64,000 bases of DNA. It comes from Synechococcus sp. A10-1-5-1. Its GTDB lineage: Bacteria; Cyanobacteriota; Cyanobacteriia; PCC-6307; Cyanobiaceae. The position numbers and the translations under genes were made by a program. The stretch is taken from NCBI RefSeq assembly GCF_023115425.1, contig NZ_CP096032.1, positions 682,001-746,000 of the forward strand, read 5' to 3'. Every line of letters begins with the position of its first letter. Position 1 is the first letter of the stretch. Of this stretch, positions 1-64,000 are shown one piece after another. The notes beneath the pieces are model-generated. The model did no database searches. It saw only the letters and a list, made by a program, of their open reading frames with translations, and was not told the origin of the DNA.

Positions 1-561
1 GACGTGGCCGGCGGCGAGAACCCCTTGCACGGCACACACCGGATCCGATAGCAATTGGTCCAGCACCGGGGCCACCCGCACATGGGCCAGCAGTAGGCGC
101 AGATTTGAAACGCCCGCAGCCAGGGTGCGTTGAGCCAGGAGAGCGGTCGCTGGGGCGGTGGTTTCGAATCCAACGGCAAAGAACACCACCTGCTGATCGG
201 GCTCTGATCGAGCGATCTCGAGCACATCGAGTGGCGAATAAATCACTCGTATATCTGCTCCCAGGGCCCGTTGACCGAGTAGATCGCGACCATCACTGCC
301 GGGCACCCGCAACATGTCGCCGTAGGAGCAGAGCACCACATCCGCTCGGGTAGCCAAGTCCAAGGCCTGATCCACCAGCTGGGTATGGGTGACGCAGACG
401 GGGCAGCCCGGGCCGTGGATGAGCTCGATCGACCTTGGCAACAAGCGATCAATGCCATGACGCAATAGGGCATGGGTTTGACCACCACAGACCTCCATCA
501 GCGTCCAGGGACGGGTGCAGCGCTGATGGATCTGCTCCAGCAGGGCCTGGGTAGTAGGCAT
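1..561 (-). CDS. hypD: HypD, hydrogenase maturation (partial, runs off left edge)
   Basis: HypD is the Fe-S scaffold on which HypC, HypD and HypE build the Fe(CN)2CO group of [NiFe] hydrogenase in the cytoplasm. The first 187 codons are present and the frame is open to base 1. The diagnostic motifs are visible: EVCGGQTHA (Cys25, about residues 23-31) and GPGCPVCV (residues 50-57), both HypD signatures involved in cyanide-ligand chemistry. The ATG overlaps the stop of the upstream flavoprotein gene by one base (TGATG), indicating translational coupling. The C-terminal half with the 4Fe-4S ligands lies outside the window, and hypE, not seen here, may follow. Identification is firm; only the truncation limits it. 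Confidence 0.95.
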   Translation of the reverse strand, partial: MPTTQALLEQIHQRCTRPWTLMEVCGGQTHALLRHGIDRLLPRSIELIHGPGCPVCVTHTQLVDQALDLATRADVVLCSYGDMLRVPGSDGRDLLGQRALGADIRVIYSPLDVLEIARSEPDQQVVFFAVGFETTAPATALLAQRTLAAGVSNLRLLLAHVRVAPVLDQLLSDPVCAVQGVLAAGHV

Positions 562-1580
562 CAGATCAACTGCTCCCGCGGCAGGCTGTAACTGCTGATC
601 GCTCGCCAGTACTGGGCGCGTTCAAACGCCTCTGGATCAGGGCAGCGCAGCAGAGAGAGACTTCCCCGCAAACTGGAGAGGCGCTCAACTCGATGCTGCT
701 CCAGCCACTGCAGCAACTGATCGCGCATCCTCTGCAAATGCCCAGGGCCATGGCGCAGTAGGGCGCTGACCACATGGGTGACCTGCGCGCCAACCATCAC
801 CATCCGCACGACATCGTCACCCGTGGCCACCCCGCCACTCGCCGCAAAAGCGAGGGGCACCCGCTGATACAGCAATCCGATCCAGCGCAGGGCAAGACGC
901 TGATCCACGGGGCTGCTGAGATCAAGCTGAGACACCGTTTCGAGGGTCTCGATATTCACGTTTGGTTGGTAAAAGCGGTTGAACAACACCAGGGATTGCG
1001 CTCCCACCTGGGAGAACTGCTGGGCCATCGAGGCCAACGCCGTGTACCAGGGGCTGAGCTTCACCGCAACGGGCAGGCTTACCGCAGCCGTCACCTGCTG
1101 GACGATCTGGATTTGCTCGTCCTCTAGCTCTGCGCTGCTCCGCTGGGTCTGGCTTGGAACGGTGTACAGGTTCAGCTCGATCGCATGGGCTCCTGCTCGC
1201 TGGACGGCCTGACTGGCCTCAACCCAGGGGCCGCCATGGCAACCATTGAGACTGGCAATCACGGGGATCAACAGCCGGGACTGCGCGGAGCGAATCTCCT
1301 CCAGGTAGCCATCCAAGCCCAAATGAAGCGGTTCGGTGCAGGGCAAGTAGCTCTCCGCTTCTGGATGGCTCTGACGAGCATTCCGTTGATGGTGCAACCA
1401 CTCCTGCCAATCCCGTTCGCCCTGATCAAGACATAAGGAGCGGAGCACCACAGCCCCGGCCCCCTCCTCTTGCAGTTGCTCAAGCCGGTCGAGATCAAGG
1501 CTGAGGGGCGCCGCCGAACCCACCACCAGCGGGGAGGGCAACTCCAATCCCAGATAGCGCGTGGCCAAAGGATTGGTCAT
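561..1580 (-). CDS. Dihydroorotate-dehydrogenase-like flavoprotein paired with NifJ
   Basis: The 339-residue protein has the FMN-binding TIM barrel of the dihydroorotate dehydrogenase class 1 family: an N-terminal segment typical of the family, VKLSP at 173-177, NRFY at 201-204 and ASGGVATGDD at 247-256. Where class 1 enzymes carry a catalytic Cys in an N-x-S-C-P-N loop, this one reads ELNLYTVPSQ (about 135-144), so the usual base is absent. It is probably not the pyrimidine-pathway enzyme. Such proteins commonly sit next to nifJ in cyanobacteria, and here the two genes overlap by four bases (ATGA). Its substrate is unknown. A role accepting or donating electrons around PFOR or ferredoxin is inference from context. 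Confidence 0.85.
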   Translation of the reverse strand: MTNPLATRYLGLELPSPLVVGSAAPLSLDLDRLEQLQEEGAGAVVLRSLCLDQGERDWQEWLHHQRNARQSHPEAESYLPCTEPLHLGLDGYLEEIRSAQSRLLIPVIASLNGCHGGPWVEASQAVQRAGAHAIELNLYTVPSQTQRSSAELEDEQIQIVQQVTAAVSLPVAVKLSPWYTALASMAQQFSQVGAQSLVLFNRFYQPNVNIETLETVSQLDLSSPVDQRLALRWIGLLYQRVPLAFAASGGVATGDDVVRMVMVGAQVTHVVSALLRHGPGHLQRMRDQLLQWLEQHRVERLSSLRGSLSLLRCPDPEAFERAQYWRAISSYSLPREQLI

Positions 1581-4500
1581 GGCCCCTTCCTCTGAGCCAG
1601 CGTTTGATACAGCTCCCAGCGACGACGACGGTCAGAGTCCGCCTCCTGGATGAGTCGTTTCGCCTGCTCGGGATGGCTATAGCGGAGCATGCGGAAGCGA
1701 TTTTCGGCCTCTAGGGATTGATCGAGCGGCATGCTTGGCTCTGGAGAATCGAGCTGCAGGGGGTAGTCCCTACGGGGGTCGTAGCGGTAAAGCAGCCAAC
1801 GTCCGGACTCCACCGCCTGCTTCTGGTGAGCCATGCCCCGGGCCATGTCAATGCCGTGAGCGATGCAATGGGAATAGGCCAGGATCAGTGAGGGACCTGG
1901 GTAGGCCTCCGCCTCCAGGAACACCCGAAGGGTGTGTTCATCGCGGGCCCCCATCGCCACGCTGGCCACATAGACATGGCCGTAGGACATCGCCATCAGG
2001 CCCAGATCCTTTTTGGCTGTGGTCTTGCCCGCACTGGCAAATTTGGCCACGGCGCCCTTGGGGGTCGCCTTTGACATCTGCCCCCCGGTGTTGGAGTACA
2101 CCTCGGTGTCGAGAACAAGCACCGTCAGATCCCGCTGGCTAGCCAAGACGTGATCGAGGCCGCCGAAGCCGATGTCGTAGGCCCAGCCATCACCACCAAC
2201 AACCCAAACGCTGCGTTTGACCAGGTCATCCGCCAGGTCCAAAAGCTCCTTGGCCGCTCCGCAGGGGTGCGTTAGATGCGTCTTGAGCTCTGCCACACGG
2301 GCGCGCTGCTCGTGAATTCCGGCCTCATCACGTTGATCGGCCTGAAGCAGTTCCCGAATCAAGGCATCCGGGAGCTGATCTCGGCAGAGCTGCAGGAGTG
2401 AGCAGGCGCGACTGTGGCGTTGATCAAACGCCACCCGAAAGCCCATTCCAAATTCGGCGTTGTCTTCAAAGAGCGAATTGCTCCAGGCCGGCCCTCGCCC
2501 TTCGCCGTTCACCGCCCAGGGAGTCGTGGGGAGGTTCCCGCCGTAGATCGACGAGCAACCGGTGGCATTGGCCACCACCATGCGATCACCAAAGAGCTGA
2601 CTGGCGAGCTTGAGGTAAGGGGTTTCACCGCAGCCGGCGCAGGCCCCAGAAAACTCAAACAGCGGCTGCTGCAGTTGCTGTTCTTTGATCTGGCACGGGT
2701 TCAGCGTGCTGCGCTCGACATCCGGCAGGCCGAGGAAGAAGCTCCAGTTGGCTCGACTGGACTCCCGCAGTGGTCGCTGGGGCGCCATGTTGATGGCTTT
2801 GCGGCGAGGCCACTCGCGGTCTCGGGCGGGACACACCTCAACGCAGATGCTGCAGCCGGTGCAGTCCTCTGCCGAAACCTGAATGGTGAAGGTTTGACCC
2901 TGCCAATGCTGGTGGCGGGCTGGAGTCTGCAGAAAACCATACGGGGCCCCCGCAAAGGCCTCAGCCCCAGCCACCTTGGCCCGAATGACCGCATGGGGAC
3001 AGACCAAGACGCACTTGCCGCATTGCACGCAGAGATCCGGTTCCCACACAGGTACCTGCTCCGCGATATTGCGCTTCTCCCACTGACTGGTAGCCGTTGG
3101 GAACGTGCCATCACAGGGCAGGGCACTCACAGGCATCGCATCACCGGCACGCTGGATCTGCGGCAGCAGGAGTTCCCGCACCTCTGCCGGGGCCTCGAGC
3201 ATCGCCGCCGAGAGGGGTATGGCGGGCAATGGCTCAGCGCCGTCCTCATGCTCGGGGTACCTCAGCTGCTGGACCTGAGCGAGGGCGTCTTCGATCACCG
3301 CGAGGTTGGCCGTGACAATCCGTTCTCCCTTGCGGCCGTAGCTGGCCTGAATCGCGTCGCGCATCGCTGCAGTCGCAGCCGTCAGCGGGACCAGCTTCGA
3401 AACGGCAAAGAAACAGGCCTGAAGAGCGGTGTTGATCGCTGGCCCGAGGCCATGCCGTTCAGCGATCGCCGTGGCATCTACCACAAACACCCGTAGCCCC
3501 TTGCGCTGGATCTGTTGCTGAATGCGTTGAGGAAGCTCTCCCCAACACCGCTCAACTGGGTAGGGGGCGTTCAGCAGCAGAGTGCCCCCCTCGGAGGCCA
3601 AATCGAGCAGATCGAACTGCGACAACAGATCCCAGTGATGGCAAGCCACCACCTGGGCCCGACGAATCAAGCTGCTCGAGCGAATCGGCCTTGGACTGAA
3701 GCGCAGGTGAGAGACCGTGACAGAGCCGGCCTTCTTGGAGTCGTAAACGAAGTAGGCCTGGCCGCAGAGACCTGTGGCTTCCCCGATGATCTTCAGGGTG
3801 TTCTTATTGGCTCCAACGGTGCCGTCGGAGCCAAGGCCCACAAACACCGCTCGCAACCCATCGGGATCTTCCAACTCGTAGTCGGCGTCAACAGGCAGAG
3901 AGTGGTGGGTGAGGTCATCAACAATGCCCACCGTGAAGTGGTTCCGGCTCTGAGGGGCCGCCAGGTTGTCGAAGATCGCCTTGACCATCGCCGGGGTGAA
4001 CTCCTTTGACGCCAAGCCATAACGACCGGCCAGAACCTCAGGCCGCTCCGAACCGCGCCAGTGCTCACTGATGGCCGCCAGAACATCGAGATAAAGAGGT
4101 TCCCCTTGGCTACCGGGTTCCTTGCAGCGATCCAGGACGGCAATGCGCCGAGTGCTGGTGGGTAAAGCCCCTAAGAAAGCCTGCGGAGCAAAGGGGCGGT
4201 ACAAACGCACCTTCAGCACTCCAACCCGCTCACCGGCCTGAACCAGAGCCTGGGCGGTGGATCCAGCGGTCTCGCAAGCACTTCCCATTAGCACCAGGAC
4301 GCGCTCGGCCTGAGGGTCGCCCTCGTAGTCGACTAAGCGGTAGCGGCGGCCCGTGAGATCAGCCCACTGATCCATCACGTCCTGCACCACGAGCGGCATC
4401 CGCTCGTAGTAGGGGTTGGCCGCCTCCCGGGCCTGAAAACACACATCCGGATTCATGCTGGTGCCACGCAGGACGGGGTGATCCGGCGTCAGGGCGCGAG

Positions 4501-5113
4501 CCCGGTGGGAAGCGATCGCTGAGGCATCCATCAGGACCTGCAAGACCGAGTCATCGATCCGATCGACCCGCTGCATCTCGTGGGATGTCCGAAAGCCATC
4601 GAACCAATGGATCAGGGGCACCCGGCCCCGCAAGCTGGCGGCCGTGGCGATGGCGGCAAAATCCCCCGCCTCCTGCGGAGAGGCCGAGCAGAGCAAACCG
4701 CATCCACTTCCGCGGGTTGCCATCACATCACTGTGATCTCCAAAGATCGAGAGCGCCGAGGTCGCCAAGGCCCTGGAGGCGACGTGGATAACGGCTGCGT
4801 TGAGCTCACCAGCAATTTTGTAGAGGTTGGGCAGCATCAAGAGCAGTCCCTGTGATGCGGTGAAGGTGGTGCTCAAGGCCCCGGCCTGCAGGGCCCCATG
4901 CACCAGGCCGGCGACACCCCCTTCGCTTTGCATCTCCACCACCTCGGGCACCTGCCCCCAGAGATTTGGCCGACCTTCAGCGGCCCAGGCATCTGCCAAC
5001 TCCCCCATGGCAGAGGCAGGGGTAATCGGATAGATGCCGATTACTTCATTGAGGCGATAGGCCACATGGGCGACCGCCTCGTTGCCATCCATCCAGGCTT
5101 GAGCCGCACTCAT
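1577..5113 (-). CDS. nifJ: Pyruvate:ferredoxin (flavodoxin) oxidoreductase
   Basis: This enzyme oxidises pyruvate with CoA to acetyl-CoA, CO2 and reduced ferredoxin or flavodoxin. The single-chain enzyme is 1178 residues, the normal length for NifJ/PFOR. The N-terminal pyrimidine-binding domain begins with the family's YPITPAS element near residue 30. Two 4Fe-4S clusters follow at about 695 (CVQCGKC...CP) and 750 (CTGCSIC...CP). A CAGCGE cluster/TPP segment lies near 823 and the TPP-Mg motif GDGWAYDIG near 971. It overlaps hypC upstream and the DHOD-like gene downstream by ATGA junctions, so it is embedded within the hydrogenase maturation operon. In cyanobacteria this enzyme serves dark or fermentative metabolism and can supply electrons for H2 production. 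It is not tied to nitrogen fixation here, as no nif genes are seen. Confidence 0.96.
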   Translation of the reverse strand: MSAAQAWMDGNEAVAHVAYRLNEVIGIYPITPASAMGELADAWAAEGRPNLWGQVPEVVEMQSEGGVAGLVHGALQAGALSTTFTASQGLLLMLPNLYKIAGELNAAVIHVASRALATSALSIFGDHSDVMATRGSGCGLLCSASPQEAGDFAAIATAASLRGRVPLIHWFDGFRTSHEMQRVDRIDDSVLQVLMDASAIASHRARALTPDHPVLRGTSMNPDVCFQAREAANPYYERMPLVVQDVMDQWADLTGRRYRLVDYEGDPQAERVLVLMGSACETAGSTAQALVQAGERVGVLKVRLYRPFAPQAFLGALPTSTRRIAVLDRCKEPGSQGEPLYLDVLAAISEHWRGSERPEVLAGRYGLASKEFTPAMVKAIFDNLAAPQSRNHFTVGIVDDLTHHSLPVDADYELEDPDGLRAVFVGLGSDGTVGANKNTLKIIGEATGLCGQAYFVYDSKKAGSVTVSHLRFSPRPIRSSSLIRRAQVVACHHWDLLSQFDLLDLASEGGTLLLNAPYPVERCWGELPQRIQQQIQRKGLRVFVVDATAIAERHGLGPAINTALQACFFAVSKLVPLTAATAAMRDAIQASYGRKGERIVTANLAVIEDALAQVQQLRYPEHEDGAEPLPAIPLSAAMLEAPAEVRELLLPQIQRAGDAMPVSALPCDGTFPTATSQWEKRNIAEQVPVWEPDLCVQCGKCVLVCPHAVIRAKVAGAEAFAGAPYGFLQTPARHQHWQGQTFTIQVSAEDCTGCSICVEVCPARDREWPRRKAINMAPQRPLRESSRANWSFFLGLPDVERSTLNPCQIKEQQLQQPLFEFSGACAGCGETPYLKLASQLFGDRMVVANATGCSSIYGGNLPTTPWAVNGEGRGPAWSNSLFEDNAEFGMGFRVAFDQRHSRACSLLQLCRDQLPDALIRELLQADQRDEAGIHEQRARVAELKTHLTHPCGAAKELLDLADDLVKRSVWVVGGDGWAYDIGFGGLDHVLASQRDLTVLVLDTEVYSNTGGQMSKATPKGAVAKFASAGKTTAKKDLGLMAMSYGHVYVASVAMGARDEHTLRVFLEAEAYPGPSLILAYSHCIAHGIDMARGMAHQKQAVESGRWLLYRYDPRRDYPLQLDSPEPSMPLDQSLEAENRFRMLRYSHPEQAKRLIQEADSDRRRRWELYQTLAQRKGP

Positions 5114-5301
5114 GGCTCTGGCTCCATCACCTTCAACGCCAGTCCCACGTGCACCAGCAACTGATCACCCACCTGGGCCTCAGGGACGCAGGCCAAGCTC
5201 ACCTGCCGCATCACCCCCGAAAAGCACACCTCCCCCATGCGCCAAAGGGGGTCTGGGTGGTTGTTGGTGCTGACCAACGCGCCAGCAATGGCGAGGCACA
5301 T
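5110..5301 (-). CDS. hypC: HypC, hydrogenase maturation chaperone
   Basis: HypC is a small chaperone that shuttles the iron centre from HypD to the hydrogenase large subunit HoxH. The start is placed at the internal ATG giving MCLAIAG, because the N-terminal Met-Cys (Cys2) is the essential ligand of HypC proteins. The longer frame starting 18 bases upstream would bury it. The product is 63 residues, short for the family (usually about 75-95), with the shortening at the C-terminus. The stop overlaps the nifJ ATG (ATGA). A 69-base gap separates it from hypF, the widest gap inside the hyp block. Confidence 0.9.
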   Translation of the reverse strand: MCLAIAGALVSTNNHPDPLWRMGEVCFSGVMRQVSLACVPEAQVGDQLLVHVGLALKVMEPEP

Positions 5302-5370
5302 GGCACAACCCAGCCGCATTGATCTGGGTCTAGGGAGAGTCCGGCTACTCCAGCTGCTGCTGCAGTGGAT

Positions 5371-7695
5371 CTAGGGCAGAGCGATGAGTTGCCCCAGCGG
5401 GATCGCCGCGTCATTGCAGGGCAAGGCCTGACTCCACACCCCGCAAATGCCTCGCGCCTGAAGGGCCTCCAGGGTCATCTCCAACAGCACTCGGTTTTGG
5501 AAACAACCACCCGCCAACAGAAGTTGCCGAGCACCCTCCAGCCGTGCGAACTCAGCGATCGCATCCGCTAAGGCCTGGTGAAAGTACAAGGCAATCCAGG
5601 GACGCTGAAGTCCTGCTTCCAAATCGCTCAGAATGGCCTCCAGCAATGGCCGCCAATCCCAGTGCCAGGGCGTTTCAGCTTGCTGATGGTGGAGTCGCAA
5701 CCCATAGCGACGGGCTGAGGCTGTTTTGACCTGATCAACCTGTTGCTCCTGAGCGCTCATCGCCAACGCCTCCAGGGCAAGGGCAGCTTGCGCTTCATAG
5801 CTGCAGCACTGGGGGCCACCAAGCAGAGCTGCAACCGCATCAAACAACCTGCCCACACTCGAGCACCGCACAACCACCGCCCCGCTTTGGGTGCCGCCCT
5901 GGAGCAACGCCTCGAGCAGGTCGGCTTCATTGGACTCAAAGGCCGACGACCAGGGCAGATGCGGCAGGCTGCTGAGCCGTTCGCGCCAGTCGACGCCATA
6001 GGCCTCAACCAATAGCCCAAGGGCCGCTCGACGGGGTTCCCGCTGGGCACGCTCGAGCCCGACCAGGCCAAAGGGCCGCAGATGCCCCAAGCGGCGGTAG
6101 CCATGCCCAGACACCAGCAGGGCCTCACCGCCCCAGAGCGTTCCATCAGCCCCCAGGCCACTGCCATCCCACACCACCCCAAGCGCTGGCTCCCTGATGC
6201 CGTGTTCAGCCATCACCGCGAGGAGATGGGCCTGATGGTGCTGCACGGTCTGCAAGGGCAAGCCATCTTGATGACTCCAGTGCTGAGCCCATTGGCTCGA
6301 GCGATAGCCAAGATGCTGGTCACAGCGCAGTTGGATTGGCGTTAGCCGATGGAGTTGGAGCCATTGCCTGGTGGTCGCCTCCAAATGGTCCGCACCGGTG
6401 CAACTGCTGGTCTCACCCAGGTCAGGACTGAGGATCAGTTGATCCGCTTGGGAGAGCGCCAGTGCCCCCTTGGATTCGGCGCCCAGGGCCAGGGTTTGGC
6501 GGGCTGCATTGCTCCGCGTGATCGCCCGTGGCGCCAAGCCTCGTCCGAAACGGAGCACCAACGGTCCATTGGCCGCCAGGCGAATGACACTGTCGTCAAT
6601 GCGATTCAGGATCGCGAGCTCGTGACTCAAGACCGCGTCGGCCAGCTGTGCCAGCAGTCCCTGCTCTTTCTCGGCGTTGGCCGCAATGGGTTCTCCGGAT
6701 CGGTTGGCACTGGTGGCGACCAGGGGAGCGCCAAAGTGATCCAGCAACAAGTGCTGCAGGGCTCCCGCAGGACGCATGAGCCCAAGCCAAGGGCTAGCCC
6801 CCATGACCCCATCAACAACGGCGGCGTTCTCGCGCCGCCTCATCAACACGATCGGGGCGGCATGGGAGTGCCACAGACCCAGCTCAGATTCCACCCCATG
6901 GCACAGGTCATCGAGCCACTGCGGCTGACTGAGCAAGGCGAACGGTTTTTCAGGCCGCCCTTTTCGAAGCCGGAGTGAGGCGATCGCCTCCCGGGAACGG
7001 GGATCAGCCAGGAGCTGAAAACCACCGATGCCTTGAAGGGCCACAACTTGACCCTCTCGCAGGAGGGCAACAGCAGCTTCAAGGGCGTCATCCAGCCCAA
7101 GGCGAGCTCCATTCCAAAACAATTGCGGGCCGCAGTTCGGGCAGCTGATTGTCTGGGCGTGGAAGCGCCGATCGACGGGGTTGGCGTACTCCCTGGAGCA
7201 GGCATCGCAGAGGGGGAAGGCCGAAAAACTGGTGTGCTCTCGCTCGAAGGGCAAGGCCCGGGCCACGCTGTAACGGGGGCCGCAGTGGGTACAGCTGATG
7301 AAGGGGTAACGGAAACGGCGGCTGGCTGGATCCATCAACTCCGCCTGGCAGGCCAGGCAGATCGCTAGATCCGGACTGAGCAAGGCAGAGACGGATCCGC
7401 CGCGGGAGGACGGAACAATCTGGAACTCGTCGGCCAGCTCGACGATGGGTTGCCAACGCTTCTGGACGGCCGTGATCTTGGAAAGATCCGGCGGATGCTC
7501 CAGCAACTGATCCAAAAATTGCTGCAGCAGAGCCCTGGGACCTTGGGCCTCGAGGACAACACCCTTGGGACTATTGGCCACCCACCCCCTCAAGCCCAAC
7601 CGTCTGGCGCGGAGGACAACGGCGGGGCGAAAACCAATGCCCTGCACCAACCCCTGCAGCTCCAAAGACAGGGCCTGATCAGTGCTCAAGCTCAT
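5371..7695 (-). CDS. hypF: HypF, carbamoyltransferase of hydrogenase maturation
   Basis: HypF turns carbamoyl phosphate into the thiocarbamate on HypE that becomes the cyanide ligands of the active-site iron. The 774-residue protein shows the full family layout. An acylphosphatase-like domain with GIGFRP lies near residue 20. Two Cys4-type zinc fingers follow at about 110-190 (CLACQAEL, CTHCGPRY, CDACSREY, CPNCGPQL), then a YrdC/Sua5-like domain, and a C-terminal Kae1-like domain with the metal-binding HHQAH motif. Length is normal. The N-terminus overlaps the end of hypB by 17 bases. Confidence 0.95.
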   Translation of the reverse strand: MSLSTDQALSLELQGLVQGIGFRPAVVLRARRLGLRGWVANSPKGVVLEAQGPRALLQQFLDQLLEHPPDLSKITAVQKRWQPIVELADEFQIVPSSRGGSVSALLSPDLAICLACQAELMDPASRRFRYPFISCTHCGPRYSVARALPFEREHTSFSAFPLCDACSREYANPVDRRFHAQTISCPNCGPQLFWNGARLGLDDALEAAVALLREGQVVALQGIGGFQLLADPRSREAIASLRLRKGRPEKPFALLSQPQWLDDLCHGVESELGLWHSHAAPIVLMRRRENAAVVDGVMGASPWLGLMRPAGALQHLLLDHFGAPLVATSANRSGEPIAANAEKEQGLLAQLADAVLSHELAILNRIDDSVIRLAANGPLVLRFGRGLAPRAITRSNAARQTLALGAESKGALALSQADQLILSPDLGETSSCTGADHLEATTRQWLQLHRLTPIQLRCDQHLGYRSSQWAQHWSHQDGLPLQTVQHHQAHLLAVMAEHGIREPALGVVWDGSGLGADGTLWGGEALLVSGHGYRRLGHLRPFGLVGLERAQREPRRAALGLLVEAYGVDWRERLSSLPHLPWSSAFESNEADLLEALLQGGTQSGAVVVRCSSVGRLFDAVAALLGGPQCCSYEAQAALALEALAMSAQEQQVDQVKTASARRYGLRLHHQQAETPWHWDWRPLLEAILSDLEAGLQRPWIALYFHQALADAIAEFARLEGARQLLLAGGCFQNRVLLEMTLEALQARGICGVWSQALPCNDAAIPLGQLIALP

Positions 7696-8362
7696 CGATC
7701 AACCAGCTGATCAAGCCATCGAGCCCCTGCTGCAGGCGAGCGGAGGTTTCAAACAAGCGGGCTTGAGGCGCAACCGCCGCCAGATTGGCGATGGCCAGTT
7801 GTCGATCGAAATCAGCCGCTTTAGCCAAGTCGATCTTGTTGAGCACGACGGCATCCGCCCCCTTAAAAAGGGCCGGGTATTTCAGGGGTTTGTCCTCCCC
7901 TTCGGTGACGGAGAGGATCGCAATCCTGAGCTGTTCGCCGAGATCGAAAGCCGCCGGGCAAACCAGATTCCCCACGTTCTCGATCATCAACAGCCGTAGA
8001 TCATCCGACCCGAGCTCACCCCAGGCCGCACTGACCAGGGCGGCATCGAGATGACAGAGGTCACCCGTGCAGATCTGAAGCGCACGAGCACCAGCGGCCT
8101 GAAGGCGCTGGGCATCGCGCTCGGTCGCCAGGTCCCCCACGATCACGGCCAGTGGACCCATCGGCCACAACCGTGCCATCTGCTCAAGGAGTGCCGTCTT
8201 GCCCGAGCCCGGTGCCGACAGGACATTGACTGCCAGCACGCGATTGGCACGAAACTGCGCGCGATTCAGCTCTGCCTGAAGGCTGTTGCGACTGAGCAGT
8301 CGTTGCTGGAGCACCAGACGTCGGGGGGCCGGATCGGGTTCGCAGCCACAGGTTCCGCACAT
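7679..8362 (-). CDS. hypB: HypB, GTPase for nickel insertion
   Basis: HypB is a SIMIBI-class GTPase that, with HypA, inserts nickel into HoxH. The N-terminus carries the high-affinity nickel motif MCGTCGC (Cys2, Cys5, Cys7). There is no histidine-rich stretch after it, so this HypB is not a nickel-storage type. Walker A is PGSGKT at 51-56. Later motifs include the IENVGNLVCPA segment with the metal-binding Cys, and NKID as the guanine-specificity motif. The 227 residues match the family. The ATG follows the hypA stop directly and the 3' end overlaps hypF. Confidence 0.95.
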   Translation of the reverse strand: MCGTCGCEPDPAPRRLVLQQRLLSRNSLQAELNRAQFRANRVLAVNVLSAPGSGKTALLEQMARLWPMGPLAVIVGDLATERDAQRLQAAGARALQICTGDLCHLDAALVSAAWGELGSDDLRLLMIENVGNLVCPAAFDLGEQLRIAILSVTEGEDKPLKYPALFKGADAVVLNKIDLAKAADFDRQLAIANLAAVAPQARLFETSARLQQGLDGLISWLIDELEH

Positions 8363-8704
8363 TCAGGTCACCTCCAAAGCCACCAACTCCAGCTCTCGTC
8401 CCTGGAGCACCTCAGCGCACAACAGCCCGCAAAGCGGGCAGGCATAGATCAAATCCCTGGGAGCGAAGGGGGACTGGCACGACCTGCAGAAACAACGCGT
8501 GGGGACGCGCTCGAGCTGAAGCGTTGGCTCACCCCAGGAGCCTTGGGAGACCACCACGGAAAAGGCCTGCTGAAGCGCAGAAGGATCGACTCCGGAGAGA
8601 TCTCCAATCCGCAGGTGCACCCGCTCCATGCGACTGGCCCCCTCCCGCTGAGCGGCTTCAGAGGCCAAGCGATAGAGCTCCTCCATCAGCGCCAATTCAT
8701 GCAT
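8363..8704 (-). CDS. hypA: HypA, nickel metallochaperone
   Basis: HypA delivers nickel to the hydrogenase precursor together with HypB. The 113 residues begin with MHE, whose N-terminal amine, His2 and Glu3 region forms the nickel site. The zinc site is present as Cys73/Cys76 and Cys89/Cys92 in CxxC pairs, with an extra Cys71 just before. The gene overlaps the 3' end of hoxW by eight bases and abuts hypB, so all three are probably co-translated. Confidence 0.94.
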   Translation of the reverse strand: MHELALMEELYRLASEAAQREGASRMERVHLRIGDLSGVDPSALQQAFSVVVSQGSWGEPTLQLERVPTRCFCRSCQSPFAPRDLIYACPLCGLLCAEVLQGRELELVALEVT

Positions 8705-9158
8705 GGCCCACTCCCCAAGCCCGAGACAAGGCCAAGGCGGCGGAACAGCTCGTCGCCGTTAAGGGAGAGAGCCGATCACCGTGGCGCCATTGGAGAGCGG
8801 GGATCAGCAACTGCCAAGCCGGTGGGTGATGGCCATAGAGCGCCAGGGTCAAGGCCAGCACCCCCTCGGGATTGAGCTGATGACTGAACGGCTGGCTCAG
8901 CAGTGCCGCCTGAACAGGTTCAACGGCGAGAGCGGCCCACTGCAGGCAACGCCGGGGATCAACCGTGGCATCGATAAACAAGACCCGACTGGCCTGATGC
9001 ACCTGAGCCACGAGCTCGGGCAGGAGCTGGTGCACGGCGAGGGCGCGAAAGCCAGCCGGATCCTCCTCTTGCAGGGCCATGGCGATGCGATGGCCAGCAC
9101 TGTCATCGCCACGGAAAACCTGTCCGATGCCGACGATCAGGGGGAGTGCCTGACTCAT
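8697..9158 (-). CDS. hoxW: HoxW, hydrogenase large-subunit maturation protease
   Basis: HoxW is an endopeptidase of the HycI/HupD type that removes the C-terminal tail of HoxH once nickel is inserted. The N-terminal motif GIGQVFRGDDSAG (near residues 9-21) carries the first metal-binding acid, and FIDAT (near 60) the second. The start is set at the ATG at 9156-9158 because GAGGAG lies six bases before it. A longer in-frame start would overlap the hoxH end. The product is about 153 residues. It lies directly after its substrate gene hoxH. Confidence 0.9.
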   Translation of the reverse strand: MSQALPLIVGIGQVFRGDDSAGHRIAMALQEEDPAGFRALAVHQLLPELVAQVHQASRVLFIDATVDPRRCLQWAALAVEPVQAALLSQPFSHQLNPEGVLALTLALYGHHPPAWQLLIPALQWRHGDRLSPLTATSCSAALALSRAWGVGHA

Positions 9159-9168
9159 GTGCAGCTCC

Positions 9169-10605
9169 TCATCCCCGCATGAGCTCTTGGAGCAGCTGGC
9201 CATCACGACTCCAAAGCTGCAGCTGCAGAGGCATTTGACCGGCGGCGTGGGTGCTGCAGGAAAGGCAGGGGTCGTAGCAGCGAATGCCAGCCTCCACCCG
9301 ATTCAGCAGCGCCTCCTGGAGACGTGATCCATGGAGGTAGTGCTGAGCGATCTGGGTGATGGTGCGATTCATCGCCCGCACGTTTTGCCCCGTAGCGATG
9401 ATCAAATTCACCTGCGCGATCAGACCGTTGTCATCGACGCAGTAGTGATGCAACAGGGTGCCGCGAGGCGCTTCGCCAACCCCCACAGCCTCACGGCCAT
9501 TCAGCTCCGCGTGGGCACGCACATGGGTTGCGGTGATCTCAGGATCATCGAGCAACTGCTGCATCTGCTCGAGACAGGCCAGGATTTCCACCAAGCGCGC
9601 TAGGTGATACAGCAAGGAGGCCGTCACCACCCGGCCACCACGCTGACGGAACTCCATCAGCTCCCGATCAGCCCTGTCGGTGCCAATCCGCTCACACAAA
9701 TTCAGGCGGGCCAGTGGACCGACGCGATAGGCGCCAGCCTCCGGTCCCAAGGGCCGGTAGTAGGGCGCTTTGAGGTAGCTCGAGGCATCGACGGACTCGG
9801 CAATCCAACTGGAGTAGTGCTCAGGCTGCAGGCCATCGGCCAACCGCCGCCCCTCGCTATCGATCACGCGAATGCCGAGACAGCTGGGGCCATCGCAATG
9901 CTCCCAGCGATCCCCGTGGGCCACCAGGCCAAGAAACAGAGAAGGGAAAGCCCCGAAGACCTCCAGTTCCTCGCGCAGTTGCTGATCGAGCAACTGCTTC
10001 AACAACGCCAAGGCGTGATCCACCACGACGAAGGCTTCGGGCAAACCGCTGCAGATCTGATCTCGGCCGGAGCGGCTCAAGGGACTGCGAACCCCACCTG
10101 GCACGGCCCAGGCCGGGTGAATCTTCCTACCCCCCAGCTGATCGATCACGCCCTGGCCAAACTGCCGCAGGCGGATGCCATTGCGAGCCAGATCCGGGTT
10201 GGCGGCAATCAGGCCAAACAAGTTGCGCTGCGCAGGATCGCTATCCCAACCCAAGACCAAGTCAGGGCTGCTCAGGTGAAAGAAAGAGAGCGCGTGGGAC
10301 TGAATGATCTGGGCAAGATTCATCAAGCGACGCAACTTCTCAGCCGCCGGTGGAATCGAGACCGCCAAAAGCTTGTCACCGGTCCGCGCCGCCGCCAGTA
10401 GGTGACTCACCGGACAGATTCCACAGATACGGGCGGTGATTCCCGCCATTTCCGTAAAGGGACGTCCGCGGCAAAACGCTTCAAAGCCCCGGAACTCTCC
10501 GACGTGCAGCTGGGCGCTCTCGACGGCTCCCTGGTCGTCCAGCTGGATTGAAATTTTGGCGTGGCCCTCGATGCGGGTCACCGGATCAATACGGATCGTT
10601 CGCAT
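9169..10605 (-). CDS. hoxH: HoxH, [NiFe]-hydrogenase large subunit
   Basis: HoxH is the catalytic subunit of the bidirectional NAD(P)-linked hydrogenase and holds the Ni-Fe centre. The start is set at the ATG at 10603-10605, giving [15 protein letters not shown] as in other HoxH proteins; the longer frame adds 48 unrelated residues. L1 motif [10 protein letters not shown] supplies Cys61 and Cys64, and L2 motif DPCLSCSTH supplies Cys447 and Cys450. The 25 residues after His453 are the tail expected to be cut by HoxW. The mature chain is about 453 residues. All four nickel ligands are intact, so the enzyme should be active. Confidence 0.96.
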
Positions 10606-10615
10606 CAAAAACACG

Positions 10616-11179
10616 TCACCCCAATCGGATCTGATCGCGGCCCTCCAAGCGCGGCGACTTCCCCTGCAACAACGCCTCAAGAACGAGACGAATCCGCTGC
10701 GCGGATGGGGGGCATCCCGGTAGGTAAACCTCAACCGGCACCAGCTCATGGACGGGGCGCACCGTCTCCAGAAGGTCCGGGATCAAGCCGGGTGCATGGG
10801 GCAGCTGGGCGGTGTTCTCAGCCAACTCGAGATAGGCGCGTTGAAGCACCGCCTGAGGGCCGCCAGAGGCATTGCGCAGGGCGGTCACATTGCCGCTGAT
10901 GGCGCAGTCGCCAAAGCTGATCAGGGTGCGACTACGAGCGCGGACAATGTTCAGCAAGTCCAGGTTGTCGGTCGTGGCCACAGCCCCCTCCACCAGGGCG
11001 ATGTCCACGCCCTCGGGGAAGGTTTTCTGGTCAGAGGCAATCGGGCTGTAGACGATCTCCACCTGGTTGGCCAGCTCAATGAGCCATTCATCGAGATCCA
11101 AAAAGGACATGTGGCAGCCGGAACAGCCACCCAGCCAAACGGTCGCCAGACGGGGCTTGGCACCGGAGAAGCGAGTCAT
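10616..11179 (-). CDS. hoxY: HoxY, [NiFe]-hydrogenase small subunit
   Basis: HoxY is the small subunit of the hydrogenase dimer and carries the proximal 4Fe-4S cluster. The start is at the ATG at 11177-11179 overlapping the hoxU stop (ATGA), giving 187 residues. A longer frame adds 36 residues inside hoxU. Cluster ligands are visible at Cys19 and Cys22 (GGCSGCH), at GDCAI near 93 and at PGCPPS near 150. There is no Tat signal, as expected for a soluble cytoplasmic hydrogenase. Confidence 0.94.
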
Positions 11180-11889
11180 GGCTGCTCCCGGCGCAGGCGA
11201 GCCTGCATGAGTGCAGTCAGGCGCGCTGGGTCGTCCTGTTTCTCTTCGCAGCCCTCGCCTTTTCGAAACAGGGCTCCCGTGGGGCAAACCTCAACACACT
11301 TGCCGCAATTCGTGCACGCATCAACGGAACCCCAAGGCTCAGCTAAGCCGGCAATGATTTGGCAGCGCTCCCCACGCCAGCCCACATCCCAGACGCTCGC
11401 GCCCTCCACCTCAGCGCACACCCGCACGCAGCGGGTGCAGAGGATGCAGCGGTTGTGGTCAAGCCCGAATTGCCGATGAGAGAGATCAACAGAGCGATCC
11501 GGATAGCGATAGGGAAGACGGCTGTGGTCCATGCCGACCTGAACCGCTAGGTCCTGCAACTCGCAATGGCCATTGGCCACACAGACAGCGCAGACATGGT
11601 TGCCTTCCGTGAAGAGCAACTCGGTCAGGGTGAGACGCATCTCCTGCAACCGTTGAGTGTTGGTCTGCACGCGCAGTCCCTCCGAGACGCTGGTGATGCA
11701 GGCGGGCAGTGGCCTTGGCTGGCCCTCAACCTCCACCAAACAGAGCCGACAGGCCGCCACCGGCGACAGCCCCTCCAAGTGACACAGCGTGGGCAGTGGG
11801 ATCTGCGCTTTCCGGATGGCCTGCAGCAAGGTCGTCCCCAATGGAGCCTGAATCGGGCGCTGATCAATCCAGAGCTGACAGCGACTCAT
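11176..11889 (-). CDS. hoxU: HoxU, diaphorase Fe-S subunit
   Basis: HoxU is the NuoG-like electron-relay subunit between the flavin subunit HoxF and HoxY. In order it has a 2Fe-2S ferredoxin domain (Cys36, Cys47, Cys50, Cys64), a His/Cys3 4Fe-4S segment (HVCAVCVANGHC), and two C-terminal 4Fe-4S motifs, CILCTRCVRVC and CTNCGKCVEVCP. The length of 237 is normal. It overlaps hoxF upstream and hoxY downstream by four bases each. Confidence 0.95.
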   Translation of the reverse strand: MSRCQLWIDQRPIQAPLGTTLLQAIRKAQIPLPTLCHLEGLSPVAACRLCLVEVEGQPRPLPACITSVSEGLRVQTNTQRLQEMRLTLTELLFTEGNHVCAVCVANGHCELQDLAVQVGMDHSRLPYRYPDRSVDLSHRQFGLDHNRCILCTRCVRVCAEVEGASVWDVGWRGERCQIIAGLAEPWGSVDACTNCGKCVEVCPTGALFRKGEGCEEKQDDPARLTALMQARLRREQP

Positions 11890-13442
11890 GGCTCCCGCAG
11901 CAAGGCCAAGTAATCACTGCGGAAGTGACGCAGTGTGCTGAGCACAGGATTCGGTGCGGTTTGCCCCAAACCACACAGGCTCGCGCTGGCCACCGTCTGG
12001 CAGAGGCTTTCCAGGGCGGCAAGATCCGCCGTTGTCCCGCGCCGCTCCAGCAGTTTGCGCAGAAGCATCTCAAGTTGCACCGTGCCCGAGCGGCAGGGGA
12101 TGCACTTCCCGCAGGACTCCTCACGGCTAAAGGCCATGAAAAATGCGGCGAGCTCCACCATGTTGGTGGACTCATCCATCACCACCATTGCTCCTGAACC
12201 CAGACTTGAGCCCAGATTTCTCAGGGTCTCGTAGTCAACTGGTGTATCGAGAGCAGTGGCGGGAAGGCAACCGCCGGAGGACCCTCCGGTTTGCACAGCC
12301 TTGATCCGCCGGCCCTGGGGAGCGCCCCCGCCGATGGTCTCCACAAGGAGGCGTAGCGGCGTTCCGATCGGCACCTCCACCACGCCACAGCGATGCAGGT
12401 GACCGGTCAGGGAGAAGACCTTGGTCCCGACGCCATAGGAGCCAACCCCATCCCGAAGTAATGGCGGGATCGTGGCCAGGGTTTCCACGTTGTTGATCAG
12501 GGTGGGCCAGCCAAAAACACCCTCGGCGGCTGGGTAGGGAGGTCGCGGGCGAGGGACTCCACGGCGCCCCTCGATCGACTGCATTAAGGCCGTTTCCTCG
12601 CCGCAGACATAGGCACCAGCCCCAACCCGCAGCTCGATCGCAAAGCTGAAGGCCTGGCCGGAAATGGACGACCCCAGCCACCCCCGTTCCTGGGCCTGAT
12701 CGATGGCAACGCGTAGCCGTTCGATCGCCAAGGGGTATTCCGCCCGCACGTAGATATAGCCGATCTGGGCACCTACGGCGAAGGCCGCAATGGCCATGCC
12801 CTCGAGGAGTGCATGGGGGTCCCCCTCCATCAGGGTGCGATCCATGAAGGCACCGGGATCCCCCTCATCGGCATTGCAGACCACACACTTCTTGCCAGAT
12901 GGCATCGCAGCGACGGCGGCCCACTTCAAACCCGTGGGGTAACCGGCGCCGCCGCGTCCACGCAGGGTGCTGGAGCGCACTTCTGCAACCACGGCCTCTG
13001 GGTCGTCTTGCGCAAGGACGCGATGCAAGACCGCATAGGCACCATGGGCCAGGGCATCGTCGATGCAGGTGGGATCGAGTCGGCCGCAACGGGCCAGGAC
13101 CAATCGACGTTGCCCAATCCAGAAGGGGTCACTCGCCAGAAATTCCTGGGCATTGGCTGGTTGCCAGTCCTCGAGGGCCTGGTGTTCAGCGGCCCGCTCC
13201 AGGCTCTCGGCGATCTCCGCGGGGCCGGAGCTCAGCGCTGACCAGAGCCGTTCCCCTCCGGAGGAATCCGGTAGCTCCAGGCTGAAGAGCGGTCCCGCAC
13301 TACACGGACCAAAGCAACCCACGCCCTTGACCCTGAGGCGTGAAGGGAAACCACGTGCGACTCGATCAAGGGCTCGCTGCAACACCGCACCACCACGACT
13401 GCGGCAACCGGCTGAGCTGCAAACCCGCAGGCAGCTCCTCAC
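11886..13442 (-). CDS. hoxF: HoxF, diaphorase NAD(P)/FMN subunit
   Basis: HoxF is the NuoF-like subunit that binds FMN and NAD(P)H and exchanges electrons with the hydrogenase. An N-terminal thioredoxin-like 2Fe-2S region with several cysteines is followed by the glycine-rich FMN/NAD motif RGRGGAGYPTGLKW and, near the C-terminus, the 4Fe-4S motif ESCGKCIPCRSG. The length of 518 residues is close to other cyanobacterial HoxF. The start is a GTG overlapping the hoxE stop (GTGA). Confidence 0.95.
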   Translation of the reverse strand: MRSCLRVCSSAGCRSRGGAVLQRALDRVARGFPSRLRVKGVGCFGPCSAGPLFSLELPDSSGGERLWSALSSGPAEIAESLERAAEHQALEDWQPANAQEFLASDPFWIGQRRLVLARCGRLDPTCIDDALAHGAYAVLHRVLAQDDPEAVVAEVRSSTLRGRGGAGYPTGLKWAAVAAMPSGKKCVVCNADEGDPGAFMDRTLMEGDPHALLEGMAIAAFAVGAQIGYIYVRAEYPLAIERLRVAIDQAQERGWLGSSISGQAFSFAIELRVGAGAYVCGEETALMQSIEGRRGVPRPRPPYPAAEGVFGWPTLINNVETLATIPPLLRDGVGSYGVGTKVFSLTGHLHRCGVVEVPIGTPLRLLVETIGGGAPQGRRIKAVQTGGSSGGCLPATALDTPVDYETLRNLGSSLGSGAMVVMDESTNMVELAAFFMAFSREESCGKCIPCRSGTVQLEMLLRKLLERRGTTADLAALESLCQTVASASLCGLGQTAPNPVLSTLRHFRSDYLALLREP

Positions 13443-13888
13443 GTCCTCAGCCTCCTTAATCCGGCCAGCACGGTCTCGCCACTTTGGTGATTCCAGACCT
13501 CCTCATCCACCACCACCAAGGGGGCACCACTGCAGGTACCGATGCAGCGCACCTGCCCGAGCTCGACACCCATGGAGGACAAGGGCTGCCGTTGCAACTC
13601 GGCTAGCAGTTGGCCGCCCCCCTGCACAAAACAAGCCGTTCCGGTACACACCCGGCAGCGGTGGGGAGTCGGTGGAGTGAAGCGAAACAGGTGATAGAAA
13701 CTGGCGGTGGCCTGAACGCGACTCAGGGGTAACTGCAACCGTTGCGCCAGATCACGCAGCAAGGGCTCACTGAGATAGCCATCGCGTTCCTGGGCCGCAT
13801 TCAATAATTCGATCAGGCCATGGGATTGCCCGCCAAAGCGCCTCAGAAGTCGCTCAAGGGAATCAACCTTTTGCGGCATGGAAAGCAC
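13439..13888 (-). CDS. hoxE: HoxE, 2Fe-2S subunit of the bidirectional hydrogenase
   Basis: HoxE is a NuoE-like subunit carrying one 2Fe-2S cluster, ligated by CTGTAC (C-x4-C) and CIGTC (C-x3-C), both visible in the C-terminal half. It is thought to link the diaphorase to other electron carriers. The frame starts with GTG at 13888, while an in-frame ATG lies nine bases further in at 13877-13879; a GGCGGGG stretch precedes both, so the start is undecided. It is the first hox gene, but only 46 bases separate it from ppsA and no terminator is visible there. Confidence 0.93.
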   Translation of the reverse strand: MLSMPQKVDSLERLLRRFGGQSHGLIELLNAAQERDGYLSEPLLRDLAQRLQLPLSRVQATASFYHLFRFTPPTPHRCRVCTGTACFVQGGGQLLAELQRQPLSSMGVELGQVRCIGTCSGAPLVVVDEEVWNHQSGETVLAGLRRLRT

Positions 13889-13934
13889 ACCCCGCCCATG
13901 GCTTCACGCTAAGAAGCACAGGCCAATCGCAGGC

Positions 13935-16340
13935 TCAAGCTTCGCTGCAGTTCTGCTCCAACTCGGCGACACGCATTCGCGTATTGATCACAACATCGGG
14001 GTTGAGGCTGATGGAATCAATCCCCTCCTTCACTAAAAAAGCCGCGAACTCGGGATAGTCGCTTGGAGCCTGCCCGCAAATGCCGACCTTGCGGCCGCAA
14101 CGCTTTGCCGTGCGAATCGCCAGACGGAGCATCTCCAACACCGCTGGATGGCGTTCATCAAACAGATCAGCCACCAGGGCCGAATCGCGATCAAGTCCAA
14201 GGGTCAGCTGGGTGAGGTCATTGGAGCCGATCGAGAAGCCATCAAAACATTCAGCAAAGGCCTCCCCCGCCATCACATTGCTTGGCACCTCACACATCAC
14301 ATAGACCTCGAGTCCCCGCTCCCCACGGACCAATCCGTTTTGAGCCATGACGGCTAAAACCCGATCTGCCTCCTCCGGGGTGCGGCAGAAGGGAATCATG
14401 GGAATCACATTGACCAACCCCATCTGCTCGCGCACCCGCAGCAGCGCCTGACACTCCAAAGCAAAGGCATCTCGGAATCCCGGAGCGTCGTAGCGGGAAG
14501 CTCCCCGCCAGCCAATCATTGGGTTTTCCTCGATCGGCTCAAAGCTGCTTCCACCAAGCAACTTGGCGTATTCATTGCTCTTGAAATCAGAGAAACGCAG
14601 GATGACTGGCTTGGGATAAAACGCCGCCGCGAGACGGCCCATGCCCTGGGCGAGGCGATCGACGTAGTACTCGGAGGGATGGAGATAGCCAGCGCTCAGC
14701 TGAAGGATCGCGTCCCGCTCTTGTCCGTCCATGACCCGATCGGTCTGCAGCAAGGCCATCGGATGCACCCGAATCTGGTTGGCGATGATGAATTCCAAAC
14801 GGGCCAAGCCGACCCCATCACAGGGAATCGCCGCGAGATTGAAGGCGGCCTCGGGATTGCCCACATTCATCAAGATCTTGGTCCGAGTTGGTGGCAGGTC
14901 GCCCACATCGCGCTCGGCCAGATCAAAGGGAAGAGCGCCGCGATAGACGCGGCCCTCATCGCCTTCGCAACAACTCAGGGTGACGATCTCTCCATCGTCG
15001 ATGGCCTCAGTGGCATCAGTCGCTCCAACGATCGCAGTGATGCCCATCTCCCGGGCAATGATTGCCGCGTGGCAGGTCCGCCCTCCCTGGTTGGTCACCA
15101 CTCCACTGGCCCGCTTCAGAATCGGTTCCCAGTCAGGATCGGTCCGCTCTGTGACCAGTACATCTCCGTTCTGAAAGCGGTTGATCTCGCTGGGATGCCT
15201 CAGGATTCGCGCAGGACCTTGACCGACTGATGTCCCGATGGCACGCCCCCTGCAGAGCAGCGGCGCCTGGTGGGGCTGCAGGCTCCAGGTGCGCAACACG
15301 TTGGCCGTGCGACGCGACTGCACGGTCTCTGGCCGGGCCTGGAGGATGACAAGTTCTCCTGTGGTTCCGTCCTTGGCCCACTCGATATCCATCGGGGTGG
15401 ATTGTCCGCGCTTCTGGCTGTAGTGGTCTTCGATCAGACAGGCCCAGCGGGCCAACTGCAGCGCCTCGGCATCGTCAAGGGCAAAACGCTGCCGCTCGTC
15501 CTCCGGAACAGGTTCATTGCAGGGTGTGCCCCGCTCGCCATAAACCATGCGGATCGCCTTGGCTCCGCGCCGCTTGCTGACGATCGGAGCGAAGCCCTGC
15601 TGCAGCGTGGGCTTAAAAATCAGGTATTCGTCTGGGTTGACCGCCCCCTGCACAACGTTCTCACCAAGGCCGTAGGCGGCGGTGAGCAACACGGCCTCTC
15701 GGAAACCGCTCTCGGTATCGAGGCTGAACATCACGCCCGAGCAAGCCAGGTCAGAGCGCACCATCCGCTGGACACCGATCGAGAGCGCCACGCTGAAGTG
15801 ATCGAAGCCGTTCAGCTGGCGATAGGAGATGGCGCGATCGGTGAACAGGGAGGCATAGCACTGCCTGCAGGCCTCCAATAGATCAGCCTCTCCCCTCACG
15901 TTGAGGTAGGTCTCCTGCTGGCCAGCGAAGGAGGCATCGGGCAGATCTTCAGCGGTGGCACTGGATCGCACAGCCACCGCTGGAGAGCCCAGGCGCTGAT
16001 AAGCCTCGGCAATGGACTGCTCCAGATCACGGGGGAGAGGTGCGCTCAGCAGCAGCTCTCGAGCGGCCAGGCCAGCCCGTTGGAGCTGCGGCAGATCAGC
16101 GACATCCAATCCATCGAGGAGCTGATGCAGCCTGGGCCGGAGTGTTGCGGTCTGCAGATGGTGGCGATAGGCGGCGGCAGTCGTCGCGAAGCCCGCTGGA
16201 ACGCAGATCCCGCATGGACCCAGGGATCGAATCATCTCCCCGAGGGAAGCGTTCTTGCCTCCCACCACGGGAATGGACTCCAATCCCACCGACTCAAAGG
16301 GGAGGACCCAGTTGGACATCCCTTTGCTGTCAGCTGCCAT
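13935..16340 (-). CDS. ppsA: Phosphoenolpyruvate synthase
   Basis: This enzyme converts pyruvate, ATP and water to PEP, AMP and phosphate. The 801 residues show the N-terminal nucleotide/pyruvate domain (VGGKNASLGEM near residue 27), the swivelling phosphohistidine domain with GGRTCHAAIIA (the catalytic His), and the C-terminal PEP-binding barrel ending with GICGQAPSDYPEFAAFL. It lies on the same strand and 46 bases upstream of hoxE. With PFOR in the same block, this places two enzymes acting on pyruvate beside the hydrogenase. The upstream small membrane-protein gene ends six bases before it, so ppsA is probably co-transcribed with that gene. Confidence 0.95.
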   Translation of the reverse strand: MAADSKGMSNWVLPFESVGLESIPVVGGKNASLGEMIRSLGPCGICVPAGFATTAAAYRHHLQTATLRPRLHQLLDGLDVADLPQLQRAGLAARELLLSAPLPRDLEQSIAEAYQRLGSPAVAVRSSATAEDLPDASFAGQQETYLNVRGEADLLEACRQCYASLFTDRAISYRQLNGFDHFSVALSIGVQRMVRSDLACSGVMFSLDTESGFREAVLLTAAYGLGENVVQGAVNPDEYLIFKPTLQQGFAPIVSKRRGAKAIRMVYGERGTPCNEPVPEDERQRFALDDAEALQLARWACLIEDHYSQKRGQSTPMDIEWAKDGTTGELVILQARPETVQSRRTANVLRTWSLQPHQAPLLCRGRAIGTSVGQGPARILRHPSEINRFQNGDVLVTERTDPDWEPILKRASGVVTNQGGRTCHAAIIAREMGITAIVGATDATEAIDDGEIVTLSCCEGDEGRVYRGALPFDLAERDVGDLPPTRTKILMNVGNPEAAFNLAAIPCDGVGLARLEFIIANQIRVHPMALLQTDRVMDGQERDAILQLSAGYLHPSEYYVDRLAQGMGRLAAAFYPKPVILRFSDFKSNEYAKLLGGSSFEPIEENPMIGWRGASRYDAPGFRDAFALECQALLRVREQMGLVNVIPMIPFCRTPEEADRVLAVMAQNGLVRGERGLEVYVMCEVPSNVMAGEAFAECFDGFSIGSNDLTQLTLGLDRDSALVADLFDERHPAVLEMLRLAIRTAKRCGRKVGICGQAPSDYPEFAAFLVKEGIDSISLNPDVVINTRMRVAELEQNCSEA

Positions 16341-16346
16341 CGAAGA

Positions 16347-16679
16347 TCAGCGCTGTGGTGTCTTCAACGTATTGAGATCAACCTGAGTTGAAGGGGCAGC
16401 TCCCAGCCCCTGGCCCTTCACTGAACTCCCCAAGGCCAAGCCAGAGAGGACACTGAGCCCGTGGTTGACGACTTCATCGATCCGGCCGTTTGGGCGATTG
16501 CAGCTAGCAGGCAGCTCCGAAGCCTGTTCGAGCAGGCCCGAGCGATGCAACTGAGCCCAGGTCAGGGCCGTGCAATTGAGCAGATCGAACGCAAGCGTGA
16601 AACCTTGGAAGGCCAAGATCCCAGCTGAGAGGCAAACCAGTAAGCGACGGGACTGCATCGGTGCTCGAGCAATGAACAC
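16347..16679 (-). CDS. Small membrane or secreted protein of unknown function
   Basis: A 110-residue frame (GTG start; an alternative ATG lies at 16656-16658 giving MQSRRLL) encodes a basic N-terminus followed by a hydrophobic stretch, CLSAGILAFQGFTLAFDLL, that looks like a signal anchor. A polar middle with two cysteines and a C-terminal segment with a weak hydrophobic patch follow. I do not recognise the family. It ends six bases before ppsA and may be the first gene of the ppsA-hox-hyp transcript. Opposite-strand frames here are less protein-like. Confidence 0.55.
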   Translation of the reverse strand: MFIARAPMQSRRLLVCLSAGILAFQGFTLAFDLLNCTALTWAQLHRSGLLEQASELPASCNRPNGRIDEVVNHGLSVLSGLALGSSVKGQGLGAAPSTQVDLNTLKTPQR

Positions 16680-16738
16680 CGGAGGGTTCCGGGGCTAACG
16701 AGCGACCAGTTGCACGATGCGGCCGAGATGAGCCATGA

Positions 16739-16797
16739 CCAAGGTGTGCCTTGGCAAGCACAGGGAGAAAAAAGCCGGCCTGGTGACCGGCTTTTTT
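16739..16797. terminator. Hairpin plus bidirectional factor-independent terminator
   Basis: A perfect CCAAGG/CCTTGG hairpin with a TGTG loop (16739-16754) is followed by GCCGG/CCGGC flanked by six A's on the left and six T's on the right (16768-16797). The second element can terminate both strands. The pair looks like the 3' end of a short plus-strand transcript begun near 16690, but no promoter is evident. Confidence 0.7.
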
Positions 16798-16823
16798 CAT
16801 GGCTCAGCCCTGAGCGTTCAAAG

Positions 16824-16885
16824 ACAAAAAACGCTCCCGCGAAGGAGCGTTCAGGTGGTGTGAGGAGGAACGTGATGTTCCAGAT
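16824..16885 (-). ncRNA. Candidate Yfr1-type small RNA
   Basis: On the minus strand, a short hairpin (GGAAC/GTTCC, 16867-16881) is followed by the unpaired stretch CTCCTCACACCACC and then a strong terminator (ACGCTCC, loop, GGAGCGT, six T's; 16825-16850). This order and the roughly 60-nt size match Yfr1, the cyanobacterial sRNA defined by an exposed ACUCCUCACAC between two stem-loops. Ten of the eleven motif bases match; the first A is C here. Yfr1 binds ribosome-binding sites of outer-membrane porin mRNAs. No clear promoter is visible, so the assignment rests on motif and structure. Confidence 0.5.
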
Positions 16886-16979
16886 CTGTCCTAAGACACC
16901 ACAAGGCCATGTGGGGTGGCAGTCACATCTCCGCACACGTGCGACTGGCGTCCCGTCGGTTGGGAGAGAAGATTCATCT

Positions 16980-16990
16980 GTGTGAGGAGT
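16980..16990 (-). other. Second, exact copy of the Yfr1 core motif
   Basis: The minus strand reads ACTCCTCACAC, an exact match to the conserved Yfr1 core, 120 bases upstream of the candidate Yfr1. The surrounding GTTCCTC is shared with the first copy. No terminator hairpin follows it directly, so it may be a degenerate tandem duplicate or part of a longer precursor. Confidence 0.4.
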
Positions 16991-17047
16991 GAGGAACTTC
17001 ATCCGGAGTCGAAACGAGGACAGACGCCCGGATTGTTCCTGACCCCT

Positions 17048-17073
17048 AGCCCTGCCTTCGGCGGGGCTTTTTT
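17048..17073 (+). terminator. Factor-independent terminator
   Basis: An eight-base-pair stem (AGCCCTGC with GCGGGGCT, CTTCG loop) is followed by six T's on the plus strand. No plus-strand gene precedes it within the intergenic region 16680-17091, so it implies a short non-coding plus-strand transcript or serves as a barrier between convergent units. Confidence 0.65.
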
Positions 17074-17091
17074 ATTGGCCGCGGTGCACCC

Positions 17092-17340
17092 TCAGGGCTC
17101 CGCATAGACACCCCATGCCGGCCTGGTTTTCAGCCAGCCGCAGGCCATCAGCCCCTCCCAGAGAACACGGGCATCGGCTCGGCGCAGGTGATAGCGCTCC
17201 TTGAGAAGGGGCAGATGGTCAGGCATCGCCTTGCCCGTATCCACGAACACCCACGTTTCGCGGCCCCAAGTCCGCTGATCCTTGTGGAACCGCACCTGCC
17301 AACCGGCCCTTGGATCCCTCAGCCAGGCCTCCTCCATCAC
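17092..17340 (-). CDS. DUF1651 family protein
   Basis: The 82 residues carry the family features: GWQVRFHKD, WVFVDTGKAMPDHLPLLKERYHL and a C-terminal GW-x-K-x-x-PAWG. DUF1651 is a small family known mainly from Prochlorococcus and Synechococcus, often in many copies; its function is unknown. Either GTG at 17340 or ATG at 17335-17337 could start it. A LexA-type operator ends 15 bases upstream of the start, so this member may be DNA-damage inducible (inference). Confidence 0.75.
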   Translation of the reverse strand: MMEEAWLRDPRAGWQVRFHKDQRTWGRETWVFVDTGKAMPDHLPLLKERYHLRRADARVLWEGLMACGWLKTRPAWGVYAEP

Positions 17341-17354
17341 CCCACCACACTGGA

Positions 17355-17368
17355 AGTACAGGTGTACT
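17355..17368. promoter_or_regulatory. Cyanobacterial LexA (SOS) box
   Basis: AGTACAGGTGTACT fits the cyanobacterial LexA consensus RGTACNNNDGTWCB at every defined position and is a near-perfect palindrome. It lies 15-28 bases upstream of the DUF1651 start on the minus strand, where a repressor would block transcription. Confidence 0.65.
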
Positions 17369-18060
17369 AGATCGGCTGATTTTTTGCAAGCTCCTCGTCG
17401 TTGGGCGAGTGAACCAGTCGATCGGGCCTCTAGGACTGCTGAGGGGTGTGCAGCTTGTTGGGGCAGGGTGTTGAGTCAGGCATCAGCGTCGTTCACGGCT
17501 TCCCATCAATGAGTAGACGTACTAATTGCAACGTCGACCTGAGCCGCCAACCTATGTTCATCGGGATACTCCGATGGGTAGGGAGAGCAGACCCCTGAGT
17601 CGAGCACTAGGGGTTTTTTCATGCCCAAGAGCAGTGCCGGAGCAACTCCTGCGAAGACAGAGGCGCAGGTGAGGGGCACTGGCAGACAGCGCAACAGCCC
17701 CGCCAACTCCAGAGAAATGCGCCGGTCGGTAGGTGGTTGGTGTAGGCCGACCGCGATCACTGGTCGGATCAGTCTTCCGATCCCCCGGAACCGTCATCCA
17801 TTCCACGCCGCACCAGGGTCTGTGTCACCCAAAGCAGACCCAGAAGCAATGAGGCAACCAGCAGCAGTGACATTGAGAACTGGCAGAGAAACAGAGTGGT
17901 TCAAGGCATCCTGGCGAGAACGTTGAGCTGAGGTCGGGAGTGATGCGAGGACTCGGCAGGGTCTTCCGTCTCGGCCAAGGGAGCACAACGAACCCCGGAA
18001 GCGGCGGTTATGGCCTCAGATCAGCGGCACGTCCAGTGGTTGGCTGAAGTGTTGCTGAGC
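17369..18060. other. Intergenic region without a supported gene; one terminator
   Basis: No frame here looks like a protein: the open frames are arginine- and serine-rich antisense pairs. A CATCGG/CCGATG hairpin at about 17557-17577 and a plus-strand terminator at 17591-17619 suggest a small plus-strand RNA starting somewhere in 17400-17550. A short AGTA-GACG-TACT palindrome at 17511-17522 does not fit the LexA spacing. Confidence 0.5.
17591..17619 (+). terminator. Factor-independent terminator of an unidentified transcript
   Basis: CCCCT and AGGGG pair across a 12-base loop and are followed by six T's on the plus strand. No coding gene precedes it, so the transcript it ends is probably non-coding. 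Confidence 0.55.
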
Positions 18061-18300
18061 TCACTTGTGGCACTTGGCGCGGAAGCGGTTGGAGTGGCTG
18101 GTGGCGTCGTGTTTGGTTTGCCGCCCGCTCACCCGTTTGCGCCACATCTTGAACGACGAGGCCTTCATCGACTGGCGCATCAGCTCGATCACCTCCTGTT
18201 CAGAAATTCCGAATTGGTAGTTGATTGCCTCAAAGGTGGTGCGGTCCTCCCAAGCCATCTCGATGATGCGATCGAGCTCGTCGGGTTCAAAACTGCGCAT
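18061..18300 (-). CDS. TIGR03643/DUF2805 family small protein
   Basis: The 79 residues are a helix-rich small protein with a helix-turn-helix-like N-terminus (DELDRIIEMAWEDRTTFEAI, then YQFGISEQEVIELMRQSMK) and a basic C-terminal tail. This pattern belongs to the TIGR03643 family, whose function is unknown. Its start lies four bases after the P450 stop, so the two form an operon. Many relatives lie beside unrelated enzymes, so the pairing need not be functional. Confidence 0.75.
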   Translation of the reverse strand: MRSFEPDELDRIIEMAWEDRTTFEAINYQFGISEQEVIELMRQSMKASSFKMWRKRVSGRQTKHDATSHSNRFRAKCHK

Positions 18301-18304
18301 GGCG

Positions 18305-19564
18305 TTAGTGCTGTTTTGCGGTGACCATCAGGCCGTTGCGTGGAGTGGGGCTAGGCACCAGCTGCAAGGAAAGATCCTGGTCTGGCAGCAGCTGCAGCTG
18401 CACCTGCTGCAGCAGCCCAACGGCCATCAGCCGGATTTCCAGTTCGGCTAGGGCTTTACCCAAGCAGACCCGTTCGCCACCACCAAAGGGCAGCAGGGTT
18501 TGATCAAACGATCCATCGAGATGGCGCTGCGGACGGAACTGCGTCAGATCGGTTCCGCTGCTGGTCGCTGTTGGCGTGAGGGCCACCTGGATCACGCTGT
18601 TCTCTGGTACGACCACATCGGCCAGCTCAATGGCCTGCAAGCTGCGGCGGAAGAAGCCGCCCACCGGGGGTGTTTGCCGCATCACCTCCATCACGGTGGC
18701 ATCCAGCTTTTCCGATTGCGGCGATGTGGCCGCTGGCCATGGAGAGGCCCTCACATCGCTCTGCAGCCAATGCATCACCTCGGGATGCATGAGCAAGGCG
18801 CGGAATAGGCAGCTCAGCGATGAGGCGGTGGTTTCGTAACCAGCGAAGAGCAGCAGCAACAGTTGCTCGGCCAGATCGTCGTCATCCAACGGGATCCCTG
18901 CCTCATCGAGGCCGCCACTGATGAGATCCAGGCCGCCTTTGTTGCTGCCCTCCTTCAAGACGCCCTTGATGCGGTTCAGCAGCCGCTGGCGGGCGCCCAT
19001 GGCTTGGGCAAAGGGTGTGCCAGGTATCGCCAAGGGAATCGAGAAGAGGGCCTTGGTCCAGATCTCAAAGTCAGCGAACAATGCGTCTCGGCTGCCTGCA
19101 TCGAGCCCAAGCACCGTGGTGGCGATCACGGCGAAGGCAAAGCGGCGCATCCGCCCTGCCAAGGGCACTGGGCCATCAGCAGTAATCAGCTCCTCTGCGA
19201 GTTCATCCACCAGGCCAATGATTGATGGGGTGTAGCGGGTGAGGGCTGCACTAGAGAACAACTGGCCCACCACGCGCCGACGGGCTTTGTGGCCCGCTCC
19301 GTTGCGGTTAGCCAGGGAGCGGCTGCCCAGCAGCTTTTTCACACTCTCCGGCCACCAACCTTCCAGGGACTCGCTTTGGCTGAATAGATCGTTGATCGCC
19401 CGTTCACCGCGGATGAACACGATCGGCTGGGCCAGCAGCTTTGTGGCGAAGACATCGCCATAGGTTTCAAAACGCCGCTGGGCAAAGCTCGGATCGCCAA
19501 AGAAATCGAAGGCTTCCTTCAGGCCGCTCACAGCACCGGTATTGGGCAGAGGCTTGGCAGGCAT
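18305..19564 (-). CDS. Cytochrome P450
   Basis: This is a haem monooxygenase of about 419 residues, with the ATG at 19562-19564 chosen over an upstream TTG. Family landmarks are the I-helix AGYETTAS (the acid-threonine pair), the K-helix ExxR (EVMR), the PERF-like FRPQRHLD, and the haem-binding FGGGERVCLG with its axial Cys. It has no N-terminal membrane anchor. It resembles the cyanobacterial CYP120-type P450s that act on retinoids or other isoprenoids; this substrate guess is by resemblance only. No ferredoxin-reductase partner is adjacent. Confidence 0.9.
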   Translation of the reverse strand: MPAKPLPNTGAVSGLKEAFDFFGDPSFAQRRFETYGDVFATKLLAQPIVFIRGERAINDLFSQSESLEGWWPESVKKLLGSRSLANRNGAGHKARRRVVGQLFSSAALTRYTPSIIGLVDELAEELITADGPVPLAGRMRRFAFAVIATTVLGLDAGSRDALFADFEIWTKALFSIPLAIPGTPFAQAMGARQRLLNRIKGVLKEGSNKGGLDLISGGLDEAGIPLDDDDLAEQLLLLLFAGYETTASSLSCLFRALLMHPEVMHWLQSDVRASPWPAATSPQSEKLDATVMEVMRQTPPVGGFFRRSLQAIELADVVVPENSVIQVALTPTATSSGTDLTQFRPQRHLDGSFDQTLLPFGGGERVCLGKALAELEIRLMAVGLLQQVQLQLLPDQDLSLQLVPSPTPRNGLMVTAKQH

Positions 19565-19746
19565 TGACCCCGGCGCGCGCAAGCAATCAAGTTATCGATT
19601 CGACCCATGCTCCTGACCCTGACATCGCCGTGAGGACAGCGTCAGTGGTCGGCCTAGGTCTTGGCACTGGTGCTCAGCTCAAAGACAGGATCAGTTAGAG
19701 ACCATCGCTGCCTACTGCGCCAAGACTCTGCAGACGCGCTTGAGAG

Positions 19747-19944
19747 CTATCCCTCTACAAAGCAGCGAATACGTCGATTGATCCGAGCCAGAATCCTGAA
19801 GAGTGGCTCGGCCGCACTGGATCTGGACTCCACCCGGGCATCCAGGCAGGTGGAGCAGAGCACCTGACCTTCGACCCGGCGGTAGTGCTGGGTGGAGCGC
19901 TCAATGAAGGTTCCGCACCCCCGGCAGGGAAAGATCGGACTCAT
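19747..19944 (-). CDS. Small zinc-ribbon-like protein
   Basis: About 65 residues from the ATG at 19942-19944 carry two knuckles, CRGCGTFIER and CSTCLD, spaced like a zinc ribbon, and end in a basic helix (RILARINRRIRCF). A longer in-frame start exists 66 bases upstream. I do not recognise the family. No clear ribosome-binding site precedes the start, which lowers confidence. Confidence 0.5.
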   Translation of the reverse strand: MSPIFPCRGCGTFIERSTQHYRRVEGQVLCSTCLDARVESRSSAAEPLFRILARINRRIRCFVEG

Positions 19945-20048
19945 GAAGGCGTACTGGATCGGCCCATGCTGCAGAGCCGGATGGGCACTGTCTGCAGCAT
20001 CGATAGCCAAGGGGCCGGAACCCTTCAGGGTCCTTCACCCCCTTCGCC

Positions 20049-21053
20049 ATGGAGATCAGCGCTGCCGGATTGGACCTGCTCAAAACCTTCGAGGGTTGCC
20101 GGCTGGTGGCCTATCCCGATCCCGGCAGTGGCGGAGAGCCCTGGAGCATTGGCTACGGCCACACCGGTACAGACGTCAGAGCGGGGCTAACGATCAGCCA
20201 GAGGCAGGCTGAACGCTGGCTGCTGGCGGACCTCAAAGACAGCGGGCGCGCCCTCGAGACATTGCTAGCGGGCGTGCCACTGAGCCAGGGACAGTGGGAT
20301 GCGCTGCTGAGCTTCTGCTTCAACGTCGGAGCAGGGGCATTGCAGCGATCCACCCTGCGCAGGCGGCTTCTGGCTGGAGAAGCACCAGCACGGGTGATCC
20401 GCGAGGAGCTCCCCCGCTGGATTCGGGGATCCCGCGGCCCCCTGGCAGGGTTGATCCAGCGCCGAGCCGCCGAGATTCAACACGCCGAACGCCACAGTTC
20501 AATCGCCCTGGCGGTGCCCTACTGCTGCCAGAACAACAGCGCCACAACGCAGGGCCCGCGCATGTGCTTCAGCTCGAGCTGCGCCATGGCGGTGGAGTTC
20601 CTGCGGCCCGGGTTCTTTCAAGGCGGCAGACAGATCGACGACCAGTACCTCGAGCTGGTGCTGCGCTATGGCGAGAGCACGGAGGCAACCGCCCAACTGC
20701 AGGCGATCAAAGCCTGCGGCCTGGAGGCCCAGTTCCGCCAGGATGGATCGATCAAAGACCTGATCGCGTCACTGCAGCAAGGCATCCCAGCGCCGGTGGG
20801 CTGGCTGCATCTCGGATCGGTGGAGCAGCCAACCGGTGTGGGGCACTGGAGCGTGGTTGTGGGCTGGGATCCGAGCAGACGAACCTTTCTGATGCATGAC
20901 CCCAACGGCGAAGCTGATCTCATCGGGGGCGGCTACGTCACGACCGCCATCGGCAGCGGCCAAGCCCAGCGCTATTCCGAGCACAATTGGGGACGGCGCT
21001 GGATGGTGGAAGGTCCAGGCAGCGGCTGGTGGATGGAGTTCCGCAAGCCATGA
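20049..21053 (+). CDS. Phage-type lysozyme (GH24) fused to a C39-like peptidase domain
   Basis: Residues 1-150 are a GH24 lysozyme that cleaves the glycan strands of peptidoglycan, with catalytic Glu15 and Asp24 at T4-lysozyme spacing, the GYGHT segment, and an ALLSFCFNVGAG core helix. Residues from about 165 resemble a C39-like papain fold: PYCCQNNS, a CFSSSCAMAVEF helix that could hold the nucleophile Cys, then GHWSVVVGWD and HDPNGE as candidate His and Asp/Asn positions. No signal peptide is visible, so export would need a holin-like route or lysis. It is probably phage-derived, now cellular; the next small gene overlaps it (ATGA). Confidence 0.85.
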   Translation: MEISAAGLDLLKTFEGCRLVAYPDPGSGGEPWSIGYGHTGTDVRAGLTISQRQAERWLLADLKDSGRALETLLAGVPLSQGQWDALLSFCFNVGAGALQRSTLRRRLLAGEAPARVIREELPRWIRGSRGPLAGLIQRRAAEIQHAERHSSIALAVPYCCQNNSATTQGPRMCFSSSCAMAVEFLRPGFFQGGRQIDDQYLELVLRYGESTEATAQLQAIKACGLEAQFRQDGSIKDLIASLQQGIPAPVGWLHLGSVEQPTGVGHWSVVVGWDPSRRTFLMHDPNGEADLIGGGYVTTAIGSGQAQRYSEHNWGRRWMVEGPGSGWWMEFRKP

Positions 21054-21232
21054 ACTGCGACTTCTGCCAGCAGCCTGGGGACCTGCACTACAGGATTCGC
21101 ACCCAGGCCAGTGCCAGCTGGCGCTTCGCCTGCCCCAGCTGTTGGCAGCGACAGAGCTCACTGCCTGGCTACCAATACGGAGGCACCCGCAAAGCGAACC
21201 GACGCGAGCGGGAGAAACGCAAACGGCGCTAA
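21050..21232 (+). CDS. Small Cys4 zinc-finger protein
   Basis: The 60-residue product starts MNCDFCQQPGDL, has a second CPSCW knuckle, and ends in a very basic tail (RREREKRKRR). This suggests a zinc ribbon that could bind nucleic acid. The ATG overlaps the lysozyme stop (ATGA), so the two are translationally coupled. A longer frame adds only antisense-like residues. Function unknown. Confidence 0.6.
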   Translation: MNCDFCQQPGDLHYRIRTQASASWRFACPSCWQRQSSLPGYQYGGTRKANRREREKRKRR

Positions 21233-21268
21233 AGGCGGCAGGCGTCGAAAAGCTCACCCGCAACCGAC

Positions 21269-22072
21269 CTAAGACGGGAGATTGGACGATGCAGACCGCT
21301 TCTGGACAGCCTCGAGACGCAAGGCGTAGTCCTCGGCTTGCGTACGGAAGACGCGATCCCAGAACGTGAAGTAGAGGCCGTAGTGCAGCGTCTGTTTGCG
21401 ATGGTGAATGCAATGGTGCAGTGGGCCGATGACCCAAGGACCAAGCCAGTGATGAGGGAAATCATCTGGCAAGGTTTCGGGAGAAATGTGATTAACAGCA
21501 GCCCAGACTGACATTGTCATCAAAAGAGCAAACAATGTCGCAGGGTGCAGCGGGATGATGACAACGATCGCGATCAGACAAATCGCATGAATGAGTGACT
21601 CAACCGGGTCAAACGCAAAGGACGTCCAGACAGAGGGCTGAGAGGAACGGTGATGCCCCTTGTGCGCCAAGCGGTAGAGAAAAGGACGATGCAGAACGCG
21701 ATGAACAAAATAAAAGAAAGCATCCTGCAAAACAAGAGCACCGATGAAACTGGCCACATAGAAGAGCCAAGACACCGCACCCTCATTTTGGCAGATCTGC
21801 AGATATCTATGACCATCAAGCCGAATAAACAAGGCCATCACCAAAGCAAAGACCGCAGACGAGGAAAGACTGAGGCAAAGCTCGCTCGCTGTAGCCGACC
21901 TCTGCGATAAAAGGCTTCGACTTGCCAATCCACTCAGGATGAGCGCAAGAAGGATATGACGACTTTGAATAATCGCAAAGATCACAATAAAATTAAAAAT
22001 AAATCCACCGATATCACCATCCACTCCAAGAGCCGACGCAGGAGTCAAGAGCGCCACCACCAAGCAGGCCAC
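21269..22072 (-). CDS. Sterol desaturase / fatty acid hydroxylase family protein
   Basis: The protein is an integral-membrane di-iron oxygenase of 267 residues. Several hydrophobic segments surround the three histidine clusters HRVLH (124-128), HKGHH (137-141) and HHCIHH with a following HYG (near 218-230). The family hydroxylates or desaturates lipids or carotenoid rings; the substrate cannot be told from sequence. The first 150 codons are visibly richer in A+T than neighbouring genes and use rarer codons, which suggests horizontal acquisition. It stands alone on the minus strand. Confidence 0.85.
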   Translation of the reverse strand: MACLVVALLTPASALGVDGDIGGFIFNFIVIFAIIQSRHILLALILSGLASRSLLSQRSATASELCLSLSSSAVFALVMALFIRLDGHRYLQICQNEGAVSWLFYVASFIGALVLQDAFFYFVHRVLHRPFLYRLAHKGHHRSSQPSVWTSFAFDPVESLIHAICLIAIVVIIPLHPATLFALLMTMSVWAAVNHISPETLPDDFPHHWLGPWVIGPLHHCIHHRKQTLHYGLYFTFWDRVFRTQAEDYALRLEAVQKRSASSNLPS

Positions 22073-22130
22073 GGTTTACTCAGGAGAGTATTGATGAACT
22101 CGGTTGCGGACGTTTTCTTGGCATCACTGC

Positions 22131-22238
22131 TCAGCTTTTGCCGCAGTTCTGCTTCAGGACAAGCATCAACCAATCAGCGAGAAAGTCGGCTAGCACCACC
22201 AGAGCATCGCCCTCAAGTCGTGAGCAAGCGGACCTCAT
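22131..22238 (-). CDS. Possible tiny protein or frameshifted tail
   Basis: A 35-residue frame starting at ATG 22236-22238 reads like a helix (EGDALVVLADFLADWLMLVL) and ends KQNCGKS. The same frame stays open upstream into the 3' end of the next gene, where it becomes a shadow. It may be an independent micro-gene or the true C-terminus of the upstream gene after a frameshift. Confidence 0.25.
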   Translation of the reverse strand: MRSACSRLEGDALVVLADFLADWLMLVLKQNCGKS

Positions 22239-22296
22239 GAGGCGTTCAATCCAATCGGCCAGAGTGATGCCAAAGCGAGCTCTGATCCAGCAGGCT

Positions 22297-22833
22297 CTAG
22301 CTGCGGTAGGCCTCAATGAAGCTCTTACGCACCGCAGTGACCAACGTCTTGGGAACCACCAAACCTGAGAGCTGCAGGTACTGATCGAGAGCTGGCCCCA
22401 GCTGATCCTGCAGGGCCAGGCACTGCGCTGCAGAGAGGGCCAGCGCTTGTTGATAGAGGTCCTTGTTGGTCTTGCCGAGATGAAACAGCCGGCAGCCCTC
22501 ATCGATCACTGCCGTCAGTTGCGGATCCCTGAGGCATTGGCTCTGGCTACCGGCGTAGGGGAGGGTGCGATTGCGGATCACCGAGCGCACCAGGGCAAAG
22601 GAGCGTTGGGCCAACTCCGGACCCACCCGATCAACGGCCTCGCGGCGCTCCTTGATCTGAATCAAGGCATTGACCAACTCCGCCACCTTGAAAAGCGCCA
22701 GACAGTGACGCTGCTCATGAGAAAGCGCTTGAAGCTGAGCGAGATAGTCCGCGACGGACGCGAGAAACGCCTCGTCTTGATCAGCCAGGGCTGGGCAGGA
22801 TCGCCAACGCTCCATCGCCCCTGCACCGCTCAT
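22297..22833 (-). CDS. Conserved helical protein of unknown function
   Basis: From the ATG at 22831-22833 the product is 178 residues (an ATG at 22813-22815 is also possible). It is mostly alpha-helical with no membrane segment or known motif; landmarks are HEQRHCLALFKVAELVNAL and KTNKDLYQQALALSAAQCL. The start is divergent from yjbQ with 26 bases between them, so they share a promoter region. I do not recognise the family. Confidence 0.65.
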   Translation of the reverse strand: MSGAGAMERWRSCPALADQDEAFLASVADYLAQLQALSHEQRHCLALFKVAELVNALIQIKERREAVDRVGPELAQRSFALVRSVIRNRTLPYAGSQSQCLRDPQLTAVIDEGCRLFHLGKTNKDLYQQALALSAAQCLALQDQLGPALDQYLQLSGLVVPKTLVTAVRKSFIEAYRS

Positions 22834-22859
22834 GCTGACCGTAGCCAGAGGGGCCCGCG

Positions 22860-23291
22860 ATGACCGTTGAACGCCTGCAGATTCCAACGCAAGAGTCCTT
22901 TCAGTGCATCGCGATCACCGAAGCACTGCAGCGCTTCATCGCCAAGCAAGGCGCCCAGAACGGGGCAGTGCTGATCAGCGGTCAGCACACCACGACAGCC
23001 GTGATCATCAACGAGCTGGAGGAGCGCCTGATCTGGGACCTGGAGGCTTGGCTCGCGGAGATCGCCCCAGCGAAGCGGCCTTGGAAACACAACGACCTCG
23101 AGCTCCGGCCGAACATCCCCGCCGATGAACCGCGCAACGCCCACGCACACCTGCAGGCCCTCCTGCTGGGCAACCAGGTGATGGTGGCCGTTCAAGACGG
23201 GAAGCCCGTGCTGGGTACCTATCAAGACGTGATCCTGGTGGAACTGGACGGGCCGCGTCAGCGAACGGTCGTCCTGCAATGGATTGCCTAG
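22860..23291 (+). CDS. YjbQ / UPF0047 family protein
   Basis: The 143 residues match the YjbQ family: the conserved ISGQHTTTAVIINE metal-binding His segment near 42-55, the NAHAHLQALLLG segment near 108-119, and VELDGPRQRTVVLQW at the C-terminus. Members have been described as having weak thiamine-phosphate synthase activity and form beta-rich trimers; the true role is unsettled. Length is normal. Confidence 0.9.
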   Translation: MTVERLQIPTQESFQCIAITEALQRFIAKQGAQNGAVLISGQHTTTAVIINELEERLIWDLEAWLAEIAPAKRPWKHNDLELRPNIPADEPRNAHAHLQALLLGNQVMVAVQDGKPVLGTYQDVILVELDGPRQRTVVLQWIA

Positions 23292-23317
23292 GGTCGGCGC
23301 CCGAACGCCCATCAGCC

Positions 23318-23614
23318 ATGCCCAGCCGCGAACAGATCCTGGCCGCCTCCGCCGGCTGGGTGGCGGTGCTCTTGAACGTGGTCCCTGGCCTGGGGGCGGG
23401 CTACCTCTACCAGCGGCGCTGGAAGGCCTACTGGATCACCTCGGCCCTGGCCACGGCCTGGTTTGTCGCCGGAGCCGTGCTGGGACAGAACGCCGATCCC
23501 GCCGCCGAAGCGCAGAACCAACTGGTGGGCCTGATCGGCCTGCTGCTGCTGGCCGGCGGCACCGCCACCGAAGCCGGGCTGGCGGTCAAGAAGGTACGCG
23601 CGCAGCTGGACTGA
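23318..23614 (+). CDS. Small integral membrane protein
   Basis: From the ATG at 23318 the product is 98 residues with three hydrophobic segments: VAVLLNVVPGLGAGYLYQRRW, ITSALATAWFVAGAVLG and LVGLIGLLLLAGGTATEAG. The N-terminal PGLGAGYLYQRRWKAY pattern resembles TM2-domain-like proteins. It follows yjbQ by 26 bases and may share its transcript. Function unknown. Confidence 0.7.
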   Translation: MPSREQILAASAGWVAVLLNVVPGLGAGYLYQRRWKAYWITSALATAWFVAGAVLGQNADPAAEAQNQLVGLIGLLLLAGGTATEAGLAVKKVRAQLD

Positions 23615-23620
23615 GTTGGT

Positions 23621-23959
23621 TCAGCCAAAGGTGCTGCCGTTCCAGCCCCAGCTGCTGGCTTTGACATCTTCAAAGGCCACATAGATCCGCTTGGCAGGAA
23701 TGCCGGTGCGTGCCTCGATCAGCTTGCAGAAGGCCGCGGTCATGGCCGGGGGCTTAAGGGCACCAATCGACTTGATCTCGACGTAGGCGCACGGCTCGGT
23801 GCTGCCCGCGAAGGTCATCGGCACCGCGGTCTCCAGCAGCGTCATCACATAGGCCTCCTGCTTACCGGTCTGCTGGGCCAAGGCCGCCGAGAGCTCCTGG
23901 AGCAGCCCAGCGGCATCGGCCAGCTCAGGCAACGATGTGCGGACGTTGATCAAGGGCAT
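23621..23959 (-). CDS. MIF / phenylpyruvate tautomerase family protein
   Basis: The 112 residues begin MPLINV, so Met removal exposes the catalytic N-terminal Pro of the tautomerase superfamily. The MTFAGSTEPCAYVEIKSIG segment and the C-terminal RIYVAFEDVKASSWGWNGSTFG are the MIF-type features. The physiological substrate in cyanobacteria is not known. It converges with the small membrane-protein gene, the stops lying six bases apart. Confidence 0.85.
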   Translation of the reverse strand: MPLINVRTSLPELADAAGLLQELSAALAQQTGKQEAYVMTLLETAVPMTFAGSTEPCAYVEIKSIGALKPPAMTAAFCKLIEARTGIPAKRIYVAFEDVKASSWGWNGSTFG

Positions 23960-23979
23960 CGCAGCTCAGGGGCACTGCT

Positions 23980-24435
23980 TCAAATGTGCCACGACGATTT
24001 GGAGCGGCACCAGCGCCAGCTCTCGGCATTAATCAGCAGCCCCAGCAGCAACATCACTGCCATCAGCCACACCTGATCCGAGCGGGAATCAGGAATCAGG
24101 ATGTCGACGAGGAAATGGGCAACGTTGGTCAAGGTGTAAACCACGCTCAGGCCGAACTGAAACCAGCGCCAGCGCCGCCAACCGGGGGCACTGGAGGCGT
24201 AGCTGGTCAGGACATAGGCCCCAAGCGGAACGAGGAAGTAGAGCAACATCGCCCAGAACACCAGGGGTAGACGTTCGGGGGTGACATGGCTCTCAATCTC
24301 TGGCGAAAGGCCATGGAAGAGCGGCATCAAGCCCAAGTCGGTATGAAACAGCAGGCAGAGGAACCAGGCTGTCCAGAGGCTCCGCAGGCGCTGGGCGTGA
24401 TCGATGTTCAGCGGCCTAGGGCGTGCAGGGGCCAT
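23980..24435 (-). CDS. Multi-pass membrane protein of unknown function
   Basis: About 151 residues from the ATG at 24433-24435 include four hydrophobic helices, at about 20-40, 60-85, 100-120 and 125-142. A conserved-looking HTDLGLMPLFHGLSP loop sits between the first two. It overlaps the end of the preceding L,D-transpeptidase-like gene by 20 bases. The family is not recognised. Confidence 0.65.
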   Translation of the reverse strand: MAPARPRPLNIDHAQRLRSLWTAWFLCLLFHTDLGLMPLFHGLSPEIESHVTPERLPLVFWAMLLYFLVPLGAYVLTSYASSAPGWRRWRWFQFGLSVVYTLTNVAHFLVDILIPDSRSDQVWLMAVMLLLGLLINAESWRWCRSKSSWHI

Positions 24436-25075
24436 CGGTTTTGACCTCAACTGCATCGCCGAGTTGCACCGAGGCGAGCATCGCCTTCAGGGTGGGTTCA
24501 GAGACGTTCAAGCAACCGCCGGTGACCTGTTCGCCGATGCGCTTTTCGTTGTTGCTGCCGTGGATCGCAAAGCTGTACCAGCGGAATTTGCCGTCGTAGG
24601 TGTTGAAGGCAAAAGGCTGCTTGACGCTATCGATCGGCTCCAGGCTGATGTAACCGATCCCGTATTCACCGATCTCGCCATCGCCCTTGAAGTCGATGGC
24701 GTTCATGTTCTTGAACAGGGTCTCCCTGAGCTCCGCCTTGCTCTTGCCGGACTGGGCGATCAGCTTGGGATCCATCTCAAAGCGATCGTTACTGAGGATC
24801 GCGTTGACCTTGAAGCGGCCCAGGGGGGTGTAGCCCTCTTCAAAGCGAGTTTTGGCGCAGGTCACCCCCAAGCGCCCGAAGCCCACCTGAAAGGTCGTGC
24901 GCTCATCACCGCGCACCATCACCCCCTGACTCTTGGCGGGAATCTTCTGATCCAGCTCAATCGTGATCGGAGCTGTCACCAGCGGCGCGCCGGTGGCACT
25001 GGTCTTGGGGGAGCTACCACAACCGCTTAAGGCCAGGGCCAGGGCGATCCCGGCCAGCGAGGTGAAACGTCGCAT
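24416..25075 (-). CDS. L,D-transpeptidase-like (YkuD) lipoprotein
   Basis: A signal peptide with lipobox LSGC (Cys at about 19) marks a lipid-anchored envelope protein. The C-terminal half has the YkuD-type sequence HGSNNEKRIG...TGGCLNVSE, holding the catalytic His and Cys of L,D-transpeptidases that cross-link peptidoglycan or attach proteins to it. The rest of the fold is divergent (219 residues). It could instead be an inactive relative, but both catalytic residues are present. Confidence 0.8.
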   Translation of the reverse strand: MRRFTSLAGIALALALSGCGSSPKTSATGAPLVTAPITIELDQKIPAKSQGVMVRGDERTTFQVGFGRLGVTCAKTRFEEGYTPLGRFKVNAILSNDRFEMDPKLIAQSGKSKAELRETLFKNMNAIDFKGDGEIGEYGIGYISLEPIDSVKQPFAFNTYDGKFRWYSFAIHGSNNEKRIGEQVTGGCLNVSEPTLKAMLASVQLGDAVEVKTDGPCTP

Positions 25076-25120
25076 CCAGGACCAGGAGCACTACCTCCAT
25101 GTTGGCGAGGGCTGCTGGAT

Positions 25121-25486
25121 TTGCATGCACAAACCCTGGACGGCCGGGGCTCCTGGATTCACCATGAAGGCAGGCACCCTGAAGCGATGGACGACGCACT
25201 GCTGGCCCTGGTGGAGGATCTGGGATCGGGGAACGTGCTCGATGCCGAAACCCTGGAGGGCTGCACGGTCGAGCCCCATGAGCTCGATGAGATGGATGAG
25301 GACCAGGCGGCCATCGTGGCGGCCCATGTCTTTGAGCAGCTTTTTGACCACGACGTCTCCCAGCAGCGCGGGGAATCCGCCGACCCCGATGAGGGGATCT
25401 GGAGCGGCACCGTGGATTCCTTCAAGTTCACAATCGAGCGTGATGACGCTGGCGATCTGGTGCTGAACTTCAGCAGCGGGGACTAG
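25121..25486 (+). CDS. Acidic protein of unknown function
   Basis: The 121-residue frame is strongly acidic (DELDEMDEDQAAIVAAHVFEQLFDHD) and ends in a beta-rich tail (SFKFTIERDDAGDLVLNFSSGD). The first start is TTG at 25121; an internal ATG at 25187 would give 99 residues, but the residues before it look coding. It is transcribed divergently from the lipoprotein gene. Not recognised. Confidence 0.55.
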   Translation: MHAQTLDGRGSWIHHEGRHPEAMDDALLALVEDLGSGNVLDAETLEGCTVEPHELDEMDEDQAAIVAAHVFEQLFDHDVSQQRGESADPDEGIWSGTVDSFKFTIERDDAGDLVLNFSSGD

Positions 25487-25490
25487 GGCG

Positions 25491-25592
25491 ATGGCCCAAG
25501 CCACCTGGGCGGTGAAGCTGATCGACAAAGGGCGGAGCATCGCTGAACATCAGTACCCCGGCTACAAGGCCATGAGTGCCCAGCGGGCCTAG
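25491..25592 (+). CDS. Possible 33-residue small protein
   Basis: An ATG four bases after the stop of the acidic-protein gene opens a 33-codon frame reading TWAVKLIDKGRSIAEHQY, with normal residue composition. Position and spacing suggest a third member of a short operon with the flanking genes. Nothing else supports it. Confidence 0.3.
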   Translation: MAQATWAVKLIDKGRSIAEHQYPGYKAMSAQRA

Positions 25593-25624
25593 ATCAGGAT
25601 GCTTCAGATGCGCACGGGCCCGCG

Positions 25625-26068
25625 ATGAACACCCCCGCCCCCGACTGGATGCCGGATGCCGCGAAAGGCACCTACCCAGGCTGGGTGCAGCGCAAAGCGG
25701 TGACGCTGGCGAAGCGCGATCAGAAACGCGGTGGCAAGGGCAACGTGCAGCAATACCGCCTGGCGATCCACGAAGCGGTGCTGGCCTCAGAGGGCCGCGA
25801 CCACTGGACTGGGGAATGGCTCGCCTGGGAGCTGATCGGCACCTACGACAACCGGGAGGCCGCCACGGGCAAAGGCGAAAGCAAAAAGCGCTACGCGATG
25901 CTCCCCACCATTGATCAGCGCAGCAGCCAAGCAGAACCCGACTTCGTGATATGCGCCTGGCGCACCAATGACGCCAAGCACGACATGACGCCCCAGGAGC
26001 TGTTGCAGTTCTGTTCGGCTGTGATCAAGCACAGCCCGAACTGGGTTGGCTCAGGCACACCGGAATAA
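25625..26068 (+). CDS. Hypothetical protein
   Basis: The 147-residue soluble protein has a lysine/arginine-rich N-terminal part (KAVTLAKRDQKRGGKGNVQQYR) and recognisable elements DHWTGEWLAWELIGTYDN and PEDF-like EPDFVICAWRTNDAKHDMTPQEL. I do not recognise the family. A CCTGG/CCAGG hairpin at 26094-26109 followed by a weak pyrimidine run may end its transcript. Confidence 0.65.
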   Translation: MNTPAPDWMPDAAKGTYPGWVQRKAVTLAKRDQKRGGKGNVQQYRLAIHEAVLASEGRDHWTGEWLAWELIGTYDNREAATGKGESKKRYAMLPTIDQRSSQAEPDFVICAWRTNDAKHDMTPQELLQFCSAVIKHSPNWVGSGTPE

Positions 26069-26196
26069 GGCGGTGCCGCTCAAACCCGCTTGACCTGGTG
26101 AGAGCCAGGCTTTCTCCAAGTTGTTGGCCCGAGTGATCTCAGTGGTTGATGAGCATCAAGGCAAGGCATGGGTGCTGCTGGCGCGAGCCAAGCGCC

Positions 26197-26385
26197 TCAG
26201 CCTCGAGAAGGGTGCTTATCAATCTGCTCGAGCACTGCTCCATCACGATCAACAAGGCGATAGATCCGACCCGTGACCCGTGCCTTCGCTAATGCGGTCA
26301 AATAAGCCTTGAAATGATTGCGTTTACTACCTTCAAGGTGCCAAGACTCTTCATTTGGGGCTCGGCTTTGGATCACAACAGCCAT
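26197..26385 (-). CDS. Small orphan protein (YRLVDRDG type)
   Basis: From the ATG at 26383-26385 the product is 62 residues: a beta strand (MAVVIQSRAP), a helix (NHFKAYLTALAKARV) and the strand-turn RIYRLVDRDGAV. The plus-strand gene at 26725 has the same architecture (strand, helix, YRVIDPD turn), so the two look like diverged paralogues of one small-protein family. Function unknown. Confidence 0.55.
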   Translation of the reverse strand: MAVVIQSRAPNEESWHLEGSKRNHFKAYLTALAKARVTGRIYRLVDRDGAVLEQIDKHPSRG

Positions 26386-26724
26386 CACATTGCCGAAGGT
26401 TGGTGACTGAACCAACTCTCTCTTCGCTATTTGATTTGACCAAAAATCAGTTGATTCACTTTGGGATCAACCAGTCCGATCAGCCCCCCCCCAGAGAACG
26501 CCAAATGCGCTCTTGAACGCAGGGGGCTCAGTGAGAAGCCAATCAACATCACGGCGACGCATCACGCGCGACTGGAGAAAGCAAGCGCTAGCGCTAGCGG
26601 TAGCGGCCGGTGCCGAGCGAGACCTTTCAGTCCCCCATCAGTGGCGTGATCCCAAGAACTTTCTGTCGTTTTCACCCAAAGGGTTCTAACTGACCGACCT
26701 TGTGGCCCCACCTCCGAGACGGGC

Positions 26725-26931
26725 GTGTTCATCATCGAAAGACTCACCAGCAAGGGTTGGGGACAAACCGAGGAACATCCAGACCACGACCTTGCCCACT
26801 TGCACGCAAGGCTGAAGAACTTTGCAGACGGATCGACCTACAGGGTCATTGACCCAGACATGACCATGGTGTGCCTGTTTTCAGGCGGAGCGACGGAATG
26901 CTGGGCCATGGATCAGGCCACCGTTGCATAA
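26725..26931 (+). CDS. Small orphan protein (YRVIDPD type)
   Basis: A 68-residue frame from GTG at 26725 begins with a hydrophobic strand (MFIIERLTSKGW). It continues with a helix (HDLAHLHARLKNFA) and the turn YRVIDPDMTMVCLF, and ends with a short tail. Its layout parallels the minus-strand gene ending at 26197. The ribosome-binding site is unclear. Function unknown. Confidence 0.5.
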   Translation: MFIIERLTSKGWGQTEEHPDHDLAHLHARLKNFADGSTYRVIDPDMTMVCLFSGGATECWAMDQATVA

Positions 26932-26956
26932 CCATGCCAAAAGACAGTGCAATGGC

Positions 26957-27133
26957 TTATGCGCAAATCACCCTCTCGCCGCTGACGAGATCCTGATAGC
27001 TCACTTCAGTCGTTCCGGATTGGACTGAATCCGACTTCAGACCAAGGCGGTAATAGCGCTTGGCTTGAGCCGACCAGAGATCGTCGTGAGATGGATCAGA
27101 GTGAATGCTGGGCTTTAGGCGTGGAATGTGCAT
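26957..27133 (-). CDS. 58-residue orphan protein
   Basis: An ATG-started frame of 58 codons reads MHIPRLKPSI...DLWSAQAKRYYRLGLK...SYQDLVSGERVICA. Composition is protein-like, with a clear amphipathic helix. A TTATAC sequence about 20 bases before the start could be a -10 element giving a short leader. No family recognised. Confidence 0.45.
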   Translation of the reverse strand: MHIPRLKPSIHSDPSHDDLWSAQAKRYYRLGLKSDSVQSGTTEVSYQDLVSGERVICA

Positions 27134-27351
27134 ACATCACGAACTGGAGGGTATAAGAACACAGATGCCAATGAGATTGTCGTTCCATTTGTTCTCGGAT
27201 TGAGATGAACAACGGTTCGATATTCAAACGCTCAGTCGAGCCGATGCCCGTCATGGTGCATGACTGAGGGCCCTAGCAAGGGGGGTGACTCTTGTAAGAA
27301 GATCCTGAAAAACGTATCGCTCTAACGGGAGAAATACGTCACGAAGGAAGG

Positions 27352-27525
27352 ATGGATGGTCTCAGCTATCGCGTTATCCGGTTGAGGAGCTGGATCGTTG
27401 CGGACCAGCGCTCAACGTCTCTTGTGTTCAACTCAACCTTATCACCGGATCAAGCGCGCCACCCTCGGGCCCCACTGCAGGCCACTGATGCGAGCAAAGA
27501 GCCGTTAGGACCAATCGAGCGGTGA
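27352..27525 (+). CDS. Possible 57-residue protein
   Basis: The frame opens with ATG right after AAGGAAGG, a good ribosome-binding site, and reads LSYRVIRLRSWIVADQRSTSLVF before a more disordered tail. It lies in an otherwise empty AT-richer stretch. Only the ribosome-binding site and the N-terminal composition support it. Confidence 0.35.
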   Translation: MDGLSYRVIRLRSWIVADQRSTSLVFNSTLSPDQARHPRAPLQATDASKEPLGPIER

Positions 27526-27580
27526 GGGCCTGATCAAACGTCTCAACCACGCACCGCGTTGGACATGGCCTCACTAGCTG

Positions 27581-27637
27581 CAACTGTGCTCAACACAGTT
27601 GTGTTGCAATAAGCCGGCTTGATAAACGGCTTTTTTA
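27581..27637 (+). terminator. Hairpin plus terminator, probable 3' end of a small RNA
   Basis: A perfect eight-base-pair hairpin (CAACTGTG, loop CTCAA, CACAGTTG; 27581-27601) is followed ten bases later by AAGCCG/CGGCTT and a run of six T's (27611-27636). The pair resembles the end of a small plus-strand RNA begun near 27540, or of the transcript carrying the 57-residue frame. Confidence 0.6.
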
Positions 27638-27749
27638 TATCTGGTGGCAGACGGGGGCACTTCGCCAGCGACTGCTACCGAGCCGGAGAGGCCTCGATGC
27701 ACTCCATCGTGCCGAAGGCTTCACCACAAGGCCTGATGCCATCGTCTTG

Positions 27750-27781
27750 CAAAAAAAAAAACGCCGGTACTCCTACCGGCG
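27750..27781 (-). terminator. Strong minus-strand terminator
   Basis: CGCCGGTA and TACCGGCG pair across a four-base loop, and the minus strand then reads eleven T's. It is the likely end of the transcript of the coiled-coil gene at 27887-28063, about 105 bases upstream. A GTGGAAC/GTTCCAC stem at 27782-27815 lies between. Confidence 0.8.
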
Positions 27782-27886
27782 GTGGAACATCCCGTACCCA
27801 TGCCTTGCGTTCCACAAAGTCTGGCTACGGCTCCAAGCTAAGGACGATGGCGTGTACGTCAGAAGGCCTTAGCAGTTCTTAGGAAC

Positions 27887-28063
27887 CTATTGAGGAGAGG
27901 CAATCGCAAGCTTGCGCTTGAGGTCCTCGTTCTCGTCCTCCAACTCCTGAATGCGTGCTTTGAGTTGATCCACCTCAGACGCTTTCACGCTCAAGGTTGT
28001 GATCGTGGCGTGATAGGTCGAGGGAATCTCCTTAATCCAGGAATCCAGATCGCTGTGTTGCAT
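27887..28063 (-). CDS. 58-residue coiled-coil protein
   Basis: An ATG-started frame of 58 codons encodes MQHSDLDSWIKEIP, a linker, and a charged leucine-heptad helix (VDQLKARIQELEDENEDLKR is part of it) typical of a short parallel coiled coil. A strong terminator follows downstream. The product is likely a small dimerising adaptor; the partner is unknown. Confidence 0.6.
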   Translation of the reverse strand: MQHSDLDSWIKEIPSTYHATITTLSVKASEVDQLKARIQELEDENEDLKRKLAIASPQ

Positions 28064-28122
28064 GGTTCAACGCCCTTGCTGGCCGCAAGCTACAGCTGCC
28101 ATCGGCTCCCAGCCAGAACCTC

Positions 28123-28398
28123 TTAAACCGCGCTATCCACCAACTGATGGCGGCTGCTCACCAACTCACCGGTGCACTTCACCGGCAGCAGCTTGGAGTG
28201 GCCACCGCTGTACCAAAGCTCCACCAAGGCCGCGCCTTTGATCTCGGGGTTAGCCCCAGCCAGCAACCAGAGCTCGTCATGCAGCACCTGGGTCTGATCC
28301 GGCATTCCCACGTACCAAGGGGCCTCGGGGTCAGCCGAAAGCTCCTCGTGGAGAAGCAACAGCGCCTCCAGAACGTCAGCAGCCAATTCAGGCGTCAT
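28123..28398 (-). CDS. Conserved small protein of unknown function
   Basis: The 91-residue acidic protein starts with an amphipathic helix (ELAADVLEALLLLHEELSAD) and contains DELWLLAGANPEIKGAALVELWYSGG and a C-terminal LLPVKCTGELVSSRHQL strand-turn. It looks like a folded cytoplasmic protein. The family is not recognised. Confidence 0.6.
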   Translation of the reverse strand: MTPELAADVLEALLLLHEELSADPEAPWYVGMPDQTQVLHDELWLLAGANPEIKGAALVELWYSGGHSKLLPVKCTGELVSSRHQLVDSAV

Positions 28399-28831
28399 GC
28401 CTCCATCCAGGCACAGCGCCTAGCCCTTAATCAAGCAGCAGAAGTACCGAGCTCTGGGCTGACTTCAGCGCCGCGGCATGCCCTCAGCGGGATGGAGGTG
28501 GCGCAGCAGCTCTGCCGGATGGCAATGGGACTGGCGCATCAGTTCCTCACGCCAGCTCCAGACCGCCTGCTGCACCGCAGGGCGGACATGGTGGGAACCA
28601 GAGCTGGACGTCGAATACATGGCCAATGGACGGGTGATGTCTTCAGGGTTGGGAGACCAACAGAAGTGAACTGTCCGCTCTGAACACCTGCGAAGAAATA
28701 GGTATTGATGCGCTCTCCCGTCAGGACAACGCGCATTCGCGAAGCAATTTCCCCATCAGTAGCAACGGAAACCAGATTCTGTGAACTGAGTTCAGATTGA
28801 ACAAAAGAGGAGGGCTGCAGAGGTGACAGTG
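28399..28831. other. Intergenic region without a supported gene
   Basis: Overlapping frames on both strands are arginine- and serine-rich or change character midway, and no frame has a ribosome-binding site. A few stretches (for example a plus-strand frame reading WWEPELDVEYMANGR near 28596-28640) look protein-like and could be remains of a decayed gene. Confidence 0.35.
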
Positions 28832-28930
28832 ATGTCCATCACCCCAAGACCTTCAGCCATGGAAATCCTTGCCGTCATCGCCATCGTCGGTGCAGCGTTC
28901 GGCGGTGCCGCTGCCATGACCAAGAAGTGA
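28832..28930 (+). CDS. Tiny single-pass membrane protein
   Basis: A 32-codon frame (or 23 codons from the ATG at 28859) encodes MEILAVIAIVGAAFGGAAAM followed by TKK: one hydrophobic helix rich in small residues with a basic end. An AGAGG precedes the first ATG and a strong terminator follows 26 bases after the stop, so this is a complete one-gene transcription unit. Confidence 0.5.
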   Translation: MSITPRPSAMEILAVIAIVGAAFGGAAAMTKK

Positions 28931-28956
28931 GGCGTTAACGCTCCAGAGGAAACCTG

Positions 28957-28985
28957 AACCCCCGGGGTATACCCGGGGGTTTTTC
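28957..28985 (+). terminator. Strong factor-independent terminator
   Basis: AACCCCCGGG pairs with CCCGGGGGTT across a GTATA loop, giving a ten-base-pair stem with a T-run. It closes the transcript of the tiny membrane protein just upstream. Confidence 0.85.
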
Positions 28986-29059
28986 TTTGTCCGAGCGTGT
29001 TGTGGGCAGAACCGGCAGGCCTCTGCACAGTTGGACGGCAAGCCCATGCCGCAGGAACC

Positions 29060-29668
29060 ATGCCCCGCTCGCGCTTGATCCTCCTGGCGCTCCTGGGCCT
29101 GGGGCATGTACTCCCCGCCCGGGCCGACAGCACCCTCGCCTAGTGCCAGCTCAGCCGCCATGACCATACCCTTGCGGTGGAGTCCGGCCCCTGTCAGTTC
29201 TCCCAACGCCAGGGCAACGTCAACGTCCTGATGGGCCAGCGCTGGGCCTTTCACTTCCCGGCCGATCAGCAGGGGCAGAGCTATCAGCGCAGCGCCAGTG
29301 TCCAGGGCCTGCGCTTCAACCGCGAGGGCGACTACACCTTGAGCGTCTTCTGGCGCAAACCGCTGCAGTGCCGCGGCAGCAAGGACGCCATCTCGGTGGC
29401 CTATACGACAAGCGGCGCTGATCTCGCCATCGGCGATCAACACATCGCACTTGACCGCGCCCGCTCCGGCAGCGGCGCCCGCTACACCGCCCGCGGCGTG
29501 GAGCTCTGGGAGCACCAGGGCACCACCCGGATCGACTGGTTCGGGACGAAACTGAGCTGCGAGAGCAACCTCGCTCATCACCTGAGCCTGCCCAACGCAA
29601 CGGACTACGCACTCCCATCACCAGTTGCGAGGACCTTGCCATCCACGAGGTTCTTCAAAGGCTCGTGA
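29060..29668 (+). pseudogene. Secreted protein interrupted by an amber codon
   Basis: An ATG at 29060 opens a classical signal peptide (MPRSRLILLALLGLG... with an ARA-type cleavage site near residue 22). Codon 28, at 29141-29143, is TAG. The same frame then runs on for 175 codons as a cysteine-containing beta-rich domain (VESGPCQFSQRQGNVNV, YTLSVFWRKPLQCRG, ELWEHQGTTRIDWFGTKLSC). The signal peptide and mature domain clearly belong together, so this is a nonsense-mutated gene or a read-through or sequencing case. The family is not recognised. Confidence 0.7.
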
Positions 29669-29766
29669 AGCTGTGGCAGCTGCACTGGACGCTTGAACCG
29701 CTCCTGGCGGATCCAAGCTCAAGACACCCAGGCAGAGCTAGACCAGAGACAGCCACGGAGAGGCTG

Positions 29767-29922
29767 ATGGACCCACTCACCGACGGCATCCTGCTCGCGC
29801 TATTCATCACGGCGACTGTGGTGGCCGCTCATAAGACCAAACGGCCTGGGCCATCAGACACAAAACCGTCCTGCAAGGCCTTCTATCGGAGTGGCGACGA
29901 CCACCCAATGCGTCATTGCTAA
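29767..29922 (+). CDS. Possible 51-residue single-pass membrane protein
   Basis: The frame starts with ATG six bases after GAGAGG and encodes one transmembrane helix (GILLALFITATVVAAH) followed by a polar, basic tail with two cysteines. It looks like a small membrane-anchored peptide; function unknown. Confidence 0.4.
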   Translation: MDPLTDGILLALFITATVVAAHKTKRPGPSDTKPSCKAFYRSGDDHPMRHC

Positions 29923-29960
29923 TTCAAGGAATGACACAGCCAAAAGGCGCTTGAGATCAC

Positions 29961-30182
29961 TCACTGTGATCGGCGGCGAGGGAAAGGCCGCCGTCCTTGT
30001 TGAGCAGGAGAAAGGTCACCGATCTCAAGCAACTCGACGTAATCCTTTGCGCTTGCGAAGTCTTCGCAATAGGCACAAAGACCATCGCGATTACAGGCAT
30101 AAAAGATTTTCTCAGCGCTGCTCACACCTGGCACTGAATGAATCGTCGAGCCTCGAGCGGACCTGTATTCGAGCTTGGCCAT
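29961..30182 (-). CDS. Small orphan protein
   Basis: The 73-residue frame reads MAKLEYRSARGSTIHSVPG, then a cysteine pair in CNRDGLCAYCEDF, a helix (SAKDYVELLEI) and a basic tail. The three closely spaced cysteines could bind metal. The upstream region is AT-rich and could hold its promoter. The family is not recognised. Confidence 0.5.
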   Translation of the reverse strand: MAKLEYRSARGSTIHSVPGVSSAEKIFYACNRDGLCAYCEDFASAKDYVELLEIGDLSPAQQGRRPFPRRRSQ

Positions 30183-30381
30183 AGGATCACCTCAAAGCTA
30201 TGAGCAAATACTTGCCTTTCATCTTTTCTTAATCTTATCACTGGGGGCAAAAAATCTTGTCTTGATCAGAGATCCGGTCTTCTTTAGGCAATAGTTCTCA
30301 TGGCTATTTGGCCTCTTCGCGGTGGAGCCGAGGGAAATCCACCGGAACACAGCAGCTCGGTCCAATCGTTCGAACGTCTCC

Positions 30382-31788
30382 ATGAGCGCATCCATCAGGC
30401 CCCACCTCTGCGGCCGCGAAACCGAGATCCGCTCCGCCATGGCCGCCGGCGGTCCCTACTGGTCTGGGCAGGCGCCGTTGCAGCTCGATCAGCTGCGCTC
30501 GGGGTTTGCCTGCGCGCTGCACATGCATCAGCCGACCATCCCGGCCGGCCCCGATGGAGCGCTGATCTCCCACCTGCAGTACATGCTGGAGCACCCCGGC
30601 GAGGGGGATAACCACAACGCCGAACCCTTCGCGCACTGCTACCGGCGCCTGGCCGATCTGATCCCCCAACTGACCGAGCAGGGCTGCAGCCCGCGGATCA
30701 TGCTCGACATCTCCGGAAATCTGCTCTGGGGGGCCGAGCAGATGGGCCGCAGCGACATCACCGAGGCCTGGCGTTACCTGGCCTGTGATCCCGAGATGCA
30801 ACGGCACGTCGAGTGGCTCGGCAGCTTCTGGGGCCACGCCGTCGCCCCCTCCACGCCGATCCCGGATCTACAGCTGCAGATCGAGGCCTGGCAGCACCAG
30901 TTCGCCGCGGCCTTCGGCCTGGAGGCCCTGCAGCGGGTGCGCGGCTTCTCCCTACCGGAGATGGCCCTGCCCAATCACCCCGACACCCTCTTTGCACTGG
31001 TGGAAGCCCTGCAGCAGGCGGGGTACCGCTGGCTGCTGCTCCAGGAGCACAGCGTGGAGACCCTCACCGGCGAACCCCTGAGCGAAGCCCAGAAGTACCT
31101 GCCCAATCGCCTGATCGCCCGCAATGGACGGGGTGAGCGGCGGGAGATCACCGCCTTGATCAAGACCCAGGGCTCCGACACCAAGCTGGTCGGCCAGATG
31201 CAGCCCTACTACGAGGCGATCAGCCGCGATCGGCTCCCCTTGGGAGCCATCAGCGTGCCGTCCCTGGTCTCCCAGATCGCCGACGGTGAAAACGGGGGCG
31301 TGATGATGAACGAGTTCCCCCAGGCCTTCATCCAGGCCAACCAGCGCTGCGCCGGCAAGCCGGGGACTGCCGCCATCAACGGCAGCGAATTCCTGGAGCT
31401 GCTCGAGGCCCAAGGCTGCAAACCCGAGCACTACCCCACGATCCAGGCGGCCGGCCAGCGACAACTCCTCAGCGGCCTCGGAGAGCACTGGACGGGCGCG
31501 CAGCTGCAGGAGCGCATCGACGCCGGATGCAATGTCGAAGGGGCCTCCTGGACCAACGACCTCAGTTGGGTCAAGGGCTACGAGAGCGTTCTCGAGCCCA
31601 TGGTGCAACTCAGCGCAGCCTTCCACCAGCGCTACCCAACACCCACGCCCGGTGACCCCGACTATCAGGAAGCCCTACTGCATGTATTGCTGCTTGAGAC
31701 CAGCTGCTTTCGCTACTGGGGCCACGGCACCTGGACGGACTACGCCCAGGCGATTCACCGCCGCGGCCAGGAACTCCTCGGCCACTAG
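30382..31788 (+). CDS. Glycoside hydrolase family 57 protein
   Basis: This protein of about 468 residues has the GH57 beginning FACALHMHQPTIP, in which the HMHQP motif is the first GH57 signature. The later MALPNHPDT and a long helical C-terminal part follow. GH57 enzymes act on alpha-glucans such as glycogen as amylase, 4-alpha-glucanotransferase or branching enzyme, and the exact specificity cannot be read here. The start is taken at ATG 30382; ATG 30439 is an alternative. It probably works in glycogen turnover. Confidence 0.85.
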   Translation: MSASIRPHLCGRETEIRSAMAAGGPYWSGQAPLQLDQLRSGFACALHMHQPTIPAGPDGALISHLQYMLEHPGEGDNHNAEPFAHCYRRLADLIPQLTEQGCSPRIMLDISGNLLWGAEQMGRSDITEAWRYLACDPEMQRHVEWLGSFWGHAVAPSTPIPDLQLQIEAWQHQFAAAFGLEALQRVRGFSLPEMALPNHPDTLFALVEALQQAGYRWLLLQEHSVETLTGEPLSEAQKYLPNRLIARNGRGERREITALIKTQGSDTKLVGQMQPYYEAISRDRLPLGAISVPSLVSQIADGENGGVMMNEFPQAFIQANQRCAGKPGTAAINGSEFLELLEAQGCKPEHYPTIQAAGQRQLLSGLGEHWTGAQLQERIDAGCNVEGASWTNDLSWVKGYESVLEPMVQLSAAFHQRYPTPTPGDPDYQEALLHVLLLETSCFRYWGHGTWTDYAQAIHRRGQELLGH

Positions 31789-31940
31789 AGCCAGAGCGCT
31801 CCGATCAGCAGACCCATCAACAGACCCACGATCCAGGCCAACCAGGCCCCTTGGTATTCGGTTTTTAAGCCCAGCTTCTTCTTGATCCAGAAATAGGAAC
31901 GCTCGTCGGCCTGAAGCAGCTGGCGGAATGGATTGTTCAT
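31785..31940 (-). CDS. 51-residue C-tail-anchored protein
   Basis: An ATG frame of 51 codons encodes a polar amphipathic N-terminus (MNNPFRQLLQADERSYFWIKKK) and a C-terminal transmembrane helix (AWLAWIVGLLMGLLIGALWL). It converges with the GH57 gene, the stops overlapping by three bases. The structure suggests a tail-anchored thylakoid or plasma-membrane micro-protein; function unknown. Confidence 0.6.
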   Translation of the reverse strand: MNNPFRQLLQADERSYFWIKKKLGLKTEYQGAWLAWIVGLLMGLLIGALWL

Positions 31941-32008
31941 AACCGATCTCTAGCCACGGCGCATCCGCGAAACGGCAGGGAACACTCCAGGTAGCTCCGG
32001 GAGTTCGC

Positions 32009-32617
32009 ATGCATCCATCCGTGCGCCACTGGCTCTGGGTCAGCCGCCTGCATCCGCCCCTTCCCGAGCGCAGCGTGCTGGAGTTGGCGCGCATGATTCA
32101 ACGCTGGCAGCAGCATCCAGGCGGGCCTGATCAGGCGCCCCCAGCGATTCGCAAGCGAGGACGACGGGCCAGGGATCAACTGGTGAGGCACAACCTGGCC
32201 CTGGTGGGATTCAGCTGGAGAAAACAGCACAGCCAGCTCAGCGCAGACGATGCATCAACGGCCGATGCGCTGCAGGAAGGGGCCCTCAACCTGCTGAGGG
32301 CCGCTGAGAAATTTGATCCAGCCCGGGGCTATCGCTTCTCCACCTACGCCAGCTTCTGGATCCGCCGCGGATTGCTGCGTTTTTGCCAGCGCAGCCGCCG
32401 CAGTATTGCCTTCCCCCGCGATCAGGCCGCCCTGGTGCTCAAGGCCCAACAACTCAGCGAGGACAGCCTCCGGCGCAGGGGAATTCAGCCCAGCCTGAGC
32501 TGGCTTGCCGCCCAGCTGAGCACCGCGCAGAAACACATTCAGTCCAGTCAATTAGAAGCCTTGATCCGCAGCTGGAATGACACCCAGACCTGCACAATTA
32601 GGACCATAGCTTCCTAA
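32009..32617 (+). CDS. Sigma-70-like protein lacking region 4
   Basis: Residues 54-133 match sigma-70 regions 1.2-2.4: LVRHNLALV, ALQEGALNLLRAAEKFDPARGYRFSTYA and a tryptophan-containing WIRRGLLRF helix. A region-3-like helix segment follows (about 150-190). The chain ends at 202 with no region 4, so it could bind core polymerase and a -10 element but not a -35 element. It may be a specialised or decayed group 2/3 sigma factor. A second region-4-less relative lies 1.9 kb away. Confidence 0.75.
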   Translation: MHPSVRHWLWVSRLHPPLPERSVLELARMIQRWQQHPGGPDQAPPAIRKRGRRARDQLVRHNLALVGFSWRKQHSQLSADDASTADALQEGALNLLRAAEKFDPARGYRFSTYASFWIRRGLLRFCQRSRRSIAFPRDQAALVLKAQQLSEDSLRRRGIQPSLSWLAAQLSTAQKHIQSSQLEALIRSWNDTQTCTIRTIAS

Positions 32618-32648
32618 TCCAAAACCAAAGAAATAGACCCCAACGCGC

Positions 32649-32662
32649 CTCTAGCGCTAGAG
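32649..32662. promoter_or_regulatory. Perfect 14-base palindrome upstream of the LuxR-type gene
   Basis: CTCTAGCGCTAGAG is a perfect inverted repeat ending 22 bases before the GTG start of the LuxR-type regulator. Its position suits an operator, possibly autoregulatory, but no consensus is known to me. Confidence 0.35.
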
Positions 32663-32684
32663 AGCAGATGGCAATCCAGGGGCC

Positions 32685-33380
32685 GTGAATCCTGAGCAAA
32701 CCCGCCAGCAGATTCAGGCTCTACAGCGGGCCATTGCCGAGCTGCAGCAGGGCTGGAGGATTGCCGTCTGCTCTGCCGATGAACGCCTGATTGGGATTGC
32801 GTCCCTGCTGCTCGAGGGCTGTGAGTTTGCGGCAGACTCCATCGCTGAACTACTCGCTCTTCCACTCCCCAGCCAGCACAACTTGCTGCTGATTTGTGAT
32901 GATGAGCTGGCCGATGGCGGGGCCCTGGAGCTAATCGAGCGACTGCCCCAGGCCACGGTTCTGGTCTGCCTTGATGCCTCGATTGCGCAAGAGCGACTGA
33001 ACCAGCTCTGGCGCAGTGGAGCGGCTGGTCTTTGTTGCCGCCAACACTGCGGCGGCGGCCGGCTGCTCCAGGCGGTACTGATGCTGATGCGCGGCCTGCA
33101 GTCTCTCGATCCCCTGCTGGGGGAGCGGCTGCGCGAACAACCCCCGCGGCTCATTCCCCTACGCAACAACGAGCAGCACCTGCTGGAGCTGCTCGCCCGG
33201 GGCTTCAACAGCCGGGAGATCGCGGCGCTGGAGCAACGCCGCAGCGACACGATCCGCCGTCAACTCAGCGCGCTGTACCGCAAAGTTGGCGTTCGTGACC
33301 AGCGCGCCTTGATCGCCTGGGGGCTCGGACACGGCCTTGTGCGCCCCCGCGACCTGGCCTGCCGCACACCAGATCACTGA
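32685..33380 (+). CDS. LuxR-type regulator with a degenerate receiver
   Basis: The GTG-started 231-residue protein has an N-terminal receiver-like domain with a coiled lead-in (residues 1-30), a possible Asp in LLLICDDELADG, but no conserved Lys after the later strand (GLCCRQ instead). The C-terminal 60 residues form an HTH_LuxR domain (LLELLARGFNSREIAALE, then TIRRQLSALYRKVGVRDQ). It probably binds DNA as a dimer without canonical phosphorylation. It sits between two region-4-less sigma-like genes. Confidence 0.8.
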   Translation: MNPEQTRQQIQALQRAIAELQQGWRIAVCSADERLIGIASLLLEGCEFAADSIAELLALPLPSQHNLLLICDDELADGGALELIERLPQATVLVCLDASIAQERLNQLWRSGAAGLCCRQHCGGGRLLQAVLMLMRGLQSLDPLLGERLREQPPRLIPLRNNEQHLLELLARGFNSREIAALEQRRSDTIRRQLSALYRKVGVRDQRALIAWGLGHGLVRPRDLACRTPDH

Positions 33381-33720
33381 GTTGCGGGGCCTCAAGAAGC
33401 GGCAACAGATCCAGCAACTTGAACTGATCACTCCGGCTCGGGAGCCATCCCGCGAGGGATTGGCAATCCCCCAGAGGCACAGGACGGGGCAACGGCAACA
33501 GCCGCCCGAGCATCGGTAGCCAGAGATCCCCAGACCAGGGCTCAAAGCAGCTGATCTTAGCGATGGTGCTGATCGCCTCCGCCGCCGGACTCAGTGCAGA
33601 AAGATAAAAAAGCGTTGGCAGCTTGTCCAGCGGCAGAGGCAAGGGCAGCCACATCCCCCGCTCGCAGGCGATGGCCATCGCCTGGCGGTGGTGGGCGGTC
33701 AAGAGCAATTGGGTGGCCAT
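33265..33720 (-). CDS. Hypothetical protein convergent with the LuxR-type gene
   Basis: From the ATG at 33718-33720 the first 115 residues look genuine (MATQLLLTAHHRQAMAIACE, LPTLFYLSALSPAAEAISTIAKI, FEPWSGDLWLPMLGRLLPLP). The last 36 residues are arginine-rich and antisense to the LuxR gene, giving a 116-base convergent overlap. A lost stop or frameshift near 33380 is likely, so the true end is uncertain. I do not recognise the family. Confidence 0.5.
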   Translation of the reverse strand: MATQLLLTAHHRQAMAIACERGMWLPLPLPLDKLPTLFYLSALSPAAEAISTIAKISCFEPWSGDLWLPMLGRLLPLPRPVPLGDCQSLAGWLPSRSDQFKLLDLLPLLEAPQLSDLVCGRPGRGGAQGRVRAPRRSRRAGHERQLCGTAR

Positions 33721-33913
33721 GGGTTCCGGGCTTTCTTTCCCGGTTCTGGCTTCCGCCATCTCCCCACCGCCGCCCACAACCGTGGCGCTTCTGCGCACAG
33801 CTGTGGGGAGCTGATCTCCGTCACTGGGGTTTTCAGCCCTCAGGCTGCCCCGTTCTTTGGCCTTCTTTTGGCTTCTGTCGCCGCGGGTAGCCTCCCGCAC
33901 CTGTTTTCACACC

Positions 33914-34321
33914 ATGCGAACGCCCCTCACCCCAGAGCAACGCCGCTTTGCCAGCCAGCACCTGGGCCTGGCCCGTCAACAAGCCCGCCGCTGGGGCATG
34001 CCACTCGACGAGTTGCTCAGCCCGGCCTACGAAGGACTCTGCAAAGGCGCGGCCCAATTCGATTCCCGCAAGGGCTACCGCCCCTCCAGCTACCTGGTGA
34101 GCAAGGTCAAAGGGGAGCTCTTGCATCACCTGCGCGACACCGGCTTCGCGGTCCGCATCAGCCATCGCTACCGCGAGCTCTGGGTCAAGGCCCGCCGCTG
34201 GCTGGAACTGGACCTCGCCGATTCGGAAATCGCCATCCGCCTGGGGATCCCTCTGGCCCAATGGCTCGATTGCCGCCAGGCCTGCGGACTGCGTCCCATC
34301 CCTTTGGCCCCGGAACCCTAG
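33914..34321 (+). CDS. Short sigma-70-like protein lacking region 4
   Basis: The 135 residues contain LDELLSPAYEGLCKGAAQFDSRKGYRPSSYLVSKVKGELLHHLRD, a sigma region 2 of the SigF-like type (about 31-75). A region-3-like segment follows (RYRELWVKARRWLEL, then a SEIAIRLGIPLAQW helix-turn-helix). It stops there, well short of a full sigma factor. It may act as a modified sigma or an antagonist that occupies core polymerase. Start ATG 33914; a longer frame adds only upstream non-coding sequence. Confidence 0.7.
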   Translation: MRTPLTPEQRRFASQHLGLARQQARRWGMPLDELLSPAYEGLCKGAAQFDSRKGYRPSSYLVSKVKGELLHHLRDTGFAVRISHRYRELWVKARRWLELDLADSEIAIRLGIPLAQWLDCRQACGLRPIPLAPEP

Positions 34322-34341
34322 GGGGCCTTCGCACTGAACCC

Positions 34342-34653
34342 TTGCGACTTCAAGACCTAACCCAACTGCTAACTGGACTGCTGCCTCTCTTCAGCCAGCG
34401 GCGCCCTGCCCCCAGTCCCCGCCGCCACTCCTTTGAAAAGGGGGACTGGCTGGCGGAACTCGAGCTGCTGCAACTCGCCCAGGAACTCAAAACCCTGGCC
34501 GATCAACGCGGCGGTTTTGAAGCGGAGCTCTTCGATCTGATGGTCTCCATTGCCGATGTCCTGGAGCTCGACCACGGCTGGCAGCGCAGCCAATCCAACC
34601 AATGGTTAGTTCGGATGGGGCTCTGGGAGGAGGACCTCTCCGCTGGGGCCTAG
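34342..34653 (+). CDS. Hypothetical helical protein
   Basis: A 103-residue frame starting at TTG 34342 reads RLQDLTQLLTGLLPLF, then WLAELELLQLAQELKTLADQRGGFEAELFDLMVSIADVLE and a tryptophan-rich end. It is largely helical and soluble and follows the sigma-like gene by 20 bases. No ATG is available, so the start is tentative. It converges with the next gene, sharing stop bases. Confidence 0.55.
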   Translation: MRLQDLTQLLTGLLPLFSQRRPAPSPRRHSFEKGDWLAELELLQLAQELKTLADQRGGFEAELFDLMVSIADVLELDHGWQRSQSNQWLVRMGLWEEDLSAGA

Positions 34654-34907
34654 AGCCCCTCGCAGTGCTGAACAGCCTTCAGGTAAATGAGCTTGCCCGG
34701 TCCCTGCTGACCCTTGAGGTTGCTGGCGCTGCGCAGGCTCACCTGGGCATCGATACAGCGGTTGTAGCGATGGGTCTTCACCGCCTGGGGCACCTGCAGC
34801 AGCGCAATCGCCAGCAGGCTGAAGCTGGCGACGGCCGCGAGCACCGGGTAGGCGTGGGCCCGCACCATCTCGCGGGTACTGAGCTGCCGTCCGTTGTGAT
34901 CAGCCAT
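34650..34907 (-). CDS. Small single-pass membrane protein
   Basis: The 85 residues have one transmembrane helix (AYPVLAAVASFSLLAIALLQ) after a polar N-terminus and a C-terminal domain with two cysteines (YNRCIDAQVSLRS and AVQHCEGL) that may be disulphide-linked on the far side. It follows the desaturase gene by three bases and is probably co-transcribed with it. Confidence 0.65.
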   Translation of the reverse strand: MADHNGRQLSTREMVRAHAYPVLAAVASFSLLAIALLQVPQAVKTHRYNRCIDAQVSLRSASNLKGQQGPGKLIYLKAVQHCEGL

Positions 34908-34910
34908 GGC

Positions 34911-36053
34911 TCAGAAATAAAAGGCCCCATCCACCGGGGATTGCCGCACCGCACTACAGCGGGTCGCCACCCGCCAAAGAGCTCGATGAATCGGGGTGGG
35001 GTCAAAGCGCACCAGCTCGGGGTAGCGCTGCCGCAGCAGAGCCGTACCGCGCCAAGCGTTGTAGTGCGGGATCGTGGAGTTCACGTGATGGCAGACATGG
35101 GTCGAGCCAATCCCATGGTGCAGCAGGTTGATCAGCGGGCCATAGGGCCGATCGACGGTTTGCAGGGCACCTTTAACCCAGGTCCAGTGCTGAGAGTCGT
35201 AGTGGGGAATCTCCACATCGGTGTGCTGAAGCCAGGTGTAGACCACCAGCCAGCCATTCACCACGAGATAAGGCAGGCCATAGACGGCCAGCACCCGCAG
35301 GGGTGAGAACTGAATGGCGGCCAGCACCAAGCCCGCCAGCACCACCAGCAGACCGACATTCGATCGCACCATCCAACGGCGGAAGGCTGTCGGGAAGAGC
35401 GGGCGCTGCAAGGGAACGCCCTGGGCCGGCATCCGGAAGTGGGAGACGGGCCGGCCGTAGGCCTCACCGCCGGTGACGCCCATCAGCAGATACAGGGGCC
35501 AGCCGAGCACCACGTGGTTGAACAGGGAGACCCAACCCGAGAGCCGGCGGCCGAGTTTCCGTCGTAGTGCCTGCGTGAATTGCCCGGAGCGCGAGGTTGC
35601 CCGAGGAGGGACGTGGGTTTGACCACGCTCCAGCTCATTGCAGTAGGCGTGATGCACCGCATGACTACGGGCCCAGCAGTAGTAGGGAACAAGGAGCAGG
35701 CTGTGCAAGACAAACCCCACAACCCCCTCGACCCGGCGATTGGGATGGAAGGCGTTGTGACCGCATTCATGGGCAAGCACCCAACAGCCCATGGCCACAG
35801 TCCCAGTGACCATCCCGTAGACCAGCCAAAGCGGCAAGAAAGCCCAACTCAGGGGAATCAAGGTCCCGAGCCCGTAGGCAAAAAGGGACAGGCCCAGGGA
35901 GAGCGCCAAGCTGCCCCAGGATTTCAGCGGGTCATGGCGCAGCAACTCCTCAGGCAGGCAGCTGAGCACCTCCGCCTTGCTGGGGAACTCTTGTTGGGCG
36001 GCCCTGATCGGCCGGAGAGAGGGGGAAGAAACGGCCGCTGTCAAACGGACCAC
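34911..36053 (-). CDS. Membrane fatty-acid desaturase (DesA-like)
   Basis: This is an acyl-lipid desaturase with three histidine boxes: HECGH at 95-99, HAVHH at 131-135 and HVCHH at 319-323. Hydrophobic hairpins separate them. The pattern and about 380-residue length fit cyanobacterial delta-12/omega-6 type desaturases acting on membrane lipids. Specificity is inferred only. No ATG fits; GTG at 36053 is chosen because the frame further upstream is antisense to the divergent gene. The 72-base divergent region must hold promoters for both. Confidence 0.88.
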   Translation of the reverse strand: MVRLTAAVSSPSLRPIRAAQQEFPSKAEVLSCLPEELLRHDPLKSWGSLALSLGLSLFAYGLGTLIPLSWAFLPLWLVYGMVTGTVAMGCWVLAHECGHNAFHPNRRVEGVVGFVLHSLLLVPYYCWARSHAVHHAYCNELERGQTHVPPRATSRSGQFTQALRRKLGRRLSGWVSLFNHVVLGWPLYLLMGVTGGEAYGRPVSHFRMPAQGVPLQRPLFPTAFRRWMVRSNVGLLVVLAGLVLAAIQFSPLRVLAVYGLPYLVVNGWLVVYTWLQHTDVEIPHYDSQHWTWVKGALQTVDRPYGPLINLLHHGIGSTHVCHHVNSTIPHYNAWRGTALLRQRYPELVRFDPTPIHRALWRVATRCSAVRQSPVDGAFYF

Positions 36054-36125
36054 CGGGGCAAAAAGGACAAAACGCGCTACGGATTTGCTTAAGAATCTAT
36101 GGAGTGATGGGCCGCTCTCGTCAGA

Positions 36126-36806
36126 ATGCCTGCCATGGCCCATCCCCTGGTGTTCCTCATCGCTCCGCTGGCGCTGCTGCCCGAAGGAGAGACCACCTGG
36201 GCTGATCTCGTTTCCATTCAGCATCAGGGTCCCAGCACGGGGTTTTCCCTGCGCCTGTTCACCGCAGGCGAGACCAGCAACGAGGCCCTGGCCGATCTGC
36301 CCTGGGACGGCCAGCTGGACCCCGGTAGCGGCGGATCGCTTCGGCGTCTGATCTGTGATGCGGAGATCCCTTGCTTTGACCCCCAGGGCAACGCCATCGG
36401 GATCTACCAGCGGAGCTCGGATCCGGACGCCCTCCACTGCATCGACCGCTTCTCACTGCTGGAGGCAGTCAATGAAACCTGCTGGTTCTATCCCACCCAC
36501 GACGGTCGCTTTCTGAGCTGGGAGCGGGATCTGACCCTCACCCTGGAACCCGGCGTCGTGGCCAGCGAGGGGGCCAGCGCAGTGCCTAAGGACTATGAGC
36601 GCAGCCAGCTCGCCCTGCTTTGGAGCCTCCTGGCCGATGACGAGAGCCTGACCTGCGTTGGGCTCACCTACGGCGGGCAACGCATTGAGTGGGGGCAGCT
36701 CCAGGGACGCCCCGATTCCAAAGCCAACTGGCGTGCCTTCAGCGTCGACACCCAAGCCGAGGTCAGCCTGACGGTCCACGCCCGCCTACAGGTTCTAGAG
36801 GCCTGA
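36126..36806 (+). CDS. Hypothetical protein
   Basis: The 226-residue soluble, beta-rich, acidic protein starts with a hydrophobic stretch (AHPLVFLIAPLALLP) that could be a weak signal or a buried strand. Landmarks are DLPWDGQLDPGSGG, CWFYPTHDGRF and AFSVDTQAEVSLTVHARL. It overlaps the next fibrillin-like gene by one base (TGATG). Function not recognised. Confidence 0.7.
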   Translation: MPAMAHPLVFLIAPLALLPEGETTWADLVSIQHQGPSTGFSLRLFTAGETSNEALADLPWDGQLDPGSGGSLRRLICDAEIPCFDPQGNAIGIYQRSSDPDALHCIDRFSLLEAVNETCWFYPTHDGRFLSWERDLTLTLEPGVVASEGASAVPKDYERSQLALLWSLLADDESLTCVGLTYGGQRIEWGQLQGRPDSKANWRAFSVDTQAEVSLTVHARLQVLEA

Positions 36807-37375
36807 TGGCGAAGGACAAGCCCCCCGAGCGCAGTGAACTGCTTGAGATCCTGCGGCAGCAACCCAGGGGCAGTGCCAACCGGCAGCGCCAGCAAGTCGA
36901 GGCCCTGATTGAAGCCCTGGAGCGCGACCAGCCGGCCGATCTATCGGACCCCATCACCCTGCAGCAGCTCGAAGGGGTCTGGGAATTGCGTTGGAGCAGC
37001 AGCCAGCAGCCCTATCTATCGGTCGCTCCTTGGCTGGAGAACCTCCAGGGCCTGGCGCCATCCCAGGGACGGGGGGTCAATCTGCTTCGCCTAGTCGGCC
37101 CCCTCGCCTCCATCGCGGGGATCGCCGTCGAAGCCGAGATCGCCCTGGACCCAGGCCTGGAGCAAAGGGTGCGCGTGAGCTTTCGCCGCGGCGGCTGGGT
37201 TGGCCCAAGCCTTGGGGGCAAGCGTTTGCAGTGGCTCCAGAACGTCAAGCAGTCTTTCCCCGCCTGGCTCGACATCACCGTCGTCGATCAGGACCTACGG
37301 ATCTGCCGCGGCAATGCCGGAACGGTCTTTGCCCTCCTGCGACGGCCGGATCTCGAGCTCGATCAACTGCTCTAG
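36806..37375 (+). CDS. PAP/fibrillin family protein
   Basis: The 189-residue protein fits the plastid-lipid-associated/fibrillin family. An N-terminal helix (RSELLEIL, RQQVEALIEALE) is followed by GVWELRWSSSQQPYLS and a lipocalin-like beta barrel, with a C-terminal DLRICRGNAGTVFALLRR. Cyanobacterial fibrillins associate with thylakoid lipids and affect pigment or light tolerance. It is coupled to the upstream gene. Confidence 0.85.
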   Translation: MAKDKPPERSELLEILRQQPRGSANRQRQQVEALIEALERDQPADLSDPITLQQLEGVWELRWSSSQQPYLSVAPWLENLQGLAPSQGRGVNLLRLVGPLASIAGIAVEAEIALDPGLEQRVRVSFRRGGWVGPSLGGKRLQWLQNVKQSFPAWLDITVVDQDLRICRGNAGTVFALLRRPDLELDQLL

Positions 37376-37384
37376 GCGGCCACC

Positions 37385-37413
37385 AAAAACCCCCGTACCA
37401 AATGGCCGGGGGT
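37385..37413 (-). terminator. Terminator-like hairpin
   Basis: CCCCCG pairs with CGGGGG; five A's on the left give a T-run on the minus strand, while the plus-strand side is only TCTT. It may end minus-strand transcription from the 53-residue gene at 37622-37783 or act weakly for the fibrillin operon. Confidence 0.5.
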
Positions 37414-37621
37414 CTTGGATGCAGATTCTGTGAAGCGGCTGGTGTGGCGCCTGGGGCCAGAGAGTCCAGGTGTGGGGCTGGTTTCTCCTGGGGCACCTGA
37501 GGCGGTGCAGATGGAGTGTCGACGGCTCAGACGTCCCTAATCAGTGTCCGGTCCGACGACCTGCCCTACGGATGGGTGAAGACTGTTGGAGCAGGGGCCT
37601 TGGGTCAGCGAGCTTCTGCTG
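37414..37621. other. Intergenic, nothing supported
   Basis: No convincing frame, repeat or known RNA is visible between the hairpin and the small minus-strand gene. Confidence 0.4.
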
Positions 37622-37783
37622 CTAGCGAGGTGGCGTGTCGTCCATGGGGACGCCTCCGGGTTCGATGGACACAGCATCACCGTGGGATCCAGCCTGGGCA
37701 ATCAGCCATTCGACCCATTGCCTCACGATCCCAAGGGGCGCAGGCTGGATGGTTGGCCAGGACCCAGCAAGAGCGCGTCTCAC
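37622..37783 (-). CDS. Possible 53-residue protein
   Basis: A GTG start five bases after AGGA opens a 53-codon frame reading PAPLGIVRQWVEWLIAQAGS and ending VSIEPGGVPMDDTPPR. The helix and ribosome-binding site support it. It matches no family I know. Confidence 0.4.
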   Translation of the reverse strand: MRRALAGSWPTIQPAPLGIVRQWVEWLIAQAGSHGDAVSIEPGGVPMDDTPPR

Positions 37784-37828
37784 ATTGGTCCTGAGAGACC
37801 CTTTACAATTCGTAAGAGGTTTCTCGAG

Positions 37829-37851
37829 GCGGGCTGGTGCTCGCTTTTTTT
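37829..37851 (+). terminator. Factor-independent terminator
   Basis: GCGGGC/GCTCGC with a TGGT loop is followed by seven T's on the plus strand. A GAGA/TCTC-ended stem lies just before it (37793-37825). The plus-strand transcript it ends is not identified. Confidence 0.6.
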
Positions 37852-37926
37852 GTGTCCTGTGCTTTTGGCAGCCAAGCCGGCATTGGAGGAGGCCTAGAAC
37901 GGATTCAGGCGTAACAGGCCCTGTAC

Positions 37927-38010
37927 TTGCCACCAACCCTGTCCCTACTGGCTGGCTTCTGCCTGCTGGGCTTCGCCTTGCTGGAGCTGGTCTTCAGCTG
38001 GCTGAGCTAA
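37927..38010 (+). CDS. Possible 27-residue hydrophobic peptide
   Basis: From TTG at 37927 a 27-codon frame encodes one membrane helix (LSLLAGFCLLGFALLELVF) ending SWLS. Its length and hydrophobicity recall small photosynthetic-complex subunits, but it matches none I can name. Confidence 0.25.
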   Translation: MPPTLSLLAGFCLLGFALLELVFSWLS

Positions 38011-38021
38011 GGGGAAGACAC

Positions 38022-38063
38022 AAAAAAGCTCGACCGTCTCGGCTGCTGCCAGAACGATCGAGC
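38022..38063 (-). terminator. Terminator of the tRNA-Lys transcript
   Basis: GCTCGACCGT pairs with ACGATCGAGC (one mismatch) across a 16-base loop, and the minus strand then has six T's. It lies ten bases past the tRNA 3' end. Confidence 0.75.
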
Positions 38064-38073
38064 GATTCAAAAA

Positions 38074-38145
38074 TGGGTCGTCTCAGATTCGAACTGAGGA
38101 CCAATCGGTTAAAAGCCGAGTGCTCTACCGCTGAGCTAACGACCC
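38074..38145 (-). tRNA. tRNA-Lys (anticodon UUU)
   Basis: The minus strand folds into a full cloverleaf of 72 nt. The acceptor stem is GGGTCGT/ACGACCC, the D-arm starts GCTCAGCGGTAGAGC, the anticodon loop is CTTTTAA, and the T-loop is GTTCGAATC. The CCA end is not encoded. A terminator follows directly. Confidence 0.95.
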
Positions 38146-38274
38146 TCCGAACGCAGGTTAGACACCGTCGTTTGGGGGCGCCCATCACTGGGCACCGAGT
38201 GAAGGTATCACCCGGAGGGTCCCGCCTTCAAACCCCCCGAGAATGGCCGCTAACGCGTCGTTTGCAGCAAGCCC

Positions 38275-38793
38275 ATGGCCAGCGCTCCGTGGCCCCAGCC
38301 ATCCGTCCATCCCGATGCCTGGGTTGCGGAGAGCGCCGTGCTGATTGGGGACGTCCAACTGGGCGCTGGCGCCAGTCTCTGGCCCACCGCGGTGGCCCGC
38401 GCTGATGTCTGCCCGATCGTTATCGGAGAAGGCAGCAATGTCCAGGATGGGGCCGTGCTCCATGGGGATCCGGGCCAACCGGTGCTCATCGGAGCTGACG
38501 TCACCATCGGCCATCGGGCCGTGGTCCATGGGGCCACCCTCGAAGACGGCTGCCTGATCGGCATCGGAGCGGTCGTCCTCAACGGAGTCACCGTTGGAGA
38601 GGGAGCCCTCGTCGCGGCGGGCTCGGTGGTGACCAAAGACGTGCCAGCCCGGGCGCTGGTCATGGGTGCTCCAGCCCAGGTCAAACGCGAGCTCTCCGAG
38701 GAGAAGGCCGCCGAGCAGCGGGAGCACGCCCGGCGCTACCGCCAACTGGCCATGGCCCACGCCGGCCGCTCCACGGACCTGGGCTTCCACTAA
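38275..38793 (+). CDS. Gamma-carbonic-anhydrase-like hexapeptide protein
   Basis: The 172-residue left-handed beta-helix protein has hexapeptide repeats ([23 protein letters not shown]) and metal-site histidines in [14 protein letters not shown]. These are the pattern of gamma-carbonic-anhydrase and YrdA/PaaY-like trimers. The C-terminal helix ([19 protein letters not shown]) is usual. Activity cannot be confirmed from sequence. Confidence 0.85.
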
Positions 38794-38896
38794 CCCATAA
38801 CCATTCAATTACTGCGAAATCGATCAGCACCTCAGAGCATCAGCCTTGGACGGAGCAGAAGTTCGTAAGATCACGTCACTCCTTTTACCCCCAGTC

Positions 38897-39019
38897 ATGG
38901 ACGCACGGCTCCTGCTTGTTGTGACCCCGATCCTTCTGGCCGCCAGCTGGGCTGTCTTCAACATCGGCCGCGCCGCCGTGGGCCAACTGCAGATGATGCT
39001 CAAGCGCGCCAACGGCTAA
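38897..39019 (+). CDS. psbY: Photosystem II protein PsbY
   Basis: The 40-residue product has one transmembrane helix, [20 protein letters not shown], followed by [11 protein letters not shown], matching the conserved end of PsbY ([15 protein letters not shown]). PsbY is a peripheral low-mass subunit of photosystem II near cytochrome b559. It has its own upstream region and precedes trmFO by 58 bases. Confidence 0.92.
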
Positions 39020-39077
39020 GGGCAAGCGCCCACCCGCCGGCTCCTAGCCTGATCAATTCAGGCGGAGCCGGTTTCGC

Positions 39078-40448
39078 GTGTCTCAATCCAGCTCCCAATC
39101 CGTCTTGGTGATCGGGGCGGGCCTGGCCGGAACCGAGGCCGCTTGGCAGATCGCCCGGGCCGGCATCCAGGTTCGGCTGGTGGAAATGCGGCCCGTGCGC
39201 CGCTCCCCCGCCCACCACAGCAGCGAATTTGCCGAGCTGGTCTGCAGCAACAGCTTCGGTGCCCTCAGCAGTGATCGAGCCGCGGGCCTACTGCAGGAGG
39301 AGCTGCGCCGCCTCGGCTCGCTGGTGATTGGGACCGCAGACAAGCATTCCGTCCCCGCCGGCGGCGCCCTGGCGGTCGACCGCGGCCGCTACAGCGCCGC
39401 CCTGACCGAAACCCTCGAGAAGCACCCCCTGGTGACGGTGGTGCGCGACGAGCAGCTGGCGCTACCGGGACCAGAGCAAATCACGGTGCTGGCCACCGGC
39501 CCCCTCACTAGCGAACCCCTGGCAGAAGACCTGCGAGCCTTCACCGGCCGAGGCGATTGCCATTTCTTTGACGCCGCCAGTCCGATCGTCGAGGGCGAGA
39601 GCATCGACCTCTCCATCGCCTTCCGGGCCTCCCGCTACGACAAGGGAGACGCCGACTACATCAACTGTCCGATGGACAAGGAGCAGTTCCTCGCCTTCCG
39701 CGAGGCCCTGCTGGCCGCCGAGCAGGCCGAACTCAAGGACTTCGAGAAGGAAAACGCCACCTTCTTCGAGGGCTGCCTGCCGATTGAGGAACTCGCCCGC
39801 CGCGGCGAGGACACGATGCGCTACGGCCCCCTCAAGCCCATTGGCCTCTGGGATCCCCGTTGGGGGGATGTCAATGACCGCGACGTGCGCCGAGCCAAGC
39901 GCGCCTATGCCGTAGTGCAGTTGCGCCAGGAGGACAAGGACGGGCGCCTGTGGAACCTGGTGGGCTTCCAGACCAACCTCAAGTGGGGGGAGCAGAAGCG
40001 GGTGCTGCGGATGATCCCCGGATTAGAGAACGCCGAGTTCGTGCGCTTCGGGGTGATGCACCGCAACACCTTCCTCGAGGCGCCCCAGCTGCTGGATCCC
40101 ACCCTGCAGTTCCGAACGCGCCCCACCCTGCTGGCCGCCGGGCAGATCACCGGCACCGAGGGCTACGCCGCGGCCGTCGCCGGCGGCTGGCTGGCCGGCA
40201 CCAACGCCGCCCGCCTGGCACGCGGCCAGGAACCGCTTCAGCTGCCCCACACCACCATGTGCGGTGCCCTGACCCACTTCATCGCCGAGGCCCCCAGCGA
40301 GAAGTTCCAGCCGATGCCCCCTAACTTCGGCCTGCTGCCGGAGCTACCCGAGCGAATCCGCGATAAGCGACGCCGCTACGGGGCCTACCGCGACCGGGCC
40401 CTGAGCGATCTGGCCCCCTTCTGCGAGCAGACCCCGCTCGCCGCCTAG
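39078..40448 (+). CDS. trmFO: TrmFO, folate/FAD-dependent tRNA m5U54 methyltransferase
   Basis: TrmFO makes ribothymidine at position 54 of tRNA, using methylenetetrahydrofolate and FAD. The 456-residue protein starts (GTG) with the FAD dinucleotide motif [16 protein letters not shown]. It then has the family-specific [25 protein letters not shown] and, later, CPMDKEQF and the [15 protein letters not shown] end. Length is normal. Confidence 0.96.
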
Positions 40449-40476
40449 GGTTCGACCTGCTTCGGAAGACCCTGCC

Positions 40477-42018
40477 GTGACCAAGCCCTCCTGGGACGTG
40501 ATCGTGATCGGCTCGGGCATCGGCGGCCTGGTCACGGCCTCCCAGCTGGCAGCCAAAGGCGCCAAGACCCTGGTGCTGGAGCGCTATTTGATCCCCGGGG
40601 GATCCGGAGGCAGCTTCCGCCGCGAGGGCTACACCTTTGATGTGGGTGCCTCGATGATCTTTGGCTTCGGGGAGAAGGGCCACACGAACCTGCTGACCCG
40701 AGCGCTGGCCGATGTGGGGCAGCACTGCCAGACGGTCCCCGATCCAGTCCAGCTCGAATACCACCTGCCGGGTGGCCTGAACGTCGCCGTCGACCGGGAC
40801 TACGAGGCCTTCATCGCCCGCCTCACGGGGCTCTTCCCCCACGAAGCCCAGGGCATCCGCGCCTTTTATGACACCTGCTGGCAGGTGTTCAACTGCCTCG
40901 ATGCGATGCCGCTGCTGTCGCTCGAGGACCCGGCCTATCTGGCCAAGGTCTTCTTCAAGGCCCCCCTGGCCTGCCTCGGGCTGGCCCGCTGGCTGCCCTT
41001 CAACGTCGGCGATGTGGCCCGCAAACACATCCAGGACGAGCAGCTGCTGAAGCTGATCGATATGGAGTGTTTCTGCTGGAGCGTGATGCCCGCAGACCTC
41101 ACCCCGATGATTAACGCCGGAATGGTCTTCTCCGATCGCCATGCCGGTGGCATCAACTACCCCAAGGGAGGCGTTGGGGTGATCGCCGAGAAGTTGGTGG
41201 CGGGCCTGGAGAGCCACGGCGGCGCGATCCGCTACAAGGCCCGGGTCACCGAGGTGCTGATCGAGAACGGCCAGGCCACCGGCGTGAAACTCGCAGACGG
41301 CGAGACGATCCAGGCCCGCCGCGTGGTGAGCAACGCCACCCGCTGGGACACCTTTGCGGGCAAAGGTTCGGTGCGCCAACCGCTGGTGGATGCCGCCCAC
41401 ACCCCCAAGGCCGAATCCACCTGGCGCCGGCGCTACAAGCCCTCCCCCTCCTTCCTCTCCCTGCACCTCGGGGTGGAGGCCTCGGTGATCCCCGAGGGCT
41501 TCCACTGCCACCACCTGCTGCTGGAGGACTGGGCGGCGATGGAGGACGAGCAGGGGGTGATCTTCGTCTCGATCCCCACCCTGTTGGATCCCTCCCTGGC
41601 GCCGGAAGGGCGGCACATCGTCCATAGCTTCACCCCAAGCGACATCCAGGCCTGGAAGCAGCTGAGCCCCAGCGCCTACAAGGCCAAGAAGGCCGCCGAT
41701 GCCGCTCGCCTGGTGCAGCGCCTCGAAGCCATCCTCCCGGGCCTGGGCGGCGCGATCCGCCACCAGGAGATCGGCACCCCCCGCACCCACCGCCGCTTCC
41801 TGGGACGCATGGGCGGCAGCTATGGCCCGATCCCGGCCCTGCGCCTGCCTGGCCTGCTGCCGATGCCCTTCAACCGCACCGGCTTGCAGAACCTCTATTG
41901 CGTGGGCGATTCCTGCTTCCCGGGTCAAGGCCTGAACGCCGTGGCCTTCAGCGGCTTTGCCTGCGCCCACCGCATCGGCGCGGACCTCGGCCTGAACCCC
42001 TGGGCCCTGCCGGACTAG
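40477..42018 (+). CDS. crtH: Carotenoid isomerase CrtH (CRTISO)
   Basis: CrtH converts poly-cis lycopene to the all-trans form in cyanobacterial carotenoid synthesis. The 513 residues have the N-terminal FAD motif VIVIGSGIGGLVTASQ, LERYLIPGGSGGSF, the CRTISO-type FDVGASMIFGFG, and the C-terminal CVGDSCFPGQGLNAVAFSG flavin end. The start is GTG, 28 bases after trmFO, so the two may be co-transcribed. The 3' end overlaps the convergent GH13 gene by four bases. Confidence 0.93.
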   Translation: MTKPSWDVIVIGSGIGGLVTASQLAAKGAKTLVLERYLIPGGSGGSFRREGYTFDVGASMIFGFGEKGHTNLLTRALADVGQHCQTVPDPVQLEYHLPGGLNVAVDRDYEAFIARLTGLFPHEAQGIRAFYDTCWQVFNCLDAMPLLSLEDPAYLAKVFFKAPLACLGLARWLPFNVGDVARKHIQDEQLLKLIDMECFCWSVMPADLTPMINAGMVFSDRHAGGINYPKGGVGVIAEKLVAGLESHGGAIRYKARVTEVLIENGQATGVKLADGETIQARRVVSNATRWDTFAGKGSVRQPLVDAAHTPKAESTWRRRYKPSPSFLSLHLGVEASVIPEGFHCHHLLLEDWAAMEDEQGVIFVSIPTLLDPSLAPEGRHIVHSFTPSDIQAWKQLSPSAYKAKKAADAARLVQRLEAILPGLGGAIRHQEIGTPRTHRRFLGRMGGSYGPIPALRLPGLLPMPFNRTGLQNLYCVGDSCFPGQGLNAVAFSGFACAHRIGADLGLNPWALPD

Positions 42019-43400
42019 GCCAAGAGCACCCAGTCCTGGGGCCCCAGCCGGCTGCCGTCAGGGAGTGCCAAGTCTGAGTCCCGGCTGCGATTCAGCACGA
42101 GCCGCCGCTGATCGGCCCCCGTTCCCCGGATGAGCACCAGCGCGTCCTCCCCGAGGGGCTCGAGTTCCAGGTCAGCCGAGCGAAGGGCGGGATGATCTCG
42201 ACGCAACTGGGCGAGTGCCGCGATAAAGGCACTCAGCTCCAGGGGTCGGTTCTTCCAGGGGAAGGCTTCGCGGCAGGCCGGCTCCTCCCCGCCGCAGAGA
42301 CCGGCTTCAGTGCCGTAATAGATCGAGGGCGCTCCGGGTAAGGCAAAGAGCAGCACGAGGGCCAGCCTCAAGGCGCCCACATCTCCCTGGAGCATGTGCA
42401 GGGCCCGGGGGACGTCGTGGCTATCGAGCAGGTTGAGCTGGGCGCAGTTGACCTCGGGCCGATACCAACCCAGGGTCTCGAGCAGCAGCGCCCGATAGCC
42501 GACCGTCGTTAGGCATTGGTAGGGAATCGACTCCCGCCGGTGTCCCTTGGCGAGGGCTCCAGCCGCCACCCAGCCCAGAGTGCCCCAGGCGATCCGGTAG
42601 TTCATCACCCCATCAAAGTGCTGGCCGCCAAGCCACTGGCGCGCCTCACCCCAGATCTCACCGACGATCCAGGCCTCGGGGTTGGCCCCGCGCACCTCCC
42701 GCCGGAAGGCCTCCCAGAAGCTCGGCTCGACCTCATCGGGAACATCGAGGCGCCATCCATCGATCCCCCGCTCGATCCAGTGGCGACCGACCGCCAGCAG
42801 ATGCGCTTGAACCTGGGGATGGGCGTGGTTGAACTTCGGCAGGGCCGGGTCGCTCCACCAGGCGTGGTAACCGCAGAACTCCCCCGGCGCCGGATAGGCC
42901 TTCAGCGGCCAGTGCTCGGTAATGAACCAGTCGCGGTAGGGCGAGGCCTGGCCGTTCTCCAGCAGGTGATGAAACGCCCAGAAGCCGCGGCCACAGTGGT
43001 TGAAGACCCCATCGAGCAGCAGCCGCATCCCCCGGCGTTTGAGCTCCGCCAAGAGCGCTTCAAAGGCCGGCTCGCCGCCCAGCAGCGGATCGACCTGGAA
43101 GTAGTCGTAGGCGTGGTAGCGGTGATTGGCGGCCGAGCTGAAGATCGGATTGAGATAGAGGCAGCTCACCCCCAGGCCCTGGAGGTGATCGAGCCGGTCC
43201 AGCACGCCCCAGAGATCACCCCCTTGAAAGTGGTGCTGATCGGGGGGACTACCCCAGGGCGCCAGCAGCAGGTCGTCCTGCTGGGGCGCTCGCCCACTGC
43301 GGCAGAAGCGATCAGGAAAGATCTGATAGACAACGGCATCCGCTGCCCAGGCTGGGGGCAAACAGAAACCCGAACTCGCAGCAGCTGACACCACTTCCAT
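42015..43400 (-). CDS. GH13 alpha-amylase-family enzyme
   Basis: This 461-residue TIM-barrel glucan hydrolase or transferase shows VVYQIFPDRF, GLGVSCLYLNPIF, LLDGVFNHCG (region I), GWRLDVPDE (region II, nucleophile Asp), GEIWGE (region III, acid/base Glu) and LLDSHD (region IV). This beginning and layout fit neopullulanase/cyclomaltodextrinase-like members (GH13_20-type). There is no signal peptide, so it acts on internal glycogen-derived glucans. The start at ATG 43398-43400 keeps it clear of the divergent gene. Confidence 0.88.
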   Translation of the reverse strand: MEVVSAAASSGFCLPPAWAADAVVYQIFPDRFCRSGRAPQQDDLLLAPWGSPPDQHHFQGGDLWGVLDRLDHLQGLGVSCLYLNPIFSSAANHRYHAYDYFQVDPLLGGEPAFEALLAELKRRGMRLLLDGVFNHCGRGFWAFHHLLENGQASPYRDWFITEHWPLKAYPAPGEFCGYHAWWSDPALPKFNHAHPQVQAHLLAVGRHWIERGIDGWRLDVPDEVEPSFWEAFRREVRGANPEAWIVGEIWGEARQWLGGQHFDGVMNYRIAWGTLGWVAAGALAKGHRRESIPYQCLTTVGYRALLLETLGWYRPEVNCAQLNLLDSHDVPRALHMLQGDVGALRLALVLLFALPGAPSIYYGTEAGLCGGEEPACREAFPWKNRPLELSAFIAALAQLRRDHPALRSADLELEPLGEDALVLIRGTGADQRRLVLNRSRDSDLALPDGSRLGPQDWVLLA

Positions 43401-43431
43401 AGGGTGCCCCCTCGTCTTGCTCACTGCCCAC

Positions 43432-43701
43432 ATGCCGAATTCCGAGGAGCTGGCCCGCTACCTCGAGCAGCGGGGTGAACTCTCCAAACCTTGGATGTTG
43501 CAACTGCTGCGGCTGACCAAGTTGAAGGAGGCCAAGGACACGATGAATCCCGTGGAATTCGAAGAGAAGCTGCGCGAGGCCCACGCCGATCTGATGCGCC
43601 TGGGTGAGTTCTGGAAGGGACGCGAGCAGGAGGTCTTTGGCGGGCGTTACCAACCCTCGAGCGTGATTGAACCGCTGCCCGGTTCCCCGGAGGACCGATG
43701 A
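43432..43701 (+). CDS. Conserved small cyanobacterial protein
   Basis: The 89 residues from ATG 43432 are helical and charged: MPNSEELARYLEQRGELSKPW, LLRLTKLKEAKDTMNPVEFEEKL, then EFWKGREQEVFGGRY. No domain is recognised. It overlaps the following membrane-protein gene by ATGA, making a two-gene unit. Confidence 0.7.
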   Translation: MPNSEELARYLEQRGELSKPWMLQLLRLTKLKEAKDTMNPVEFEEKLREAHADLMRLGEFWKGREQEVFGGRYQPSSVIEPLPGSPEDR

Positions 43702-44249
43702 GCGATCAGCGCTATCCGATGGCACCGCTGATTCGCTTCACCCTGATCAGCCTCTACCTGGCCCTGGTCTTCCCCTTGCCCTGGCTGGCCCCGGCCGAGC
43801 TCCGGCCCTGGTTGATTGGCGCCCTGCCCCTGGGACTCCTGCTGGTCTGGGCCCTGGTGAGCGAGGAGGTCAGCCTGAGTGAGAGCGGCCTTCAGGTGGG
43901 TTATCCCAGCTGGTGCTCCTGGCTGTTGCGCCGCGGTTGGTCGTTGAACTGGGATGAGGTCAAGGGCCTGACCCCTGTGGCCACCAGCCAGGGGGGCCGC
44001 GTGTTCTATGTCAGAACAGAGGACGGCTCGGCCTACCTACTCCCCCAACGGGTGCAAGCCTTCGAGGGATTCCTGGGCCAGTTCAGCCAGAAGACAGGTC
44101 TGGACACCAGCTCTATCGGCCGGATCAGCCCGCCCTGGACTTATCAGCTTCTGGCCGGACTCTGCACCGCCATGCTCGCCTTTGAGGCGATGGTCGGCTG
44201 GGCCCTGCTCAGCGGGCGATGGGTGCTCCCGTCAACGGGGCTGAGCTGA
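43698..44249 (+). CDS. Membrane protein with a PH-like central domain
   Basis: The 183 residues have two N-terminal transmembrane helices (about 12-32 and 37-55), a soluble middle (SEEVSLSESGLQVGYPSW, WDEVKGLTPVATSQGG, FYVRTEDGSAYLLP) resembling bacterial PH-like domains, and a C-terminal helix (LLAGLCTAMLAFEAMVGWALL). Its 3' end overlaps the convergent response-regulator gene by 41 bases. Function unknown. Confidence 0.7.
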   Translation: MSDQRYPMAPLIRFTLISLYLALVFPLPWLAPAELRPWLIGALPLGLLLVWALVSEEVSLSESGLQVGYPSWCSWLLRRGWSLNWDEVKGLTPVATSQGGRVFYVRTEDGSAYLLPQRVQAFEGFLGQFSQKTGLDTSSIGRISPPWTYQLLAGLCTAMLAFEAMVGWALLSGRWVLPSTGLS

Positions 44250-44982
44250 GTCCATCGGCCGGAATCGTGTCGAGGCTGAAGCGGTAGCCCTGCTGCCGAA
44301 CGGTCTCGATGCCGCCACCTTCACCAAGGCCGGCCTGCTCCAACTTGCGCCGCAGGGTCAGCACCTGCGTGTCGACCGAACGGGGACCACCGCTGAAGGG
44401 CGGCCAGGCCATGCGCAGCAATTCACTGCGGCTGCGAATGATGCCGGGAGGCATGAGCAGGGCGCAGAGCAGGGCAAATTCCCGGGGGCTGAGCTCCACG
44501 GGCTGATCCCGCAGGGTCACCTGACGCAAGAGGACATGCACCTCGAGCGGACCCACGCAGACCCGCTCCTGCAGACCGGTGCCACTGCGGCGCAGCAGCA
44601 GGCGGCAGCGGGCGGCCAGTTCTTCCAAACCGAAGGGCTTGCGCAGGACGTCGTCGGCGCCAGCATCGAGTAGAGCGACCACCGGCTCGGAGCCGGAGCG
44701 GGCGGTCAGGACCATCACGGGACAGCGCAGCTGACCGGCCAGCTTCAGGGCCGACGTTTCCTCGAGCAGTTCGGCGGCGACCAGCAGATCAGGGGTGAGG
44801 TCCTCACAGAGGGTGACCGCTTCTGAGGCGGTGGAGACAGCAGCGGTGAGATGGCCGTCCTGTCGCAGCCGCTGAGCCAGAACCGTGCGCAAGGTGGGGT
44901 GAGGATCCACCACCAGAACCCGCTTGAGATTCGATTCAGGACTGGGAGGTGTGGTGGACACGCCCTTCTCCTTGATTCTCAC
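44209..44982 (-). CDS. OmpR/PhoB-type response regulator without the phospho-acceptor Asp
   Basis: The receiver domain (about 20-128) keeps Asp26 (VLVVDPHP), Thr93 (VLTARSG) and Lys115 (LRKPF). The phosphorylation site reads PDLLVAAEL, with Ala70 where the Asp should be. The C-terminal winged-helix Trans_reg_C domain is complete (LSPREFALLCALL, RSVDTQVLTLRRKLE, GYRF). Such atypical regulators act without phosphorylation, as NblR-like proteins do in cyanobacteria; identity with any of them is not claimed. Possible start GTG 44961 would shorten the tail by seven residues. Confidence 0.88.
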   Translation of the reverse strand: MRIKEKGVSTTPPSPESNLKRVLVVDPHPTLRTVLAQRLRQDGHLTAAVSTASEAVTLCEDLTPDLLVAAELLEETSALKLAGQLRCPVMVLTARSGSEPVVALLDAGADDVLRKPFGLEELAARCRLLLRRSGTGLQERVCVGPLEVHVLLRQVTLRDQPVELSPREFALLCALLMPPGIIRSRSELLRMAWPPFSGGPRSVDTQVLTLRRKLEQAGLGEGGGIETVRQQGYRFSLDTIPADGLSSAPLTGAPIAR

Positions 44983-45067
44983 TACGCTATCGGTAATTTC
45001 AAAGGCTCATCGGTATCAGGCGCTGCCTTGATATCTGGCCACCGGGTCGAGGCCCTCTTCTCGAACC

Positions 45068-45334
45068 ATGACCGCACTGCAGAACCCCGACGCCATCCGC
45101 CATTTCCAATCGCTCTGCGATGCCTGCCAGTCCCTGGCGGATCGCTACCACGCGCCATCGGAACTGAGGCTGTATGCCGACGGCTACCTGCATGCCCTGC
45201 GGCGGTCGGCCCTGCTTGATCCCATTACCCAGCGCCGCCTGGAGGAACTGGTGGACCGCTGGATCATGGATCCCTCCAGCTTCATCGGCCCCAATGGCGA
45301 CATGAGCACCCTTTACGAGACGGGGCGCAACTAG
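45068..45334 (+). CDS. Conserved small cyanobacterial protein
   Basis: The 88-residue helical protein contains FQSLCDACQSLADRYH, LRLYADGYLHALRR and VDRWIMDPSSFIGPNGD. It is soluble with no known motif. A strong terminator follows 20 bases after the stop. Confidence 0.7.
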   Translation: MTALQNPDAIRHFQSLCDACQSLADRYHAPSELRLYADGYLHALRRSALLDPITQRRLEELVDRWIMDPSSFIGPNGDMSTLYETGRN

Positions 45335-45353
45335 TTCCGCGATCTGCACAGGA

Positions 45354-45378
45354 AAGGGGCCCGAGGGCCCCTTTTTTA
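45354..45378 (+). terminator. Factor-independent terminator
   Basis: GGGGCCC and GGGCCCC form a seven-base-pair stem with a two-base loop, followed by six T's. It ends the 45068 gene on the plus strand and also lies directly behind the glutaredoxin relic on the minus strand, mirroring the hairpin behind the intact glutaredoxin gene at 46413. Confidence 0.8.
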
Positions 45379-45379
45379 T

Positions 45380-45433
45380 TCAGCTAGCCAGGGCCACTTC
45401 CAGCGTCTCTTGGAGTTCGCCGGAGTCATCCAT
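45380..45433 (-). pseudogene. 3' relic of a second CGFS glutaredoxin gene
   Basis: The minus strand ends in MDDSGELQETLEVALAS and a stop. This aligns with the last 17 residues of the intact glutaredoxin (MYNSGELKEKLEIALAS). DNA identity over 57 bases is about 70 percent, and a GGGGCCC terminator follows both. Nothing glutaredoxin-like precedes it, so only the tail of a diverged second copy survives. Confidence 0.65.
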
Positions 45434-45486
45434 CCAACCCAGCCTGGCCAAGGGATCTCAGCGATCACATGGCCCCGGCAGCCGAG

Positions 45487-45516
45487 CCAAGCCTTTGGCC
45501 CTAAGCAAAGGCTTGG
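45487..45516. repeat. Perfect 11-base inverted repeat
   Basis: CCAAGCCTTTG and CAAAGGCTTGG are perfect complements around an eight-base spacer. There is no T-run, so it is not a standard terminator. It lies six bases past the end of the ribbon-helix-helix gene. Confidence 0.55.
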
Positions 45517-45521
45517 TGCCC

Positions 45522-45752
45522 CTAGTGACTCAACATCCCAGCTCGATCCAACTGGTCCCCGTGCAGCTCAAGCCAGTGGCAAGCCAAGTTCGAGAGCGAA
45601 CGACCCTGAACATCGCTCTGCTTGAGCATCCGCTCATAGAGCGCCCAAGGCACGGTGATGGTCATGCGCTGCGGCTTGCGGATGGCCAGCTCATAGCGAC
45701 GAGGGGCCTGCACTGCGGTGGAGGAGATGGCGAGACAAGGGTCCTGGGGCAT
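45522..45752 (-). CDS. Ribbon-helix-helix (CopG/Arc-like) protein
   Basis: The 76 residues from ATG 45750-45752 contain the RHH DNA-binding pattern: a strand RMTITVPWALYERML followed by SDVQGRSLSNLACHWLELHG (two helices). Such proteins are usually small repressors, often toxin-antitoxin antitoxins, but no toxin gene is adjacent. No clear ribosome-binding site precedes the start. Confidence 0.7.
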   Translation of the reverse strand: MPQDPCLAISSTAVQAPRRYELAIRKPQRMTITVPWALYERMLKQSDVQGRSLSNLACHWLELHGDQLDRAGMLSH

Positions 45753-46036
45753 GCCGAGTGAATGGAATATGAGGAAATTCTTAAGGGCTACAAGTCCTTT
45801 GATCAACCCTTTTTCGAAGCGGAGACATAACCGAAAAGCCAATGAGACACTGCAATTGCTATCGCGCCGCCGTTAAGCCTGTAGCGAAACTGTAGTCATA
45901 TCCAGAAGCTTGCAAAAAGCGCATCACCGAAAGTGCTGCACGCCGCCGCGGACTTACCGCAACAGCTGTCTCATGAGACTCAGGTGTAACTGCCTTATGT
46001 CTGTGGGGGATTCCCAGGTTTGGCGGCTCAGGGCTA
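45753..46036. other. AT-richer intergenic stretch
   Basis: No coding frame is supported. A perfect 12-base palindrome GTCTCATGAGAC lies at 45968-45979. The stretch is richer in A+T than its flanks near 45770-45930. Confidence 0.4.
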
Positions 46037-46231
46037 TCAGCTCATGAGGATGTAGCCCGCCCGCAGGCCATTGAGCGCCGCAACCAGTGCCACGGCCCAG
46101 ATCAGGGCAATGAACCAGCCCTTTTGGGCTTGGTCTTGAGCCCCCTTCCACATCGCCCCATAGATGCTCAAGGCGATGAAGACAGCGATCAGCTCAATGA
46201 GCCAGAGCAGGGGGTCAACAAGGATAGACAT
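46037..46231 (-). CDS. Small two-helix membrane protein
   Basis: The 64 residues carry two transmembrane helices (LLWLIELIAVFIALSIYGAM and GWFIALIWAVALVAALNGL) separated by a charged loop (WKGAQDQAQK). No family is recognised. It is transcribed alone on the minus strand. Confidence 0.65.
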   Translation of the reverse strand: MSILVDPLLWLIELIAVFIALSIYGAMWKGAQDQAQKGWFIALIWAVALVAALNGLRAGYILMS

Positions 46232-46412
46232 CCCTTACCTCGTGGAGCCGGTACCTATCCAATCGCTCCAACTTCTAATCCCGATATCCCCTTTTGGGAT
46301 CAGGCTCACTCATTGGATGGGGTACACCCTCAGCGCCAGAGGGCGAAAGCAGGCATTGATCGTGGGAGTCCTTGAGTTTGGCCAAGACCTATTCCCTGGC
46401 GTCTCCGGGCAC

Positions 46413-46437
46413 TAAAAAGGGGCCCAGCAGGGCCCCG
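46413..46437 (-). terminator. Terminator of the bolA-grxD operon
   Basis: On the minus strand GGGGCCC and GGGCCCC pair across a four-base loop and are followed by five T's. It lies 23 bases after the glutaredoxin stop. Confidence 0.8.
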
Positions 46438-46460
46438 ATCGTTTCAGTCAAACCAGAAGA

Positions 46461-46784
46461 TCAGCTAGCGAGAGCAATCTCAAGTTTCTCTTTTAATTCA
46501 CCGGAGTTATACATCTCGATCAGGATGTCCGAGCCGCCAATGAACTCCCCATTGACATAGACCTGGGGAATAGTGGGCCACTCGGAGTACTCCTTGATGC
46601 CCTGACGGACTTCCATGTCGGAGAGGACATCAAAGGTCTCAAAGGGGACAGCCATGGCGTTGAGGATCTGCACCACGTTGTTGCTGAAGCCGCACTGGGG
46701 CATCAACTTGCTGCCCTTCATAAAGACGAAGATCGGGCTGCTGCCCACCAACTGATCGAGGCGCTGTTTGATGGCGGAATCCAT
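46461..46784 (-). CDS. grxD: Monothiol CGFS glutaredoxin (Grx4/GrxD type)
   Basis: The 107-residue thioredoxin-fold protein has the PQCGFSNN active site (Cys31), the IFVFMKGSK strand before it and WPTIPQVYVNGEFIGGSD with the cis-Pro. CGFS glutaredoxins carry 2Fe-2S clusters with BolA partners and deliver them to apoproteins. bolA lies 16 bases upstream. A relic of a second copy is found at 45380. Confidence 0.96.
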   Translation of the reverse strand: MDSAIKQRLDQLVGSSPIFVFMKGSKLMPQCGFSNNVVQILNAMAVPFETFDVLSDMEVRQGIKEYSEWPTIPQVYVNGEFIGGSDILIEMYNSGELKEKLEIALAS

Positions 46785-46800
46785 GGGATGAATCGAGAAA

Positions 46801-47034
46801 TCAGAAGGGGGTTGAGGTCTGCAGGGCGAGGGCGTGAATCGCTTCGCTGGCTAGCTCAGAGCGCAGCGCGCCGTAGACCAACTGGTGCTGCTTGATCCGG
46901 CTGAGCCCCTCAAAGGCTGAGGAAACCACCTTCACCTGCAGGTGATCTCCGCCGCCGGTGAGATCTTCCACCTCAACGCAGGCATCGGGAAGGGCGACGC
47001 CAATGGCGGCCTTCACCTGGTCGGGATGAACCAT
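46801..47034 (-). CDS. BolA-family protein
   Basis: The 77 residues match the BolA fold: [39 protein letters not shown] (with the conserved His of cluster binding) and [14 protein letters not shown]. It forms the usual BolA-CGFS-glutaredoxin pair with the next gene and likely regulates or ferries Fe-S clusters. Confidence 0.93.
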
Positions 47035-47082
47035 GACCTCAGATCAGTGAGCTTGGAACTGTAAGAAGACGGGCCACTGAAT

Positions 47083-47610
47083 TCAGTTGCCCGCGGCCGA
47101 ACCACCGGCGAAGGGAGTGGTAACGAAGCCCAACTCGAGCAGGCTCTGGTACGCCTTCTGCCCCATGGGGTTGGCCGGAGTGGTGATCTGCACCACTTCC
47201 ACCAGCAGGGGAACGGCGGCGGCCGGCTGGTTCATGCGGCGCAGCAGAGCCGCCAGACGCAGGTCGATCTTGGCCTGCAGTTCCAAGGCGTCCCGGCCTT
47301 TCTGATCCATCTCGCGGGGAATTCGAGCATCGAGGCCGCGGAAGGAACCGCTGAGGCTGCGGTAGAAGCGGGTCAGGTTCTGGGCGCCTTCCCGAGCCGA
47401 GTCGTAGTCAGCCTTGGCCTGCTCGAGGTTGCCAGCGGCAGCGGCGGCATCACCGGCAGCCACCTTGGCCTTGATGGCGCTCAGGTTCAGGCCCGAGCTG
47501 GGGGAGGCCAGGACCTTCTGGGCGTCCTGGGCCAGGGCGGATTGCGAGAGGAGAGCAGGGACAACCGCCGCCAGGGCGGAGAGGCTGAAGGCGGCGAGCT
47601 GCCGGCGCAC
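47083..47610 (-). CDS. Secreted protein with a helical repeat-like region
   Basis: From GTG at 47608-47610 the product of 175 residues has a signal peptide (RRQLAAFSLSALAAVVPALLSQSALA, cleavage after ALA) and a helical mature part (AAGNLEQAKADYDSAREGAQNLTRFY, LELQAKIDLRLAALLRRMNQP) resembling TPR-like pairs. It ends in a Gly/Ala tail. The start lies 27 bases after plsC. It is likely periplasmic or lumenal; function unknown. Confidence 0.65.
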   Translation of the reverse strand: MRRQLAAFSLSALAAVVPALLSQSALAQDAQKVLASPSSGLNLSAIKAKVAAGDAAAAAGNLEQAKADYDSAREGAQNLTRFYRSLSGSFRGLDARIPREMDQKGRDALELQAKIDLRLAALLRRMNQPAAAVPLLVEVVQITTPANPMGQKAYQSLLELGFVTTPFAGGSAAGN

Positions 47611-47636
47611 GGGACCACTTGCGAAGTGGGTGAACT

Positions 47637-48377
47637 CTACGGGCGTTGCAAAGGGCGCCCCACCGCCTGCCGCGCCAACCCCTCTGCGACCTCCAGCTTC
47701 TGCGTGAGCTCTGCTGTCAAGGCATTGATCTGCTCTCGCTCGGTGCCTTGAAGGCGCATCGGAGCGCCAAAGCAAAGGGCGGCCTGATCACCAAAACGCG
47801 GCTTGGCATGGCCATAGGCAATCCCAACTGGAACCACCTGAACCGCCACACCCTGACCTTCCGCCAGGGCCGTCAGGCGGGCCAACCCCGGCATCAGGCG
47901 CATGGCCGGATCGTGCTGGTTGATCTTCCCCTCCGGGAACATCACCAACTGATTGCCGCCACCGAGAAGATCGACGGCAAAGCGAAGGGACGCGGCCGCG
48001 GGTTTGCGGGGGTTCACCGGGAAGCACCCCAGGCGATGCAGAAACCAACCCTGCAAACCGGTCATCTCATCGCTGGTCACCATGAAGCGGCAATCCCGGC
48101 CGCTCACTCGGCGGCCGGCCGCGTGGGGAAGCATCAGTGCATCCCAGCGAGAACGATGGGTTGGTGCCAGCAGCACCGGCCCCTCAGCCGGAAGGTTCTC
48201 GCGGCCAAGAACCGTCAGACCACCACCAAAAAAGCCCTTCAAGGCCACGTCCTGGGTCAACACCATCGCCACCGGCGCCAGCCAGGGGTTGATGCCGTTG
48301 CAAAGACTCTTCTCGCGCTCGCTCAGGGCCTCCGATGCCGTGCCTGCCGCCGCCATCGGACTGAACACCTTCGCCAA
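47637..48377 (-). CDS. plsC: 1-acyl-sn-glycerol-3-phosphate acyltransferase (PlsC)
   Basis: PlsC acylates lysophosphatidic acid to phosphatidic acid in membrane lipid synthesis. The HX4D motif THRSRWD lies at about 74-80, and FPEGK with MFPEGKIN near 150. The 246-residue chain also has a hydrophobic N-terminal segment (APVAMVLTQ). An internal ATG at 48356 is an alternative start. It is divergent from pdxJ. Confidence 0.9.
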   Translation of the reverse strand: MAKVFSPMAAAGTASEALSEREKSLCNGINPWLAPVAMVLTQDVALKGFFGGGLTVLGRENLPAEGPVLLAPTHRSRWDALMLPHAAGRRVSGRDCRFMVTSDEMTGLQGWFLHRLGCFPVNPRKPAAASLRFAVDLLGGGNQLVMFPEGKINQHDPAMRLMPGLARLTALAEGQGVAVQVVPVGIAYGHAKPRFGDQAALCFGAPMRLQGTEREQINALTAELTQKLEVAEGLARQAVGRPLQRP

Positions 48378-48490
48378 AACAGTTGATCGAACCTAGGGGT
48401 GATCCCTTCGCGAAAGCGCTGGAAGCAGGCAGTTAATCGAGCGGGCCTGGGGGCGCCATCCATAGGATCCGCCTAGAAGCAGCGGTTGCC

Positions 48491-49240
48491 ATGGCGAGCC
48501 TTGGCGTCAACATCGATCACATCGCCAATGTGCGCCAGGCCCGCCGCACGGTCGAACCCGACCCGGTGAGCTATGCCCTGCTCGCCGAGCTCGGCGGCGC
48601 CGATGGCATCACGGTGCACCTGCGGGAGGACCGGCGCCACATCCAGGACCGGGACGTGGAGTTACTGCGTCAGGTCGTTCGCAGTCGCCTGAACCTGGAG
48701 ATGGCAGCGACAGCCGAGATGGAGACCATCGCCCTGCGCATCCAACCCGACATGGTCACCCTCGTGCCGGAGAAGCGCGAGGAGGTCACGACCGAGGGCG
48801 GTCTCGATGTGGCATCCCAGCTGAGCAGCATCAAAGGAATCTCCGGCCGTCTCCAGGACGCCGGGATTGGGGTCAGCCTGTTTGTCGACGCCGATCCCGC
48901 CCAGCTCGAGGCCTGCCAGGCCAGCGGCGCCCGCTGGGTGGAACTGCACACCGGCACCTACGCCGAGGCCAGCTGGCAGCACCAAGCCAAGGAACTGGCA
49001 CGGATTACCGAGGGCACCTTCATCGCCCGCAGCCTGGGCCTGCGGGTCAACGCGGGCCACGGCCTGACCTATCAAAACGTTGAGCCCATTGCCGCCATCG
49101 AGGGGATGGAAGAGCTGAACATCGGCCACACCATCGTGGCTCGGGCCCTGGCGGTGGGTCTGGAGGAAGCCGTGCGGCAGATGAAGGCTTTGGTCCAGAA
49201 TCCCCGCCGGGAACCCCTCTTCGGCAGCACCAGTTCATGA
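48491..49240 (+). CDS. pdxJ: Pyridoxine 5'-phosphate synthase
   Basis: PdxJ condenses aminoacetone phosphate-type substrate and deoxyxylulose phosphate to pyridoxine phosphate, the DXP-dependent vitamin B6 route. The 249-residue TIM barrel begins [16 protein letters not shown] and has [23 protein letters not shown]-type [14 protein letters not shown], and GHGLTYQNV and ELNIGH near the end. All are family signatures. The stop overlaps the ycf54 ATG (ATGA). Confidence 0.96.
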
Positions 49241-49557
49241 CCCTGTACCACTTCGTGGCCGCCAGTGAGGCCTTCCTCACCGTGGAAGAGCCCCTCGATG
49301 AGGTGCTGCGCGAGCGTGTCCGCAATTACGGCGAGCAGGGCAAGGCCATCGACTTCTGGCTGGTGAAGCGGCCGGCCTTCCTCCAGGCCCCCGAGCTCAA
49401 GGCCATTGCCGACCAGGTACCCCAACCCGCCGCTGCGGTGGTCTCCACGGATCCGAAGTTCATCGACTTCATGAAGCTCCGTCTGGAGTTCGTGGCCAAG
49501 GGCAGCTTTGAGGCCCCCTCCAGCACGATCCCCGACGCGCTAGCCAGCGCCACCTGA
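49237..49557 (+). CDS. ycf54: Ycf54, Mg-protoporphyrin ester cyclase accessory protein
   Basis: The 106 residues match Ycf54 (DUF2488): [40 protein letters not shown] and [17 protein letters not shown]. Ycf54 is required for the oxidative cyclase that makes the fifth ring of chlorophyll. It is translationally coupled to pdxJ. It converges with the next gene, the stops two bases apart. Confidence 0.93.
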
Positions 49558-49559
49558 GC

Positions 49560-49919
49560 TCAGAACAGCCCCAGGAACTTCTTGCGGGGCTGATCCCCAT
49601 CGGAACGGCCCTGCGCTCCGTCCTGCTGATAGCGGGGCTTGGCATCGCCGATGGTGAGTACCGCCTCCTTGTTCTTCCACCAGATCCAGTCGCGGATCGG
49701 AGGCGTCCGGATGAGTTCCGCCTGGGTCAATCCCAGGCCCAATTTGGAGGAGGCGTTCAAAAGCACCTCCACCATTTCGTCACCGTTGGCGCATTGGGCC
49801 AGCGCTTCGTTGGTGCGTTTAGCCCCGTCGAGGGCATTGACCAAAATCGCAACCCGCCGTCCCACCGAGAGGCTGCGGGGATCGACCGGCTGGGGGCTCT
49901 CCGGGGTCTGGCTCTCCAT
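49560..49919 (-). CDS. Conserved cyanobacterial protein of unknown function
   Basis: The 119-residue protein contains SVGRRVAILVNALDGAKRT, a helix ANGDEMVEVLLNASSKLGLGLTQAELIRTPP with a Nif11-like look, and an RDWIWWKNKEAVLTIGD strand. A basic tail ends KKFLGLF. The Nif11 resemblance is weak. No signal peptide or membrane helix. Confidence 0.65.
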   Translation of the reverse strand: MESQTPESPQPVDPRSLSVGRRVAILVNALDGAKRTNEALAQCANGDEMVEVLLNASSKLGLGLTQAELIRTPPIRDWIWWKNKEAVLTIGDAKPRYQQDGAQGRSDGDQPRKKFLGLF

Positions 49920-50022
49920 CCAGAGTGGCGCGGTTAGGGGGAAGCTATCGCGTTTTCAGCCTCTGAGAGGGGATGCCCACAAGGGGCTGACAGATGGTCA
50001 AGCCTCCGGCCAGAGTGGAGCC

Positions 50023-50658
50023 ATGACGACCGCCAGTCGCAAAGCCCGCCACTGGGTCATCGGTGATGTGCACGGCTGCTCGGGGTCCCTCGAGAGCCTC
50101 CTGGCGCAGTTGCCTGCGGGCGATCGTCTGATTTTTTGCGGCGACGCGATCAACCGCGGCCCCGATACCCCCGCGACGATGGAGCGGATCTGGGGTTTGG
50201 TGGAGAGCGGCCGCGCCATCTGGCTGCGTGGCAACCACGAACAGGACCTGATCGAAGCCCTGCGCACGACCCCCAGCAACGGCGGCGCTGGCGCAGAGAC
50301 CCGCCGTCAACTCGGCCCTGAGGGTTGCGTCCTCTGGCTGAAGCGACTGGAGCAACTGCCTCTGGCCTACTGGGGGGAAGGCTGGGTCGCCACCCATGCC
50401 GGCTTCAACCCCAGCACCTGGCAACCGGATCTGCGGGTGCGGATGGGCTTCTGGGAGCAGTACGACGGGCGCTTTGGCGATGTGGTGATTGGCCACACCC
50501 CTGGCCCGAGCGTCCGACACCTACCCAACATCGTGATGGTGGACACCGGCGCCTGCTACGGCGGAGACCTGAGCGCCTATTGCCCCGAGAGCCGCGAGGT
50601 GGTGTCAGTTCCCGGCCTTGCCCATAACCTGCAGACGCCCAGCCTGAGCCCCGTCTGA
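50023..50658 (+). CDS. Metallophosphatase (PrpA/ApaH-like serine/threonine phosphatase)
   Basis: The 211-residue calcineurin-like phosphoesterase has GDVHGC, GDAINRGPD, GNHE, ATHAGFNP and GHTP, all five metal-binding blocks of the PPP family, so it is expected to be active. The start at ATG 50023 removes an upstream antisense extension. Its stop lies three bases before recC. Substrate may be phosphoprotein or a dinucleotide. Confidence 0.9.
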   Translation: MTTASRKARHWVIGDVHGCSGSLESLLAQLPAGDRLIFCGDAINRGPDTPATMERIWGLVESGRAIWLRGNHEQDLIEALRTTPSNGGAGAETRRQLGPEGCVLWLKRLEQLPLAYWGEGWVATHAGFNPSTWQPDLRVRMGFWEQYDGRFGDVVIGHTPGPSVRHLPNIVMVDTGACYGGDLSAYCPESREVVSVPGLAHNLQTPSLSPV

Positions 50659-50661
50659 GCC

Positions 50662-53600
50662 TTGCTCACGGTCTACCGCAGCAATCGCGCTGAGCTGCTG
50701 GCTCGCGTCCTGGCCACGAACTTGCAACTGCATCCGCCAGGGCTGCTGGAGCAAGCCCAGGTGGTGGTGAACACCTGGCCCACCAGTCGTTGGCTGGGGG
50801 AGCAACTGGCCCTAGCCAACCCGGCCGGCATCGCCGCGAATCTGCGCTTCCCCTTCCCCAGCAGCCTGCTGCGGCAACTGGTGAACGCCTGGCTCGAGGA
50901 GGAGGCCCCCCCCTCCACCGGTCCCGATCCCTGGCGGGCCCAAAACCTGGTCTGGCCGCTACTGGAGCTGCTGCCGGAACTCTTGCAGAGCCCAACGGCG
51001 CAGCCCCTGCGCCAATGGCTGGCCGTTCGCTCCTCCGGACTGGAGAAACTCGATCAGGCCCTCTGGCAACTGGCCCGGGCGATCGCCGATGCCATCGATG
51101 ACTACGGCCTCTATCGCCCGGCCATGCTGGAGTCCTGGCTCAGCGAGCAACCCCAGGCACTCCCAGAGGGCTTGCAGTGGCAACCGGAGCTGCTGCGGCG
51201 TCTGGTGCAGCGCCTGGGTTGCCTTCCCTTTGGCGTCCGGGCGCGGGAGCTGATCGGCCGGCTCCAGGCGGGCTGGCGACCCGAGCTGGAAAGCGATCAA
51301 CCACTGAGGTTTTTTGGCCTGAGCAGCCTGGCCCCGGTGCAGGTGGAGCTGCTGCAGGCCCTCTCCGCCGTGCGCCAGGTCGAGCTCTACATGCTCACCC
51401 CCTGCCGCGATCTCTGGCAGCGCAGCGGCCCCGCGGCCCAGAGCGATCCCCTGGCGGCGGACTGGTTGCTAAGCGTCCCCAGTCTGGAGGCCCGCTTTGG
51501 CCGGCTTGGCGCGGAATTTCAGCAATTGCTGGAAGGAACAGGCGAGAGCCAACTGGGCCAGTGGCAGGAGGGGGATCTCTTCTTCGCCCCCGCCACCGTC
51601 GCCCGCCATGGCGACCGGGAACCCTCGCTGCTGGAGCAACTGCAGGAGCAACTGGTCTCCGGCGAACCCGAAGCCGATCAGCCCCTGAGGCGCGCTCCAC
51701 AGGACCGCTCCCTGGAGTTCCACGCCTGCCCGGGCCGCCTGCGCCAACTCCAGGTCGTGCGCGACCAGATCCTGCAGCTGCTGGCGGCAGACCCGAGCCT
51801 GGAACCGCGAGACATCTTGGTGATGACACCCCAGGTGGAGGCGTTTGCCCCGCTGGTGGCGGCCGTCTTCGGCGATGCCGAGGCAACAGGGGTACGTCTG
51901 CCCTGGCGCCTGACAGACCGCAGCCAACAGAGCGAAGCGGGCATCGCCCAAGGACTGCTGGCCCTCCTGCAACTCGGGGGAGAACGCCTGACGGCCACCG
52001 CCCTGGAGAGCGTGCTGAGCTGTGGCCCACTGCTAGCGGCCCAGCAGCTCGAAGCCAGTGCGTCGGGGGAACTGACAGCGCTGCTGCAGCGGGCTGGCTT
52101 CCGCTGGGGACTCGATGGGCGAGACCGCGGCGGGGATCCCAGCCACAGTCTCAGTTGGGCCATCGATCGGCTCGTGCTGGGTCTGGTGCTCCCCGAGGTC
52201 CCGGGCCTGGCCCCAGGCGACACCGCCCCCATGGCCCTGAGCGGGAACCTCGAGCAACAGGGGCGCTGGATTGCCCTGCTGCGGCAGCTGCTCAGCAGCC
52301 TGCGTTGGTTCGCCCAATCGCGGCAGGTGCCGGAGTGGGTGCAGGGCCTGCGGGAGCAACTGCCCCTGCTCTTTGGCGACGGTGGGGACTGGGCTTGGGA
52401 GCTGCAGACCATCCACGCCGCCCTGGCGGACTGGCAGGCGGTGGCCGCAGACAGCCCCCTGGAGTTAGCGGCCCCCGTCGTGGCCGATGTCCTGGCAGAA
52501 AGGCTCAGCGAAGGCAGCGGCCGCTTTGGCCACCGCTCAGGGGCCCTGACCATCAGCGCCCTCGAGCCGATGCGGGCAATCCCGCACCGGGTGGTGGTGC
52601 TGATGGGACTGGATGCCGGGGCCTTCCCCCGTCAACGCCAACGGCCGGGCTTTCATCTGATGGAACACGGCCGTGAGCTCGGAGATCCCAACAGCGGCGA
52701 TCAGGATCGCTATGTCCTGCTGGAGGCCCTGCTCTCAGCCCGGCAGCACCTGCTGCTGAGTTGGAGCTGCCGCGATGAGCGCACCGGCGAGACCCTGGAA
52801 GCCTCAACTCCGGTGCGGCAATGGTTGGAGCTGCTGGGCCAACAGCTAGGCAGCGCTGCAGTTCCCCTGCGGGAGCACGCCGCCAATGCCTTGGAGCGCA
52901 GCAACTTTCTCGAGATGGCTCCCTGGCCAGCGGCGAGTTGCGACCAACGCCTCCTGCAGGTGCGGCAACAGCTCGAGCAAGGCGACCTGAGCTGCCAGCA
53001 GGGTCTGGCCTTCAGCACCCCACCGAAGGCTGCACCGGTTCCCGAGGCTTCTCCCACCGCGGCCTGGAGCGATCTGCAGCAGTGGCTCCAGGCGCCCCAA
53101 CGCCTCTGGCTGGAGCAACTCGGCATTCGGCCTAAGGAATTCGATCAGCCCGTGCTCGATCTCGAAGCCCTGGAACTGGGGGAACGGGAGCGCTCCGGCC
53201 TACTGCGCCGCGAGTGGGAGGAGCAGCAGGACGAGTCCCTGAGTCCCAACTGGCGCGAACTCGAGCGGGGCCGGGGGCTGCTGCCTCCCCTGGCCGCCGG
53301 TGCCCTGGAGGTGGAGCAATTGGAGCAGCGCTGGGAGAGCCTGCGCAGCTGCCTGGCCCTGTTGGGGGAGCCGGAGCAGCAGCCGCTGCAATGGCAGAGC
53401 TACGGCACCGAGATCAGTAGTCGCGGCGGCCAGTTGGTGCTGGTCCACACCGCCAAACCCCGCTCGCCCCAACGCCTGCAGCTCTGGCTGGACTGCCTCC
53501 TGGCGGCGGCCGCCGGCCTGGAACTGCGGAGTGCAGCCCTGGTGGGGCGCGATCGCCATCGCTTCCGGGTGCTGGAGCGCTACGAGATCCCAACCCCGGA

Positions 53601-53919
53601 GCGAGCCAGAGAGCTCTTGGGGCAACTGCAGCGCTGGCGGGACGATCACCGCATGGACTGCTGGGGTCTACCGCCGGAGACCGGTTGGGCTTATGCCAGC
53701 GCCGAGGGCAGCAGGCCGGGGCAAGGGCGCGGCTGGGCCAAGGCCAAGGACACCTGGGAGGGCGGTTTTCAACAACGGGCCGAGCGGGACGACCCTGTGC
53801 AGCGGGTCTGCTTTGGCTCTGATCTGCCCCTGGGCGACCTGCTCACCCCGGAGCTCCAGGCCCTGGCCCTAGCCCTGTACGGGCCGCTGCTGGAGTGCCG
53901 CAAGGAGGTCAAGGCATGA
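50662..53919 (+). CDS. recC: Exodeoxyribonuclease V gamma chain, RecC
   Basis: RecC is the non-catalytic subunit that splits the duplex and recognises Chi in RecBCD. The 1085-residue chain starts (TTG) with TVYRSNRAELLA, then WPTSRWLGEQLA and FPFPSSLLRQLVNAW, and later HACPGRLRQLQVVRDQILQLL, DILVMTPQVEAFAPLV and LPWRLTDRS, all typical of RecC. No ATG is available near the start. It overlaps recB by ATGA. Confidence 0.92.
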   Translation: MLTVYRSNRAELLARVLATNLQLHPPGLLEQAQVVVNTWPTSRWLGEQLALANPAGIAANLRFPFPSSLLRQLVNAWLEEEAPPSTGPDPWRAQNLVWPLLELLPELLQSPTAQPLRQWLAVRSSGLEKLDQALWQLARAIADAIDDYGLYRPAMLESWLSEQPQALPEGLQWQPELLRRLVQRLGCLPFGVRARELIGRLQAGWRPELESDQPLRFFGLSSLAPVQVELLQALSAVRQVELYMLTPCRDLWQRSGPAAQSDPLAADWLLSVPSLEARFGRLGAEFQQLLEGTGESQLGQWQEGDLFFAPATVARHGDREPSLLEQLQEQLVSGEPEADQPLRRAPQDRSLEFHACPGRLRQLQVVRDQILQLLAADPSLEPRDILVMTPQVEAFAPLVAAVFGDAEATGVRLPWRLTDRSQQSEAGIAQGLLALLQLGGERLTATALESVLSCGPLLAAQQLEASASGELTALLQRAGFRWGLDGRDRGGDPSHSLSWAIDRLVLGLVLPEVPGLAPGDTAPMALSGNLEQQGRWIALLRQLLSSLRWFAQSRQVPEWVQGLREQLPLLFGDGGDWAWELQTIHAALADWQAVAADSPLELAAPVVADVLAERLSEGSGRFGHRSGALTISALEPMRAIPHRVVVLMGLDAGAFPRQRQRPGFHLMEHGRELGDPNSGDQDRYVLLEALLSARQHLLLSWSCRDERTGETLEASTPVRQWLELLGQQLGSAAVPLREHAANALERSNFLEMAPWPAASCDQRLLQVRQQLEQGDLSCQQGLAFSTPPKAAPVPEASPTAAWSDLQQWLQAPQRLWLEQLGIRPKEFDQPVLDLEALELGERERSGLLRREWEEQQDESLSPNWRELERGRGLLPPLAAGALEVEQLEQRWESLRSCLALLGEPEQQPLQWQSYGTEISSRGGQLVLVHTAKPRSPQRLQLWLDCLLAAAAGLELRSAALVGRDRHRFRVLERYEIPTPERARELLGQLQRWRDDHRMDCWGLPPETGWAYASAEGSRPGQGRGWAKAKDTWEGGFQQRAERDDPVQRVCFGSDLPLGDLLTPELQALALALYGPLLECRKEVKA

Positions 53920-56900
53920 GCCTGGCCGCCTTTGACGCCAACGCCTTCAGCCTCTCGCCGGGGATCCGGCTGCTGGAGGCCAGCGCGGGCACCGGCAAGA
54001 CCTTCGCCCTGGCCCATCTGGTGCTGCGGCTGCTGAGCGAGGGAGCACGGCCCCTGGAGGTCGAGGAGGTGCTGGTGGTCACCTTCACCGATGCCGCCGC
54101 CGCTGAATTGCGGGACCGCATTGCCCGGCGTCTGCAGGAGGCCCTGGTCCTGCTCGATGCGGAGAACGCCGAGGCCGATGAACCGTTGCAGCAGTGGCGC
54201 TCGGCCCTGGACGCCGAGCAGGTTCTTCGGATCAAGGGACGGTTGCTGCTCGCCCTGGAGCGGCTGGATCGCGCCGACATCACCACCATCCACGGCTTCT
54301 GCCGCCGGACCCTGCAGCGCCATGCCCTCGAAGCCGGCCTAGGCCCCGACGTCGCCCTGGAGAGCCAGGGGCGCGAGCGCAGACAGCAGCTGGTCCACGA
54401 CTACTGGCAGCAGCAGGTGCTCCCCCTTCCGCCCCATCTGGTGGCGGGGCTGCAGAGCCAACAGGTCACCCCCGACCAGCTGGTGAACCTGCTGGGCAGC
54501 CTCGATGGCGACCCAGCGCTGCAGCTCGCCCCGTTGCCCGAGGGCTGGAGCAGCGCCCTGAACCTGGCGGAGCAACTCGGCCCCTACTGGAACGCGAGCT
54601 GGGAGCAGTTCAGATCCGCCTGGGAAGCCCGCAGCGAGGCCCTGGAGCAGGACTTCGCCGCGGCCGCGGTGGAGCTCAAAAGCCTGGGGGTCGACTACAA
54701 GCCCTATCGCCTCAAGGCCAAGCCCGATCGCCTGAATCGCGTTCAGACCTGGCTCTCCCAGCTGGACGCTCCCGCCGGATACAGCGCTGTTCTGCAGCAG
54801 GAGGACCTCAAGAAGTACTTCCACCCCGGACCCTTCACCAAGGCCGCCGCTCCCGCCCACGGCGATCAGGTCTCCCTACCCCAGGCCCCGCTGCTGCGGG
54901 CCATTGCCGCGGTCGTGGAGGGACCAGCCGAGCTGGCCCTGCTGCACTTCTGCCATTGGGGCCGAGCGGAGCTCCAACGCCGGCGCGCGCGCAGCGGTGA
55001 GATCAGCTTTGGCCAGCTGCTCGAGCAACTCGACCCGGGACGGGACGCCACTGCTGCGTCAGCTCTCCTACGGGCGGTCTCTCACCGCTACCGGGCGGCG
55101 CTGATCGATGAGTTTCAAGACACCGACCCGATCCAGTGGCGGATCCTCAAGCGGGCCTTTGCCCAAGAGCCCAGCCGGCATCTGCTGGTGATGGTGGGTG
55201 ATCCCAAACAGGCGATCTACCGCTTCCGCGGCGGGGAGCTGCAGACCTACCGCCAGGCAGCTGAGGAAGCCGATGGGCGCTTTGGCCTATTCGAGAACCG
55301 CCGCTCCAGCAGCGAACTGGTGGCAGGCTTGAACGCCCTGATGCGGCCCGGGCTGATCCAGAGCCGGCTGGAGGTGCCGGCGGTGCTGGCCAAGGCCAGC
55401 AAGGGGAGCCTGGAGCTCCCCGGCAGCCCAGCGCCGCTGCAGCTGTTGGAACTCGATCCAAGCCAGAGTCCGGAGGCCCAGGTGGCGGGGCTCTGCCAGG
55501 ACCTGCTGAGCCAGGGCCTGCAGCTGAACACCGCGGACCGCAGCCGCCCGATCAACCCGGGCGACATTTGTCTCTTGGTCAGCCGCCACGACCAAGCCGA
55601 GGCACTCCGGGCAGCCCTGGAGCGACGGCAGATCCCGAGCCGCCTGGTGAGCCGCGGTGATGTCTTTGAAAGCCTGGGGGCCAGTGCCCTGCAGCGCTTC
55701 CTCGATGCCCTGGCCCAACCCGGCCAATTAGGGCGCTTGAAATTGCTGGCGGCCTCCGCCCTGCTCGGTTGGTCCGCCGCCGAGATCGAAGCCAGCAGCT
55801 CGGCCCAGTGGGATCAGCTGACGGCGGAGTTGAGCACCTTGGCCGCACGTCTGCCGAAACTCGGCTTAACGGCGGCCTTGGCTCACCTGCAGGGCACCGA
55901 AGGCTTGGCACGGCTCTCCCTACGGGGCAGGGCCCTGGCGGATGTGCAGCAGGCCGCCGAACTGGTGCAAGAACAGATGCACCGCCAAGGCCTCGGGGCC
56001 CAAGCGGCCGCAGACTGGCTCAGGCGGCTGCGGCTCGAAGAGAACCGGGACACCCCCGAGGCCCATCTCTGCCGCAGCGATGCCGCCGAAGCCGCCATTG
56101 CCGTGGTCACGGTGCACCGCAGCAAGGGACTGGAGTACCCCCTGGTGATCTGCCCCTATCTCTGGAAAGCCCCCAAAGCCGCCAAGCGCCTGGGCCGCCG
56201 CTGGACAGCAGACGGGCAACCCCAACTGGATCTGCACCTGCAGACCCACTGGGGGGTGGGCCGGCTCGCCGCCCAACAGGACCTGCAAGCCCAGATCGCC
56301 GAGGCCGAGCGGCTGGCCTACGTGGCCTGCACCCGCGCCCAGCACCTCCTGGTGCTGGGCTGGCCCGGCCCTGACCAAGCCGACACCGGGAACCCCCTCA
56401 GCGGCTGGTTGCTCGAGGGGGATCAGGAACGGGAGCTGCCGCTCGAGCGGATCCAGGCCTCTGGGGAGATCAGCCAGCCCTGGCAACCCGCACCTGAAGA
56501 AGGCCAACTGGGCCTGGGGCCCCGTCCCAAGCGATCCCTCGACAGCAGCTGGGGCCGGGCCAGCTACTCCGCCTGGGCGCACTCGCAGGTGAGCCTGCCG
56601 CCGGAGGTGCAGGAGGAGGGCCGAGACACCGATGCCCTGAGCGATGGCTTTGAGGAGGCCCTGCTGGAGGAGAGCAGCGCAGCCAGTGGTGCGGCGTCCT
56701 GGCCAGACCTGGGCCCCCTGGCCCACTTCCCCCGGGGTTCAGGTCCTGGCGATGCCCTGCACCGAATCCTGGAGCGCCTGGATTACGGCGCGGTGAGCCG
56801 CGGGGAACGGCAGGACGCCGATGCCGTGATCGAGCAGGAGCTGCAGCGCGCTGGCCTGGAGGGGGACGCCTGCGACGGACTCTTCGAGGCCCTGCAGCAA

Positions 56901-57530
56901 CTGATGCAGACACCCCTCGGCGGCCCCCTGGGCCCCTGCCGACTGGGGGACCTCCAGGCCGGGTCCTGGCTCAACGAGATGAACTTCGACCTCCCCTTGG
57001 CGACCCAGGGCGGGGAGGTGCGGGTGGTGCGCAGCAGCGGACTGGCCCAGGCCTTCGCCCAAAACCCCGGCGGCCGCTTTGGCGCGAGCTATGCCAAAAC
57101 GCTGCAGGGGCTTGAGGTGGCCAGCAGGGGCTTTCTGACCGGGTCCATCGACCTGCTCTTCTGCTGGGAGGGGCGCTGGTGGGTCGCGGACTGGAAGAGC
57201 AATTGGCTCGGCCAGCGGGATCGTCTCGGCAGCGTCACCCGCTGCGGCCCCAATGACTACTCCGAGTCGGCAATGGAGACCCTGATGGCGCGTAGCCACT
57301 ACCCCCTTCAGGCCCATCTCTATCTGGTGGCGCTGCATCGCTATTTGCTCTGGCGACTGCCGAACTACAACCCCGTCCAGCACCTGGGGGGCTACGCCTA
57401 CGTCTTTCTGCGAGGCGTGCCAGGCCCCACCCCAGATCCAAAGGCCCCCACCCCCGGGGTGCTGGTGGATCAACCCAGCCTCAAGCGGGTGATGGCCCTC
57501 GATGAACTGCTGCGGGAGGGCCAACCATGA
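53916..57530 (+). CDS. recB: Exodeoxyribonuclease V beta chain, RecB
   Basis: RecB is the 3'-5' helicase and nuclease subunit. The 1204-residue protein has Walker A EASAGTGKTFALA near residue 25, LIDEFQDTDPIQWRIL (motif II), GDPKQAIYRFRGGEL (motif III) and VTVHRSKGLEYPLVICP (motif V). The C-terminal nuclease shows GDALHRILERLDYG, SIDLLF and WWVADWKSN, with the catalytic D...DWK set intact. Start ATG 53916 overlaps the recC stop and has GGAGG upstream. Confidence 0.95.
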   Translation: MSLAAFDANAFSLSPGIRLLEASAGTGKTFALAHLVLRLLSEGARPLEVEEVLVVTFTDAAAAELRDRIARRLQEALVLLDAENAEADEPLQQWRSALDAEQVLRIKGRLLLALERLDRADITTIHGFCRRTLQRHALEAGLGPDVALESQGRERRQQLVHDYWQQQVLPLPPHLVAGLQSQQVTPDQLVNLLGSLDGDPALQLAPLPEGWSSALNLAEQLGPYWNASWEQFRSAWEARSEALEQDFAAAAVELKSLGVDYKPYRLKAKPDRLNRVQTWLSQLDAPAGYSAVLQQEDLKKYFHPGPFTKAAAPAHGDQVSLPQAPLLRAIAAVVEGPAELALLHFCHWGRAELQRRRARSGEISFGQLLEQLDPGRDATAASALLRAVSHRYRAALIDEFQDTDPIQWRILKRAFAQEPSRHLLVMVGDPKQAIYRFRGGELQTYRQAAEEADGRFGLFENRRSSSELVAGLNALMRPGLIQSRLEVPAVLAKASKGSLELPGSPAPLQLLELDPSQSPEAQVAGLCQDLLSQGLQLNTADRSRPINPGDICLLVSRHDQAEALRAALERRQIPSRLVSRGDVFESLGASALQRFLDALAQPGQLGRLKLLAASALLGWSAAEIEASSSAQWDQLTAELSTLAARLPKLGLTAALAHLQGTEGLARLSLRGRALADVQQAAELVQEQMHRQGLGAQAAADWLRRLRLEENRDTPEAHLCRSDAAEAAIAVVTVHRSKGLEYPLVICPYLWKAPKAAKRLGRRWTADGQPQLDLHLQTHWGVGRLAAQQDLQAQIAEAERLAYVACTRAQHLLVLGWPGPDQADTGNPLSGWLLEGDQERELPLERIQASGEISQPWQPAPEEGQLGLGPRPKRSLDSSWGRASYSAWAHSQVSLPPEVQEEGRDTDALSDGFEEALLEESSAASGAASWPDLGPLAHFPRGSGPGDALHRILERLDYGAVSRGERQDADAVIEQELQRAGLEGDACDGLFEALQQLMQTPLGGPLGPCRLGDLQAGSWLNEMNFDLPLATQGGEVRVVRSSGLAQAFAQNPGGRFGASYAKTLQGLEVASRGFLTGSIDLLFCWEGRWWVADWKSNWLGQRDRLGSVTRCGPNDYSESAMETLMARSHYPLQAHLYLVALHRYLLWRLPNYNPVQHLGGYAYVFLRGVPGPTPDPKAPTPGVLVDQPSLKRVMALDELLREGQP

Positions 57531-59191
57531 GCGCCCTGAGCGCCGCCGTCCTTGAGAGCCTCCAACGGCTACTCCCCCCCCAGCGCAGTAGTGCCCTACT
57601 GCAACCCCTGGTCCAGGCCCTGATCGAGGCTTTGGAAGAAGGCGAGCTGGGACTCGATCTACGGGGCCCTGAACCGGATGGATTCAACACCGAGGACTGG
57701 CCTGCAGGCGCTGTCTCCGCCCTCGAGGAGGCGGGCTGGCTGGTGGGCGCCGAGCAAGCCAGCAGAGCCCCCGAAGCCCCGGTCGTTCAAGACGGAACGG
57801 TCCTGCGCTGGAGGCGCTGGCACGAGCAGCTGCATCAGTGCCTGGGTGCACTCGAGCAGCGGGCACAACGCCAGTTGAGTTGCAGCGAGGCGGAGCGACA
57901 AGGGGCGGTCACGGCCGCAGCAAAAGCAGGCCTGGACCCCCGCCAATGCCAGGCCGTCTCCGCCGCCTTGGGCCAAGGGCTGGTGCTACTGACCGGCGGC
58001 CCCGGCACCGGCAAGACCTCAACGGTGGTTCAGATGCTCGCCGCCTGCCTACGCCAAACGCCGTCCCTTCGCATTCAACTGGCCGCCCCTACCGGCAAGG
58101 CCGCGGCCCGCCTGGCGAGCTCCGTCAGCAACGGAAGCCAAAGCCTCGAAGCGGAGCTGGCCCAGCGCCTGCAGATGCTGCCCAGCAGCACCCTGCACCG
58201 GCTGCTGGAGGCCCAAGGGGAGCTGCGCTTTGGCCGCAACCGGCGCCACCCACTTGAGCTGGATCTGCTGGTGGTCGACGAACTCTCGATGGTGGATCTG
58301 CCGCTCATGGCCGCCCTGCTGGAGGCGTTGCCAGCGGACGCGCAACTCCTGCTCATCGGGGATGCCAACCAACTGCCGCCGGTGGGAACCGGGGCCGTCC
58401 TCGAGGAGCTCTGCCGGCCAGAACGACTGCCGCGATTGGGGGAGGCCGCCGTCGAGCTTCGGACCACTTACCGCAACGACGGAGCCATTGCCGCTTTGGC
58501 CGAGCAGCTGCGCCAAGGAACAAGTGGACTTCAGGGGGAGGTGCTGCTTGAACTGCAGCCGAGCCTCCAGGCCTTGGATCCCCACGGGAATGTGAGCTGG
58601 CTCGAAGCCTCAGGCCGCACCCTTCCGGCACCACTGCTTCAGGCGGTTCAGCACCAAGCGTCGGCCCTGCGCCAGAGCTGCCAAGCCCTGGACTGGCAGG
58701 AGGGACGCCCGGACCCCGAGCAGAGCGCAGCGCTGTTGGCGCAACTGGAGGACCTGGTCGTCCTGAGCCCGATCCGCCAGGGTCCCTGGGGGGTGGAGGC
58801 GGTGCACCGCGCCCTGCTGGGCGACCTCGCCAAGAGCACCCCGATGCACTGGCCCCCTGGCACCCCTGTGCTCAATCGCCTGAACCGTGCAGATCAAGGC
58901 CTGGCGAATGGCGACATCGGCGTCGTCCTGCAGCACGGCGCGGAACGCCGGATCCTGATGCCCGGTCAACGGCTCCTCCACCCCGCCCAACTCAATGGAG
59001 CAGAGCCCGCCTTTGCCCTGACGGTGCACAAATCCCAGGGGAGCCAATACAAAGCTGTGCAGTTCCTGCTGCCGGCAAATCGGCATCTGGATCCGCGCTT
59101 GATCTACACAGGCCTGACCCGGGCCCAGCAGCAGGCCACCTTGATCACCCCGGTTGGAGCCTGCAGCAGACAAAACCAAGGCCCGACCTAG
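57527..59191 (+). CDS. recD: Exodeoxyribonuclease V alpha chain, RecD
   Basis: RecD is the 5'-3' SF1B helicase of RecBCD. The 554 residues have an N-terminal helical domain, Walker A LTGGPGTGKTST near 160, LVVDELSMVDLPLM (motif II), LIGDANQLPPVG (motif III) and the C-terminal ALTVHKSQGSQY with the YTGLTRAQQQATL end. The length is slightly short for the family. It overlaps recB by ATGA, completing a recC-recB-recD operon for break repair. Confidence 0.94.
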   Translation: MSALSAAVLESLQRLLPPQRSSALLQPLVQALIEALEEGELGLDLRGPEPDGFNTEDWPAGAVSALEEAGWLVGAEQASRAPEAPVVQDGTVLRWRRWHEQLHQCLGALEQRAQRQLSCSEAERQGAVTAAAKAGLDPRQCQAVSAALGQGLVLLTGGPGTGKTSTVVQMLAACLRQTPSLRIQLAAPTGKAAARLASSVSNGSQSLEAELAQRLQMLPSSTLHRLLEAQGELRFGRNRRHPLELDLLVVDELSMVDLPLMAALLEALPADAQLLLIGDANQLPPVGTGAVLEELCRPERLPRLGEAAVELRTTYRNDGAIAALAEQLRQGTSGLQGEVLLELQPSLQALDPHGNVSWLEASGRTLPAPLLQAVQHQASALRQSCQALDWQEGRPDPEQSAALLAQLEDLVVLSPIRQGPWGVEAVHRALLGDLAKSTPMHWPPGTPVLNRLNRADQGLANGDIGVVLQHGAERRILMPGQRLLHPAQLNGAEPAFALTVHKSQGSQYKAVQFLLPANRHLDPRLIYTGLTRAQQQATLITPVGACSRQNQGPT

Positions 59192-59200
59192 CCTGCAGCC

Positions 59201-59554
59201 ATGGCGGAGCCAGGGATCGTTCACCGGCCTTGGGGTTGGTTTGAAACCATCGGTGCCGGTGAGGGGTACCTGGTGAAACGCCTCTGTATCCAGGCCGGCC
59301 ACCGCCTCAGTCTTCAGCGCCATCACCACCGCTTGGAGCACTGGGTCGTGGTCAGTGGCTCCGGTCAACTCGAATGTGACGGGACCTCGATTAAGGCGGA
59401 GGCGGGAACCACCCTGCTGGTGCCCCGCGGCGCGGTGCACCGCGCCGCCGCGATGGATGAAAACCTCTTGATCGTTGAAGTTCAGCGGGGCGAGCACCTC
59501 AGCGAGGAGGACATTGAGCGGCTTGCAGACGACTACCAAAGGGTCAAGTGTTAA
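59201..59554 (+). CDS. Cupin protein, mannose-6-phosphate isomerase type II C-terminal-like
   Basis: The 117-residue cupin begins HRPWGWFETIG and has GHRLSLQRHHHRLEHWVVVSG, LVPRGAVHRAA and EVQRGEHLSEEDIERLADDY. This matches the isolated C-terminal domain of the type II phosphomannose isomerase/GDP-mannose pyrophosphorylase. The metal-binding His triplet is present. A CTTCAC/GTGAAG hairpin follows at 59562-59578. It probably isomerises a sugar phosphate. Confidence 0.9.
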   Translation: MAEPGIVHRPWGWFETIGAGEGYLVKRLCIQAGHRLSLQRHHHRLEHWVVVSGSGQLECDGTSIKAEAGTTLLVPRGAVHRAAAMDENLLIVEVQRGEHLSEEDIERLADDYQRVKC

Positions 59555-59646
59555 GTTGACTCTTCACCCTTTGTGAAGGGCAAGGCAGTTTCTTAAACGG
59601 GTGTCTGCCGGCCTGTCGACGAAGGATTCAGGCCCAGATCAACTAC

Positions 59647-61479
59647 GTGACCAATACCCCCTGCGAGAGCTCCACCAGCTCTGTGGATCTCAGCGCGCTC
59701 GATTTGGCTAGCAGCCAGGACAGCGCCCCGAGCGAAAGCATCGAAATCACGACCGCACAACCCAGTGAGAAGACGGGCTTTACAGCCTTTGGCTTCTCCC
59801 CTGAAATTCTCGAGGCCCTCGAGGAGATCGGATACCGCGATCCCTCCCCGATCCAGCAGGCCGCCATTCCCGAGCTGATGCTTGGCCGCGACCTGGTGGG
59901 GCAAGCCCAGACCGGTACAGGTAAAACCGCCGCCTTCGCCCTGCCGATGCTGGCGGCCCTGGATGAGAACCAACGAACCCCCCAGGTGTTGGTGCTCACC
60001 CCGACCCGGGAGCTGGCCATCCAGGTGGCCGACTCTTTCAAGAGTTATGCCGCGAAGCTCCCCCACCTACGGGTGCTTCCTGTTTACGGCGGATCAGATT
60101 TCCGCGATCAAATCCACAAGCTCAAGCGAGGTGTGCAGATCGTGGTCGGCACCCCCGGCCGGGTGATGGATCACATGCGCCAGGGCACCCTCGATGTCTC
60201 CGGGCTGCGCAGCCTGGTGCTCGATGAGGCCGACGAGATGCTGCGGATGGGCTTCATCGACGACGTCGAATGGGTTCTGAGCCAGCTACCCGAGAAGCGG
60301 CAGGTGGTGCTCTTCTCGGCAACGATGCCCAGCGAGATCCGCCGGATCTCCCACCAGTACCTCAATAGCCCCGCTGAGATCACGATCAAGACCAAGGGGT
60401 CGGATTCCAGCCGCATTCAGCAGCGCTTCATCACCGTCAACGGTCCAATGAAGCTCGAGGCCCTGAGCCGCGTGCTCGAGGCCGAGACCAAAGAAGGGGT
60501 GATCATCTTTGCCCGCACCAAGGCGATCACGGTCACCGTGGCCGAAGCCCTGGAAGCCAAGGGCTACGGAGTGGCAGTGCTCAACGGTGACGTAGCCCAG
60601 AACCAACGGGAGCGCACGATTGAGCGCCTCAAGAACGGCACCGTTGACGTGCTGGTGGCCACCGACGTAGCTGCCCGCGGCCTGGATGTAGACCGGATCA
60701 GCCTGGTCGTGAACTACGACATCCCCTTTGACTCCGAGGCCTACGTGCACCGGATTGGTCGCACGGGCCGCGCTGGCCGCACCGGTAACGCGATCCTCTT
60801 CGTGACCCCGCGCGAGCGCCGCTTCATCACCGGACTAGAGCGTGCTGTTGGCCGCGCCATCGATCCGATGGAGATCCCAACCAACGCAAGCATCAACCAG
60901 AGCCGCCTGGATCGTCTGCGGGAGCGCCTGAGCCAAACCGTGAACGGGCTGAATACTGAGGAGAACAGCAACCTCAGCGAACAGCAGGCCCTGCTCTCAG
61001 AAATCATCAAGCGGGTTGGCCAAGAAAGCGAAGTCAGCCCTGAGCAACTGGCCCTGGCTGCCCTGCAGATGGCTGTTGGCGATCAGCCCCTGCTGGTCCA
61101 TGACGACGAGAACTGGATCCGCCAACAACCTCAGTCCCGCGATGGTCGCCGCAACGATCGCTTTGGCGATCGCGATCGCGGCCCCCGCAATGCCCCCGGC
61201 GGCCGCCGCGGACCCCGCGATCAGGACGGCCCCCCCGAGGACCACATGGATCGTTTCCGCATCGAGGTGGGCTGGCGCGACCGGATCAAGCCCGGAAACA
61301 TTGTGGGAGCCATTGCCAATGAGTCCGGCCTCAACGGCCGCAGCATTGGTCGCATTCAAATCTTCGACAGCCACAGCCTTGTGGACCTACCCAAGGGCAT
61401 GCCCGAGGACGTTTTCCACAACCTGAAGCGCCTAAAGGTGTTGAATCGCGAACTTCAAATCTCTCGCGTCCAGGGCTAA
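59647..61479 (+). CDS. DEAD-box RNA helicase (CrhR/DeaD-like)
   Basis: This ATP-dependent RNA helicase of 610 residues has AQTGTGKTAAF (motif I), PTRELAIQ, VLDEADEML (DEAD), FSATMPSE (SAT) and HRIGRTGRAG (motif VI). The C-terminus carries an arginine/glycine/aspartate-rich linker followed by a DbpA-type RNA-binding domain (FRIEVGWRDRIKPGNIVGAI, IQIFDSHSLVDLP). Start GTG 59647. In cyanobacteria such helicases (CrhR/CrhC) respond to cold or redox. The leader, 59555-59646, has a hairpin that may matter for control. Confidence 0.93.
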   Translation: MTNTPCESSTSSVDLSALDLASSQDSAPSESIEITTAQPSEKTGFTAFGFSPEILEALEEIGYRDPSPIQQAAIPELMLGRDLVGQAQTGTGKTAAFALPMLAALDENQRTPQVLVLTPTRELAIQVADSFKSYAAKLPHLRVLPVYGGSDFRDQIHKLKRGVQIVVGTPGRVMDHMRQGTLDVSGLRSLVLDEADEMLRMGFIDDVEWVLSQLPEKRQVVLFSATMPSEIRRISHQYLNSPAEITIKTKGSDSSRIQQRFITVNGPMKLEALSRVLEAETKEGVIIFARTKAITVTVAEALEAKGYGVAVLNGDVAQNQRERTIERLKNGTVDVLVATDVAARGLDVDRISLVVNYDIPFDSEAYVHRIGRTGRAGRTGNAILFVTPRERRFITGLERAVGRAIDPMEIPTNASINQSRLDRLRERLSQTVNGLNTEENSNLSEQQALLSEIIKRVGQESEVSPEQLALAALQMAVGDQPLLVHDDENWIRQQPQSRDGRRNDRFGDRDRGPRNAPGGRRGPRDQDGPPEDHMDRFRIEVGWRDRIKPGNIVGAIANESGLNGRSIGRIQIFDSHSLVDLPKGMPEDVFHNLKRLKVLNRELQISRVQG

Positions 61480-61499
61480 ATCAAGCCAGCCAACGGGCC

Positions 61500-61700
61500 T
61501 CAAGCACAGAGGCCCGTCACGGATTCACTGGACAATGCGGTGAGCTCAGCCACGCTCATGCTCTCGACGGCCATGACCAAAGTGGGCTGCACCTCTTCGG
61601 TTTCGATCGCCACAAGGGTCTGAAGCAGGTCAAAGCGATCCTGGGGTGCGAGCTCCCCGCTCTTGCTCCAAGCCAAACTCCAGGGGACTGGTGCCGTCAT
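61500..61700 (-). CDS. Small conserved protein of unknown function
   Basis: The 66 residues from ATG 61698-61700 read PVPWSLAWSKSGELAPQDRFDLLQTLVAIETEE and end in a helix (MSVAELTALSSESVTGLC). The composition is acidic and soluble, and no domain is recognised. It converges with the helicase gene, with 20 bases between the stops. Confidence 0.6.
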   Translation of the reverse strand: MTAPVPWSLAWSKSGELAPQDRFDLLQTLVAIETEEVQPTLVMAVESMSVAELTALSSESVTGLCA

Positions 61701-62023
61701 CAGGGGCTCCCGATAGCGGGTGTTCGTTTGCTGACAATGGGACAATAAATGGGGATCAACCGGATTCTTCGGTTTCCCTTCGGTCTTGCTTCAAGGCCCG
61801 TTACCGCTCCAATAACAGAACAGATGGAGCGAGCCAATCGTTCGTCGCCGATCGTCCGTCGCTGCGTGGTCAGTGGCTCATGAAGACGCCCAAAACAATC
61901 GCTGGACTGCACCGTGAGTTTTGGAGGGCGGCACTGTAGGGTGATTCTGATTCCAAAAAGCTTTCAGGCTCCACACGGAACCCCACAGCATCAACGAATC
62001 AGTTTTCAGGTTCCGTCTAAGGA

Positions 62024-62425
62024 ATGACCATTTACGTTGGAAACCTCTCGTTCCAAGCAGAACAAGAGGATTTGCTTGACCTGTTCAGCCAGTACGGCGA
62101 GGTCAGCAAGTGCAGCCTGCCCCTCGATCGCGAGACCGGCCGCAAGCGCGGCTTCGCTTTCGTCGAAATGGCGAGCGACGCTGAAGAGCAAAAAGCCATC
62201 GACGACCTCCAGAACGTCGAATGGATGGGTCGCATGATCCGCGTCAACAAAGCGACCCCCCGTGAGGGCGGTGGCGGCGGCGGCGGCGGTCGTGGTGGCT
62301 ACGGCGGCGGCTACGGCGGTGGCGGCGGCAATCGCGGCGGCGGCTATGGCGGCGGTGGCGGTGGCTACGGCGGTGGCGGCGGTGGCGGCTACGGCGGTGG
62401 CGGCGGCGGCGGCAATCGCTGGTGA
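62024..62425 (+). CDS. Glycine-rich RRM RNA-binding protein (Rbp)
   Basis: One RNA recognition motif fills residues 1-80: RNP2 IYVGNLSF at 3-10 and RNP1 KRGFAFVEM near 41-49. A C-terminal tail of Gly-Gly-Gly-Tyr and Asn-Arg repeats follows. This is the cyanobacterial Rbp group, often cold-induced. The tail is low-complexity DNA with many GGC/GGT repeats and may vary in length between strains. A terminator closes the transcript. Confidence 0.95.
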   Translation: MTIYVGNLSFQAEQEDLLDLFSQYGEVSKCSLPLDRETGRKRGFAFVEMASDAEEQKAIDDLQNVEWMGRMIRVNKATPREGGGGGGGGRGGYGGGYGGGGGNRGGGYGGGGGGYGGGGGGGYGGGGGGGNRW

Positions 62426-62478
62426 TTGAGTTGCGCTCTAGGCCTCACGGCCAGGGCGCTACTCCCCCAAATCCCAAG

Positions 62479-62527
62479 AAAAATCCCTGTCCAAGGCCCA
62501 TCACGGGTCCTGGTACAGGGATTTTTT
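62479..62527 (+). terminator. Factor-independent terminator of the Rbp gene
   Basis: AAAATCCCTGTCC pairs with GGTACAGGGATTTT around a 20-base loop, and the last T's form the U-tract. It lies about 55 bases after the stop. Confidence 0.75.
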
Positions 62528-62551
62528 GATGCTGAGGGGACAAGCCAACGC

Positions 62552-62752
62552 TCAGGCGCGGACCTCGAGCGCCTCGCTCTCCATCAGATCCTGCAGCTGG
62601 TCCCGCTGCCACTCCTTGCAGCGCACTTCGGAGACGGGATGAATGGGCTGCAGCTCGCCTTCACGGGGCTCAGGCAAGGCACTTCGAAGTGAGCGCCTTC
62701 TCAGCTTGGCCGTCCAGCGATGGAAGCGATGAAACGATCTCGAACGGGTCAT
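62552..62752 (-). CDS. Small basic orphan protein
   Basis: From ATG 62750-62752, with GGAGG seven bases upstream, the 66-residue protein is strongly basic at its N-terminus (RSRSFHRFHRWTAKLRRRSLR) and acidic at the end (EWQRDQLQDLMESEALEV). This layout suggests an RNA- or membrane-interacting peptide. No family recognised. Confidence 0.55.
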   Translation of the reverse strand: MTRSRSFHRFHRWTAKLRRRSLRSALPEPREGELQPIHPVSEVRCKEWQRDQLQDLMESEALEVRA

Positions 62753-62862
62753 ACACACCCTCCTGTCAGAGACACCACGGTTCTAACGCTGGTGCGATCA
62801 GGAAATCAGTTCCTCGTGAGCAGCTTCATATTCAATTCAGCCCGCCGGCGTTGAATGGCGCC

Positions 62863-64000
62863 ATGACCACAGCTCAACCCCCACTGCGCCGTCTGCTGCG
62901 CGCCCTTAGGCCCCATCGCCGCTTGGTCCGGCTTGCAGCGCTCTGCTCTGTGCTGAACAAGTTGTTCGACTTGGCACCGCCGGTGCTGATTGCCCTAGCG
63001 GTGAATGTGGTTGTCCAGCAAGACACCTCCTGGCTGGCCAGCTGGGGAGTGACCTCGATCCCCGGGCAACTCGGGGTCCTGGCGGGACTCTCGTTTGTGA
63101 TCTGGAGCGCGGAGTCACTGTTCGAGTACCTCTATGCGCTGCTCTGGCGCAACCTGGCCCAGACGGTGCAGCACGAGCTCAGGCTGGAGGCCTACGACCA
63201 TCTCCAACGCTTGGAGATGGGCTTTTTCGAATCCAGCTCCAGCGGCCGACTGCTGGCGATCCTCAACGACGACATCAATCAGCTCGAACGTTTTCTTGAC
63301 CACGGCGCCAACGAGGTGCTGCAGCTGATCACAACCGTCCTGGCGGTGGGGGGCGCCATGGTCTGGCTTTCGCCAACGGTGGCTGGGGTCTCCTTCCTAC
63401 CCATTCCCCTGATCCTCTGGGGCTCCTTGCACTTCCAGAAGCGCCTGCAACCGCGCTACCGCGAGGTGCGCGAGCGGGCAGGGGACCTGGCCAGCCGACT
63501 CGCCAACAACCTCGGAGGAATGCTCACCATTAAGAGCTACGCCGCCGAGCAGTGGGAGACCGATCGCCTCTGCAACCAGAGCCGTGCTTACCAGAAGAGC
63601 AACAGCAAAGCGATTCGCCTCTCGGCAGCCTTTATTCCTCTGATTCGCTTCGCGATCCTTTTTGCCTTTCTGGCGATCTTGGTCATTGGCGGCCTTCAGG
63701 CCTGGCGCGGAGCGATTGATGTCGGCACCTATTCCTTCCTGGTCTTCATTACCCAACGCCTGCTCTGGCCGCTGACCAGCTTGGGGCGAACCCTGGATGA
63801 CTACCAACGGGCCATGGCCTCGACCCAGCGGGTTCTGGATTTACTCGACACCCCCATCGCCATCCCCAGCGGCCATCGCCCACTGCCCAGCCAGAACGTC
63901 CGCGGTCAGATCCGCTTTGAACGGGTGCGCTTCGGCTACAGCGGCCGGGACCTGCTGCTGCGGGACTTTGATCTGGAGATTCCCGCCGGCAGCACCCTGG
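62863..64000 (+). CDS. ABC-type exporter, transmembrane half (partial, runs off right edge)
   Basis: The frame starts at ATG 62863 and is open to the window end (379 codons). It has a six-helix exporter domain of the MsbA/MdlB type: HRRLVRLAALCSVLNK, a coupling-helix region HLQRLEMGFFESSSSGRLLAILNDDI typical of ABC_membrane, and later helices at 63290-63400 and 63640-63720. The ATP-binding domain begins (IRFERVRFGYSGRDLLLRDF) but is cut just before Walker A. The substrate is unknown; lipid or peptide export is likely by family. Confidence 0.88.
   Translation, partial: MTTAQPPLRRLLRALRPHRRLVRLAALCSVLNKLFDLAPPVLIALAVNVVVQQDTSWLASWGVTSIPGQLGVLAGLSFVIWSAESLFEYLYALLWRNLAQTVQHELRLEAYDHLQRLEMGFFESSSSGRLLAILNDDINQLERFLDHGANEVLQLITTVLAVGGAMVWLSPTVAGVSFLPIPLILWGSLHFQKRLQPRYREVRERAGDLASRLANNLGGMLTIKSYAAEQWETDRLCNQSRAYQKSNSKAIRLSAAFIPLIRFAILFAFLAILVIGGLQAWRGAIDVGTYSFLVFITQRLLWPLTSLGRTLDDYQRAMASTQRVLDLLDTPIAIPSGHRPLPSQNVRGQIRFERVRFGYSGRDLLLRDFDLEIPAGSTL

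Follow-up and report, generated by a model that had tools for sequence, protein, structure and literature searches.

A picocyanobacterial cassette with two shortened sigma factors, an apparent relic of a virus-like mobile element, and the short signal that they probably read

The best-known sigma factor that lacks region 4 and reads promoters without a -35 element is that of phage T4. In T4, gp33 and gp55 take the place of sigma70 at late genes (PMC11598898). SigO-RsoA of Bacillus subtilis is a two-subunit sigma factor with the sigma functions spread over two proteins, and Xpf of the defective prophage PBSX, in the same species, is a resident, phage-derived sigma-like factor with regions 2 and 4 that is linked to cell death (both according to PMC10141391). 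Among cyanosiphophages, the P-SS2 paper reports a pair of SigF-like and RpoD-like sigma factors (PMC2784084).

We report a cassette of the freshwater picocyanobacterium Synechococcus sp. A10-1-5-1, located in a 64,000-nt stretch of DNA that was analysed as a whole (the window; Table 1). The cassette is apparently the leftover of a virus-like mobile element and, judging from its sequence, its two shortened sigma factors, sigA and sigB, probably read a short promoter signal in front of their own genes, of lysis genes and of the late genes of related viruses. The initial annotation had described the locus as a possible uncharacterised regulatory module of three genes; its conserved and regulatory nature is supported, but the module is related to phages and comprises, besides targets further away, five or more genes. 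A literature search, which covered few subscription journals and was judged by titles and passages, listed no paper on the box motif, the cassette or the element. Related genes reach upstream of the cassette as far as 16347.

Table 1. Coordinates of cassette genes, boxes and associated features in the window
Feature	Coordinates	Strand	Evidence
Candidate holin, a small membrane protein of 103 aa	16347..16658	-	
Box GGAACCCT, 32 nt before membrane protein gene	16683..16690	-	
Box GGAACCCT, 32 nt before endolysin gene	20017..20024	+	
Endolysin, phage lysozyme domain and C39-like peptidase domain	20049..21053	+	
Box GGAACACT, 30 nt before sigA	31979..31986	+	
sigA, RpoD-like sigma of 202 aa with region 2 and some of region 3; region 4 lost in the window clade	32009..32617	+	Pfam, profiles, relatives, dN/dS
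LuxR-like regulator, degenerate receiver	32685..33380	+	GerE match, receiver alignment
c3, conserved protein for which a PUA-like (ASCH/YTH-like) fold is predicted	33265..33720	-	Structure model comparison
Candidate operators: two palindromes of the CCCAC-N4-GTGGG type with a spacing of 21 bases	33773..33807	.	
Box GGTAGCCT, 28 nt before sigB	33886..33893	+	
sigB, SigF-like sigma of 135 aa that stops short of region 4	33914..34321	+	Pfam, profiles, AlphaFold2/Foldseek, relatives
Box GGAACCCT, 30 nt before c4, within the end of sigB; kept in 6/6 close species	34312..34319	+	
c4, 103-aa conserved protein, TTG start, candidate target gene	34342..34653	+	Relatives, dN/dS
tRNA-Lys(TTT), element attachment site in four relatives	38074..38145	-	

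As annotated, both proteins retain region 2 of sigma-70 and a portion of region 3 but lack region 4, and Pfam and profiles bear this out. Sigma70_r2 matches sigA at 49.2 bits (cut-off 24) and sigB at 29.1 bits (also above the cut-off), region 4 gave no Pfam match in either, and the matches to whole-sigma-factor profiles span region 2 into region 3 and then stop. The start of sigB is the ATG at 33914, within a longer frame that opens at 33857. Its top match among 22 profiles was NF005644 SigF (E 2.2e-14), with 53.8 bits compared to a curated cut-off of 261. The structure comparison proposed in the initial annotation was run for sigB: the top Foldseek matches of the AlphaFold2 model (mean pLDDT 83.1) were sigma chains (SigA, FliA, RpoS; E down to 1.2e-3), and no gp55 chain was among the structure or sequence matches listed. 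If our reading is right, sigB is like gp55 a sigma factor without region 4 on promoters without a -35 element; it differs in being SigF-like by sequence, and no gp33 or clamp partner was identified here. Unlike the arrangement in SigO-RsoA, sigA and sigB both have region 2.

For sigB the short form is the rule: 24 of 27 host copies are short, two are broken and one is longer without a region 4 match, and region 4 gave no Pfam match in the five other sigB copies scanned. The history of sigA is different in that longer relatives (approximately 300 aa) exist, in elements with a primase and a DnaB-type helicase; the loss of the sigA C-terminus in the window clade is thus secondary. In the long copies region 4 was recognised on visual inspection and from an alignment to L136 and L138, which score above the Pfam cut-off for it. 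Pfam did not detect region 4 in five 300-aa copies (L093, L139, L134, L095 and L092), apart from one weak match of 13.1 bits, and we therefore regard their region 4 as degenerate.

In the window the core GGNANNCT lies 28-32 nt upstream of sigA, sigB, c4, the endolysin gene (20049) and the membrane protein gene (16658), and it is also conserved upstream of the relatives of these genes. Across host loci the box was found upstream of the genes for integrase (7/7), membrane protein (21/22), endolysin (15/16), c4 (7/9), sigA (14/21), sigB (15/26) and phosphoesterase (2/10), and in none of 130 cases for 14 other gene classes; the small-gene class TM74 (0/6), which is preceded by the box in several loci, was dropped from this count as its coordinates were shifted by one base. 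G005, G016 (copy b) and G024 have a degenerate box upstream of sigB. In the GC-rich host loci the box by itself shows no enrichment (101 sites vs a permutation mean of 62.7, with six permuted motifs at 108-147), and 9 of the 14 box sites listed for the window fall outside the assigned system. Genome-wide, CGGAACCCT combined with a start codon gave 11 matches, as did the reversed control, while the plainer pattern gave 15 vs 4.

Relatives of both window sigma factors, a SigF-like (group 3) and an RpoD-like (group 2) one, are carried by the cyanosiphophages P-SS2, S-CBS2, S-CRES1 and S-CRES3, and region 4 had no Pfam match in the five phage sigma proteins scanned. In each of these four phages with a SigF-like relative, GGNANNCTA positioned 26-33 nt before start codons ranked first of 180 permuted motifs, with 22 (S-CRES1), 24 (S-CBS2), 19 (S-CRES3) and 11 (P-SS2) sites compared to permutation means of 2.2-3.3; four phages without a SigF-like gene had 0, 0, 1 and 0 sites. 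When all motifs of the shape XX.X..XX were counted, GG.A..CT came first in S-CRES1 and P-SS2, and no common -35 element was evident to the eye upstream of the box. The host and phage systems have in common homologues of both sigma factors and the GGNANNCT core, which in the phages precedes late genes. They differ in that the phage SigF-like proteins run approximately 70-100 residues past the end of the host sigB, and in that the host set includes the LuxR-like gene, c3 and c4 and lacks virion genes. Three observations favour, as far as sequence can tell, the suggestion that the truncated factors use promoters without a -35 element: the box stands at a near-fixed distance before both sigma genes and the lysis genes, its core recurs ahead of late genes in the four phages that carry a SigF-like relative, and the four phages that lack such a relative do not have it.

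Four prophage stretches (in three genomes) have a SigF-like ORF without the box, which rules out that every SigF-like phage gene is paired with it. In a tree that leaves out two badly extracted rows, these ORFs and cyanobacterial SigF form a group (support 0.93) that excludes sigB and the isolated phages. A scan of IMG/VR with the sigB alignment gave no relative; since isolated phages do have sigB relatives, the peptide patterns used were probably too strict.

The box might instead be an operator or a leader-RNA element, the target of a dimeric regulator, for which the LuxR-like protein is a candidate, or of a translational factor, with ordinary sigma factors transcribing. We consider this rather unlikely. 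In its favour, the distance of the box to the start codon is rigid, several endolysin boxes extend as a partial dyad and the region upstream of sigA in G021 is a perfect inverted repeat. Against it, the dyad is no general feature, the phage profile shows conservation of the GGNANNCTA block only, the box follows the presence of a SigF-like gene among the phages compared, and the annotation around the phage sigma genes contains no LuxR-like gene. Somewhat less probable still is a role in defence, in which the late sigma factor of an infecting, related cyanosiphophage would fire the host boxes and cause early lysis, the resident sigma factors being secondary. Phage and host boxes agree in core and distance, the targets include lysis genes and the cassette outlasts the mobility genes, all as expected for such a role; against it, the ninth base of the box differs between phage and host, and the box is absent from the resident prophages of related genomes. 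The initial annotation had also raised that the short sigma factors block core polymerase. As decoys or anti-sigma-like proteins without promoters of their own they would fit the lack of region 4 in both window proteins (secondary in sigA), but a gene-class-specific box tied to the SigF-like branch needs a reader, and we find this account improbable.

The reading of the box as a promoter signal is accompanied by traces of an element in relatives. There the integrase of the element lies at tRNA-Lys (four genomes), and G008, G014, G016 and G017 have integrase and replication genes without, as far as seen, capsid genes. Phage satellites and tycheposons likewise have an integrase at the 3' end of a tRNA gene, a helicase and a primase, as found in four relatives, with tandem copies in one; what distinguishes the present case is a pair of sigma genes that has a box of its own. 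Primase, helicase and integrase of the element were not found in the window genome. Queries with the S-CRES1 terminase and capsid matched 5 of 25 genomes (G004, G006, G007, G008 and G015), in a search that left out G016, G017, G019, G021 and G024, and gave nothing in the window genome; a full prophage there is rejected on this basis. In lacking virion genes of the type searched (S-CRES1 terminase and capsid), the window genome also differs from the Xpf/PBSX case. We suggest that the element form preceded the cassette form.

The cassette is under constraint. dN/dS is below 1 for all five cassette genes in six species, which share the same truncation and boxes, and values of 0.07-0.22 for sigB and 0.19-0.59 for sigA argue that neither gene has decayed. 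Full-length relatives had been named as a sign of pseudogenes: for sigA longer relatives do exist, but the short form is under purifying selection in six species, and for sigB the longer host copy itself has no region 4 match. Simple pseudogenes are ruled out for both by dN/dS and the common truncation. That the window cassette is a functionless remnant in slow decay is very improbable, as the absence of the element's primase, helicase and integrase, the shortened sigA and its dN/dS of up to 0.59 stand against purifying selection on all five genes and a truncation and boxes common to six species.

Between sigA and sigB, the LuxR-like gene does lack the receiver Lys as annotated: no Lys occupies this position in any of 18 aligned sequences, although two have a Lys a few residues further on, and Response_reg had no Pfam match in the LuxR-like protein. 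Its GerE match is weak (E 0.049, below the cut-off), while GerE was found in 16 of the 18 aligned relatives (best 3.4e-8). Sigma70_r4_2 also matches 4 of the 18 (best 7e-4), and one may speculate that the LuxR-like HTH supplies the function of region 4. The antisense gene c3 overlaps the 3' end of the LuxR-like gene; its PUA-like (ASCH/YTH) fold is tentative, with Foldseek E values down to 4.4e-4, a TM of about 0.33 and VIA Z up to 6.7 (105 residues, 3.9 A). The region between c3 and sigB has at least one palindrome in 22 of 22 cases and at least two in 13. For CCCAC-N4-GTGGG with two mismatches there was no enrichment over the whole window (37 found vs 61.85 expected); the c3-sigB region alone stands out. 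These palindromes are putative binding sites of the LuxR-like protein.

sigB and the membrane protein are co-present or co-absent in 21 of 25 genomes (p 0.002); in G001 and G011 the membrane protein is present but a close sigB is not, and in G010 and G019 it is the other way round, all four genomes being 82-89% complete.

With moderate confidence we favour a phage-late-type promoter system that is the remnant of a phage-related integrative element and has been kept as a lysis regulon; the cassette would be what the window clade keeps of that element. sigB would bind core RNA polymerase via region 2 and read GGNANNCT, as a -10-like promoter element, approximately 28-33 nt before start codons and without a -35 element, in the manner of a phage late-transcription sigma factor. 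As the second sigma factor of the system, sigA may share the sigB promoters or tune sigB through competition for core. Because both sigma genes carry the box, we propose that the system is self-reinforcing once started. Its trigger would be set by the LuxR-like protein together with the palindromes of the c3-sigB region, and its output, c4, the endolysin and the candidate holin, would lead to cell lysis. Against this reading stand the prophages of another SigF-like branch that have no box, the lack of enrichment of the box by itself in host DNA and the ninth base, in which phage and host boxes differ. A more specific version is tentative: a domesticated phage late system in which the two sigma factors without region 4, on -35-less GGNANNCT promoters like those of cyanosiphophage late genes, form a self-amplifying switch over their own genes as well as over the endolysin, the holin-like protein and c4, with cell suicide upon a phage late programme or an internal signal relayed by the LuxR-like protein.

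If this reading is true, it would add another -35-less promoter system with a sigma factor that lacks region 4, in the SigF-like branch. One short, testable promoter would then apply to the late gene sets of cyanosiphophages, to integrated elements of freshwater picocyanobacteria and to a lysis regulon still present in a host lineage from which the replication and integration genes have been lost.

The two sigma-70-like genes of the window, sigA and sigB, were described in the initial annotation as keeping region 2 without region 4, and the LuxR-type gene between them as lacking the conserved receiver Lys. Our searches agree: Sigma70_r2 is above the Pfam cut-off in each sigma gene with no region 4 match, and the aligned receiver position is non-Lys in 18 of 18 sequences. 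The LuxR-like protein has no recognisable receiver, and a GerE-type HTH is present in 16 of 18 relatives. The genome is closed, 2.4 Mb and picocyanobacterial, with 12 sigma region 2 matches; sigA is closest to cyanobacterial RpoD/SigA-type factors and sigB to SigF-type factors, both with scores far under the curated NCBIfam cut-offs. Window sigB lacks four region 2 residues present in the other 17 aligned copies. The G+C minimum of the window (0.545 vs about 0.63) lies at 26001-28000, and no ORF of 120 aa is found between 26068 and 28147.

Features of the cassette, the upstream boxes and the short prophage ORFs (L246-L249 are loci from relatives)
Feature	Location	Strand	Remark
sigA	32009-32617	+	sigma-70-like
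LuxR-like gene	32685-33380		between sigA and sigB
c3, conserved gene	33265-33720	opposite to LuxR-like gene	overlaps end of LuxR-like gene
sigB	33914-34321	+	sigma-70-like
c4, small gene	34342-34653		3' of sigB
GGNANNCT	30 nt before sigA
GGNANNCT	28 nt before sigB
GGNANNCT	30 nt before c4
GGNANNCT	32 nt before endolysin gene (20049)
GGNANNCT	32 nt before small membrane protein gene (16658)	-
Short SigF-like ORF	L246 7996-8331	-	prophage
Short SigF-like ORF	L247 16595-16945	-	prophage
Short SigF-like ORF	L248 3447-3809	+	prophage
Short SigF-like ORF	L249 14371-14736	-	prophage

The two sigma genes differ in history: sigA is about 100 residues longer elsewhere and was shortened in this clade, and sigB is short throughout, with a length of 135-151 residues in 24 of the 27 copies from hosts; the remaining sigB copies are one of 181 residues without a region 4 match (L135) and two broken ones (L140 and one copy in the related genome G014). 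Long sigA copies (301-321 aa) occur in G005, G007, G008, G014 (twice), G016 (twice), G017, G024, L134 and L139, and intermediate ones (228-239 aa) in L136-L138. Because Pfam found region 4 above cut-off in both shorter forms scanned (L136 and L138) and in none of five scanned 300-aa forms (one weak match), region 4 of sigA is degenerate in the element copies described below and missing from the window clade. In the window the gap between sigA and the LuxR-like gene is just 67 bases, and therefore the region 4 DNA is gone rather than interrupted. The proposal that full-length relatives would mark both genes as pseudogenes has a split outcome: longer relatives exist for sigA, and it is opposed by the short sigB copies and by dN/dS values that show the genes to be maintained. 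In the Cyanobium-type loci L136, L137 and L138 the short sigA has region 2, with region 4 above cut-off where scanned (L136, L138); the genes for the endolysin and the membrane protein immediately adjoin the cassette there.

The order sigA, LuxR, c3, sigB was found again in same-genus genomes, and 19 named-relative loci bear names such as Vulcanococcus, Synechococcus and Cyanobium. The window arrangement, desaturase neighbour included, is shared by five close species (G013, G019, G021, G012 and G003). Compared pairwise, these five and the window gave dN/dS values of 0.07-0.22 for sigB, 0.12-0.28 for LuxR, 0.19-0.59 for sigA, 0.10-0.37 for c4 (the G012 frame as cut contains a stop) and 0.18-0.53 for c3, the last being rough with c3 overlapping LuxR; the neighbouring housekeeping gene for gamma carbonic anhydrase gave about 0.05. 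These values indicate that the cassette genes are maintained, with the loosest constraint on sigA and c3. The relatives were species representatives, many incomplete, with gene starts taken from alignments or open frames.

Among 50,697 phage records the best sigB matches (37-40% identity) were SigF-like proteins of the cyanosiphophages S-CRES3, S-CBS2, P-SS2, S-CRES1 and S-CRES2, and the phage gene adjoins the large terminase gene in all four phages with maps examined. An RpoD-like sigma matching sigA is also present in P-SS2, S-CBS2 and S-CRES1. A tree of 20 sequences places sigB in one group (0.98) and the phage proteins in another (0.92), and prophage ORFs of related genomes cluster with cyanobacterial SigF (0.93); a stretch S/T/P-H-K/R-x-R-E-x-W right after region 2 is common to sigB and the phages and missing from the others. 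Prophages of related genomes (L246-L249) carry, near terminase matches, another type of short SigF-like ORF that likewise leaves no space for region 4 and has no GGNANNCT box in its vicinity. According to passages of the P-SS2 paper, this phage has a group 2 and a group 3 sigma, with canonical promoters expected for the former and a specific regulon for the latter (PMC2784084); S-CBS2 RpoD expressed in S. elongatus altered growth and metabolism, as a review states (PMC10452541).

Reading the gene upstreams of S-CRES1 and S-CBS2 we saw a repeated GGNANNCTA, with no common -35 visible by eye. It stands 12-75 nt before 22 of 97 plus-strand genes in S-CRES1 and 28 of 84 in S-CBS2 (mean for 179 permuted motifs 1.44 and 1.34, none above 5). 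When a start codon is required 26-33 nt downstream, the motif comes first of 180 in S-CRES1 (22), S-CBS2 (24) and, among the phages used as checks, S-CRES3 (19) and P-SS2 (11; next best 10); these cases are not independent because the phages with the motif are relatives, two of them (P-SS2 and S-CBS2) falling in one cluster according to PMC6157547. The other four checks, which gave no SigF-like match in the phage-record search, have 0 (S-CBS3), 0 (S-CBS1), 1 (KBS-S-2A) and 0 (S-LBS1) such motif sites. When all motifs shaped XX.X..XX were counted, GG.A..CT was top in S-CRES1 (26 of 75 ORFs, 3.1 expected) and P-SS2 (19 of 81, 2.2 expected) and not in S-CBS3 or S-CBS1.

The window carries GGNANNCT before five genes of the system, and nine more listed sites of this type have no link to it. 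Across related loci the box was found upstream of the integrase (7/7), membrane protein (21/22), endolysin (15/16), c4 (7/9), sigA (14/21), sigB (15/26) and phosphoesterase (2/10), and was absent from all 130 upstreams in 14 further gene classes, including LuxR, c3, primase and helicase; these counts are not independent because many loci are related. A count by locus places it before the membrane protein gene in 25 of 26 cases and before the same-genus endolysin gene in 18 of 19, and before none of three endolysin relatives outside the genus. For sigA and sigB, part of the misses reflects uncertain gene starts and part is genuine, as with the degenerate sigB box of G005, G016 copy b and G024. 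Counting against the box, its five letters by themselves do not stand out in GC-rich host loci, and a genome-wide pattern gave 11 sites, as did its reversed control, although 3 of the 10 distinct sites of the pattern stand before window genes of the system and a plainer pattern gave 15 vs 4. Upstream of sigA in G021 (L084, about 7976-8006) the box lies inside a perfect inverted repeat, which might form a hairpin or serve as an operator.

The endolysin combines a phage lysozyme domain with a C39-like domain. The membrane protein, with one strong hydrophobic segment (two in its L136 relative) and no PHROG match, is a candidate holin, and its gene lies divergently beside the endolysin gene in G014, L136 and L138. 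Of 25 same-genus genomes, including that of the window, 14 have both sigB (E below 1e-50) and the membrane protein, 7 have neither and 4 have one alone, these four being 82-89% complete (Fisher p 0.002). All 22 c3-sigB regions contain a CCCAC-N4-GTGGG-type palindrome when up to one mismatch is allowed, and 13 contain two or more, a total of 37 where random stretches drawn from these loci predict 0.48; the palindromes are candidate sites for the LuxR-like protein. The predicted c3 structure (mean pLDDT 81; last 31 residues without confidence) resembles, with modest scores, PUA-like domains of the ASCH and YTH kind.

In G005, G008, G014, G016, G017, G024 and G007 the flanks of the cassette carry a divergent rep gene (seen only in part in one of two G014 copies) and DnaB-like helicase and DnaG-like primase genes, with an exonuclease/phosphoesterase family gene downstream. 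In G008, G014, G016 and G017 the set extends to c4, two small genes akin to a P-SS2 gene, an integrase likewise related to its P-SS2 counterpart and a tRNA-Lys(TTT) adjoining the gamma carbonic anhydrase gene. G014 has a second element on the left and a 48-base repeat including the last 44 of the tRNA; its loci (L089, L111, L112, L090, L113) contain elements arranged in tandem at a single tRNA-Lys, together with incomplete copies of the integrase and small genes and a broken sigB. Queried with S-CBS2 and S-CRES1 structural genes, the element stretches (G017 and G024 covered in part) gave none but a lysozyme among the matches listed. Of the 20 genomes examined, 8 have a helicase relative, and these 8 also encode a close integrase (72% or more), which does not adjoin the cassette in G005, G006, G007 and G024; cassette-only genomes among the 20 have neither, except for a 37% integrase match in G021. 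In the window the tRNA-Lys lies 3.4 kb right of c4, with the desaturase and another gene in between. The simplest history is that the element lost mobility and left the sigma cassette behind; the host cassette may instead have come first. In two genomes (L097 2087-4764; L098 3881-5915) the cassette with c4 adjoins an OCP-like (orange carotenoid protein) gene.

From the observed anatomy, homology, conservation and box distribution we infer that sigB would most likely bind core polymerase and read the box like a phage late sigma, with a trigger set by LuxR and the palindromes. The boxes before sigA and sigB would close a loop, in which truncated sigA may take part or restrain sigB, and the output would be the endolysin, the membrane protein and c4.
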